Shown here: in pieces, positions 1-42,243 of the stretch
Numbering within the stretch: the stretch's first letter is position 1
Layout of the letters: every line of letters begins with the position of its first letter
Source of the DNA: Rhodopirellula sp.
Lineage (GTDB): Bacteria > Planctomycetota > Planctomycetia > Pirellulales > Pirellulaceae
Length of the DNA: 42,243 bases
Direction: 5' to 3'
Assembly: GCA_002701385.1 (NCBI GenBank)
Contig: NZVD01000060.1
Span: forward strand, 1-42,243
Notes under the pieces: model-generated
Told to the model about the DNA's origin: nothing
Databases searched by the model: none
What the model saw: only the letters and a program-made list of their open reading frames with translations
Program-made: the position numbers and the translations under genes

Positions 1-90
1 CCTTCTTCTTGGCTACCTTCTTCTTGGCTACCTTCTTCTTGGCTACCTTCTTCTTGGCTACCTTCTTCTTGGCTACCTTCTTCTTTGCTA
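1..90. repeat. 15-nt tandem repeat array inside the lysine-rich gene
   Basis: Five exact head-to-tail copies of CCTTCTTCTTGGCTA fill 1-75, followed by a sixth copy with one change (76-90). The unit is five codons long (KKKVA on the minus strand), so copy-number change would keep frame and only alter tail length. The array may continue past the window edge. Confidence 0.9.
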
Positions 91-127
91 CCTTTTTACG
101 CTTAGGAGCTGCTTTCTTTTTGGCCAC
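1..127 (-). CDS. Lysine-rich histone H1-like protein, 3' end outside window
   Basis: Reading leftwards from a GTG at 127, the visible 42 codons give a chain made almost only of Lys, Ala and Val. It opens MAKKKAAPKRKK and then repeats a KKKVA pentad to the window edge. A purine-rich ribosome binding site (GGAGGA, complement of 135-140) lies 7 nt upstream, which fixes the GTG as start. The composition matches the C-terminal tail of histone H1 and bacterial AlgP/Hc1-like proteins, so non-specific DNA or RNA binding in the nucleoid is likely. A second protein with the same opening (MAKKKA) is at 30966-31376. The rest of the gene, including any folded domain, is not visible, so the family is uncertain. 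Confidence 0.72.
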   Translation of the reverse strand, partial: MAKKKAAPKRKKVAKKKVAKKKVAKKKVAKKKVAKKKVAKKK

Positions 128-409
128 GTTTATGTCCTCCGAAAATGTTCTACAGGTTGCTCGATTCGCAAGTGGTTGAAGTCTTATTCTGTATCAACAT
201 TATGCAAACAACCCCAAAGTCATTCACTCTTGTGTTACGACTCAGTAAAGAATCGCTTAACAATTTAAATATCAACAATAGTATTTGTAAGCATCATCGG
301 AATTAATGCAATGGTTTTTTAACATTATTTCCATTGTGCTAAATTTCTAACTTCTTTTGTTGAGCAGTTATTAGACGGTACAACAGGTCACCGACGCAAT
401 GGTAGTTTC

Positions 410-1552
410 TTAAAAGTAACGGCCGACCATTCTTTGCAGTGTTTGATAAGACGAGTAAGCCAACATCAAAAACATAATTGCAATGAACATCATTTGCATT
501 TGCAGGCCGATCAATCCAGAGATCACCCCACAAACAATCGATACTTTTAGTGACTTGATCACAGCATTCGGTGTACCACTAAGTACGAATAATTCCCGAG
601 TGATCTGGCCACCATCGAGTGGGTAAACAGGAATTAAATTCATGACTGCCCAAAACAATCCCACCTGCACGAAGCCGAAAACAAACACCCGAAGAAATTC
701 ATTTTCAATCTCAACAGAAGCCTGATGTCGGAGGCGTACGCTCGACCACAGAATCAGTTTCCCCTCACCATCATCTGCTCGTAATAAAGCTTCTTGTGCC
801 GCTCCGGTAAAGTGCTCTACCATGTCCCTGGGAACATATCTGCGTATCGGCTCCAATACCTCCGGTAAAAGCTCAAGAGACTCCCATGCCGGAACTGCTA
901 ATGGCTCAGACGCATCAATTCGGCTTTCGTAGTCGCTGAGTTCCTGCTGCGTAATCAGGCCATCTTGGTTTGTATCGGCCAAACGTAAACGAGCCTGATA
1001 GACTGTAGCAAATTCAGGTATCGCTCGAAAAGGAAGCAAACTCCCTTCCACCTGTTCGATCTCATTCAGAACACCCATGGGATCTGCGGTCCAATGGGCT
1101 GGCACTCCAATAAATCGTGTAACGAATCCATCCGTCTTGCCTAATCCCCGAAGAAGGATGACCAGAAGAATCGCTGACAATAGCTGTACACCCGGCCCCA
1201 TGGCAGTGACAAAGATCTTAGATCGTGACGAATAATCTTTTCCAAATCCGACGTAATTGGAAATCGAATCCGGTGCTGCTAATCCTCCAAAATGATAGAG
1301 AACAATATGAGACCGGATACCGCACTTTCGAAATGCTAGAGCGTGACCTAATTCGTGAATCAGAATGGAAAGAAAAATTGCACTAGCAAAACCTAATACG
1401 GGCAACGGTTCGCGTCCAATCGGCAAACTAAGTAACGCCGCAATAGCCCAAAACCCTGGGTGGATCCGAACAGGAATTCCAAGACATAGGAAATTCAAAT
1501 CAAAATCGGTTTGCTTTGGTTCACCTAATAACACACTCGCACCACTTTTCAC
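410..1552 (-). CDS. Membrane site-2-type zinc metalloprotease (M50) with EF-hand
   Basis: This 380-residue membrane protein carries the two hallmarks of M50 (site-2 protease) intramembrane metalloproteases. HELGH at residues 66-70 lies in a hydrophobic helix and supplies two zinc ligands and the catalytic Glu. NLIPVYPLDGGQ at 305-316 is the second motif, with the third metal-binding Asp. Further hydrophobic stretches lie at about 34-48, 112-135, 285-308 and 335-368. Between the two catalytic halves sits a soluble insert of roughly 140 residues with a canonical EF-hand loop, DTNQDGLITQQE (193-204), which suggests calcium binding. The gene follows lpxB by 49 nt on the same strand and may be co-transcribed with it. 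The substrate is unknown; such enzymes usually cleave anti-sigma factors or other membrane proteins. Confidence 0.85.
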   Translation of the reverse strand: MKSGASVLLGEPKQTDFDLNFLCLGIPVRIHPGFWAIAALLSLPIGREPLPVLGFASAIFLSILIHELGHALAFRKCGIRSHIVLYHFGGLAAPDSISNYVGFGKDYSSRSKIFVTAMGPGVQLLSAILLVILLRGLGKTDGFVTRFIGVPAHWTADPMGVLNEIEQVEGSLLPFRAIPEFATVYQARLRLADTNQDGLITQQELSDYESRIDASEPLAVPAWESLELLPEVLEPIRRYVPRDMVEHFTGAAQEALLRADDGEGKLILWSSVRLRHQASVEIENEFLRVFVFGFVQVGLFWAVMNLIPVYPLDGGQITRELFVLSGTPNAVIKSLKVSIVCGVISGLIGLQMQMMFIAIMFLMLAYSSYQTLQRMVGRYF

Positions 1553-1601
1553 TCATAAACCGACAAAGACATCAGCACGTCTGGTGACATGATCTATCTT
1601 A

Positions 1602-2816
1602 TTATGCCGCAGTTTTGCTTGTTCGTCGTGATTGTCCGGTCAGAGATTCCAGAATGAAAGTAGCGGCACGCTGAGACGCTCCCGGATGACCGTACATTTC
1701 TGACAAAGTCGCTAACTGAGATACCGTTTCCTGGTACTGTTGCTCGTCGGTCAGCCAGTCAACGATGTGTTGAGCCACTTCGTCTGACTTATCGGTGCAT
1801 GTAGGATACTCCGGCATGGGAATATCTTCGCAATCCGGGTCATCCGGACGCCAGGCTTCCTTCAATGGTTCGAAGGGTTTCGAAGAAGCAATCAGATTAA
1901 CTAACGTGATATAGCGTACGTTTACCATGAGCCGAGCATAACGATGCATCAGTTTACTCATGTGATACAGAATCACGGTCGGCTTCCCGTGATACATCAA
2001 CTCAAGCGATACACTCCCGGAGCAAGCCATACAACAAGTTGCAGCCTGCATCAATTCAGGAGTCCTAGCTGTATAAACTTCGATATCCAATGACAATGGT
2101 TGGGTCAGAGTCCGAGCGAACTCTGCCTGTGACTCTTTAAACGCCGCGATCGCAAATCGCACGTCAGGTACCTGCTTTTGAATCTGAGCGGCAGCACTAA
2201 GGAACCAGGGTAATTGAGATTCCACTTCCTGGGTTCTCGAACCGGGGAGGATCGTAACAAGAGGACGCGGATCTGAGCGTAGCTTCGTCAGGAAATTCTG
2301 ATCTGCCTGATGAGTGACAAGTTCATCAAAAAACGGGTGGCCGACATACTTAGCATCGCAACCGCGATCCCGATACCACTTCTCTTCAAACGGGAGCTTA
2401 CACAATGCATGCGAGACATTACGTCGCATTTTCCGAATTCGCCAAGGCGCCCAAGCCCAAAGCTGAGGCACGCCATAGTAGTAAACCGGAATGCCATGAC
2501 GACGCGCTCGTTTAGCAATCGCCCAGTTGAAACCCGGATAGTCTATCAAAACCACCGCATCGATCTCGTTCTCTTTAAAGTATCTCTCCGCCTGACGAGC
2601 AAATCCGATGAAGCGATGTAAATTCAAGAGAACGCGGACGAAAAACATTACTGCGAATTGTGTCAAATCAAACAGTAATTCGCAGCCTGCTTTTTGCATG
2701 AGCGGGCCGCCGAACCCAACACATTCAATTTCGGGATCGTATTGTTTCAATTCCTGAATCAGATTGGAACCGTGCAAATCTCCACTCGGCTCACCAACTG
2801 AAAAGAATATCTTCAT
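1602..2816 (-). CDS. lpxB: Lipid-A-disaccharide synthase
   Basis: The product (404 aa, close to the usual LpxB length) condenses UDP-2,3-diacylglucosamine with lipid X to form the lipid A disaccharide at the inner face of the cytoplasmic membrane. The N-terminal signature FFSVGEPSGDLHGSNL is characteristic of LpxB. The GT-B glycosyltransferase fold is supported by the central ILPGSRTQEVESQLPWFL segment and by the conserved CSGSVSLELMYHGKPTVILY stretch, which corresponds to the UDP-sugar site. The start is the ATG at 2816 directly before this signature. The gene implies a lipid A-bearing outer membrane. The M50 protease gene lies 49 nt downstream. The last 15 or so residues are basic and poorly conserved. 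Confidence 0.93.
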   Translation of the reverse strand: MKIFFSVGEPSGDLHGSNLIQELKQYDPEIECVGFGGPLMQKAGCELLFDLTQFAVMFFVRVLLNLHRFIGFARQAERYFKENEIDAVVLIDYPGFNWAIAKRARRHGIPVYYYGVPQLWAWAPWRIRKMRRNVSHALCKLPFEEKWYRDRGCDAKYVGHPFFDELVTHQADQNFLTKLRSDPRPLVTILPGSRTQEVESQLPWFLSAAAQIQKQVPDVRFAIAAFKESQAEFARTLTQPLSLDIEVYTARTPELMQAATCCMACSGSVSLELMYHGKPTVILYHMSKLMHRYARLMVNVRYITLVNLIASSKPFEPLKEAWRPDDPDCEDIPMPEYPTCTDKSDEVAQHIVDWLTDEQQYQETVSQLATLSEMYGHPGASQRAATFILESLTGQSRRTSKTAA

Positions 2817-3259
2817 GACAATTACTATTCCTATCCAAAAAGTGATTCTGCATCACCCTGACAACAATGGAGGAATTATCAACAATCCACCCTTCTGGCG
2901 GTAGAGCAGATTTAGTATTCACCACGGGTTGGGAGTACCCTTAGCCTGGACTTCAATGCGGTGATGCTCATGGCAACATTTTGATGCGTTTTTTGCAGGT
3001 CTTAGGGCTGCAGCTCATTAGCTTGCCGCTTTTGAAAATGCACGAAGTCACCACTCGACTCTTCATCTTTGCAGAATTTTTGGTAACCATCCTGAGTTTA
3101 TTCCTGTAAGTGCTCTTCTTCGCGTTGTGTCAACTGAACTAATCAGACAGATGCGTAACAAATGAATATCCCCTCCAAAACGGGATTGTTCTTGTCTCGA
3201 AGTATTTGGTGTAATTGCAAATCCACTCGCTAAAACTCTAATGCAAGAAGGACCACTTT
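2817..3259. other. 443-nt intergenic region, lpxB to methyltransferase (divergent)
   Basis: This gap separates two divergently transcribed genes and should hold both promoters. I find no convincing hairpin, RNA gene or operator in it. The only coding-like item is a 41-codon hydrophobic reading frame at 2984-3109, listed separately. Confidence 0.5.
2984..3109 (+). CDS. Possible small hydrophobic peptide (41 aa)
   Basis: An ATG at 2984 opens a 41-residue frame that starts MRFLQVLGLQLISLPLLK and ends in a second hydrophobic stretch, LFIFAEFLVTILSLFL, before TAA. The two hydrophobic segments flank a short charged linker (KMHEVTTR), as in small hairpin-like membrane peptides. There is no good ribosome binding site and no homolog that I recognise. 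Chance is a real possibility at this length, so this is only a candidate. Confidence 0.2.
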   Translation: MRFLQVLGLQLISLPLLKMHEVTTRLFIFAEFLVTILSLFL

Positions 3260-4048
3260 ATGCATCTCCCCCAAAGAAAACGAAACGGAATGGCATTCGG
3301 TATTGATCCAACTCGAAAAGAGTTTTTTAGTCTCCGGCAAGCTCGTTACGATGCGTTAGCAGATAATATCGCTCAATTATCTCGTAACGCAAGAAAAGAA
3401 GGCCAACGCCTTCAGTTGCTTGATATAGGGCCTTTTAAAGGCACCACTTATATGCACTTGCAAGGCCGGGATGGAGTTGAAAATATTGATCTTTCGATCG
3501 CAGAACTCCGAATGAATGATGACCTTTATGGAAAAGAGAAAGTGAAATCATTCTTCATCGGTGACTTAACGAAAGGGTATCCAGAAATTGCATCCGATTC
3601 CTATGACGTTGTCGTGTGTGAGCAGGTCCTAGAGCATTTGTCCGAATTAAACATTGCCATGAAAACAATTGAACGAGTACTTAAGCCGGGAGGCACGGCA
3701 ATTGTTGGCGTGCCAATTTTTCCACCGGGGATTCCCCCTATTCGACGATACGGTCAGCCTGTTTGGGATAAAATCGTGCCCTTCGCGAAAAAACATCGCG
3801 GTCATATTCAAACATTCTCTAAACGCGGCTTTATTGAAATTTTTGAATCAAACACTACTCTAAAGGCCACCCATTGCCGGGGCTTCCGAATCATTTCAGG
3901 AGGTATCTTGAGATTTTTGGAGAACTACCAATGGTACTGGAAGATGTGTCGTGCAATTGGTCGGTTGCTACCGAGTTTTTGCATCGAGATACAGGTCTTA
4001 TTCGAGAAACCCAGTGCCCCCGCTTCTGTTAAAAAAATGGCTGCTTGA
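3260..4048 (+). CDS. SAM-dependent methyltransferase, class I (type 11)
   Basis: The 262-residue product has a Rossmann-like class I methyltransferase core. Motif I is degenerate but recognisable as LLDIGPFKG (residues 50-58). An acidic residue follows at NIDLS, the motif-II-like DVVVCEQVLEHL appears at about 117-128, and VLKPGGTAIVGVP is the typical post-core strand of the Methyltransf_11 family. The C-terminal third (about 190-262) is aromatic and basic and gives no further clue to the substrate. An AAGGA lies about 8 nt before the ATG at 3260; a second ATG at 3290 is possible. The gene stands alone between two gaps. A role in polysaccharide, lipid or quinone methylation cannot be told from sequence. 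Confidence 0.78.
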   Translation: MHLPQRKRNGMAFGIDPTRKEFFSLRQARYDALADNIAQLSRNARKEGQRLQLLDIGPFKGTTYMHLQGRDGVENIDLSIAELRMNDDLYGKEKVKSFFIGDLTKGYPEIASDSYDVVVCEQVLEHLSELNIAMKTIERVLKPGGTAIVGVPIFPPGIPPIRRYGQPVWDKIVPFAKKHRGHIQTFSKRGFIEIFESNTTLKATHCRGFRIISGGILRFLENYQWYWKMCRAIGRLLPSFCIEIQVLFEKPSAPASVKKMAA

Positions 4049-4231
4049 TCTAACTTTCCACGTCTGCATACCTATGTTCGTTTACCATCAGAATTAGCTT
4101 TTCAGCGTTGGGCTTTCCAAAATAGAACAACGATAAGAGGAAGCTATGGTGAAAAATTCACCCAGCTAGTCTGAATGAAATACCTCTAGGCGACGGCTGT
4201 TGGAATACTGGAACGGCCTGTTCCCAATTAA

Positions 4232-4263
4232 ATATTCTCTCGTAGCTACCGACGAGAGAATAT
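4232..4263. repeat. Perfect 12-bp inverted repeat (hairpin)
   Basis: The arms ATATTCTCTCGT (4232-4243) and ACGAGAGAATAT (4252-4263) are exact reverse complements with an 8-nt loop. No T-run follows on either strand, so it is not a classical intrinsic terminator. It lies 184 nt past the methyltransferase stop and 33 nt past the end of the broken minus-strand frames. It could be a transcript-end stabilising hairpin or a factor-dependent terminator. Confidence 0.7.
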
Positions 4264-4295
4264 CCGCACTGTATAGTTGGGGAGAAAGATAGCGG

Positions 4296-4868
4296 TCAAC
4301 CGGGATTGTTGCGTAGACGATATTGTATGGGTTCGTCAGTAGACACCTGATTTGAATTTAGAGTGACCGTCAGGAAATGAACATTCTCAGGATGCCCCTT
4401 AAGGGAAGACGAACAATTTTGACTCTGAATATTAGCAAGCGAAGATTTGTTGTTAGTCTCACTCAAGCCTGAATCGCTAGCATAGTAAAGTTTTGCAGGT
4501 GAGATGTTGTACTCGTTACTGTAATACTCCTTCACTACTTTCTTCGTGCTGATGTATTTCTCTTTTGTTTGATTGCTCTTCTAGAGGCTCCGCATCGCTA
4601 AACAAGAATGCCTCCAACAAAAGCTACTCCTCCGCAGCAATACCACTCTGGAACCATGCACTTTCTTTCTCCTCAGTGCGCAGGCTCAACCACCTGTAAC
4701 TCTTTCCGGATTGGAGGCGATGAATAAGATTTTGAGATAAGTTCTCTAGCTTTTTTCGACCACTTCCAAATTGATTCATCACTTTGCAGAATCTCTTTTC
4801 AGATGTTTGTATATTGCTTCTTCCAATTCAGATTCAGAAGTAAACAATCCAAAGAATTCATAAGCCAT
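4296..4868 (-). pseudogene. Candidate decayed gene, unknown family
   Basis: Reading leftwards, an ATG at 4868 with an AAAAGGA ribosome binding site starts a plausible protein (MAYEFFGLFTSESELEEAIY) that stops after 29 residues at 4779. A frame one base away carries on with protein-like sequence (KRFCKVMNQFGSGRKKLENL and onward), stops once at a TAG at 4624-4626, and then stays open for 39 further codons. The first frame then resumes as an open stretch to a stop at 4296. Two frame changes plus one in-frame stop over about 190 codons suggest a single gene that has decayed. The ATG overlapping the first TGA (TGATG) also allows a reading as separate small genes. I do not recognise the family. Confidence 0.33.
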
Positions 4869-5053
4869 CGTTGTGTCCTTTTCTCTTCGTTACGCTTCGT
4901 CTGATTGGTTTAGGTAGTACAGCGTTTGTCCCTCCTGAAGCTCAAGAGCGTATTGCCACTTGGAATCAATGTCGAATTGGAGTGTCAGTAGCACATCATG
5001 GGATGTTAAGATGTCTGTTTGCTAAGAATCCTTCGAATTGATCTGCTCGGACT

Positions 5054-6070
5054 ATGACCAAACTCATTCAAAGATATCTATTGGTTTGGTTGTCTTTACT
5101 ATCACTTGCCGCTTACTACTGGCCGCAAACGGGGATTTCCTTTGATCCGTGGGTTCATACATCCCAGTTGCCATACCTCATCATCGTTACGATGTTTGGC
5201 GTTGGCTGGATGCTGCCGATTGACGAGATCAAGAAAGTTGCGTCTCGATGGCCAACCATTATCGGGGGCACACTTACTCAATTTTTAGTCATGCCGATGT
5301 TGGCACTCGGCATAGGAATCGCTTTTGGCCTTCAGGGAGATATGCTCGTCGGCGTCATTCTGGTTGGATGTGTCCCCGGCGCCATGGCTTCGAATGTTCT
5401 CACAATCGTCTCTAAAGGCAATGCAAGTTACAGCGTTAGTTTAACTTCACTCGCCACCCTGCTCTCTCCAATTGCCGTGCCCACGATGCTGGCGATCTCA
5501 GCTAGTTTTGTTGACGCCAGTACTTTGGAAGTACTGGAAGGTGCTAATGATGATTCGGGCAGTGTCTACCTGACGTCTGGCATTAAGTTACTTAAATGGG
5601 TCGTCATCCCAGTGATCGCTGGATTTCTGATGGGGCGTTTGCTACCGCAGTATGAACAACAAGCCAAAGTCATTGGGTCTAATGTCGCGAATCTGGCCAT
5701 CCTGCTGATTATTGCGACTGTGGTCGGAGCATCCCGGGAGAAGCTCGCAACCTTACCGCTGCTGGTTTTCACCTGTCTGCTACTAATTAATATTTTTGGC
5801 TATCTTGGCGGATTCACTGGTGGGACATTGATGAAACTGCCTCATCCGATGAAACGAGCGTTAACACTGGAGGTGGGAATGCAAAATGCAGGATTGGGTG
5901 CCACACTCGCCACGGAATTATTCACCAGTCCGGATTCTCTGGTCTCCATTGCCCCCGCTTTTTATACATTTTTTTGTATGTTTACCGGCACCATCCTGGC
6001 TTGGTACTGGAGCTCGAAACACGTGCAGGAATCATCAGATGAATCCGTGGACGAGGCTCAGCCTGCATGA
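5054..6070 (+). CDS. BASS-family sodium-dependent transporter (bile acid:Na+ symporter family)
   Basis: The 338-residue protein is strongly hydrophobic, with about nine to ten predicted membrane helices in the pattern of the BASS/SBF fold. Family-typical features are the GVILVGCVPGAMASNVLTIV segment (about residues 100-119), which resembles the conserved GCxPGGxxSN motif around a sodium site, the following serine-rich SLTSLATLLSPIAVP helix, and the second-half motif EVGMQNAGLGATLA. BASS proteins move organic anions such as bile acids, pantothenate or keto-acids with sodium; the substrate here cannot be told. The stop overlaps the start of the MFS gene by 4 nt (ATGA), so the two are translationally coupled. 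The last 20 or so residues are acidic and cytosolic. Confidence 0.85.
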   Translation: MTKLIQRYLLVWLSLLSLAAYYWPQTGISFDPWVHTSQLPYLIIVTMFGVGWMLPIDEIKKVASRWPTIIGGTLTQFLVMPMLALGIGIAFGLQGDMLVGVILVGCVPGAMASNVLTIVSKGNASYSVSLTSLATLLSPIAVPTMLAISASFVDASTLEVLEGANDDSGSVYLTSGIKLLKWVVIPVIAGFLMGRLLPQYEQQAKVIGSNVANLAILLIIATVVGASREKLATLPLLVFTCLLLINIFGYLGGFTGGTLMKLPHPMKRALTLEVGMQNAGLGATLATELFTSPDSLVSIAPAFYTFFCMFTGTILAWYWSSKHVQESSDESVDEAQPA

Positions 6071-7368
6071 GCACTTCCGCAAGCCAGCAAGTAGAAATCC
6101 ACGATATTCCTGAAGCCGCTGCTGAACCTCAGGTACAACGTCACAATTTTTTGATCATGGCGCTCTACCAAATCTCTCTGCGTTGCGGATGGATCTTTAA
6201 GACCGAGAGTATCGTCATGCCGGCCTTTCTCGACGCACTTGGGGTTTCCGCCTGGGTGCGAGGTTTTTTGCCTTTATTCAATCGATTTGGCCAGAGTGTT
6301 CCACCGATGCTATTAGCTTCCACTGTTGCTGGGACAAAACAAAAGAAGTCAATCGTCATGTCCACCATGCTATTGTTTTCTGTCTCCTTTTTCGCGATCG
6401 GATTCCTCTGGAATCTGTACGCTCAGGAGAGCTGGATGCCAGCCTTGTTCCTGTTGATCTATGCATTGTTCTTTATGGTCGTAGGTGTTCATAATCTGGC
6501 CGCCCGATCCGTTCAGGGAAAGCTCATCCGCGCTAATCGCAGAGGTCGTCTGATGCTGGCGGGTAATGTTGGTGGAGCCATTGCCTCGGTAGCACTGGCC
6601 TACTTTCTTTTCCCGAAGTGGTTACCTGCTGGTGGGCCTCATGACTTCTTTGGAATGTTTGCCTTTGCCGCCGTGATGTTCATGGTCTCCGCGTTTATCG
6701 CTCTGTTAGTCATTGAGCCGGCCGACCCACGCACAAAACCGACTCAGAGAATTTCGAAAGCGATTCAGGACGCGAAACTGACATTTCAGCAAGATGCTCG
6801 ATTTCGCCGTATCGCTTTGGTGGGAGCCTTAACAAATACTTCCATTATGCTTTTCCCTCATTACCAACCCATCGCCAAAGAATACCTTCACCTATCTCTT
6901 GATAATCTCATGCCGTGGGTCATCGCTCAGAACCTCGGTATGGCCGCCTTTAGTTTGGTGTTAGGCCCCATTGCTGATCTGAAGGGAAACCGAGCCGTCA
7001 TTCGGTTATTACTCATCGTTATGATCGCGACGCCTTTACTAGGTTTATTTCTGATTCATCAGCCCTGGGGAGGGAAAGTCTACTGGATCGTATTTGTCCT
7101 AGTTGGCATGACACCTTTTTCGATCGGCATTCTATTTAATTACACCCTCGAACTGACAGAAGCTTCGAATCACCCTCGATATCTTGCAACGCTGGGACTG
7201 GTCGTTGCCATTCCCGCGGCACTATCTCCCTTAGTCAGCTACTCCATGGACTTTTTTGGCTCCCCGACGCCTCTGTTCTCAGCGGTCGCGATTCTTTTAG
7301 TCATCGCCTGGCTTTTAACTTTTCGCTTACCTGAGCCACGGTATGGAGAGACATTACCGCAAAAGTAA
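6067..7368 (+). CDS. Major facilitator superfamily transporter
   Basis: The product (433 aa) has about twelve hydrophobic helices in two halves separated by a charged loop at about 216-240 (EPADPRTKPTQRISKAIQDA), the layout of MFS carriers. A basic loop, RANRRGRLMLAGNVGG, lies at about 156-171, and a GPIADLKGNRAVIRLL loop recalls the MFS motif A after the first helix pair of the second half. The ATG at 6067 overlaps the BASS stop by 4 nt, so the two transporters form an operon and may handle related compounds. The 3' end overlaps the convergent CYTH gene by 15 nt. The substrate is unknown. Confidence 0.8.
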   Translation: MSTSASQQVEIHDIPEAAAEPQVQRHNFLIMALYQISLRCGWIFKTESIVMPAFLDALGVSAWVRGFLPLFNRFGQSVPPMLLASTVAGTKQKKSIVMSTMLLFSVSFFAIGFLWNLYAQESWMPALFLLIYALFFMVVGVHNLAARSVQGKLIRANRRGRLMLAGNVGGAIASVALAYFLFPKWLPAGGPHDFFGMFAFAAVMFMVSAFIALLVIEPADPRTKPTQRISKAIQDAKLTFQQDARFRRIALVGALTNTSIMLFPHYQPIAKEYLHLSLDNLMPWVIAQNLGMAAFSLVLGPIADLKGNRAVIRLLLIVMIATPLLGLFLIHQPWGGKVYWIVFVLVGMTPFSIGILFNYTLELTEASNHPRYLATLGLVVAIPAALSPLVSYSMDFFGSPTPLFSAVAILLVIAWLLTFRLPEPRYGETLPQK

Positions 7369-7914
7369 ATCCAGATAGCCCACCGTAATTCCATCGCCAA
7401 GACTAAGCGACTCGGAAAGACGGACGAGCAAGTCGGTGGCAGCTTTTAACTCTTCTTTACCCGTGACAATTTCAAACTCGATGAAGAGGCCAAGCCCTTC
7501 CACTTCGTCTAAAGCCACCTCCACCGTTTGATTTTGAAATACCAGCTTGCCTTTTCGGCGTTGCTTAACAACGCTATGAACATAGATAAAGCCAAGTGTT
7601 TGCAGGAATTGTTTCATTGACTCTCCGGAGTCACCGGGATTTTCTACCTGCAGCTCCAATTCCTGCCGGGTCTTCGTCACAGAATCAACGCGAGGCCCCT
7701 TATACGTAAACATTGCCTGATCACCATCAAGCCTGACACGTAATGCTTCATCCGTTTTAGCAAAATCCCGATCCTGAGAAGGATGGTTGAAATAGGCATC
7801 TTCCTGGCGAACGGTTTCCCCCCAGCAGATATCCAACGCCTCTAATCGCGTATGCAATAACTGAGCATCAGACACAGAGAACTTTTGTTCAACTTCATAT
7901 TGCATTGCTAGCAT
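7354..7914 (-). CDS. CYTH-domain protein, class IV adenylate cyclase-like (CyaB)
   Basis: This 186-residue protein opens with the CYTH signature ExExK as YEVEQKF (residues 6-12). It continues with the alternating charged strands that line the triphosphate tunnel: EALRVRLDGDQAMFTYKGP, TRQELELQV, KRRKGKLVFQNQTVEVALDE and GLFIEFEIV. The length and the order of conserved Arg, Lys and Glu residues fit the CyaB/thiamine-triphosphatase/tripolyphosphatase group. Adenylate cyclase, thiamine triphosphatase and inorganic tripolyphosphatase activity are all possible. The start (ATG 7914; a second ATG at 7905) overlaps the thiE stop by 7 nt. That translational coupling to a thiamine phosphate gene makes a thiamine-triphosphatase role worth considering. 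Confidence 0.82.
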   Translation of the reverse strand: MLAMQYEVEQKFSVSDAQLLHTRLEALDICWGETVRQEDAYFNHPSQDRDFAKTDEALRVRLDGDQAMFTYKGPRVDSVTKTRQELELQVENPGDSGESMKQFLQTLGFIYVHSVVKQRRKGKLVFQNQTVEVALDEVEGLGLFIEFEIVTGKEELKAATDLLVRLSESLSLGDGITVGYLDLLLR

Positions 7915-8993
7915 GTACCTTGTTGTGAGTCACTGACGGCCAACGTCTCCCTTAGTGCCCGAATGACCGCCGCATGATCCTGATTGACCCGCAGACACCC
8001 CGAAACGGCCACACGGCCAACCCCCGCTTCGGCTACCTGAGCCGCGTTACTCTCAGATATCCCGCCGATGGCAAACGCGGGTATCCCACAATGCTTTGAT
8101 ACCCAGTCTAAAAACTCCAGTCCCGGATATTCCTCAAACGCTTTGGTCGTTGAAGGAAATGTCGGCCCACAACCAATGTAATCAGCACCCTCCGACACTG
8201 CTCGTTCTACCTGCTCAGGTGAATGCGTCGAAACTCCGACGATGCGTTGAGTCCCCAAAATCGTCCGCGCATCACGCACACTCAATTCCGATTGCCCAAT
8301 ATGAACACCGTCCGCATGAGAAAGCCGGGCAAGGTCTGGGCGATCATTGATGATCAGCAACACCTCGGTTTCCGAATCGATGACGAATTCATCAATAAGT
8401 CTTCGCAGTTGCTTCGCTCGGCCAAGCAGCTGCTGGTCGTTTAGTTGCTTGTCGCGCAGTTGAATGGCATCGACCCCTGCAGCGAGTAAAGACCTAATGT
8501 GAGACTCAAAAGTAGCTTCATCGTCAGCGCCGTCAACCAGGGCATAGATTGAAGCGAGTTTAAGTCGTTGGCAGGACGAATCCTGAATAACAAGCCGTTT
8601 CTCCAGCGTGTAAACTTCGTAGCGAATTTTCTCGAACTCTACTGCCACAGCCACTTGGATGAGCTTACTATATTCCTCAAGCACTCTCAGTGACTGCTTA
8701 AGCCGTTCCAGGCCTGCCTGTAGGACATCCCTAGCTGTGTGACGCGCATATTCAGACTGTGTTGAAACGTCTCCTCCAACGTCGCCTGTAACGTCTCTGG
8801 CCATCATACGCTCCTCAAGAGGAATTTGTTCTGCAAGCTGCTGGATTCGATGGCGTAACGATTTCGTGGCGGTAGTTAATAGAGTGTCATCCATCATAAA
8901 ACGCACGTATTCTTCAACCGAACGTAACGCTTCCATGGAGCGATTCAAGTTTGCGTCGAGGATCCTCAATACCTGAAATTGTTGGTCGTGCAT
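7908..8993 (-). CDS. thiE: Thiamine-phosphate synthase with N-terminal ThiD2-like domain
   Basis: The C-terminal half (about residues 147-350) is a full ThiE TIM barrel, which joins HMP diphosphate and thiazole phosphate to thiamine phosphate. Visible motifs are AGVDAIQLRDK (172-182), INDRPDLA (215-222), GVHIGQSEL (229-237), GCGPTFPSTTK (274-284) and FAIGGIS (307-313). The N-terminal region (about 8-135) is helical, with RILDANLNRSMEALRSVEEY and ARDVTGDVGG, and resembles the ThiD2 family, described as an alternative HMP-phosphate kinase. If so, one polypeptide would make HMP-PP and use it. The protein is 361 aa against about 210 for plain ThiE. The start ATG (8993) lies near a palindrome at 9054-9077. 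No TPP riboswitch is evident upstream. Confidence 0.9.
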   Translation of the reverse strand: MHDQQFQVLRILDANLNRSMEALRSVEEYVRFMMDDTLLTTATKSLRHRIQQLAEQIPLEERMMARDVTGDVGGDVSTQSEYARHTARDVLQAGLERLKQSLRVLEEYSKLIQVAVAVEFEKIRYEVYTLEKRLVIQDSSCQRLKLASIYALVDGADDEATFESHIRSLLAAGVDAIQLRDKQLNDQQLLGRAKQLRRLIDEFVIDSETEVLLIINDRPDLARLSHADGVHIGQSELSVRDARTILGTQRIVGVSTHSPEQVERAVSEGADYIGCGPTFPSTTKAFEEYPGLEFLDWVSKHCGIPAFAIGGISESNAAQVAEAGVGRVAVSGCLRVNQDHAAVIRALRETLAVSDSQQGTC

Positions 8994-9397
8994 GAAAGTC
9001 TAATTTCTAACCGTACTGAACGTTGCTGACGTACTTGCTTTCTAAACCTGCCCGTGTTCCAGCCATGTTTGGAACACCATTTGCTTGTAGTTAACCCTGT
9101 TAGTTCTAGTCTAGTGACGAAACAACCTTTTGACCATTCTGCCAGCGTTTTTCAACTGGTTTGCCTTTTAGCAAGTCCTGCCAGTTTGCCAAATTCTGTC
9201 AAACTTGGTGGGGAACGGTAGTTAACTGCCAATTTGTCAGAGAGATCAACCGTTCGACATATGTAGTAACACCAGTAAGCAGAAGCCGAGATGAAAATTG
9301 GGTAAGTGATAACTGTGCTTGTCCAAATCGTTGGAAAACCCTTAAAATCCAGCGGTATTCTCTTAATCGATTTACTAGGAAGGTTCACCAAAGGCTG
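8994..9397. other. 404-nt divergent intergenic region with repeated motifs
   Basis: This gap separates thiE (minus) from the TPR-like membrane protein gene (plus). It holds an exact 8+8 inverted repeat at 9054-9077 and three related direct elements: CTGCCAGCGTTTTTCA at 9139, CTGCCAGTTTGCCA at 9178 and CTGCCAATTTGTCA at 9226. They are spaced 39 and 48 nt apart. A longer in-frame opening back to 9161 exists for the plus-strand gene, but it is Cys/Trp/Arg-rich and does not look translated. Confidence 0.5.
9054..9077. promoter_or_regulatory. Candidate operator, 8-bp inverted repeat
   Basis: GTGTTCCA (9054-9061) and TGGAACAC (9070-9077) are exact reverse complements separated by 8 nt. The element lies 60 nt upstream of the thiE start, where a dimeric repressor site would sit. 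The regulator is unknown; a transcript hairpin in the thiE leader is the alternative. Confidence 0.4.
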
Positions 9398-10096
9398 ATG
9401 AAAAAGATGCAGTGGATCACATGTGGTTGGCCAGGATTATCCCGGCTTTGGCTCCAGGGCCAATGGGCTGGATTAGCGGTCGCCGCAGGGTTCGGAGTTA
9501 TTTTTAACTTGGCCGTTGTGATGCAGTTAAAACTTTCCGGTCAGGTACCTGAAACCGTTCAGCAGTCTGTTTGGTTACTAGCAGCAATATTTTGGGTTGG
9601 AGGGTGTTTTGAAGGTGTCCTGACAACCCGTGATTTTCGCCGACAGCAACAACTGCAATTGAAACGCAATAGTTCCGTCGTCGATACAACAACCATCGAT
9701 TCGCTAGAACAACCTGCCTTGGAAGAAATTAACGATCGGCCAAAGGATGATGATTCTACCGTCTCGGGGCAAGAAATTTGTCGGGAGTCGGAACAATCGG
9801 TCGGAGATGACTTGTTCATACAGGCTCGAAACCAATACTTAAAGGGCAACTGGATTGAGTGTGAATCACTAATTGACAGTGCTTTGGAGGAATATCCCGG
9901 AGATTTAGAAACTCGGTTATTGCAGATATCCCTACTTCGAATGACGAAACGATTTGAGGAAGCCTTAGTGGAAATAACTCAATTCCAACGTTGGGATGGT
10001 GCAGAAAAATGGAGTTTTGAAATTACTCGGGAAGTTGAACTGCTGGAACGAATCTTATCCAATCGGGAAGACTCGGAAATTACCCATGCAGCTTGA
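9398..10096 (+). CDS. Membrane protein with TPR-like C-terminal domain, unknown function
   Basis: I take the ATG at 9398 (MKKMQWITCGWPG) as start, because upstream codons in the frame have poor protein character and an AAGG lies just before it. The 232-residue product has two hydrophobic helices (about residues 26-48 and 55-72) and then a polar, acidic, low-complexity linker (to about 135). Its C-terminal part has helix pairs typical of tetratricopeptide repeats, for example QARNQYLKGNWIECESLIDS and EEALVEITQFQR. The soluble part is probably cytosolic and may hold partner proteins. It lies 161 nt upstream of clpC on the same strand, which could hint at a shared transcript, but clpC has its own leader. 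No function is assigned. Confidence 0.65.
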   Translation: MKKMQWITCGWPGLSRLWLQGQWAGLAVAAGFGVIFNLAVVMQLKLSGQVPETVQQSVWLLAAIFWVGGCFEGVLTTRDFRRQQQLQLKRNSSVVDTTTIDSLEQPALEEINDRPKDDDSTVSGQEICRESEQSVGDDLFIQARNQYLKGNWIECESLIDSALEEYPGDLETRLLQISLLRMTKRFEEALVEITQFQRWDGAEKWSFEITREVELLERILSNREDSEITHAA

Positions 10097-10257
10097 CGTA
10101 GAAAAGTAGTAAATCAATGCCCCCCTGTGAGGTGGTGTGGTATCCCTGAAACTGGGAAATAGGGTTATCCTTAGAGAAAGATAAAAACTGCTGGCGAGTG
10201 AATAATTAAATAGTCAATGATTCACGTTAGCCGTAAGAAAGAGTTTAGGAGTCACCA

Positions 10258-12816
10258 ATGTACGAACGCTTTACTGATCGCGCACGCAAGGTCATGCAAT
10301 TGGCCAACCAGGAAGCTCAGCGTTTCAATCACGAGTACATCGGAACGGAGCATGTTCTACTGGGATTAGTCAAAGAAGGCAGTGGCGTTGCAGCCAATGT
10401 TCTTAAGAATCTGGATGTTGATCTTCGAAAGATCCGTCTGGAGGTTGAGAAATTAGTTCAAAGCGGCCCGGAAATGGTAACCATGGGCAAGCTACCTCAG
10501 ACCCCTCGTGCCAAAAAAGTGATCGAATATTCGATGGAAGAGGCTCGCAATCTCAATCACAATTACGTCGGTACTGAGCACATCTTGCTGGGGCTTCTAC
10601 GTGAACAGGAAGGGGTCGCGGCTCAGGTATTGATGAATCTGGGGCTCAAGCTCGAGGAAGTTCGTGAAGAGGTTTTAAACCTTCTGGGGCATGGCCTCGA
10701 TAGCGAAGAGGGTGAAGAGAGGTCACGCAGTGAGTCAGGCTCTTCGGAATCCGGAGGTAAAGGCTCCAAATCAAAGACGCCAGCATTAGACAGTTTTGGG
10801 CGAGATCTGACTGCGTTAGCCAAGAATAAAAAACTGGATCCTGTTATCGGTCGCGCTAAGGAAATTGAGCGAGCGATCCAGGTGTTGTGTCGTCGTACGA
10901 AAAACAACCCTGTCCTTCTGGGTGAAGCAGGTGTCGGTAAGACCGCCATCATTGAAGGCTTTGCTCAACGTGTCATTGACGGCGATGTACCTGATCTGTT
11001 GACCGACAAGAGGATTGTCGTATTGGACTTGGCCATGATGGTCGCCGGTACGAAATATCGAGGGCAATTCGAAGAACGTATCAAAGCAGTCATGAACGAA
11101 GTACGTCGTGCGAAGAACACCATCCTGTTCATTGATGAATTGCACACGTTAGTTGGGGCAGGAGGTGCTGAAGGCGCCATTGATGCCGCCAATGTCCTCA
11201 AACCCGCTCTGGCTCGTGGTGAAATCCAATGCATCGGAGCTACCACACTCGATGAATACCGTAAGTACATTGAGAAGGATAATGCACTTGCTCGTCGATT
11301 TCAGGAAATCATCGTCAATCCGACCAATAAAGAAGAAACGATTGAAATTCTGAAGGGCTTACGGGAGCGGTATGAAGAACACCACCGGGTCAAGATTACC
11401 GATGAAGCGCTTAAAGCCGCTGTGGAAATGTCTGAGCGCTATATCACAGCCCGATGCTTACCAGACAAAGCCATTGACGTCATTGATGAGGCTGGAGCCC
11501 GTATCCGTCTGAAGACAATGACACGACCGCCTAATCTGAAAGAAATCGATGAGCAGGTCGAAGAATTAAATAACGAGAAAGAAGAAGCGGTTGCTAATCA
11601 GGACTTCGAAAAGGCAGCCTCTTTGCGGGACAAAGCTGACAAACTCCGCAAAAAGAAAGAATCGATTACGCAGGAATGGCGTGAGAAGTCAGAGGAAACC
11701 CTGGGAGTCGTCGATGAAGATGTCATCGCAGAAGTTGTGTCTAAAATGACCGGCATTCCACTGACGCGTGTTTCCACTGAAGATGGCGAACGACTGATGC
11801 AAATGGAAGACGAATTGCATGAACGCGTCGTCAGTCAGGATGCGGCGGTTACAGCCATTTCCAAAGCCGTCCGAAGAAGTCGAAGTGGTTTGAAAGACCC
11901 CCGCCGGCCAACAGGGTGTTTTATCTTTGCTGGTCCCACCGGCGTAGGAAAAACATTACTAGCCAAGGCGCTCGCTGAGTATATGTTTGGCGACTCCGAT
12001 GCGTTAATTCACATCGACATGAGTGAGTACATGGAAAAGCATAACGTCAGCCGACTCATCGGTGCCCCTCCGGGGTATGTTGGCTTTGAAGAAGGTGGAC
12101 AACTGACCGAGAAAATTCGTCGGCGTCCCTATGCCGTCGTGCTGCTGGATGAAATTGAAAAAGCCCATCCGGACGTCTTCAATATGCTCCTGCAGGTCAT
12201 GGAAGAAGGTCGATTGACTGACAGTTTTGGACGGAATGTTGATTTCCGTAATGTGATTTTAATTCTCACCACCAATGCTGGTGCCGAAGCGATTAAGAAT
12301 GAATCTTCATTCGGTTTTCAGGCTCCCGACAATGATGCTTCCTACGAAGCGATGAAGTCACGGGTAATGGAGCAGATTGAACGAGTCTTCCGCCCCGAAT
12401 TCCTCAACCGTCTCGATGACACAATCATCTTCCGACATCTGGATGTCAACGACTTGAAAGAAATTGTTGATCTCGAACTTGCCAAAGTCCGAGAACGTCT
12501 GGCTGATCTGGAAATGGTTCTGGAACTCACGGATGACGCACGGGAATTTATCGTCAATGCCGGTTCCAACACTGACTATGGAGCCCGGCCTTTACGTCGT
12601 GCCATCGAAAGTCTGGTGGAAGACCCACTTTCAGAAGAGTTACTTAAGGGCGAATTCTCCGGAAAGAATAAAATCGTGGTCGATGCCAAATGGGACAGTG
12701 ACCATGAACGGATTGAACGTCTGGATTTTCAAGGTGAATTCTGCAAGAAAGTAGCCAAGGAGCGGGAAAAAGCAATTGAGGCTGCCCTCGCAGGGTCGAC
12801 TGATCCGGAGAGTTAA
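10258..12816 (+). CDS. clpC: ClpC-type AAA+ unfoldase, Clp protease ATP-binding subunit
   Basis: The 852-residue product has the complete ClpC layout. A double-repeat N domain occupies about 1-145 (two copies of NxxYxGTEHxLLGL). After an acidic Ser-rich linker (150-175) comes AAA1, with Walker A GEAGVGKT at 222-229 and the Walker B region ILFIDELHT near 290. A UVR-like coiled middle domain at about 425-470 includes [20 protein letters not shown], and AAA2 has Walker A GPTGVGKT at about 559-566 followed by [15 protein letters not shown]. The UVR/M domain separates ClpC from ClpA. It unfolds substrates and feeds them to ClpP, normally with an adaptor. AGGAG lies 8 nt before the ATG. ClpP is not in this window. 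Confidence 0.96.
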
Positions 12817-12945
12817 CCGGATAATTGTTAAAATCCGTATTCTTCTCTTAAGTTCTCCAGCTTAACGTCCCGAAATCATTAACAGGTTCCGTGTCCAATG
12901 CTGCGCACTTGGTGTAGCAACTGTTCGCTCCTGTGAGATGATTCC

Positions 12946-13812
12946 ATGGCATCCATTCCGGATAATTCTGAAAAGATGATTAGCTCGACTCTGCCTAGGC
13001 AGGAATCGATGCTTTCGGTGCTATGGACCAAAATAGATCAGGCCACCTATGTGGTCGGTGACCTAAGCCTATTTGTGATACGGATATTCTCCTGGATGTT
13101 CAGCCGCCGTCTCTGCCGAGGGACGCTCATTAAATCCGCCTATCAGATCGGCGTCCTGAGCGTTCCCGTAGTTGGCCTGACAGGTATGTTTATTGGTATG
13201 GTCTTGGCAGTACAGAGTTTCTTCCAATTCAGTCAGATCGGCATGGAAAGCCGTATGGGAGCTGTGATCAACTTGACGCTGGTACGAGAGCTAGGTCCTG
13301 TGCTGGCCGCTACCATGTTGGCCGGCCGAGTTGGAAGTTCTATGGCCGCAGAATTGGGAACGATGCGAGTCACCGAACAAATCGATGCCTTAAAAAGTAT
13401 GGGAGTCAATCCAATACACTTCCTGGTCGTTCCACGTGTCTTGGCCGCTTTACTATTGATTCCCGTGCTCACTCTGATGGCAGACTTTATGGGGATTCTG
13501 GGAGGGTTTGCGTATAGCCACTACCTACTGCAAATTGATCCTCATCAATACTTCGAATTCTCCAGCCAGTACGTAACCGGTTATGACTTGTTAACTGGGA
13601 TTATCAAAAGCTTGTTTTTTGGAGCTTGCATCGGCATCGTCAGCTGCTATTTCGGGTTTCATAGTCAGGCCGGAGCACAGGGCGTTGGTAATGCAGCCAC
13701 CGCAGCTTTCGTTACTAGCTTTGTACTAATTCTGGCATTGGACCTAATGATCGGCATTAGCTTGGATAAAATCTACTTCCACTTCAATCCGGCGGGAGCG
13801 TCATTGTTTTGA
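12946..13812 (+). CDS. mlaE: MlaE-type ABC lipid transport permease
   Basis: The 288-residue integral membrane protein belongs to the MlaE/YrbE permease family. Family-typical segments are GMFIGMVLAVQSFFQF (about residues 80-95), the conserved LVRELGPVLAATMLAGRVGSS (about 108-128) with its coupling-helix region ELGTMRVTEQIDALKSMGVNP, and a C-terminal helix near ALDLMIG. It forms the membrane core of an Mla-like system that moves phospholipids between inner and outer membrane. The N-terminal 40 residues are an extra polar segment. It is translationally coupled to the downstream ATPase gene, which begins inside its stop codon. It sits 129 nt after clpC, with no terminator seen between them. Confidence 0.93.
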   Translation: MASIPDNSEKMISSTLPRQESMLSVLWTKIDQATYVVGDLSLFVIRIFSWMFSRRLCRGTLIKSAYQIGVLSVPVVGLTGMFIGMVLAVQSFFQFSQIGMESRMGAVINLTLVRELGPVLAATMLAGRVGSSMAAELGTMRVTEQIDALKSMGVNPIHFLVVPRVLAALLLIPVLTLMADFMGILGGFAYSHYLLQIDPHQYFEFSSQYVTGYDLLTGIIKSLFFGACIGIVSCYFGFHSQAGAQGVGNAATAAFVTSFVLILALDLMIGISLDKIYFHFNPAGASLF

Positions 13813-14666
13813 ATCCATCTGCCACCTCATCTGCCGAAACGTCATCCCAACAGTTTTCACCTTATCTAGTGGAAACCCATGCGTTGAATATTCAGTTTGG
13901 AGCCCAGAAAGTCATTCGCGACGTCACCTTGCAAATTCGGCATGGCCAAACGGTCGCGATCATCGGAGAAAGCGGTTGTGGGAAAACCGTCCTACTGAAA
14001 TCGTTAGTTGGGTTACTCCAACCCACATCGGGTTTTGTCTTGTTTGACCAACAGGATCTGGGAGCCTTACGTGAAAAGGAGATAGCACAACTTAGAACGC
14101 GGACCGGTTTTGTCTTCCAGCAAGCCGCTCTGTTCGATAGCCTCACGGTCGGAGAAAACATCGCCTTCCCAGTCATACACACAGCTTCTCATCGTCAAAC
14201 CGCCTTCCCCGTTGAGGAGGAAAGACAGCAACTTGTATTACACGCGTTAAGAGAAGTCGGACTCTCAGATTCCACGATGCATCAGTACCCTGCCGACCTA
14301 TCTGGAGGTATGAGAAAACGGGTCGGTTTAGCCCGTGCCCTCATCCTTCAACCAGAACTCATGCTTTATGACGAACCAACTACAGGCTTAGATCCGATCG
14401 TCAGCGACATTATCAATGAGTTGATTATGCGCAGTCGACTCAAGCATCGTGTAACTAGTATTTTGGTCACGCATGACATGAAGACTGCCAGAAAAGTTGC
14501 CGACCGTGTGCTCATGCTCCATCCACTTGAACGCCTGTCTCCAACCGAATCTCAAGTTATTTTCGATGGTCCACCGAGTGAACTGGAGCATTGCCCGGAC
14601 ACTCGCGTTCAACAATTCATTCAAGGAGAAGCAGGCAATCGAATGCATGAACTTAACCTCCTTTAA
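13809..14666 (+). CDS. mlaF: MlaF-type ABC transporter ATPase
   Basis: The 285-residue ATPase starts with TTG at 13809, sharing 4 nt (TTGA) with the mlaE stop. It has the full ABC set: Walker A GESGCGKT at about residues 56-63, Q-loop VFQQ at about 101-104, ABC signature LSGGMRKRVGLARAL at about 163-177, Walker B ELMLYDEPTTGLDP at about 182-195, and the H-loop His in LVTHDM. The phrase GMRKRVGLARA is the form seen in MlaF/Mkl ATPases rather than in importers. It powers the MlaE permease. The C-terminal 40 residues follow the core as in MlaF proteins. The end lies 31 nt before the start I chose for mlaD. Confidence 0.93.
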   Translation: MNPSATSSAETSSQQFSPYLVETHALNIQFGAQKVIRDVTLQIRHGQTVAIIGESGCGKTVLLKSLVGLLQPTSGFVLFDQQDLGALREKEIAQLRTRTGFVFQQAALFDSLTVGENIAFPVIHTASHRQTAFPVEEERQQLVLHALREVGLSDSTMHQYPADLSGGMRKRVGLARALILQPELMLYDEPTTGLDPIVSDIINELIMRSRLKHRVTSILVTHDMKTARKVADRVLMLHPLERLSPTESQVIFDGPPSELEHCPDTRVQQFIQGEAGNRMHELNLL

Positions 14667-14697
14667 GATTCAGCTCGTCTTGCCACTATTAATACTC

Positions 14698-15897
14698 ATG
14701 AATGATCGCACGTTAAAAACCCGACTCGGCAGTGTTATCGTACTGGCCGGCGTGATCGCTGTCTCATTGCTGATCATGTTTGAAGCCTTTCCAAATCTCC
14801 GAGCCAATGGTTATGAAATCATGATTCAATTTCCAACGGCCCCCGGAGTACGTGAAAGTACGACGGTGAGAAAAAGCGGTATTGAAATTGGGCGTGTCAC
14901 TGATGTGGAACTCAAATCAGACGGGGGCGTGGTCCTTACGATCGCCGTTGACGATGAAGTGATAATCCGTAATCACGAATCCTGTCGTATTAAGATGGGC
15001 TCCTTGCTCACTGGAGCTGCCATTCTGGAGTTTACTCCCAAACCACTGGAATTTCTCTTCGCGGAATTCGATGCCAATCAGGATGGAGTACTGGATGACG
15101 AAGAACTCGCCCAAAGCCAGGCTCCGGTGACTCCTGGTTCACTAATCAGCAATGGATTGGTTGTCGATGATCCTCTGACATTATTGGTCAATATGCAGCA
15201 AAACATGTCCGAGACTTTTAATTCTATTCAGGGTGCCGGTGGCGGGGTCACGGAAGCGTCTGTTGAATTTAAGACTTTGTTAGAAAACATCAATCGAACC
15301 TTTGCGGACAACGAAGCTGATTTGAAGCAGGCAGTTCAACAGACCAATATTGCCATGCAACGATTTGAAAAGGCCATGGACTCGCTTGATACGATCGTGG
15401 GCGATGAGGAAACCCAAATCAAGTTGAAAGCCTCGGTAAATGAGATTCCCAAAGTACTCCGTCAGGCCACCTTAACGCTGGCTTCGGCCCAACAGACGAT
15501 GCAGTATTTCGAAAAAGTCGGCGAAAAAGCAGAAACCAATTTAAATAACCTCGAAAAGTTCACTCGGCCTCTCGGTGAACGCGGAGAGATGTTGGTCGAA
15601 TCAATCACCTCCAGTGTTGAAAACTTCGACAGTACGGTTTCAGAGATGAACGAGTTGGTAACGACATTGAATAACGCCGAAGGCAGCTTACATAAAATCG
15701 TTCATGATGATGAACTCTATTACAGTCTCAAAAGAACGACTACAAATATTGAGGAAGCGACGAAAAGGATGCGGCCGATCTTAAATGACCTGAGAGTGTT
15801 CTCGGATAAAATCGCTACCGATCCTCGACAATTAGGAGTCAGTGGGATGTTAGATCGGAGGCCGGTGGGTGTCGGTGTCAAATCACCGTTGTGGTAA
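14698..15897 (+). CDS. mlaD: MlaD/MCE-family substrate-binding protein with an EF-hand loop
   Basis: The product (399 aa from the ATG at 14698) has one N-terminal membrane helix (about 10-28) and an MCE domain at about 38-115, with EIMIQFPTAPGVRESTTVRK and the typical GIEIGRVTDVEL strand. A long helical tail follows, rich in Gln, Asn and Glu, like the tunnel-forming tails of MCE proteins. Right after the MCE core a canonical EF-hand loop, DANQDGVLDDEE, occupies 125-136, which is not a standard part of MlaD. An alternative start at 14647 would overlap mlaF and add 17 residues; I preferred 14698 because MNDRTLKTRLG fits family N-termini. The protein anchors in the inner membrane and carries lipid in the periplasm. 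Its 3' end overlaps the convergent PEGA gene by 15 nt. Confidence 0.88.
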   Translation: MNDRTLKTRLGSVIVLAGVIAVSLLIMFEAFPNLRANGYEIMIQFPTAPGVRESTTVRKSGIEIGRVTDVELKSDGGVVLTIAVDDEVIIRNHESCRIKMGSLLTGAAILEFTPKPLEFLFAEFDANQDGVLDDEELAQSQAPVTPGSLISNGLVVDDPLTLLVNMQQNMSETFNSIQGAGGGVTEASVEFKTLLENINRTFADNEADLKQAVQQTNIAMQRFEKAMDSLDTIVGDEETQIKLKASVNEIPKVLRQATLTLASAQQTMQYFEKVGEKAETNLNNLEKFTRPLGERGEMLVESITSSVENFDSTVSEMNELVTTLNNAEGSLHKIVHDDELYYSLKRTTTNIEEATKRMRPILNDLRVFSDKIATDPRQLGVSGMLDRRPVGVGVKSPLW

Positions 15898-16428
15898 TCG
15901 TCTCACCGGCTGCGCCGGCAGTCGACGCCCATTGAGATTAGCTGCAGGATTTGCGGGGACAGCCGGGTAATTTTGTCGCAGGGAACGAGGCTGAACGCCG
16001 GTAGGTGCCACGACCCCTTGTCTGGCTCGTTGTTTTAATTCCAATCCACGCTGAATTAATTCATTGGTGGTGCGAATCTTGAGAGGAACAAGTTTAAATT
16101 GGATGAGCCGTTCATCTCGGAATTCACGTCGAATCAGGTTTTCCGTTACAAAATCAATGCCTGGGATCTGATACCACGGTGGCTTGATCTCGCGTAATAC
16201 CGTTACTGTTTCATACCCGTCTTTGACAATCTGTATTTTCCGTGTCCCATAATAGGTAAACGATGTCGACACAGGGGTCACGCCGATTTCCTGATCATCG
16301 ATATAGACGAGAGCGCCTGGAGGATCTGTTTTTATGGTAATTCGCCGTCGAACAGCAGCATCCGTGGTGTCATAGAGCAACACCAACATCGAACTAGCAA
16401 TCATGACTGATAAGATACTGCGTAACAT
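15883..16428 (-). CDS. PEGA-domain exported protein
   Basis: This 181-residue protein has an N-terminal signal-like helix (about residues 3-24, ending TTDAA). Next comes one PEGA domain at about 27-72, visible as RRITIKTDPPGALVYIDDQEIGVTPV and then TRKIQIVKDGYETV. PEGA domains are small beta-sandwiches found in surface and periplasmic proteins of Planctomycetota and other phyla. The remainder is a charged segment and a Pro/Arg/Asn-rich C-terminal tail (about 135-181). A role in envelope structure or anchoring is an inference. The gene is convergent with mlaD, overlapping it by 15 nt, and divergent from the PP2C gene. A palindrome at 16465-16477 lies 37 nt upstream. Confidence 0.8.
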   Translation of the reverse strand: MLRSILSVMIASSMLVLLYDTTDAAVRRRITIKTDPPGALVYIDDQEIGVTPVSTSFTYYGTRKIQIVKDGYETVTVLREIKPPWYQIPGIDFVTENLIRREFRDERLIQFKLVPLKIRTTNELIQRGLELKQRARQGVVAPTGVQPRSLRQNYPAVPANPAANLNGRRLPAQPVRRLPQR

Positions 16429-16464
16429 AACTTTCTAATCCCTGTGAGAATTTGGTGGGGAAAG

Positions 16465-16477
16465 TGTAACGGTTACA
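16465..16477. promoter_or_regulatory. Palindrome TGTAAC-G-GTTACA, candidate operator
   Basis: Two exact 6-nt half-sites meet around a central G, in the 178-nt divergent gap between the PEGA gene and the PP2C gene. It lies 37 nt before the PEGA start, a suitable place for a repressor. A near-identical element stands at 41769-41781 in another divergent gap. Confidence 0.4.
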
Positions 16478-16606
16478 GAATCTGTAGTCACTACCAAAAC
16501 AAACCGATCGGCTTTTTCAAATCTTCTTCGTACGTTTAGACAGAAAAACGTAGTATAGTTTATTATCAACAAACCGCGATTCACACCAGATACAGACTAA
16601 TCCTCC

Positions 16607-17860
16607 ATGGTTAAACACGAGCATAAGTGGAACGATTCACTCACAGTAATCGAAGTAACCGATAAAGGTATGCGCCGTGCCACGAATCAAGATAGTTCGG
16701 TAGTCGTTCTCCAATCGGATGAAGAAAGCTATCAGCAACGGGGGCATTTATTTGTCGTTTGCGATGGAATGGGAGCTCACGCTGCCGGTGAATTAGCCAG
16801 TGGCGATGCCGTCGATCATATTCCTCATCATTATTTGGTTTATCAAAATCTTTCTCCGCCCGAAGCCTTGGAAAAGGCGATCATTAAAGCCAACTCTGAA
16901 ATCCATCGCAAAGGTCAAGAGAACCCGGATTTCCATAATATGGGGACCACCTGCAGCTCCATCCTCTTAATACCGCAAGGAATCATTTGTGGTCATGTTG
17001 GAGATAGCCGAGTGTATCGTCAGCGTGGTAATGTCATCGAGCAACTGACATTCGACCATAGCCTCCAGTGGGAATTAAAAGCGAAGGGTGGTGATATCGA
17101 AAATGTTCCATCCAACGTTATTACGCGTTCACTGGGACCTAATGAAGAAGTCGAAGTAGACTTAGAAGGTCCTTTTCCGGTCGAATCGGGAGACAGCTAC
17201 CTCATTTGTAGTGATGGGCTCAGTGGCGAAGTCAGTGATAGTGAAATCGGCGCCGCGATGGCGACGTTACCTCCTGAGCAAGCTGCGCGGTTCCTTCTGG
17301 ATCTGGCGAATCTGCGAGGTGGTCCGGACAACATCACCATCATCATCGTCAGAGTTCAGGGGCCAGAGTTTACGACGGATGTTCAGCAAATGGAACCGCT
17401 TGTCGTTGGAAAGAAGGTAACTCCCGTCAAGCCTCTGCACCCTGTTGTCCTTGGAGCCAGTATCGTATTGGTGTTGCTCGGACTGCTATTACTGGCGATC
17501 GACCCGAAGTGGATTGGGATTGGCGTATCCGCCGCGGGACTCGTCACCGCCTTAGTAGGTTTCGCACTAGGGCGAGCAGGCGTAGAATCCGGAGAAACAC
17601 TTGCTCGTGAGCATCGTTTTGGATCCGGTCCTCATACGAGAAGTAATTGCCATCCCAATGAACCGATTCTGAAAGAACTTCTGTCGACTGCCAATGAAAT
17701 TCGCCACCTGGCTAAGGAGCATCCTAACAAATTCAATTGGGCTCCCTTTGACGAAGCATTTGTGGAAAGCAACGAACAAACTCAGGCTCAAGACTACACT
17801 AATGCCTTCCAGAACATCGCTAAAGCAATTACGTTCATCATGAGCGAATTCCGTAAATAG
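16607..17860 (+). CDS. PP2C-family Ser/Thr protein phosphatase with membrane helices
   Basis: Residues about 12-250 form a PP2C (PPM) phosphatase domain. Its metal-binding motifs are FVVCDGMGAHAAGE (49-62), CGHVGDSRVYRQRG (about 124-137), LICSDGLSGEVSD (about 199-211) and GGPDNITIIIV (about 238-248). The early RRATNQDS motif is also typical. Two hydrophobic helices follow at about 280-325, and then a soluble C-terminal helical domain of about 90 residues with no family that I recognise. The catalytic domain is likely cytosolic and membrane-tethered. Such phosphatases reverse Hanks-type Ser/Thr kinase phosphorylation, and these kinases are abundant in Planctomycetota; none lies next to this gene. 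The start ATG lies 6 nt after a weak TCCTCC-like stretch, so the ribosome binding site is unclear. Confidence 0.9.
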   Translation: MVKHEHKWNDSLTVIEVTDKGMRRATNQDSSVVVLQSDEESYQQRGHLFVVCDGMGAHAAGELASGDAVDHIPHHYLVYQNLSPPEALEKAIIKANSEIHRKGQENPDFHNMGTTCSSILLIPQGIICGHVGDSRVYRQRGNVIEQLTFDHSLQWELKAKGGDIENVPSNVITRSLGPNEEVEVDLEGPFPVESGDSYLICSDGLSGEVSDSEIGAAMATLPPEQAARFLLDLANLRGGPDNITIIIVRVQGPEFTTDVQQMEPLVVGKKVTPVKPLHPVVLGASIVLVLLGLLLLAIDPKWIGIGVSAAGLVTALVGFALGRAGVESGETLAREHRFGSGPHTRSNCHPNEPILKELLSTANEIRHLAKEHPNKFNWAPFDEAFVESNEQTQAQDYTNAFQNIAKAITFIMSEFRK

Positions 17861-17953
17861 ACCATCTAACCCAACTGTCTAAATGCGACCTTAGCTTCGG
17901 CCATCCGGGCTACGCCAATTTCTTATGAGCCTTTGATCCGACTTCATCCTCCT

Positions 17954-17974
17954 TTGTCGGACTACGACCGACAA
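17954..17974. repeat. Small inverted repeat after the PP2C gene
   Basis: TTGTCGG (17954-17960) and CCGACAA (17968-17974) are reverse complements around a 7-nt loop, 94 nt past the phosphatase stop. There is no T-run. The octamer GACAAGCT occurs here and again about 60 nt later. A factor-dependent terminator or a processing hairpin is possible, but support is thin. Confidence 0.35.
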
Positions 17975-18153
17975 GCTCCCTGATTCTATAACGGACCGTG
18001 AAAGTGGGGCGGACAAGCTCAATTATTCTGCAATTCAGGCTTGCTAACTGTCCAACTCGCTAAATGGAAAAACTTCGCTTCTCTTAGATTCTAAAAACTG
18101 GTACATTTCCGATGCGATTTTGTAAGTTTTACAATCCATCGGAGTCTTGACCG

Positions 18154-19341
18154 TTGAGACTAGTATCTCGATACATCGGGTGGGAGCTGATTAAAGCATT
18201 TGTGTTAGCTCTGTTTGGGCTAACACTATTTCTGCTGATAATCCTCCTTACCCAACGAGCGATTCAAGAAGGATTGGGCCCGGTTCCCGTGCTGCGCCTG
18301 ATTCCCTACTTGTTACCTGATGTACTTCGTATGGCCATCCCTTTAACGATGCTAATGGCTACCTGTCTCGTTTACGGCCGTATGTCTGGTACGAACGAGC
18401 TTGTCGCCCTCAAAGCCAATGGAACTTCCCCGATGGTAGCAATCTGGCCTGTCATTTTTCTGGCCTTCATCGTTTCTCTAGTTTCTGTTTGGCTCAATGA
18501 TGTCGCCGTGACCTGGGGGCGTCGCGGTGTGGATCGAGTCGTCTTACAGAGCTTTGAAGATATCGCCTATGGGATGTTACGAACGCAACGATCATTTTCC
18601 ACTTCCTCGTTGTCCATTCATGTCAAAGACGTTCAGGGTGATACACTCGTTCGACCTACGATCTCGATACACACCAAAGAGAATTCATCACCCATCACGC
18701 TGGTGGCACAAAAGGCGCATCTAAACCTAAATACGGAAACCAATCAACTCAAAATCGTCTTACAGGATACACAGTTTGATGTGGGCTCTAACTTCTATGG
18801 TGAGTGGCCTGATAAATTCGAATATGAGATTCCGTTGACATCTTTGGCAGGTCCCAGGCACGCAACGAATCGCCCATCGGACACTGCCTTGAGGGAAATC
18901 GAATCACGCATTACTTCTCAGCAAAGTACTATTTTAGATCTCAAACAAAACCTAGCTGCTCAGGCTGGATTCCAACTCTTAACCGGCGACTTAATGGAGA
19001 TGACCGGAAAGGCATGGCTAACTAATAATGAAGAATTACGGGTGGCTCACTTCACTCTAAATCGTTACGAAGCTGAACCTTACCGGCGTTGGGCAAACGG
19101 ATTCTGCTGTCTAGCATTTGTACTAATTGGAGCCACCTATTCTATCCGCAGACGTGTGGCCGACTTTTGGAACTGCTTTGCAACCGTCTTTTTCCCTGTC
19201 GTTGTCGCATACTATCCGGTCTTTCAATTCGGAGTCAATCAAGCGAAGGCTGGTAACCTGCCCCCCTACAGTGTCTGGATGGGTAATATTTTCTTTTTCG
19301 CTCTTGGGCTATGGCTAGTCCAGCGATTGATCAGAAAGTAA
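18154..19341 (+). CDS. LptF/LptG-family permease (YjgP/YjgQ)
   Basis: The 395-residue protein shows the LptF/G layout: N-terminal helices (about residues 5-30, 45-75 and 88-115), a periplasmic beta-rich domain in the middle (about 125-305), and three C-terminal helices (about 310-392). The opening SRYIGWELIKAFVLALFGLT and the AIPLTMLMATCLVYGRMSGTNELVALKANG region are typical of this family. LptF and LptG form the inner-membrane part of the LPS export machine with the ATPase LptB. The gene starts with TTG at 18154, with GGAG about 10 nt upstream. It precedes the histidine kinase gene by 13 nt, so the two are probably co-transcribed. The partner permease and LptB are not in this window. I do not choose between lptF and lptG. 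Confidence 0.87.
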   Translation: MRLVSRYIGWELIKAFVLALFGLTLFLLIILLTQRAIQEGLGPVPVLRLIPYLLPDVLRMAIPLTMLMATCLVYGRMSGTNELVALKANGTSPMVAIWPVIFLAFIVSLVSVWLNDVAVTWGRRGVDRVVLQSFEDIAYGMLRTQRSFSTSSLSIHVKDVQGDTLVRPTISIHTKENSSPITLVAQKAHLNLNTETNQLKIVLQDTQFDVGSNFYGEWPDKFEYEIPLTSLAGPRHATNRPSDTALREIESRITSQQSTILDLKQNLAAQAGFQLLTGDLMEMTGKAWLTNNEELRVAHFTLNRYEAEPYRRWANGFCCLAFVLIGATYSIRRRVADFWNCFATVFFPVVVAYYPVFQFGVNQAKAGNLPPYSVWMGNIFFFALGLWLVQRLIRK

Positions 19342-19354
19342 CCAGGAGCTCCGC

Positions 19355-20953
19355 ATGAAATGGACAATTCGAAATAAGGTCATCGTCTGTCTCGGTCTAC
19401 TCATGACGATTATCGGTACTCTGGCCTTCAGTGGGTTTCAGGGTGTTTACTCGTACCGTCGATTAGCTCGAAGTATCAGTCAACGGGCGGAAGAAATCCC
19501 GATCACTGAAGATCTGATTCGTCAAACCAAACAACTCAACGACTCTTTCGTTCAGTATCAAACAGAATCCTCAATGGAGGCTGCGGTAGAGGCTTCCAAG
19601 TTTTCTGACTATACGAGACTGATTAGGAATACGATTGAACGCTACGAAGCAGTGTTGCCCAATGCAGAAGATAGTGATTTGGCCATTAATGATACCCATC
19701 GTGAGCGTGAAGTAGTCCGGGATATTCGTTCGGAGCTGACGAAGGTCGACGCATTATTAGATACGGGTCGAGGACCGTTAACACCGCAAAGCATCGAGTC
19801 ACTAGAGACTTCGATCATCAGTTTGGCGGGAAAGACCAACCTGATTCCACAAATCCTTCAGCAACGAATGGGCTCGTTCGTCGATGAAGTTCGACTGGAG
19901 TACCGTACATGGATTGTAATCACTTGGATTACCACGATCACAGCAACGGCCTTATTGATTCAGCTCATTCGACTGGGACATGCTTGGATTCTAAAGCCAT
20001 TCAATAAATTGATTTCAGGAAGTCGTCGTATAGCTCATGGGGATTTAGAGTTTCAAATCTCCACAGACACTGATGATGACATGGCTGAACTCGCTGATGC
20101 CATGAATAATATGACTCGGAATTTCCGCCTGATACGCAATGATTTGGACGAGCAGGTTCAGGTGCGTACTAAGGAAGCCATTCGCAGTGAGCAGTTAGCT
20201 AGTGTTGGATTTCTAGCTGCCGGAGTCTCTCATGAAATTAACAACCCTCTAGCTTCGATCGCTATGTGTGCCGAATCACTGGAATCACGCATGACTGAAA
20301 TCGTTAACACGACCGGTGTCGATCAAAATGAGGAAGTCTCCGAGAATCTAGAGGTCATTCGGAAATATCTTCAACGCATCCAGAAGGAAGCTTTTCGATG
20401 TAAAGGAATTACCGAGCGGTTGCTGGACTTCTCGCGAGTCGGTGAATCCCAAAGGCAATCCACGCCAGTGCAGCCCATTATTGAAGACACTTTAGAACTC
20501 ATCAAACATGTCGGCAAATACAAAGACAAGATGATCCAGTTTCAATCTAACGGCGGTGAAATCCGAGCGGTAATTCACGCTCAGGAAATAAAGCAGGTTA
20601 TGCTTAACCTACTTACTAATGCACTCGACAGTCTCGAACAAAGTGGAATCGTCACAGTACAACTTGACGGAAATGACCGAGAATGCCAAATCACGATTAC
20701 AGATGATGGCTGTGGCATGTCCTCCGAGGTTTTACAGCAACTATTTCAGCCTTTCTTTACACGTCGTCGGGATGGACGTGGAACAGGCTTGGGGCTTTCT
20801 ATCACCTACCGGATCGTCAGCGAACATGGCGGAACCATAACCGCATCGAGTGATGGCCCGGGCCAAGGCTCCCAATTCATTGTCACCCTACCCGTTCAGG
20901 AACAAATTCAGGAAAGCGATCTTCATGACGGAAAACAAAACCAAGTTGCCTAA
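19355..20953 (+). CDS. Membrane sensor histidine kinase (HAMP-HisKA-HATPase)
   Basis: The 532-residue kinase has a membrane helix at about 8-28, a helical periplasmic sensor region (about 30-185), and a second helix at about 186-206. A HAMP linker (about 210-265) and a HisKA helix with the phosphoacceptor in GVSHEINNPLAS (His293) follow. The C-terminal ATPase domain has an N box at NLLTNALDSLE (Asn422), a G1 box DDGCGM (450-455) and a G2 box GRGTGLGLS (474-482). The SHEINNPL form is typical of NtrB-like kinases that work with sigma-54 activators, and such a regulator overlaps its 3' end by 29 nt. The sensor region resembles helical-bundle ligand sensors, but its signal is unknown. The start is the ATG at 19355, preceded by AGGAG. 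Confidence 0.94.
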   Translation: MKWTIRNKVIVCLGLLMTIIGTLAFSGFQGVYSYRRLARSISQRAEEIPITEDLIRQTKQLNDSFVQYQTESSMEAAVEASKFSDYTRLIRNTIERYEAVLPNAEDSDLAINDTHREREVVRDIRSELTKVDALLDTGRGPLTPQSIESLETSIISLAGKTNLIPQILQQRMGSFVDEVRLEYRTWIVITWITTITATALLIQLIRLGHAWILKPFNKLISGSRRIAHGDLEFQISTDTDDDMAELADAMNNMTRNFRLIRNDLDEQVQVRTKEAIRSEQLASVGFLAAGVSHEINNPLASIAMCAESLESRMTEIVNTTGVDQNEEVSENLEVIRKYLQRIQKEAFRCKGITERLLDFSRVGESQRQSTPVQPIIEDTLELIKHVGKYKDKMIQFQSNGGEIRAVIHAQEIKQVMLNLLTNALDSLEQSGIVTVQLDGNDRECQITITDDGCGMSSEVLQQLFQPFFTRRRDGRGTGLGLSITYRIVSEHGGTITASSDGPGQGSQFIVTLPVQEQIQESDLHDGKQNQVA

Positions 20954-22319
20954 AGGGTTGCACGTACTGTTCGCAGACGACGAAGAATCGTTACAGGAAC
21001 TAATACGTTTTGAACTTCCACGTATGGGACATACTGTCACGGTTTGTCCTAACGGGGAAACGGCACTGGCTGCGTTGCAACAGGATCACTACGACTGCCT
21101 GATAACGGATCTGGATATGCCTGGCATGTCCGGCATCGATCTTCTGGGCCAGGCGCGGGAATTATCCGATGAAATTGAATGTGTCATCTTAACGGGAAAA
21201 AGCACGGTTGAATCCGCCATCGCGGCATTACGATACGGTGCTTTTGATTACCTGACAAAGCCATGTAAGCTGATCGAACTTGAATCTCTGTTGCAACGTG
21301 TTCAAAGCCAACAGCAGTTAACCCGGAAGATAAAAGCGGTTAGCCATCAGCTTCAACGTGTCGAAGGGCATAACCAGCTCGTGGGTAACCATCCGCTTAT
21401 GCTGCAGGTTCAGGCATTGATCCAACGAGTGGCGCCAACTACGTCTACCGTGTTAGTTCGCGGGGAAACAGGCACAGGAAAAGAACTTGTGGCGAGAGAG
21501 ATCCACAATCAAAGTGAGCGATCTGACCAGCCATTCGTAGCAGTTAACTGCGGCGCCCTGCCGGAAAACCTAATTGAAAGTGAGTTATTCGGCCATTGTA
21601 AAGGCGCCTTCACGGGCGCCGACTCACAACGTACCGGTCTGTTCGAGATGGCTAATCATGGCACCATTATGCTGGACGAGATCGGGGAGCTTCCCAAAAA
21701 CGTTCAGGCAATTCTGTTACGAGTTCTGGAGAGTGGTGAGATCCGCCGGGTAGGAGACAATCAGACATTTCATGTTGATGTCCGAGTCATTTGTGCCACC
21801 CATCGCGATCTGGAATCAATGGTGCAACATGGTGAATTCAGAGAAGACTTGCTGTTTAGAATCAATCCTTTTGAAATCGGGATACCACCATTACGAGACC
21901 GTATCGCTGACATTTCGCTACTCGCGACCCATCTCTATCATCGGAAACAGCCTGTCGCCAAAGGTGATGGAGATGTGTTCACAGCGGCTGCTCTGGCCAC
22001 TTTGGAATCTGCATCGTGGAAGGGTAACGTACGGGAATTGGCCAATGTCATTGAGCATGCATCCATACTCTGTGACCAGCTCCCCATTGATGTTCATCAC
22101 CTTCCTCAGCGACTTGCGGGGACTGACAGCCAGACACCGGCTCCTTCAGTCGGGGCAACGGACTTCTCTGGCAAGACACTGAGCGAATTAGAAATGTGGG
22201 CCATTAATCAGGCATTAGAGCGTCATGAAGGGAATAAACCGGAAGCGGCAAAAGAGCTGGGAGTGTCTTTAAAAACACTCTACAACAAACTTAATAATCA
22301 ACTCGACAAATCAGCGTAA
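20925..22319 (+). CDS. NtrC-family sigma-54-dependent response regulator
   Basis: From the ATG at 20925 (GGAAAG upstream) the protein is 464 aa. The receiver domain (about 11-128) has the acidic pocket ADDE (17-20), phosphoacceptor Asp62 in LITDLDMPG, and Lys112 in TKP. The AAA+ domain (about 150-385) has Walker A GETGTGKE (180-187), the sigma-54 contact loop GAFTGA (228-233) and Walker B region IMLDEIGELP (about 248-257). The C-terminus holds a Fis-type helix-turn-helix, KPEAAKELGVSLKTLYNKL. It should activate sigma-54 promoters once phosphorylated by the upstream kinase. An in-frame opening back to 20850 exists, but it lies in the kinase gene and would add 25 residues before the receiver fold. 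No -24/-12 promoter was recognised in the window. Confidence 0.95.
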   Translation: MTENKTKLPKGLHVLFADDEESLQELIRFELPRMGHTVTVCPNGETALAALQQDHYDCLITDLDMPGMSGIDLLGQARELSDEIECVILTGKSTVESAIAALRYGAFDYLTKPCKLIELESLLQRVQSQQQLTRKIKAVSHQLQRVEGHNQLVGNHPLMLQVQALIQRVAPTTSTVLVRGETGTGKELVAREIHNQSERSDQPFVAVNCGALPENLIESELFGHCKGAFTGADSQRTGLFEMANHGTIMLDEIGELPKNVQAILLRVLESGEIRRVGDNQTFHVDVRVICATHRDLESMVQHGEFREDLLFRINPFEIGIPPLRDRIADISLLATHLYHRKQPVAKGDGDVFTAAALATLESASWKGNVRELANVIEHASILCDQLPIDVHHLPQRLAGTDSQTPAPSVGATDFSGKTLSELEMWAINQALERHEGNKPEAAKELGVSLKTLYNKLNNQLDKSA

Positions 22320-22325
22320 ACGTCG

Positions 22326-22940
22326 TCACACCTGACGGATCACACCCACGACAATTCCCAAGACATTGGCATGCTTGACGTAGATCGGATCCATCGATGA
22401 GTTTGCCGGCTGAAGTCGAATTCGGTTTTTCTCCGGATGCCAAAATTTAAGTGTAGCCTCACCTTCGTCTGTCTGGGCCACCACCATCTCTCCTTCACTC
22501 GCATTTGTTTGTTTTTTGACCACAACAAAATCTCCATCGGAGATATGAGCGTCGATCATCGACTCTCCGCTAACCTGCAGTACGAATTGTTCTGAACCAC
22601 TGAATAAGTCACTAAAATCAATCCGTTCATTTTGTTCAAAAGCAAGGTGCGTTGGACCCGCGGCAACAACTCCTGCTAGTGGTAGCCCTCGCTGCTCTTC
22701 CAAAGCCTCCGGTGTCAACTCGATAGCCCGGGACTTATTCTTGTCTCGAATAATAAGCCCTTTCTTCTCCAAGGCTCTGAGGTGCCCCATCACACCATTC
22801 GGTGACTTGATTCCGAATGCATCGGCAATCTCACGAACCGTGGGACCATAACCACGCAGAGTAATCTTATCCCGAATGAATTCATAAACCGACAACTGCC
22901 GTTGCGTGAGTGTGTCTGTCGGAGCCATAGTGAAAAGCAC
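22326..22940 (-). CDS. lexA: LexA repressor
   Basis: The 204-residue protein has an N-terminal winged helix-turn-helix (about 10-75, with TLTQRQLSVYEFI and GYGPTVREIADAFG) and a C-terminal S24-type self-cleavage domain. The cleavage site VVAAG (91-95) predicts a cut between Ala94 and Gly95. The catalytic pair is Ser127 in SGESM and Lys165 in ATLKF. RecA-stimulated autocleavage would relieve repression of DNA-damage genes. The start ATG is 22940; a second ATG (22928) is equally plausible and nearer the homologous start. The gene converges with the NtrC-type regulator, 6 nt apart. A palindrome at 23036-23055 upstream is a candidate operator for autoregulation. Confidence 0.95.
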   Translation of the reverse strand: MLFTMAPTDTLTQRQLSVYEFIRDKITLRGYGPTVREIADAFGIKSPNGVMGHLRALEKKGLIIRDKNKSRAIELTPEALEEQRGLPLAGVVAAGPTHLAFEQNERIDFSDLFSGSEQFVLQVSGESMIDAHISDGDFVVVKKQTNASEGEMVVAQTDEGEATLKFWHPEKNRIRLQPANSSMDPIYVKHANVLGIVVGVIRQV

Positions 22941-23035
22941 TCCTTGCCCATATTGGTTGGATCAAAGTCGTTTCAGTAGTTTCGATTCTGTCGCGAACAG
23001 GCCTGTCACTACCAATGTTATAGATATCGGAATTA

Positions 23036-23055
23036 TAGTGCACGCTTGTACACTA
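23036..23055. promoter_or_regulatory. Candidate LexA operator (SOS box) upstream of lexA
   Basis: TAGTGCAC (23036-23043) and GTACACTA (23048-23055) form a near-perfect inverted repeat, 7 of 8 positions, with a 4-nt spacer GCTT. It lies 95 nt upstream of the lexA start. Dimeric LexA proteins bind short inverted repeats with about 4-nt spacing, and lexA usually represses itself. The assignment rests on position and symmetry only. Confidence 0.5.
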
Positions 23056-23090
23056 ACAAAAGGCGAAATCGGGAAATCCTAATCCGAAAC

Positions 23091-23127
23091 AAAAAACGCC
23101 GAGCATCAACATAGTTTGATGCCCGGC
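23091..23127 (-). terminator. Intrinsic terminator of the aldose 1-epimerase gene
   Basis: On the minus strand, 50 nt past the epimerase stop, the arms GCATCAA and TTGATGC pair exactly around a 6-nt loop. GCCG/CGGC extends the stem after one mismatch. A run of six T's and further T's follow (complement of 23091-23096). This is a classical rho-independent terminator. Confidence 0.88.
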
Positions 23128-23176
23128 CTGAATTCGATGTGAATCCTGTGCTTATAGGTTAGTTCATAAAGCTTGT

Positions 23177-24301
23177 TTAGTTCTCTACACTGAACGCATG
23201 TACCGTAACATGGTGATACTTTTTCCCTGGTTGCAAAATCGTTGAAGGGAAAGATTTGATATTCGGTGAATTTGGATAGTGTTGAGTCTCCAGACAAAAC
23301 AGCGTCTGGTACTCATTGCCGCCACTACTCTCATCTCCGGTCAGAAAGTTTCCAGAGTAAAACTGAAGACCGATTTGATCGGTGAAAATCTGCATGACGC
23401 GTCCTGATTTCTCTTCTTTCACTGTGGCGGCCAAGGCCATTTTTCCGGACTGATTTCGCAGGGCGAAACAGTGGTCATAACCATTGGGATCGAGGTTGTT
23501 TTCTTCGATTCTCTCACCGATCTTATGAAAGGCCCGGAAATCCAATGGCGTTCCTTTGACATCGTTTAGTTTACCAGTGGGGATCAATCCTTCATCCACA
23601 TCCAAAGCTTGATCTGCTTCAACCTTCAGGTGATGGTCATGGATAGACCCACTGCCAACACCACCGAGATTCCAGTAATTGTGGTTGGTCAGATTGACTG
23701 GTGTGGCTTTGTCAGTTTCAGCCTGCAGATCAACAATCAACTCATCATTATTGGTAAGCCAGTAAGTGGCTTTGATCGCTAGATTGCCTGGATAACCTTC
23801 TTCACCATCGGCACTGAGATAACTAAATTCAACGCCACGTGCCCCCGCTCGCTTCACTGGCGTACCGGTCCAAACAACTTTGTCATAGCCTTTCTCACCA
23901 CCATGAAGGTGATGGTCTCCATTATTCGTTGCCAGTGTATATTCCTGTTTACCGATAGAGAATTTCCCTAAAGCAATTCGGTTGCAGAATCGTCCTACAG
24001 TGGAACCAAAATAAGGATGTCCGGCCAAATAGCTTTCAAGATTATCAAAACCTGCTGTGATGTTTGTTAGTTTGCCATTACGATCTGGAGTTTCCAATGA
24101 TACGACAATCGCACCGTAGTTGGTCATTTTGGTACGCAGGCCATTTTTATTACTAAATGAATACAGATAAACTTCCTGCCCATCCGGAGTCTTGCCCCAG
24201 GACTCGACTTGAACGCCTGTCTTATCTGCCGCCTGAAGCAAACTGGTCATGGTTAAACAAAACAGAGTGGTCAGCATGAACCAAAATGAATTTCGTCGCA
24301 T
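23177..24301 (-). CDS. galM: Secreted aldose 1-epimerase (mutarotase)
   Basis: The 374-residue protein begins with a signal peptide (about residues 1-24, MRRNSFWFMLTTLFCLTMTS, cut after LQA), so it acts in the periplasm or outside. The mutarotase fold is supported by NYGAIVVSLETPDRNGK, the substrate His motifs NGDHHLHGG (about 125-133) and NLTNHNYWNLGG (about 202-213, with the catalytic His), and DHCF with the following Arg in the C-terminal part. The catalytic Glu is expected in the FCLETQHYPNSPN segment near the C-terminus. It interconverts alpha and beta anomers of sugars such as galactose and glucose. The signal peptide is unlike cytosolic GalM and suggests a role in external polysaccharide use. 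The gene stands alone, with a good terminator. Confidence 0.93.
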   Translation of the reverse strand: MRRNSFWFMLTTLFCLTMTSLLQAADKTGVQVESWGKTPDGQEVYLYSFSNKNGLRTKMTNYGAIVVSLETPDRNGKLTNITAGFDNLESYLAGHPYFGSTVGRFCNRIALGKFSIGKQEYTLATNNGDHHLHGGEKGYDKVVWTGTPVKRAGARGVEFSYLSADGEEGYPGNLAIKATYWLTNNDELIVDLQAETDKATPVNLTNHNYWNLGGVGSGSIHDHHLKVEADQALDVDEGLIPTGKLNDVKGTPLDFRAFHKIGERIEENNLDPNGYDHCFALRNQSGKMALAATVKEEKSGRVMQIFTDQIGLQFYSGNFLTGDESSGGNEYQTLFCLETQHYPNSPNIKSFPSTILQPGKKYHHVTVHAFSVEN

Positions 24302-24425
24302 TTATAAAATCCTTAAAACTAATGGTCGCACCCAAGAGGCAATTAGAAAAACATCTACTGCTACCTGCCTTCAAAACCTTCGGAGCAATTAATAGATCTA
24401 TTATCGGTACGCCGGTGCGCAGAAT

Positions 24426-24449
24426 CAATCCTCCAGTATTGGAGGATTG
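24426..24449. repeat. Perfect 10-bp hairpin between two sugar-enzyme genes
   Basis: CAATCCTCCA (24426-24435) and TGGAGGATTG (24440-24449) pair exactly around a GTAT tetraloop. It lies 42 nt past the stop of the isomerase-like gene and 125 nt before the epimerase start, both minus strand. Without a T-run it is a weak terminator at best. It may attenuate read-through or stabilise the upstream transcript. Confidence 0.7.
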
Positions 24450-24490
24450 TGGATAGTTCGATGGAGTCTCAAGTTAGAAGTGTCGAAGAC

Positions 24491-25267
24491 CTATAGCAGG
24501 CTTTCTAGCAAAAGCCTCATTTTTCGCATCTCTGCGAAGTGTTCTGTGTCTGGGGTTTCCGCAACATCCACGCACAAGGCACGACGATAACCTGTTGCCA
24601 TAAGCTCAGACAGAACTCGACCGTAATCAACTTCTCCCTGCCCCACTTTCACTTGGAATTCCGATGGGCTGGTATCACGTAAATAGACATGGCCTACGTA
24701 AGGCTGAACTTTATCGGTATCTTTACCTGCATCCGGTCCACAAATGTAAATACTGGGATCATATGCCAACCCGAGATTATCGACATTGTCACAGAGGACT
24801 TTAATCGTGTCTGGATCCGAGGCTTGCCGACCACTTTGGTTACGAATGCAAACTTTGGCTCCATAATCGTCTGCAATTTGAACAAGACGACGCAGGTGTT
24901 CAACTTCTTCGTTAAAGGGAGTTCCCAGTTCCGCGGAAGGCACATTTAAGGTGACGACTTTTGAGATTCGGGCAAGCTCACAGATGTCTTCAAATTGCTT
25001 ATAGTGTTCCTCCCCGGTCGCCTGAATTCCCAACTCAAAGCTGGTAACTTCCAATCGATGAGACTTGCGCAGGATTGCATGGGCGTCATTACGGTCCCTG
25101 CTTACATCCGCCGGAGTAATGTGGTTACTATCATCAGTAATGGCAATTTCCACGGCCGTATATTCCAGGTCCGCTATCCGCTGTAATGCATCGCTCAGAG
25201 ATAGATTTGGGAAACTTGCTGTAGTCGCGGCTACGATCAAAATATCGCTCCTTCTCCCTGAATTCAT
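24491..25267 (-). CDS. Sugar phosphate isomerase/epimerase-like TIM-barrel protein
   Basis: The 258-residue protein matches the xylose isomerase-like TIM-barrel family (AP endonuclease family 2). It has the early strand ILIVAATTASFPNLSLSDALQRIADLEYTAVEIAI, repeated beta-alpha units, and metal-ligand-like acidic and His residues in VCIRNQSG, LGLAYDPS, VGHVYLRDT and CVDVAE. In the family one metal ion is bound by Glu, Asp, His and Glu residues. Here some expected ligands are altered, for example Asn in VCIRNQSG where Glu is usual, so the enzyme may be divergent. The substrate is unknown; such proteins often act on inositols or keto-sugars. It lies upstream of the epimerase gene, with a perfect hairpin between the two. 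Confidence 0.8.
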   Translation of the reverse strand: MNSGRRSDILIVAATTASFPNLSLSDALQRIADLEYTAVEIAITDDSNHITPADVSRDRNDAHAILRKSHRLEVTSFELGIQATGEEHYKQFEDICELARISKVVTLNVPSAELGTPFNEEVEHLRRLVQIADDYGAKVCIRNQSGRQASDPDTIKVLCDNVDNLGLAYDPSIYICGPDAGKDTDKVQPYVGHVYLRDTSPSEFQVKVGQGEVDYGRVLSELMATGYRRALCVDVAETPDTEHFAEMRKMRLLLESLL

Positions 25268-25420
25268 TTCATTGGGAGTTGTTTAAATTCGATTAATATT
25301 CTGCTATAGAATACGGATTAGGGGCCTCCTGAGACAACACCGAAGCCCGCTAACAAAGCAAATTTACGACTGTTTTCGGTTGGTTTTAAGTCAAGAAACT
25401 CCAACGCCGGAGATTCACTC

Positions 25421-26356
25421 CTAAGAGGGCTTTTGAGGACCGAGCATCCTGCGAATCATCTCAGGCATTCGATATTGAAAATAAAACCTGCGTAGCATAG
25501 GTAGCCACTGGGTTGGAGATTGTCGGTCGAGAATCTCCTGATGCTCCTGAGTCAATTCAGAGTTATAGAATTCAAGCAGTCGGTCCTCTGACACGTCCGG
25601 CATGCTTTGTGCCACAAAAGAGTAATACCCCCACCGTAGTACAAGTCTTAGCCGTTGTTGGGCATTTTCAGCCGAGGCATAGAGAATCTGAGCTGTTTCC
25701 GACATGGAACCAATCAGGCCTGTTACGTCTGATTCCCAGTCCTCAAACCAGTCCTGCCACAATGAATCGCCGTATTTTCTCAGTAATGCAACCACAATGA
25801 TCGTATTTCGGTGCTTCTTATTCTCCATATTGGCCATCAACGTCTTAGTTACCGGTTCGTCAATCTGTTTCCCCAGCTCTTCAATAACGGCAGATTTTTT
25901 CACTAACCAGCGGTCATACCATGCTCCAAATGCCGTCAAATCCTCTCCACTCAAATTGGTATCAAGTAGTTCTTTGAATCGTCGTTCCTTTTCCTGCTTC
26001 ACCAGCTTAATCACTTCCGCAACCCGCTGATCAACAGGCAAGGCCAAGATTCTTTGACGTTCGTCAGATTCCAAATCCAATAACCACTGAGTATACGACA
26101 GCATCACTTTTCGTAATTGCTGGGAATTGTCGGCTGAATTCAGCCGAGCGTTGAATGACCGATGGGCGCGTTTTTGTTCTTCGGTTAATTGTTCAAACCG
26201 CACTTTCTTCTGTCGGAGTTCATTGCGTTGTTCCGGAGCTAATTGATCAAGTTCCTGGAAGGTTCGAGGAAGCGGTGATTGTCCCACCAGCGAAGACGTC
26301 ATCGGACCAATCAGAGTCACAAACAAGCCGAGCAATGTGAGATGCTTAATCTTCAT
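25421..26356 (-). CDS. Exported protein of unknown function in an ECF sigma operon
   Basis: I place the start at the ATG at 26356 because an ideal AAGGAG lies 6 nt upstream, although the frame opens earlier. The 311-residue product has a signal sequence (about residues 1-25, MKIKHLTLLGLFVTLIGPM). A long, charged helical domain follows, rich in Arg, Glu, Gln and Leu, with phrases such as LAPEQRNELRQKKVRFEQL that recall DUF3106-like helical repeats. No catalytic motif is visible. It is the third gene of the sigma/anti-sigma operon and overlaps the anti-sigma stop by 11 nt, so coupled translation is likely. A periplasmic sensor or scaffold that modulates the anti-sigma factor is an inference from location only. 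Confidence 0.75.
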   Translation of the reverse strand: MKIKHLTLLGLFVTLIGPMTSSLVGQSPLPRTFQELDQLAPEQRNELRQKKVRFEQLTEEQKRAHRSFNARLNSADNSQQLRKVMLSYTQWLLDLESDERQRILALPVDQRVAEVIKLVKQEKERRFKELLDTNLSGEDLTAFGAWYDRWLVKKSAVIEELGKQIDEPVTKTLMANMENKKHRNTIIVVALLRKYGDSLWQDWFEDWESDVTGLIGSMSETAQILYASAENAQQRLRLVLRWGYYSFVAQSMPDVSEDRLLEFYNSELTQEHQEILDRQSPTQWLPMLRRFYFQYRMPEMIRRMLGPQKPS

Positions 26357-26882
26357 CAGATTCTCCTTCTGCATAAAAGACACCTGATGCCTCTAACTTC
26401 TGCAAAAAATCAAAATCATCGGTCAGGCGATACTGATCGAATTCTGAGATGACCTCGATATCTTCAAGCAGCTGACGATGTTGTTTGCCAAAATACCAAT
26501 CTCCTAAATACCAGCCGAGCAAAGTTACAGCGACTAATGCCAGCACTCGCCAAATCACGGATCTTGTAGAGCTGGCCTGTGACCATTGTTTGGTCTCTGC
26601 CAGGTGCTGCCGGGCATTTAAGGCCACAAATTCAACGGTACTGCGAGTAAAGTCTTCGTCGCGATTTGCCTGGGGGAGCTCGTCCAGTAAATCCCAGGCC
26701 TGTTGCAATTGCTGGAGGCGAAGGCGGAATTCAGGGTCATCGCTCAGTCGTCGCTCTATGTCCTGACTCTGGACGTCATCAAGTTCACCGTCAAGATAAG
26801 CCACTAACTGTTGATTATCATGATTAAATTCTTCTGTTTCCACATTGGCGTCTGCCGATGCCAGATCATCTTGGTTTGACAC
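26346..26882 (-). CDS. Membrane anti-sigma factor (predicted)
   Basis: This 178-residue protein starts with GTG at 26882, sharing one base with the ECF sigma stop (TAGTG) and preceded by GGAGGAG. The N-terminal cytosolic part contains LVAYLDGELDDVQSQDIERRL (about residues 26-46), the core phrase of the zinc anti-sigma domain. The His-Cys-Cys zinc ligands are absent, so it would be a zinc-less version. One membrane helix follows at about 109-131, and then a periplasmic tail of about 47 residues. Such proteins hold their sigma factor at the membrane until a signal releases it. Identification rests mainly on gene order and on the DGELD core. Confidence 0.8.
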   Translation of the reverse strand: MSNQDDLASADANVETEEFNHDNQQLVAYLDGELDDVQSQDIERRLSDDPEFRLRLQQLQQAWDLLDELPQANRDEDFTRSTVEFVALNARQHLAETKQWSQASSTRSVIWRVLALVAVTLLGWYLGDWYFGKQHRQLLEDIEVISEFDQYRLTDDFDFLQKLEASGVFYAEGESDED

Positions 26883-27586
26883 TATCGTTCTCCTCCTTCC
26901 TGGTTAGTTCCTTCTTGCGTGTTATGCTCTAAGACCTCGCCAACCGACTCAGGCAATACTCCCTCCTGAAAATAAGGAGCTAGTATATCTTTCAAATTCA
27001 CGCGTGCCCGCGACAGTAAACTCTTAATGGCCGATACGCTTAGCTCCATCGAATTCGCAATTTCCTCATAGCTCATGCCTTCAAACTTTGAAAGCAACAA
27101 TGCCATGCGTTGCCGTTCATTGAGAGACTCCATGGCGGCTCGTACGATCTTCGCTCGTTCCAATTGATCTACTTGCCTGGTTGGCATTAGTCCGCTGGCT
27201 TCCTGAACCATATGCGTTAAGGGTTGAGCCGATAATTCTCCGTTCGACTGAGCCACTACATTAACTTCTTTGCGGCGTGCCAAACTGCGTCGAGCGTTAC
27301 TGGCTACGTTATGGGCGATTCGGTAGAGCCAGGTGGAAAAGCGGGAACCAGCAACATAACGTTTGCGAGCTCGGTAAATTCTAAGAAACACTTCCTGCGC
27401 TAAATCTTCTGCCATACTGCGCCGGCCCACCATATTCTCGAATACAGTAACCAGCCTCACTTGATAACGTGAGACCAATTCTTCAAAAGCAGCCGCGTTA
27501 TCCTCGCGCACCTGAAGCATTAACCGGACATCCGGATCCAATTCAGCGTAATCGATGTTGGAAGCTTCGGGTTTTTTCAAATTCAA
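26882..27586 (-). CDS. ECF-type RNA polymerase sigma factor
   Basis: The 234-residue protein has sigma-70 region 2 at about 35-105 (AFEELVSRYQ, then MAEDLAQEVFLRIYRARKRY, then FSTWLYRIAHNVASNARR). Region 4 is at about 160-215, with LNERQRMALLLSKFEGMSYEEIANSMELS and the helix-turn-helix SVSAIKSLLSRARVNLK. Regions 1.1 and 3 are missing, as expected for ECF factors. The start is a TTG at 27586, the first usable start after an in-frame TAG. The last 35 residues are an extra polar tail. The next two genes encode an anti-sigma factor and an exported protein, all overlapping, a normal ECF operon. Its target promoter is not identified. Confidence 0.94.
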   Translation of the reverse strand: MNLKKPEASNIDYAELDPDVRLMLQVREDNAAAFEELVSRYQVRLVTVFENMVGRRSMAEDLAQEVFLRIYRARKRYVAGSRFSTWLYRIAHNVASNARRSLARRKEVNVVAQSNGELSAQPLTHMVQEASGLMPTRQVDQLERAKIVRAAMESLNERQRMALLLSKFEGMSYEEIANSMELSVSAIKSLLSRARVNLKDILAPYFQEGVLPESVGEVLEHNTQEGTNQEGGER

Positions 27587-27698
27587 TGACCGGATCTAAA
27601 CTAAGAAGGTTGAATCCGGAGTTCAGTTTACTTGAACAGCAATGGCAAAACAAAAACGGCGCCTTACCTTTTGATACTGTATTAAACCATCAGAAGGA

Positions 27699-27980
27699 TT
27701 AAGGGTTTCGCTGTTGCTTCTGCTCATCCATATATTTTTTACGCAAGGATGAGTATTCTTCTCTGGAAGGCAAGGCATTTATTGAATCCGCTGCCTCGTT
27801 ACTCGAGTCCGCTTGTTCAAACAAACGCTGTAAAAACGGGCGGCACCATCCACATCCTGTCCCCGCTCCAAAACATTCACTAATCTGTGATGCACGTCGA
27901 GGCTTCTCTACGCGAATGTAATTGGTAACCTTACGTTTGGTAATGTGAAAACACAAACACAATTCATCGTCCGGTTGCAT
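27699..27980 (-). CDS. BFD-like [2Fe-2S] ferredoxin
   Basis: A 93-residue protein from the ATG at 27980 (the GTG just before it, at 27983, is an alternative) shows the bacterioferritin-associated ferredoxin pattern. CLC near residues 8-10 and a later CGWC in the phrase GAGTGCGWCRPF, about 35 residues on, supply the four cysteines for a [2Fe-2S] cluster. The basic patch KRKVTNYIRVEKPRR between them suits binding to a protein partner. The C-terminal 40 residues are charged and low in structure. BFD proteins release iron from bacterioferritin; no bacterioferritin gene is near. It starts 4 nt after the stop of the M20 peptidase gene, so it is likely co-transcribed with it. Confidence 0.8.
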   Translation of the reverse strand: MQPDDELCLCFHITKRKVTNYIRVEKPRRASQISECFGAGTGCGWCRPFLQRLFEQADSSNEAADSINALPSREEYSSLRKKYMDEQKQQRNP

Positions 27981-27984
27981 CACT

Positions 27985-29187
27985 CTATCCCTCAGCTCCT
28001 AAGGCGATCGCCAATCCAATATCACAGGCCGTCAAGTATTCCTTTAGATTCAACGTCTCTGTCACCATATGGGCATTTAACTGCCCGCATCCCATGGAAA
28101 CCGTAGGAATGCCATGTTTGGTAATCCAGTTCGCATCTAAACCACCATTGGCGATAGCAAACACTGGCTCTTGATTAAGCGATTCAATGACACCCTTGGC
28201 AATACGAACACAAGGCTCCCGGGAACTCAATTTAAAGGAGTCATAATCCAGGAATCCTTCGAAAGTGACACTTCCACATTCTCCTTGAACATTCTTCACT
28301 TTCTTAGCCGCATGGATGAAGGCCCTTTCAATTTCCCGTACTATCCGCTTTCTAAAGTTTGCATTATGACTGCGTGCTTCGGCACGCACATAGACGTGGT
28401 CTGTGACCACATTGGTGGCATCCCCACCCTGCACAATGCCAACATTGGATGTCCCCGATTGTTTCCCTTTAGAGATCGCTCCATGCCAACCATGGCTCTG
28501 CAGATCTGCAATAGCCAAGGAGGCTATAGCAATCGCACTGACACCCCGTTCAGGACAAACACCTGCATGAGCAGCGATCCCCTTGACGTTGATGGTCATA
28601 CGATAACCGCCAGTGGCCCCAACCGTCATTTTGACCGGAGAACCTCCATCCCAATTAAACGCCAGTTTCGGGTCTCCAAACAGGCTCGTGGTTGCATGTC
28701 GCGAACCTTGCAACCCAACCTCTTCCTGTACAAACCAGGTAAACGTCAGGGGCGGATGAGGCAGACCTCGTCGCAAGATTTCCAAAGCCGTCGAAAGAAC
28801 CACCCCGCAGCCTGCACGATTATCAGCACCCAATCCGGTATGACTATCGATCGAAGTCACTTTCATCCCTCGACGCTGAGGGCGACAACCTTCACAAATT
28901 GGGACAGTATCCAAATGAGCACTTAACATCCGCCGAGGCGCTTTGATTGTGCCTGGCAGCTTAAACACCAAATTACCGACCTGACCTTTAATTCGAGTAC
29001 GCCGATGAGCAGAGTCTGTTCGAATAGACTTTTCCGAGGCTCCCGCCGCCAGTAGTTGCTCGCGAATATAATTGGCAATCTCCAGTTCTTCACCGCTCTT
29101 GCCAGGGATCGCCATCATCTCCAAGACCTGAGCAATGAGTTGCTCTTTTTCCTGCTTGGTTCGTTTCGGAATCTGCGTGTCAGCCAC
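27985..29187 (-). CDS. M20-family zinc peptidase (peptidase T-like)
   Basis: The 400-residue protein has the M20 catalytic layout: SAHLDTVP at about 89-96 (metal-binding His91 and catalytic Asp93), GLGADNRAGC (Asp122 bridges the metals), the catalytic Glu pair in FVQEEVGLQG (155-156), and NWDGG (about 178-182) and a late GCGQLNAHM with metal-ligand His. A dimerisation domain (about 190-310) interrupts the catalytic domain, beginning MTINVKGIAAHAGVCPERG. Family members are di- or tripeptidases and amidases; the peptidase T-like features suggest aminotripeptidase activity but do not prove it. The start ATG is at 29187. The ferredoxin gene follows within 5 nt. Confidence 0.87.
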   Translation of the reverse strand: MADTQIPKRTKQEKEQLIAQVLEMMAIPGKSGEELEIANYIREQLLAAGASEKSIRTDSAHRRTRIKGQVGNLVFKLPGTIKAPRRMLSAHLDTVPICEGCRPQRRGMKVTSIDSHTGLGADNRAGCGVVLSTALEILRRGLPHPPLTFTWFVQEEVGLQGSRHATTSLFGDPKLAFNWDGGSPVKMTVGATGGYRMTINVKGIAAHAGVCPERGVSAIAIASLAIADLQSHGWHGAISKGKQSGTSNVGIVQGGDATNVVTDHVYVRAEARSHNANFRKRIVREIERAFIHAAKKVKNVQGECGSVTFEGFLDYDSFKLSSREPCVRIAKGVIESLNQEPVFAIANGGLDANWITKHGIPTVSMGCGQLNAHMVTETLNLKEYLTACDIGLAIALGAEG

Positions 29188-29286
29188 GATTTCATACCTT
29201 TTGAATATTAGTTGGGTCGATTACAAAGATGTACTGCTATTCCATTTTACGAACAAAAACACAAGGCTGCTTTGAGCTACGAATCA

Positions 29287-29745
29287 ATGAGATTTTTTAT
29301 TGCCGGAATAATGCAAGGTTCTTTAATCGATCCGAAACTGCATAAGCAAAATTATCGTTCTCTGTTACACCAATGGATCACCTCTGCTATCGAGGATGCT
29401 GAGGTATATGATCCACTAGCAGGACATAATGACTCCATCGAATACGATGACCAAACCGGAAAACGTACGTTTTACCATCACAATCAGATGTGTGGAAATG
29501 AAATCGATGTCCTTGTCGCTTATGCTCCTGAAGCATCCATGGGGACAGCCATTGAAATGTGGGAAGCCTACAGAAATCGAAAAATAGTCATCACCATCAG
29601 TCCCATGGCGCACAATTGGGTAATCAAATTTTGTAGTCACCTTGTCCTAGAGTCTCTGGATGCATTTCAGGCTGCCCTCGAGGACGGCACAATCTTAAAT
29701 CTACTCGACCAACACGATCCTTCCGAAAATCCTTTAGAGGTATAA
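29287..29745 (+). CDS. Nucleoside 2-deoxyribosyltransferase-like protein
   Basis: I take ATG 29287 as the start because it yields the family-type opening MRFFIAGIMQGS. The longer frame would need a TTG start at 29212 and adds residues with no family support. The 152-residue protein has a short Rossmann-like fold with GNEIDVLVAYAPEASMGTAIEMWEAY (about residues 69-94). Its GTAxE phrase with catalytic-type Glu matches nucleoside 2-deoxyribosyltransferase and related nucleotide hydrolases. Another strand is KIVITISPMA. Likely activity is glycosidic bond cleavage or transfer on deoxynucleosides, but the substrate is unknown. It is 6 nt before rlmN, and the two are probably one transcript. Confidence 0.7.
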   Translation: MRFFIAGIMQGSLIDPKLHKQNYRSLLHQWITSAIEDAEVYDPLAGHNDSIEYDDQTGKRTFYHHNQMCGNEIDVLVAYAPEASMGTAIEMWEAYRNRKIVITISPMAHNWVIKFCSHLVLESLDAFQAALEDGTILNLLDQHDPSENPLEV

Positions 29746-29751
29746 GTCACC

Positions 29752-30810
29752 GTGAAGCATATCCTCGAATCAGACCATCACGTTGGTGATTGGCTCACGC
29801 AGCATCAGTTTCCTGCCTACCGCAGAAAACAGATTCAGCGTTGGCTCTTTCAAGGACGTGCCGAGGGGTTTGATGATATGAGTGATCTTCCTAAGGCCTT
29901 AAGAGACCAGGTCAGCGAGAACTTTCAGATCTGGACGACAAAGGTCGTTGAGCACCAGAAGTCGGCTGACGGCACCGAAAAGCTATTGTTGGAACTTCAG
30001 GATGGAGGCCGTATCGAATGTGTCTTATTACGTGAAGAAAATCGCAGAACCATCTGCATCAGCTCTCAGGTCGGTTGTGCGATGGGGTGTGTCTTCTGTG
30101 CCAGCGGACTCGACGGTGTCGATCGCAACCTAACCACGGGGGAAATCGTCGAACAAATGCTGCGCCTCCAGCGTTTACTGCCTGAACAGGAACGACTCAG
30201 CCATATCGTAGTTATGGGGATGGGAGAACCGCTGGCCAATCTGGACCGTCTACTGCCTGCTCTCGACCAGGCCAGCTCACCTGATGGCTTAGGTATCAGT
30301 GCACGCAGGATTACGATTTCAACGGTTGGTTTGCCTCCAGCGATCACTCGACTCGCCAAGCTAAACAGTCGCTATCACCTGGCTGTATCTTTACATGCTC
30401 CGAATGATGAATTGCGTAACGAAATCGTCCCTGTAAATTCAAATATTGGTATCCAGACAATCCTCGATGCGGCTGATCACTATTTCGAAGTCAGCAGCCG
30501 ACGCCTAACATTTGAATATGTGTTGCTGGCTGATGTTAACGACCGACCCGAACATGCGCACCAATTAGCTAGTCTACTCAAAGCACGAAATGTGCTATTG
30601 AACGTCATCCCCTACAATCCGGTGGCTGGCTTGCCTTATCGCACGCCTTCATCTAAAGCCATTGGTAACTTCCGAGCGATCCTCCTAAAAGCCAACATCA
30701 ATATCCAATTTCGCCAGCGTAAGGGGGATGACATTGATGCGGCCTGTGGTCAATTACGTCGTAAAACCGTGAAAACGACGGAATTAGTCGATATTGAACC
30801 TCTCAATTGA
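29752..30810 (+). CDS. rlmN: 23S rRNA (adenine2503-C2)/tRNA adenine37 methyltransferase RlmN
   Basis: The 352-residue radical-SAM enzyme has the CAMGCVFC motif (residues 109-116), whose three cysteines bind the [4Fe-4S] cluster. Other features are VVMGMGEPLANLDRLLPAL, the phrase ISTVGLPPAI, the RLTFEYVLLADVND segment, and a C-terminal GDDIDAACGQL that holds the catalytic Cys for the methyl-transfer intermediate. It methylates C2 of A2503 in 23S rRNA, and A37 in some tRNAs. The start is GTG at 29752, with AGAGG about 11 nt upstream. A hairpin plus T-run lies 9 nt after the stop. Confidence 0.94.
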   Translation: MKHILESDHHVGDWLTQHQFPAYRRKQIQRWLFQGRAEGFDDMSDLPKALRDQVSENFQIWTTKVVEHQKSADGTEKLLLELQDGGRIECVLLREENRRTICISSQVGCAMGCVFCASGLDGVDRNLTTGEIVEQMLRLQRLLPEQERLSHIVVMGMGEPLANLDRLLPALDQASSPDGLGISARRITISTVGLPPAITRLAKLNSRYHLAVSLHAPNDELRNEIVPVNSNIGIQTILDAADHYFEVSSRRLTFEYVLLADVNDRPEHAHQLASLLKARNVLLNVIPYNPVAGLPYRTPSSKAIGNFRAILLKANINIQFRQRKGDDIDAACGQLRRKTVKTTELVDIEPLN

Positions 30811-30818
30811 CTAATTGC

Positions 30819-30852
30819 TCAAAGAACGGCCTATCTGGCTTTGATTTTTTTT
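30819..30852 (+). terminator. Intrinsic terminator of rlmN
   Basis: TCAAA (30819-30823) pairs with TTTGA (30840-30844), and an inner GCC/GGC stem encloses a TATCT loop with a 5-nt bulge on the left side. Eight T's follow (30845-30852). It begins 9 nt past the rlmN stop. Confidence 0.55.
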
Positions 30853-30870
30853 ATACTAATTCGCTATCAT
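30841..30870 (+). promoter_or_regulatory. Possible housekeeping promoter of the lysine-rich gene
   Basis: A -35-like TTGATT (30841-30846) and a -10-like TATCAT (30865-30870) are 18 nt apart, about 95 nt before the ATG at 30966. The -35 box overlaps the rlmN terminator tail. The boxes are AT-rich matches and may be chance. Confidence 0.3.
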
Positions 30871-30965
30871 AAGAGCTGTTAATGGCAGCGTAAGAGGCGT
30901 ATTCCACTTCTGCCGTATGGTTCGTTGAATTACGGATCCTCGATGCTTTAATCCCAAAGTGACCA

Positions 30966-31376
30966 ATGGCTAAGAAAAAAGCTGTGAAAAAGAAAGCAGC
31001 TCCCAAGAAAAAGGTAGCTACGAAAAAAACCGTTAAGAAGAAAGCTGCTCCGAAGAAGAAGGCTAAAAAGAAGGCCGTCAAGAAGAAAGCTGCCCCTAAG
31101 AAGCCGGCTAAGAAAAAGAAGGCCGCCAAGAAAAAAGCTGTAAAGAAGACAGTTGCTGCTGTTGCGACAGCGGCTCCGAAAAAGAGAACTCGTCGACGAC
31201 GAAAGCAAAAGATCAAGAAGGTTTTTTGGATCGTTTACAGTTCCACCATGAAACCGGTCGCGAAATTCGAGTTTCATGAGCGCAAAGAAGCTTTGGCCAA
31301 AGCAGAACAGCTCAGCAAAAAATCACCCCACTTTCTGCAGAAGAAGAAAGAGGAAATCGAAGTCGAAGATTCATAA
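30966..31376 (+). CDS. Lysine-rich H1-like protein with C-terminal folded segment
   Basis: The 136-residue protein has a first part (about 1-70) made of Lys, Ala, Pro and Val in AAPKKK and KKKAVKKK blocks, like the histone H1 tail. A KRTRRRRKQK patch lies at about 76-85. Residues 86-136 are different: KVFWIVYSSTMKPVAKFEF followed by HERKEALAKAEQL look like a small beta-hairpin plus helix, possibly a fold that binds a partner. It probably binds DNA or RNA in the nucleoid. It shares its opening, MAKKKA, with the gene at 1-127. There is no obvious ribosome binding site. A strong terminator ends the transcript. Confidence 0.82.
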   Translation: MAKKKAVKKKAAPKKKVATKKTVKKKAAPKKKAKKKAVKKKAAPKKPAKKKKAAKKKAVKKTVAAVATAAPKKRTRRRRKQKIKKVFWIVYSSTMKPVAKFEFHERKEALAKAEQLSKKSPHFLQKKKEEIEVEDS

Positions 31377-31438
31377 ACATCCAACGGATCTTCGTATGAA
31401 GAGTTCGCTATCCCATTGTTTATGAGTTCAATGCAAAA

Positions 31439-31480
31439 CGAGGCTTGGTAATCCGCTCTGATTACCAAGCCTCGTTTTTT
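31439..31480 (+). terminator. Strong bidirectional terminator between convergent genes
   Basis: CGAGGCTTGGTAATC (31439-31453) and GATTACCAAGCCTCG (31460-31474) form a perfect 15-bp stem with a 6-nt loop. Six T's follow on the plus strand. On the minus strand the same stem is followed by TTTT. It ends the lysine-rich gene (stop 31376) and, in the other direction, the PQQ lipoprotein gene (stop 31501). Confidence 0.93.
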
Positions 31481-31500
31481 CAGTTTATAAGGTGGCGCTA

Positions 31501-33600
31501 TTACTCAGCTCCTGCCTCAGCTTCTTCTGTCGTTGCAATCGCAAAGATATGCGTCTTATTGGCAATGAACAGAGTTCCGTTTGCCACAATAGGAGTCGAG
31601 TAAACTGAATTTCCCATATTGATTTCCTCAATTGGGTCTTTCGCATCTTTACTCAATTCGAAGATTGCAATATCGCCATCTTCGTCACCGATATAAACAT
31701 GACCATCAACGATCAGAGGGGATCCCCAGGCAGCGGCGAACATGTCATAGGTAAAGTGAACTTCTCCTGATTTCGCATCCAGGCAATGGAATAAACCGCT
31801 GAAGTCAGAAATGTAAAGCAAGTCATCTTTAATACAAACCGTTCCACAACTTCGGTGCATAGTTTCTTCGAAGTTGTATTCTCCGTCACCATCCACATCA
31901 TTCACACTGTAGTGCCAGACGACAGCTGAATTCGGGTTATCTCTTGCGACCTGCCCGTCTTCTTCAATGACTGCCTGTAAACGTTGATGAGCAATTTCTT
32001 CACCGGTTGCTACGTTAATAGCAAGTTCAGGGCCCACGTTTCCTCGCTTAGTTGGATCAATGCACCATAAGTGCCCTTCTCCTTCACCGTGCTCTGGGTC
32101 CTGTCCCACAGCGACGTAGACGTAACCATCATAGATGACAGGTGTCGCGATAATGTTATTTCGCGTACCACGACCGCCCAGGATCCATTTACTGACTTTA
32201 GGATTGGCATCAAACTTCCAAAGTAATTCAGGAGCCCCATCGGTTCCTTTATCTGCTTTGAAGCTGTATACCCAACCGTCGCCTCCAGCAAAGATTGCCT
32301 GAGGAACACCTCCGAGTAAACCAACCGCTGGCGAAGACCATTGTCCGTGCAGGATATTATCGATCGGAGATTTATCTGTCCAATACACTTCACCAGTATT
32401 CTTATCCATCGCGATAAAGCTTGGAGCATCCGGTGACGGCAAGTTGACATGAGATTCATCCAGGCCATTGGAAGTGTTAATAAACAACAGGTCGCCCATC
32501 GCAGTAATCGAGCACGAGCACATATTGTGTTGTGAAACTTCCAGAGATCCCATCATATCATATTCCCACAAAGTATCAGCTTCCTGGGTGTCACTAGCGG
32601 TGACCACTTTAAAGACGCTTAGTTTGGGACCCATGATCTGAGCAATCACTGTGCGGTCTTCATTATTGATCTTCGCAGCGATTGTCCATTTCTTACCATT
32701 GTCGTCTGCTGTTACCGTCACTTCCTCTGGCAATTCAAATCCAGCCTTAGCCGCAGCAGCCCGTAGTGTGTCATTGACTGTCCCTTCGTTCAAAGCGGCG
32801 GTTGCCGGTGCAACTTGATCCGCTACGGGATCTTCATTCACTCGAATATCAAACAAACGAGCTCGTTCATTGCTGATGTCACCGTCGTCGGATCCATCAT
32901 GGTAGCCATCGGCATCCACACAAACCACTTTACCCTGACTCGAAACAAACCAGATTCGATCACCCTCTACATAGGGAGCACTACAAATACCTTGCAGAGG
33001 CCAATCATGAACTCGACCCGTTGGCAGTTTCTCGCTGGAGTGCTGCCAGAGAAATTCGCCAGTTTGCTCGTCAAAGCAAAGCAGCACGCCTAAGTCGACA
33101 TTGGAAGGATAACGAGCGAGATAGCCACCGCTATTATTGGTGCCTACAAGCACCTTGCCACTGGCCACCACAGGATTTCCGTAAGTCTGACTACCTACGG
33201 CGGAAACCCATTTAATGTTTTCCTGACCGGACCATTCGCCTGTTTCACGATCACGACGACCAACATTCCAGTTCGTTGGAATGCCTGTCGCTACCGGAGT
33301 GTTATTCCGATAAGAAGTTCCACCCCATTGTCCCCAATCGCCAGGCTGAATCACAGGATTGCCTTTTTCGTCGAGTTTAAAGCTGAACAAGTCGGCTGGC
33401 TCTTCGGCTGGCTCTTCGGCTGGCTCTTCGGCTGGTTCTTCGGCTGGTTCCTCTACTGGTTCTTCTACTGGTTCTTCTACAGGACTTTCAAATTCTCCTG
33501 GATCTTCTTTTTTGTCCGAGCAGCCTGAAATCGTAGCCACGGTAAACAAACCCAGCAAAAAGCAGAGGGTTAATAATCCGATAACTCTTACATTTTTCAT
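31501..33600 (-). CDS. PQQ-repeat beta-propeller lipoprotein with EEP spacer
   Basis: From the ATG at 33600 (GGAG 8 nt upstream) the product is 699 aa. It has a lipoprotein signal (residues 1-26) with lipobox ISGC, lipid-anchored at Cys27. An acidic Pro spacer of VEEP/AEEP tetrads (about 36-66) follows. The rest (about 75-690) is a beta-propeller of PQQ/quinoprotein-dehydrogenase-like blades, each with phrases such as FDEQTGEFLWQH, IAMDKNTGEVYW and CLDAKSGEVHFTY. I see no dehydrogenase catalytic signature, so it is more likely a scaffold or BamB-like protein than an enzyme. The first PQQ gene ends 93 nt upstream and is its paralog. Such lipoproteins are frequent in Planctomycetota. Confidence 0.88.
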   Translation of the reverse strand: MKNVRVIGLLTLCFLLGLFTVATISGCSDKKEDPGEFESPVEEPVEEPVEEPAEEPAEEPAEEPAEEPADLFSFKLDEKGNPVIQPGDWGQWGGTSYRNNTPVATGIPTNWNVGRRDRETGEWSGQENIKWVSAVGSQTYGNPVVASGKVLVGTNNSGGYLARYPSNVDLGVLLCFDEQTGEFLWQHSSEKLPTGRVHDWPLQGICSAPYVEGDRIWFVSSQGKVVCVDADGYHDGSDDGDISNERARLFDIRVNEDPVADQVAPATAALNEGTVNDTLRAAAAKAGFELPEEVTVTADDNGKKWTIAAKINNEDRTVIAQIMGPKLSVFKVVTASDTQEADTLWEYDMMGSLEVSQHNMCSCSITAMGDLLFINTSNGLDESHVNLPSPDAPSFIAMDKNTGEVYWTDKSPIDNILHGQWSSPAVGLLGGVPQAIFAGGDGWVYSFKADKGTDGAPELLWKFDANPKVSKWILGGRGTRNNIIATPVIYDGYVYVAVGQDPEHGEGEGHLWCIDPTKRGNVGPELAINVATGEEIAHQRLQAVIEEDGQVARDNPNSAVVWHYSVNDVDGDGEYNFEETMHRSCGTVCIKDDLLYISDFSGLFHCLDAKSGEVHFTYDMFAAAWGSPLIVDGHVYIGDEDGDIAIFELSKDAKDPIEEINMGNSVYSTPIVANGTLFIANKTHIFAIATTEEAEAGAE
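33392..33482. repeat. 12-nt repeat array coding for the EEP spacer
   Basis: Copies of a 12-nt unit near TCTTCGGCTGGC run head to tail over about 90 nt. Point changes make some tetrads AEEP and others VEEP on the minus strand. Being a multiple of three, copy-number change keeps the frame and alters only spacer length. Confidence 0.85.
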
Positions 33601-33693
33601 TATCTTATCTCCGGTCCGTTTTCTTACCCGAGCTGAACGGGACCTCAATCTAATCAACTCGTCACAATCTACTTTGTATTATCTAGGTTTGTT

Positions 33694-36144
33694 TTATTCG
33701 TTTGCGGTAACAGTAATATTGTCGAGGTAAATCTCAGCATCCTTGGCGTTACCGTACAATCCAGGGCTACCTTGAGTAACGGGGACATCATCGATTGCTT
33801 CGAGCAACCACTCGGCTGGCTCTTCGCTTCCCTTTTCCCAAACTTTGGCTCGCAAAACAGCTTTGCCATCCTCAACAGCAACTCGGAATTTCAGCGTGTA
33901 CCACTGGTCTTCTTTCCAGGCAAAAGCCACAGACTTTGCCATCCGTTCCTGTGGAACCCAGGTACGAATCTGAAGACGCTGGCTTTCACCCTGCATATCC
34001 AGACAGTACCCCTGGCCTGTCAGACCTATATCAGGCAATTTGTCATTCGAGCGAGCGCCTTTGACATCCGCTTGAATTGTGTAATTGGACAAGTCTGAAT
34101 GTCCCATCCAGGATCGGCTTCGAGTCCCTTTTGGAATGGTCGTGATCTTAACCATGGCATTACTACCGTCGATCTCTCGAACCACATGGCGATAACGGGC
34201 ACCAACCCAGGTCACTGGAGGAGCTGTGAGATCATCAAAATCAAAGCTCCAGGGAAGATCCGGCACAATACGCACTCGGGCTCGCCCAGACAATTCACCA
34301 GCGGTGGCAGTAACATAAGCGGCCACGTGAGCAGCATCGGCTGACGAATTAAATGTATTACCTTCGATAGCTCCATAACCATCTACCGATAATTCTGCCC
34401 CTTCAGCTGGCCCAATTAATTGACCGGCAGCGTTATACAGCAAAACTTTGTACTCCTGCGATTGGCCGGGGCGAAGCAATGCATCCGCTGGTACCACTTG
34501 GAGATGAGCAGCCACCTGATCATCGGAAGCTGCTTCTTCCGGTTGTAGAATCTGTTCCTCAACTGCTGACGTCTTTTCCGCATCTTCGATACAGTACAAT
34601 CCACCACTGGTTTCGAGATAAAGGCGTCCATGAGAGACGATCGGGGATGCATTCATTGTTTCACTATTTGGCAGTCGTCCGCTCGACAGCTTCACTAGCC
34701 CCTGCTCCTCATCAGGTTGGAAAATAGCCCAGTTACCTGAATTCCCAACTGCGTAAATTTTTCCATCCGCATACAGAGGGCTTCCACGCATGACTCGACC
34801 TAACGCCAGCTTACGGCCGATTTGCTCGCCCGTTTCTAAATCATAGATATACACCTTGGCACGGTCATCAAAGCAATAAACACGGTTTCCAACGGCAATC
34901 GGGGATGATTTACCCATCATCACTTCTTCGTATTTCCAAAGTTCATGACTTTGAGTGACGTCGCCTTGCCCACTTCCGTCAATCAAAGCGACCGCACCCA
35001 TAGATGTTCCGACAATATTTTCTTCGCTATGACCGCTCAGTACTTTATCCCCAATAACCAACGGTGAAACATTGAGTCCACGGCGAGAGAATTTGTACTG
35101 CCAGATGTGGCTCCCTGTACGAGGCTGGATAGCCCATACGGCACCGTCACCGGAACCGAAGACGAGTGATTTTTGCCCTGATAAAGCAGTAACTGTTGGT
35201 GAACTGTAAGTTGTGTCATAGGGCAATGGACGAGTTCCTTTAAACCAGATAACTTCGCCTGTCGCTTTATCGAACGAAATGAAGCGGTGCGCTGGCTTAG
35301 CCATTTCTCCCCAACCAATCACGATCGAGCTGATGATCACCTGATTATCAACGATCACTGGCGTATTGGTTCGTCCACCATAAGTGCTCAGCAATCCAAA
35401 TCGTTCGTGGAGAGGCACTGACCAAATGGTTTCACCGGTTTCACCGTTGATGCATTGGAAGTATCCACAGACACCAAGTGCATAAATATTTCCAGTTTCC
35501 GGATCTGCCGTAACATTACTCCAACCAACACGAGTATCCGGGACATCGGATAGCCAAACATTAAATACGTTGGTCCAGATCGTCTCACCGGTTGCGGCAT
35601 TCAAACAAACAACCTGTTCTCGTTCACGGGATGATTCACGTTCTGCTCGGCAGAGCATATACAGACGCCCATTCATCACCACTGGAGTACTACGGCCTCC
35701 AAGGTCTGAACGCTTCCAACTCACATTACTTCCGGGACCACCATTTGGATCCCAGTCATCGACCAAACCTGATTCAGGTGAGATCCCGTTGGAACCGGGG
35801 CCTCGCCAAAACGTCCAGTCGATTCCATCACGTTCGACAGGTTCTCCCTGCAATGTCATAGGAATAGAGCTTGTTACCTCCTCGGCAGATTTTTCTGCTG
35901 GTTCTTCGGTAGGTTCTTCGGTAGGTTCTTCGGTAGGTTCTTCGGTAGGTTCTTCGGTAGGTTCTTCCGCATCTGGGTCCGTGTTATCGGTTTCTGCAGA
36001 TGTCTCCGGTTGTCCGGCCGGCGTGCTGTTGTTCGATGAATCATCAGAACATCCGCTGAACCCTAAAAACAGAACAACAAGTAGAATGGTCGCGACAGAT
36101 GTACTCACCCGAGACCACTTACTTTGAATCTGTTGCATGCGCAT
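33694..36144 (-). CDS. PQQ-repeat beta-propeller lipoprotein with LamG-like C-terminus
   Basis: I use the ATG at 36144, since AGGAA sits 6 nt upstream; ATGs at 36150 and 36138 are alternatives. The product is 816 aa. It has a lipoprotein signal with lipobox FSGC (Cys32 in this numbering), a TEEP-repeat spacer (about 55-80), and a PQQ-like beta-propeller (about 95-510) with blades such as CLNAATGETIWTN, CINGETGETIWSV and IYDLETGEQIGRK. An Ig-like linker (about 540-620) follows. The final 200 residues form a concanavalin-like sandwich (DLSNYTIQADVKG, WYTLKFRVAVEDGK, DAEIYLDNITV). The C-terminal domain suggests carbohydrate contact. It is the first gene of the tandem PQQ pair. Confidence 0.87.
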   Translation of the reverse strand: MRMQQIQSKWSRVSTSVATILLVVLFLGFSGCSDDSSNNSTPAGQPETSAETDNTDPDAEEPTEEPTEEPTEEPTEEPTEEPAEKSAEEVTSSIPMTLQGEPVERDGIDWTFWRGPGSNGISPESGLVDDWDPNGGPGSNVSWKRSDLGGRSTPVVMNGRLYMLCRAERESSREREQVVCLNAATGETIWTNVFNVWLSDVPDTRVGWSNVTADPETGNIYALGVCGYFQCINGETGETIWSVPLHERFGLLSTYGGRTNTPVIVDNQVIISSIVIGWGEMAKPAHRFISFDKATGEVIWFKGTRPLPYDTTYSSPTVTALSGQKSLVFGSGDGAVWAIQPRTGSHIWQYKFSRRGLNVSPLVIGDKVLSGHSEENIVGTSMGAVALIDGSGQGDVTQSHELWKYEEVMMGKSSPIAVGNRVYCFDDRAKVYIYDLETGEQIGRKLALGRVMRGSPLYADGKIYAVGNSGNWAIFQPDEEQGLVKLSSGRLPNSETMNASPIVSHGRLYLETSGGLYCIEDAEKTSAVEEQILQPEEAASDDQVAAHLQVVPADALLRPGQSQEYKVLLYNAAGQLIGPAEGAELSVDGYGAIEGNTFNSSADAAHVAAYVTATAGELSGRARVRIVPDLPWSFDFDDLTAPPVTWVGARYRHVVREIDGSNAMVKITTIPKGTRSRSWMGHSDLSNYTIQADVKGARSNDKLPDIGLTGQGYCLDMQGESQRLQIRTWVPQERMAKSVAFAWKEDQWYTLKFRVAVEDGKAVLRAKVWEKGSEEPAEWLLEAIDDVPVTQGSPGLYGNAKDAEIYLDNITVTANE
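35900..35971. repeat. 12-nt repeat array, second PQQ gene
   Basis: Five exact copies of GGTTCTTCGGTA (35900-35959) and a sixth, changed copy (to 35971) encode the TEEP tetrads of the spacer on the minus strand. The array is more uniform than the one in the neighbouring paralog, so it is probably a recent expansion. Confidence 0.9.
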
Positions 36145-36150
36145 AGTCAT

Positions 36151-36499
36151 TTCCTAAATCAAAGAATCCAAAAATTGCTTTAAGGGGAATGAGACGTCTT
36201 ATTACTAAAAAACAGTTCATCCCTAAGCATTTAGGATAAATCTGTGATCGCTGGTTAGCAAGGCTACGAAGCGTCTGTAGCGTGGAAATCCAATGTTACC
36301 CGCATACCTATATCGTCATGATTCTTAAACTCAAGAGGCCGTCGGATACCTTCAGTGGCAAAGCTATAATACAAACCGAAAACGTGACACTCAGCCAGAC
36401 CGAATTGTCAGGCTACCTAATTGTTTACCCACTGCATCCTGCTACGATAGAGAGCAGACAAACAAATTAACACTGAACGCGTGACTAGGTTGCATTGGC
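36151..36499. other. 349-nt divergent intergenic region
   Basis: This gap separates the PQQ lipoprotein gene (minus) from the helical protein gene (plus). It holds a possible plus-strand promoter (36422-36449). An open frame at 36282-36470 has no start signal or family support, and I do not count it as a gene. I see no RNA gene or palindrome. Confidence 0.5.
36422..36449 (+). promoter_or_regulatory. Possible housekeeping promoter
   Basis: TTGTTT (36422-36427) and TACGAT (36444-36449) are 16 nt apart and stand 51 nt before the ATG at 36500. The spacing and position fit a sigma-70-type promoter; the match to consensus is moderate. Confidence 0.33.
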
Positions 36500-37654
36500 A
36501 TGTCAGAAACACTCTACGACCAACTCGAAACCAGTATGGAAAATGGCGGAATCGATGCCGTTTTGGAAAAGTTGATTACCAGCCTACAGGCTGAAAAGAA
36601 GTACCATGAGCTTTTCGAAGCCTTAAAAATGCAGGTACGACACCGTATCGGCCTCCCTTTGCTTTACGGTGAATCCGGTGATGAACTGGAAGATTCTCAA
36701 CGAATAGCACTTGAAGACGGACTGATCGACGCCTGTCGTCAGGTAGGTATGGGACTGCTGGCAGAAGGCCGAATCTCCGAAGGGTATATGTACATGCGGC
36801 CTGTCGGTGATCGCCAGGCTGTCAAAGATCAACTCGACCAGATCGAAGTCGGTGACAATAACATTGATGAACTCGTGGAAGTCCTACTTCAGGAAGGGGT
36901 CGACGTCGAACGCGGATTTAAGATTGTGCTCGACAGCTATGGCACCTGTAACTCCATCACAACCTATGAAACGGTCGTTGCCCACAAATCTAAACCGGAA
37001 CAACGCAAAGTCGCCAAGTTATTACTAGATCATGTCCATACGGAACTGTTCAATAACGTGAAGTCTGATATTGAACATCGAAGTGAATCGACCCCAGAAG
37101 AAACTACTCTGGAAGGTTTGGTCACCAACCGTGAGTGGTTATTTGGCGAGCATGCTTATCACATTGACACGACACACCTTGCCTCCACCACTCGCTTTAG
37201 CCGCATCCTGGAAGATGAAGACAGTATTCGCAAGGCATTGGATTTAACTCACTACGGGCGATTACTCAACACACAATTCCAGTATGAAGGCGATGAACCG
37301 TTCACCGATATCTATCCCGATCACGCCTTATACTTCCAGGCTCTGCTCGGACAAAACACAGAACAGGCATTAGATCACTTCAAGCAAAAAGCCGACGAAG
37401 TCCCGCGAAACCAATGGGGCACAATGGCGGTCGAAGTTTATATTGATCTTCTCAACCGGATCGGTCAGATTGATCAGGCCATTGCAGCGACTGCTGAGTT
37501 AATTCAACCAGGCGAAAGAACTAGTGGACTAGCCCCCTCGCTTCTGGAGTTATGCGAGTCCAAAGGAGACTACTCTCAACTCGTCACCTCGTGTCGTGAT
37601 GCTCAGGATGTGCTTGGGTTTGCCACTGGGCTTATGAAAGCCACCACTTCATAA
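36500..37654 (+). CDS. Helical-repeat protein of unknown function
   Basis: This 384-residue protein is soluble, acidic and almost entirely helical. It has no signal peptide and no membrane helix. It starts MSETLYDQLETSMENGGIDAVLEKL. TPR-like helix pairs appear at both ends, for example IDACRQVGMGLLAEGRISEGYMYMR and YIDLLNRIGQIDQAIAATAEL, and the middle region has EHRSESTPEETTLEGLVTNREWLFG. I do not recognise a family and see no catalytic motif. The helix-pair pattern suggests protein-protein contact. There is no clear ribosome binding site. It is convergent with the LOG-family gene, 20 nt apart, with no operon partner. Confidence 0.75.
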   Translation: MSETLYDQLETSMENGGIDAVLEKLITSLQAEKKYHELFEALKMQVRHRIGLPLLYGESGDELEDSQRIALEDGLIDACRQVGMGLLAEGRISEGYMYMRPVGDRQAVKDQLDQIEVGDNNIDELVEVLLQEGVDVERGFKIVLDSYGTCNSITTYETVVAHKSKPEQRKVAKLLLDHVHTELFNNVKSDIEHRSESTPEETTLEGLVTNREWLFGEHAYHIDTTHLASTTRFSRILEDEDSIRKALDLTHYGRLLNTQFQYEGDEPFTDIYPDHALYFQALLGQNTEQALDHFKQKADEVPRNQWGTMAVEVYIDLLNRIGQIDQAIAATAELIQPGERTSGLAPSLLELCESKGDYSQLVTSCRDAQDVLGFATGLMKATTS

Positions 37655-37674
37655 GGGCGTATCATCAGCTCTAA

Positions 37675-38652
37675 CTATTGTTGATTAATAAAGTTAATCA
37701 GCTGGCGTAAACGCCCGTGGTTTCTGCGATTGAAGTGGGAGACCAATCTGGTTAGATCGTTGGTGGCCGGGTCGTCCTGCTCGTCATCCAACCTGCCGGT
37801 TTGAGTAAACGTACCGCTATTGAGAATATCTGCAAAGTCAGTATTTACCTGCTCCAAGGCTGATTCCGATAAAGGTTGTTTGAACCTCAACACAAGATCG
37901 CGTCCGACATAACGCATACTGTGATAATTTTTATAAAACTGCAGAATCTCATCTGCGGCTTCCTGATAATCTTCGGTTACCGAATACAAATGCAGGTCTT
38001 CAGGTGAGATCATTCCACCACCCAGTAATTCCTCGCGAACGAAGTTATCCAACATCTTCCAGTAATTCCCACCGGGAGCATCAGCCAGAATGATGGGGAC
38101 GACATCCCGCTTACCGGTTTGCACAAGCGTCAGCACTTCCATTGCTTCATCCATGGTCCCAAAGCCACCTGGGTAACAAACCACAGCATCACATTCTTTG
38201 ACAAACATGAGTTTACGAGTGAAGAAGTACTTCATGTTGACGAGCTTATGATCGCCATCGATTACCGCATTCGCCGACTGTTCGAAGGGCAACATAATAT
38301 TAAGTCCCATCGACATTTCTCGGCCGGCTCCTACATGCCCAGCTTCCATGATCCCGTGTGCTGCGCCGGTAATCACCATCCAGTCCCGTTCGGCCATTTC
38401 CCGACCAAAATCTACACAAGCCTGATAAGTTGGTTCTGAAGCCGGCGTACGAGCCGAACCGAATACTGTCACTTTGCGATGTTTTCGATAGGGAGCAAAT
38501 ACTTTGAAGGCATACCGCAACTCTCTTAAGGTGCGGCTGAGAATCTTCATATCACCGCGCGCGGGGTGATCTTCGGCAAGCCGTTGAGCTGAATCTCGAA
38601 TACGACGAATCAGATCATCAATTCGTTCCTGACGTTGCTGCTGTTCACTCAT
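37675..38652 (-). CDS. LOG-family protein (TIGR00730-type Rossmann fold)
   Basis: The 325-residue protein carries the signature PGGFGTMDEAMEVL (about residues 165-178), i.e. PGGxGTxxE. The usual earlier segments VTVFGSART (about 63-71) and VITGAAHGIMEAGHVGAG (about 95-112) are present too. LOG proteins are nucleoside monophosphate phosphoribohydrolases; some make cytokinin-like free bases from their nucleotides. The N-terminal helix of 60 residues and the C-terminal 100 residues extend the common 190-residue core, as in the long group of bacterial members. The ATG at 38652 has AGGAAA 8 nt upstream; the GTG at 38655 is an alternative. The cellular role here is not known. Confidence 0.88.
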   Translation of the reverse strand: MSEQQQRQERIDDLIRRIRDSAQRLAEDHPARGDMKILSRTLRELRYAFKVFAPYRKHRKVTVFGSARTPASEPTYQACVDFGREMAERDWMVITGAAHGIMEAGHVGAGREMSMGLNIMLPFEQSANAVIDGDHKLVNMKYFFTRKLMFVKECDAVVCYPGGFGTMDEAMEVLTLVQTGKRDVVPIILADAPGGNYWKMLDNFVREELLGGGMISPEDLHLYSVTEDYQEAADEILQFYKNYHSMRYVGRDLVLRFKQPLSESALEQVNTDFADILNSGTFTQTGRLDDEQDDPATNDLTRLVSHFNRRNHGRLRQLINFINQQ

Positions 38653-38745
38653 CACACATTTCCTGATTTAGTTACATTTCTAGTTTTTGACGTGCTCTTT
38701 CTATTGTTTCGATTTACTGGCTATTCGACAAATCAACTCATCCAC

Positions 38746-38795
38746 AAAAAAAGGCCTCCGGATGGTCGCTCCCCGCAGAGCAAATTCCGAAGACC
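38746..38795 (-). terminator. Intrinsic terminator of the 81-residue protein gene
   Basis: On the minus strand GGTCTTCGGA pairs over 10 positions with TCCGGAGGCC (two G-U pairs). The loop contains a smaller GCTC/GAGC stem, and seven T's follow (complement of 38746-38752). It begins 28 nt after the gene's stop at 38823. Confidence 0.85.
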
Positions 38796-38822
38796 AGGAT
38801 TTCCAGCTAACTTAAGTGACAA

Positions 38823-39068
38823 TTACGCCACGTTACGTACTTGCTGATACGCTTGAATGACTTCCAGTAAATCTTTACTGAGTTCAATTTGATCGTCCTG
38901 AAAGTCCTGTACCCAGACACGCTGGCTATGCAAAGCATCTGCCAGAGCGGGGAGAACATCACCGAGCTTCACTTTGACGTGAGTTTCCTGCTTCAAATGG
39001 TCCCAAACAGGTGTTTGTCCAGATATCGATCTGTGAGCGATATCGAAATCCAAAATACGACGAACCAT
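38823..39068 (-). CDS. Conserved-looking small protein of unknown function (81 aa)
   Basis: The 81-residue protein starts at the ATG at 39068 with MVRRILDFDIAHRSISGQTPVWDHLK and is acidic and mostly helical in its second half (LSKDLLEVIQAYQQVRN). It has no signal peptide, membrane helix or cysteine. A strong terminator follows it, and the sequence has natural composition, which argues for a real gene. I do not recognise the family. The next gene upstream is the divergent hemDE, 260 nt away. Confidence 0.6.
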   Translation of the reverse strand: MVRRILDFDIAHRSISGQTPVWDHLKQETHVKVKLGDVLPALADALHSQRVWVQDFQDDQIELSKDLLEVIQAYQQVRNVA

Positions 39069-39156
39069 TGAATCTATTCCCTACCTACCTGAGTTCCAGC
39101 GATAGCCAGCGGCTTGAGACAAACATCCTTGTTCGTCTCTTGTCAAAACCTGGCAC

Positions 39157-39174
39157 CACAGCATCCCTGCTGTG
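39157..39174. repeat. 7-bp hairpin upstream of hemDE
   Basis: CACAGCA (39157-39163) and TGCTGTG (39168-39174) pair exactly around a TCCC loop. It lies in the 260-nt divergent gap between the 81-residue gene and hemDE. It might be an operator or leader hairpin; support is position and symmetry only. Confidence 0.4.
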
Positions 39175-39328
39175 TGAATAGTGAATCGTCCGGTTCGGCA
39201 TTTCTCTTAGATGAAATTCAGTAATTCCTGATCTTTTCTTCCTCTTTTTCTACTTTCTGAAAAACCACTTAGGTCGTCGCCTCAAACACCCTCTCAATTT
39301 GCTCAGTGTGAGTTATATTGAAAACATA

Positions 39329-41260
39329 ATGAATCAATCTCAACCAGAACCAGATTTCGGCGGAATGCAGGTAGCTTCTTTTGAAAGTCGGCGTGCAGAT
39401 GATATTCGTCGACTCATTGAACGCTATCAGGGACAACCTCATGTCAGCCCCTCCATGCGAGAAGTGGCTCTGGAAGAAAATCGGCCGAGTATCGATTTAG
39501 CAAACCGCATCATGACCGGCGAGATCGACGTGTTTATCGTCATGACCGGCGTTGGATTTAAGCATCTGATCAAAGCGGTCGAACGCCATATCGATCTTGA
39601 CCGCTTCATCAACTGCCTCCGGGATATGACCACTGTAACACGTGGCCCTAAACCCGTTGCGGCAATGAAGGAATTCGGGATTACGCCAACCATTAAAGTT
39701 CCCTCGCCAAATACATGGAGGGAAATACTGTCAACTCTGGACATGGAATGCCCGGTCAATCATTTGACCATTGCAATCCAGGAATATGGGAAACCAAATC
39801 CAAGTCTGGTGGCGGGGCTGGAAGCCCGTGGAGCTCATATCCAAACCGTAAAAGTTTATCGTTGGGAGTTGCCCGAAGATATCGGTCCATTGGAAAAGAA
39901 TATTCGAACCATCGTGGCAGGTGAGATGGATGTGTTGATGTTCACATCCGCTCATCAGGTTACCAATCTCTTTAGTCTCGCCAAGCAAATGGGGCTGGAA
40001 GAGCAATTAACATCGCAGTTTGACGAATGTGTCGTGGTCTCGATTGGGCCCACCACCACAGAATGGATGAAACATCTGTCTCTTCCGGTTGACCTGGAAC
40101 CAGACAGCCCGAAAATGGGACCTATGGTGATCGCTGCCGCGCGATCAAGCCAAGACCTGAAACAAAGAAAGAAAAGGATTCGGCATATGCTATCCGGCCC
40201 GAGCTCTGATGTACTAGATCCCAATGCGCCGTGGTTTGACAGCCCGTTTATGAAAGCCTGCCGCGGTGAAAAGACTGATGTTACACCCGTCTGGCTCATG
40301 CGTCAGGCAGGTCGGTACATGAAAGAGTATCGAGACATCCGTAATAAAACCACGTTTTTGGAACTCTGCAAGCGTCCGGATCTCTGCGCCGAAATTATGG
40401 TAACAGCCGTCACCAAACTCGGTGTCGATGCTGCCATTATCTTCTCTGATCTACTCCCTATTCTCGAACCCATGGGGCTCGATTTGGAATTTGCCAAGGG
40501 GGAAGGCCCAGTTATTCACAATCCAATTCGTGAAATCAAAGATATCGAACGAGTCATGGAACTCGAAAGTGTCGAGTCACTTGATTTCGTAATGGAAACG
40601 GTCAAACAGACAAGACTGGAATTACCGGCGGATATGCCGTTGATTGGATTTTCCGGGGCTCCGTTTACTTTGGCGAGCTATGCCATCGAAGGTGGGTCCA
40701 GTCGTAACTATCTAAATACGAAAACGATTATGTATCGAGACGAAGGAGCTTGGAAAGAATTAATGCTCCGCTTCGTCCGCGCAATTACCAGATACCTAAA
40801 TGCTCAGATTGCTGCCGGAGCACAATGCGTCCAGCTCTTCGATTCCTGGGCAGGTTGCTTAGGCACGGACGATTACCGTCGGTATGTCCTACCTTACATT
40901 CAGGAGATCATCGCGGGGCTAACGCCAGGTGTTCCAGTGATTAATTTCGCCACAGGAAATCCGGCACTGCTACCACTCTTAGCCGAAGCAGGAACACGCG
41001 TTGTCGGTGTGGACTGGCGTGTGCGTCTGGATGACGCATGGGAAACCGTCGGACACGATCGTTCGGTTCAGGGTAATCTTGACCCACTCGTGCTTTTGGC
41101 GGATCGCGATACAATTCGCCGCCGTGCTCAGGAAGTATTAGATCAGGCTGCAGGCCGCCCCGGACACATCTTTAATCTGGGGCACGGTGTGCTTCAGCAA
41201 ACTCCGGTAGATAATGCAATCGCCTTAGTGGATGCCGTCCACGAATTGAGCTCAAGTTGA
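39329..41260 (+). CDS. hemDE: Uroporphyrinogen-III synthase / uroporphyrinogen decarboxylase fusion
   Basis: From the ATG at 39329 the protein is 643 aa and joins two heme pathway enzymes. Residues about 10-270 match HemD, which cyclises hydroxymethylbilane: VASFESRRADDIRRLIERY, DVFIVMTGVGFKHLI, LEARGAHIQTVKVYRW, DVLMFTSAHQVTNLF and SIGPTTTEWM. After a linker (about 270-297), residues about 298-640 are a full-length HemE. HemE shows WLMRQAGRYMKEYR, the catalytic Asp region IIFSDLLPILEPMG, FSGAPFTLASYAIEGGSS and the C-terminal FNLGHGVLQQTP. HemE decarboxylates the product of HemD, so the fusion joins consecutive steps. The TTG at 39299 is a less likely start. There is no clear ribosome binding site. 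Confidence 0.94.
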   Translation: MNQSQPEPDFGGMQVASFESRRADDIRRLIERYQGQPHVSPSMREVALEENRPSIDLANRIMTGEIDVFIVMTGVGFKHLIKAVERHIDLDRFINCLRDMTTVTRGPKPVAAMKEFGITPTIKVPSPNTWREILSTLDMECPVNHLTIAIQEYGKPNPSLVAGLEARGAHIQTVKVYRWELPEDIGPLEKNIRTIVAGEMDVLMFTSAHQVTNLFSLAKQMGLEEQLTSQFDECVVVSIGPTTTEWMKHLSLPVDLEPDSPKMGPMVIAAARSSQDLKQRKKRIRHMLSGPSSDVLDPNAPWFDSPFMKACRGEKTDVTPVWLMRQAGRYMKEYRDIRNKTTFLELCKRPDLCAEIMVTAVTKLGVDAAIIFSDLLPILEPMGLDLEFAKGEGPVIHNPIREIKDIERVMELESVESLDFVMETVKQTRLELPADMPLIGFSGAPFTLASYAIEGGSSRNYLNTKTIMYRDEGAWKELMLRFVRAITRYLNAQIAAGAQCVQLFDSWAGCLGTDDYRRYVLPYIQEIIAGLTPGVPVINFATGNPALLPLLAEAGTRVVGVDWRVRLDDAWETVGHDRSVQGNLDPLVLLADRDTIRRRAQEVLDQAAGRPGHIFNLGHGVLQQTPVDNAIALVDAVHELSSS

Positions 41261-41307
41261 TTGCAAAGTATCAGCAGGTTCCAGCAAGGGGCTGATCACT
41301 CTTCGTC

Positions 41308-41655
41308 TTAAATCTCTTTGTCGGAAATGCCAAATCGGAATTTCGCAGGACTGACGATTGGAGCTGGCTTCTTACGTTTGCCAGACAGCAGTTTTGTCGC
41401 TGATTCTTGCTCTTTGGATTTCGTTGTGGAACTCTTGGAGGTTTTCAACAACGGAGGAAGTGGATTGAAGACCTTGCTGGATTCAAGTAGCTTTGGGGAC
41501 GCTACGTCGAGATCCTTGAGTATCAATTCCAAGGCTTCTTGCAATGCGTTAGGACGTAAGGCTGGCCCTTGTGCCGGTAGCAGCTCTTTTGCTTTCAATT
41601 GCACCGTAAAGAAACAAAGAATTAGCAGTGCAATGGTAGTCTTGGTAATACGCAT
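41308..41655 (-). CDS. Small exported protein of unknown function (115 aa)
   Basis: The 115-residue protein has a clean signal peptide (about residues 1-22, MRITKTTIALLILCFFTVQL, cut after LKA). The mature part is short and rich in Ser, Lys, Pro and Leu, with no cysteine and little predicted fold. It starts at the ATG at 41655, preceded by a weak GGGAATGA-like site. It is convergent with hemDE, 47 nt apart, and divergent from a cupin gene. I do not recognise the family. A regulatory palindrome sits 114 nt upstream. Confidence 0.6.
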   Translation of the reverse strand: MRITKTTIALLILCFFTVQLKAKELLPAQGPALRPNALQEALELILKDLDVASPKLLESSKVFNPLPPLLKTSKSSTTKSKEQESATKLLSGKRKKPAPIVSPAKFRFGISDKEI

Positions 41656-41768
41656 GAGTCATTCCCGCCCTGATTCCGCTTATTCAAAACTGAAGTCTTG
41701 GAAATGTTATCGGGAACTGATTATTCAGAATATTGTTCTTCTACGGATATTATCGAATTCTGATAAGA

Positions 41769-41781
41769 TGTAACGATTACA
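41769..41781. promoter_or_regulatory. Palindrome TGTAA-CGA-TTACA, candidate operator
   Basis: Exact 5-nt half-sites flank CGA, in the 271-nt divergent gap between the 115-residue exported protein gene and the cupin gene. It differs from the element at 16465-16477 by one base over 13, and flanking purines are similar too, so one regulator could bind both. Confidence 0.4.
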
Positions 41782-41926
41782 AAAGAAATATATAGGTAAC
41801 ATATCAACCTTCCCCTATATGAAACACTGTTTTTTTAATTGTTTTTAGACTCATCAAAATTTTTCGTGCCGGGATCAAGGCTTAACGATACCCCAGTTCA
41901 CAAGTCCCAAAGCAACGTTACAGACG

Positions 41927-42243
41927 ATGACCGATCAAATCAAACCTCCGTATGAACTGGCCGACTTCTCAAAGATTGAAGGGACGCCCTGCCCTTGTGG
42001 GATTGCTCGCCGAGCTTTCACTGAGGTCGAGGATTTTCCAGGGACTGTTCACGTCACCGAAATCTCGGCAGATGCCAAAACTCACTATCACAAAAGGCTC
42101 ACTGAGACTTACTTCTTTTTAGAGTGTGACAGTGATGCCAAAATGCAACTCAATAACGAGATTATTGATGTTCGTCCTGGCATGTCGATTATGATCCGCC
42201 CTGGCACTCGGCATCGAGCGATTGGTAAGATGAAGGTACTGAT
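41927..42243 (+). CDS. Cupin-domain protein, 3' end outside window
   Basis: The ATG at 41927 opens a frame that runs 105 codons to the window edge. The visible part has the cupin motif 1 as THYHKRLTETYFFLE (about residues 54-68, metal-ligand His-x-His then Glu) and the second motif start as VRPGMSIMIRPGTRHRAI (about 86-103, third His). This fits a metal-binding single cupin, similar to mannose-6-phosphate isomerase-type or dioxygenase-like small cupins. The missing end prevents a firmer call. It is divergent from the small exported protein gene. No clear ribosome binding site is seen. Confidence 0.75.
   Translation, partial: MTDQIKPPYELADFSKIEGTPCPCGIARRAFTEVEDFPGTVHVTEISADAKTHYHKRLTETYFFLECDSDAKMQLNNEIIDVRPGMSIMIRPGTRHRAIGKMKVL

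Follow-up and report, generated by a model that had tools for sequence, protein, structure and literature searches.

Does an MCE protein of a planctomycete lipid transporter carry a genuine calcium-binding motif and, if so, what would such an element do there? The question is raised by a gene of Rhodopirellula sp. located in a window of 42,243 nucleotides (the whole stretch of DNA that was analysed), whose product was said in a preliminary description to hold a canonical 12-residue EF-hand loop directly after its MCE core.

The mlaD-like gene and its relatives

The mlaD-like gene (14698..15897, + strand) encodes an MCE protein of 399 amino acids with an EF-hand insert; its open reading frame, which ends at 15897, can be read from ATG 14698, while the listed TTG at 14497 falls within the upstream ATPase gene. 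The product matches the Pfam family MlaD (PF02470) over residues 37-114 with 46.7 bits (cut-off 25.1) and is the sole match to this family (E <= 0.001) in the whole genome (4.9 Mb, 99% complete), which rules out a second MCE copy. The adjoining genes encode an MlaE-type permease and an ATPase by Pfam: a mlaE-like permease (12946..13812, + strand; MlaE, 259.8 bits) and a mlaF-like ABC ATPase (13809..14666, + strand; ABC_tran, 127.4 bits; TTG start as listed) precede the mlaD-like gene, which therefore appears to complete an mlaE-mlaF-mlaD group as its third member. On the opposite strand, a gene for a PEGA-domain protein (15883-16428, - strand) and the mlaD gene overlap at their ends; of 81 loci compared, 38 have relatives of the PEGA gene near mlaD, both with and without the EF-hand.

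The protein shares with MlaD of E. coli and P. aeruginosa (MlaFEDB) the MCE fold, the N-terminal helix, the mlaE and mlaF neighbours and a presumed pore loop with hydrophobic residues, but differs from it in the EF-hand between beta6 and beta7 and in about 240 more residues past the domain. Unlike the Mla systems of these two bacteria, the planctomycete genome gave zero matches to MlaC (PF05494) and MlaA (PF04333), the components that mark a six-component Mla system, in a profile search at E <= 1 that very divergent relatives could escape. The protein also resembles MlaD of Veillonella parvula, for which the available portion of the source describes a three-gene MlaEFD system, about 400 amino acids and an MCE domain continued by a long helical region (PMC10665443); unlike in this trans-envelope protein, no C-terminal beta-barrel is predicted, the AlphaFold2 model having no strands past residue 155 (the tail, residues 374-399, is of low confidence). 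A survey included in the same portion of that source reports MlaD of planctomycetes and their relatives to be without the beta-barrel and holds that three-component MlaEFD may serve most diderms; the term "EF-hand" is absent from its main text (PMC10665443).

An insert between beta6 and beta7 of the MCE domain

In the AlphaFold2 model an N-terminal helix (residues 3-28; 14704..14781, + strand), which would serve as membrane anchor, precedes strands beta1-beta6 of the MCE domain (residues 37-114 by Pfam, model strands 38-114; 14806..15039, + strand). The latter part includes SLLTG (residues 102-106), the likely pore-lining loop by analogy with Leu106/Leu107 of MlaD as given in excerpts of PMC7790496. 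Strand beta6 (residues 108-114) is followed by the EF-hand insert (15046..15117, + strand), which is delimited by Pfam, AlphaFold2, PDB matches and superposition and is predicted to comprise a helix (residues 117-124), the EF-hand loop and a second helix (residues 134-140). Next come the beta7 region (residues 149-157; 15142..15168, + strand), which belongs to the MCE domain and has strand residues 149-150 and 154-155, and a long helical region modelled with low confidence (residues 159-374; 15172..15819, + strand).

Superposition of the MCE part of the model on the core of E. coli MlaD (5uw8_B; Z 14.4, rmsd 1.9 A, 96 aligned residues) points to an MCE barrel fold. It runs over model residues 36-155 and chain residues 37-139, model residue 155 corresponding to chain residue 139, and the extra residues therefore lie within the MCE domain. 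Thus the EF-hand does not follow the MCE core, as had been described, but occupies the beta6-beta7 loop; the Pfam match stops at beta6. The block-mean pLDDT is 84-88 over residues 111-150 and 68 over residues 151-160, in a whole-chain model that is weak (mean pLDDT 66, pTM 0.37) chiefly owing to the helical region. A relative with a longer loop (L084) is likewise predicted as a helix-loop-helix (pLDDT 92-95), so that the setting on which the EF-hand claim depended is predicted in both proteins. The lists returned by fold searches were filled by the MCE domain, and missing EF-hand rows there carry no meaning. The top Foldseek matches were Mce1 proteins of M. smegmatis (8fed_F and 8fed_B), in which a long helical region also comes after the MCE domain; full-length superposition on them is loose (rmsd > 50 A). 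Mce1 is a hetero-hexamer, and to our knowledge no EF-hand is known in its proteins. The planctomycete protein, modelled as single chains, presumably forms a hexameric ring.

The loop itself, DANQDGVLDDEE (15070..15105, + strand), spans residues 125-136. The EF-hand consensus is a 12-residue loop with ligands at positions 1, 3, 5, 9 and 12, Gly at position 6 and a hydrophobic residue at position 8, all of which are present in DANQDGVLDDEE. A strict EF-hand loop arose in 15 of 20,000 shuffled copies of the protein, and in 119 homologues all 14 occurrences of the strict motif fall in the beta6-beta7 loop, with none elsewhere in 47,293 amino acids; a chance motif is ruled out by these counts, and the canonical loop of the preliminary description is borne out. 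In the whole protein the Pfam models EF-hand_5 and EF-hand_1 match within residues 118-138 (E about 1e-3) under their cut-offs; for EF-hand_5 the score is 22.0 bits on a 71-residue slice and 19.2 bits on the whole protein against a curated threshold of 25.9, and in a genome-wide scan the site ranks fifth among 34 matches at E <= 1, again under the family cut-off. Comparison of a 46-residue slice (residues 106-151) with PDB sequences retrieved KChIP2 (1.7e-5, the best), SCaMC-1 (3e-5) and many further calcium-binding proteins among the best 60 of 172 distinct sequences at E <= 10, and a profile from 27 slices reached a best E of 7.5e-5; at E <= 0.1, 12 of these 27 slices are matched by EF-hand_1 and 10 by EF-hand_5. 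Classical EF-hands come in pairs; in this chain one stretch alone matches the Pfam EF-hand models, and a second, paired EF-hand was not found by them. Judged by its sequence and predicted fold, the stretch looks like a real EF-hand with putative Ca2+ binding.

A single EF-hand-like loop, DTNQDGLITQQE, is also present in another gene of the window, that of an M50 (site-2 type) protease (410-1552, - strand), near 935-991; by eye it is placed between hydrophobic segments, and its EF-hand_5 score (18.8 bits) is under the cut-off.

Conservation and distribution of the insert

Homologues were found in 59 of 60 genomes searched, the source genome included; together with 80 loci of named records and after removal of 20 duplicates they form a set of 119 rows. 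The 12-residue EF loop is present in 16 of them, a degenerate form in 3 and a version of 15-17 residues in 10, and the loop recurs in several genera; the other 90 have no EF-hand. The insert therefore characterises part of one family and not MCE proteins in general, and it is dispensable for the transporter. Among the 19 short loops, residues competent as ligands occur at positions 1, 3, 5, 9 and 12 in 19, 18, 17, 19 and 17 cases, respectively, Gly at position 6 in 17 and Leu or Ile at position 8 in all 19; 14 are strictly canonical and the other 5 are not. In these loops the known ligand positions separate conserved from variable sites best among all 252 choices of five positions out of ten, and the ligand plus structural positions best among 792 choices of seven out of twelve. 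Identity over residues 117-140 averages 52% across seven congeneric proteins; dN/dS was dropped as a test of selection, synonymous sites being saturated. Thus, the Asp/Asn/Asp/Glu pattern noted earlier is kept wherever the 12-residue insert is present, but not in the homologues at large.

These data bear on the proposal that the stretch is an acidic spacer or an EF-hand relic that binds no metal and is kept as a negatively charged docking loop. Loops of the non-EF type are acidic too (median net charge -3, versus -6 for the 12-residue and -5 for the long EF types), some relatives have loops that look eroded, and the long loops depart from the consensus; however, charge alone fails to explain why the coordinating positions of the 12-residue type are conserved while their neighbours vary, and the proposal is considered improbable.

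In many MlaD proteins of the family, among them L016, L020, L023, L026, L044, L084, L097, L114, L135, and L136, the 12-residue loop is replaced by a recurrent EF-hand-like loop of 15-17 residues (DG..GSP.DG.LD..E type); ligand positions are changed in some of the family's long loops, whose Ca2+ competence is putative. In L081, L086, L087, L090, and L101 the beta6-beta7 insert takes a further form, which has a conserved LDGQAPVGQ...WDPPE stretch but no EF-hand consensus. Long inserts rich in proline and alanine are found in the same loop in L033, L055, and L133, which indicates that it tolerates very different inserts.

A scan of Pirellulaceae with a profile of the insert scored at least 69 bits in 75 of 241 genomes (source included), the next score being 44.6. 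The loops of 73 carriers were read: 20 are short and 44 long by pattern, and 9 fall outside the patterns; by eye, 3 of the 9 are loops of 12 residues that lack Gly6, which is replaced, and 6 are long loops in which another sequence replaces the second Asp-Gly; the remaining two carriers have a short (G031) and a long (G013) loop. In the class, 19 of 397 genomes were retrieved at E <= 1e-9, all of them Pirellulaceae (17 with at least 69 bits, 2 with 44.6), and among 392 genomes of the phylum the source genome alone scores in this range. Because both scans relied on a profile built from Pirellulaceae inserts, with no more than 15 candidates scored in any genome, they could miss an independently acquired insert in another group. 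In the phylum scan, hits outside Pirellulaceae start no earlier than profile position 16, mostly at 20-27, so that they take in the EF-hand part but not the pore loop; they are taken as ordinary EF-hand proteins. Outside the family, no comparable score was obtained in these class and phylum genomes.

The trait is patchy across the tree. Its presence and absence require at least 5 changes (shuffled mean 26, none of 500 shuffles as low) on a tree whose root was not inferred and whose starred branches force 2 changes. One supported group of 35 rows contains 33 without the EF-hand, including Rubripirellula and Stieleria titles, R. baltica and most Rhodopirellula titles, together with the long-loop rows L016 and L026, a pattern that reads as loss of the EF-hand; L069, titled Rhodopirellula sp., carries it. 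Named isolates without the EF-hand include Rhodopirellula baltica, Rubripirellula obstinata, Stieleria sedimenti, Stieleria tagensis, and Blastopirellula marina. Seven single-contig genomes have it (G013, G035, G065, G125, G202, G205, and G206), and therefore cultured carriers may exist; all seven have the long loop (ligand positions are changed in G202).

Possible roles of the insert in lipid transport

In E. coli the beta6-beta7 loop of MlaD is required for MlaC docking and transport (PMC11289387, PMC10245069), touches the MlaC cleft (PMC10245069), and has charged residues and no density in the crystal structure (PMC8420772). According to the available parts of these sources, binding to MlaC is no longer detectable with F118A and about tenfold weaker with L123A (PMC10245069), and lipid transport is lowered by F118K, E119K, and D120K, but not by E122K (PMC11289387). 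Regulation of docking, which the preliminary description put forward as a possibility alongside hexamer contacts, gains support because the insert occupies this very loop, although no MlaC was found in the source genome. By analogy with E. coli, its position suggests that calcium, if bound at the putative site, shapes the docking of the transporter.

The preferred reading, to which a probability of about one in two is assigned, is that of a calcium-stiffened docking arm on the MCE ring, for which we infer Ca2+ occupancy, the hexamer, the docking role and the partner. The MlaD-like protein would be the MCE subunit of a three-gene MlaEFD lipid transporter, and the single EF-hand in each beta6-beta7 loop would provide six helix-loop-helix arms at the periphery of the presumed hexameric ring. 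On binding periplasmic Ca2+ the arms would fold and stiffen and offer a docking surface for a partner passing lipid to or from the ring. They would thereby replace the acidic, flexible loop by which E. coli MlaD holds MlaC.

Candidate partners were sought among the genes next to mlaD by comparing the open reading frames of 81 loci, with flanks of up to 3 kb; a neighbouring partner gene is ruled out among the 25 largest clusters, none of which is private to EF-hand carriers. PEGA genes accompany 16 of the 25 EF-hand carriers and 22 of the 56 loci without it; for PP2C genes the counts are 16 and 16, respectively. Shared ancestry can produce such a skew.

Among envelope enzymes, the closest precedent found for such an inserted EF-hand is that of family 3 lytic transglycosylases (Slt35, SltB1-3): as described in excerpts of PMC12547810, the EF-hand is likewise inserted in another fold, the loop of SltB2 has 17 residues, similar to the 15-17-residue loops of Pirellulaceae MlaD, and SltB1 binds PBP2 in a Ca2+-dependent manner. 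The host fold and enzyme function are unrelated, however, and the extra loop residues may differ in position. A 1999 paper on Slt35 reportedly names a role in stability in its title, which would be in line with a Ca2+ site that docks nothing and only stabilises the local MCE fold or a hexamer contact; that no partner emerged from the MlaC and MlaA search of the genome or from the 25 largest neighbour-gene clusters also fits this explanation, which is nevertheless regarded as somewhat unlikely. EF-hands often work as switches, and the location of the arm in the docking loop, together with the SltB1 precedent, could favour a switch in which the arm responds to changes in external Ca2+ and thereby raises or lowers lipid transport. 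Judging from the N-terminal helix, though, the site would face the periplasm, and seawater contains about 10 mM Ca2+; if the organism is marine, the site would probably be occupied at all times, which would favour a structural role over a switch, and the switch is considered very doubtful.

A more specific form of the docking arm, in which the EF-hand of part of the Pirellulaceae forms a Ca2+-gated arm on their only MCE ring and recruits a planctomycete-specific lipid carrier or an outer-membrane partner replacing MlaC, is quite unlikely; if true, it would tie outer-membrane lipid transport to external calcium.

Both the MCE fold and the EF-hand motif are known, but no report of their combination at beta6-beta7, or of any calcium or EF-hand link to an MCE transporter, was found among the matches listed in a search of the open-access literature. 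A 2017 survey of 17,282 MCE proteins, in its available text, annotated other domains with Pfam cut-offs (PMC5561183); the insert is easily missed in this way because its scores fall under them. For the question of how lipids are passed to and from an MCE ring where MlaC is missing, a conserved insert with a predicted fold, placed in the known docking loop, offers a concrete starting point in the search for partners in planctomycetes, and a Ca2+-binding insert would link calcium to an MCE transporter.
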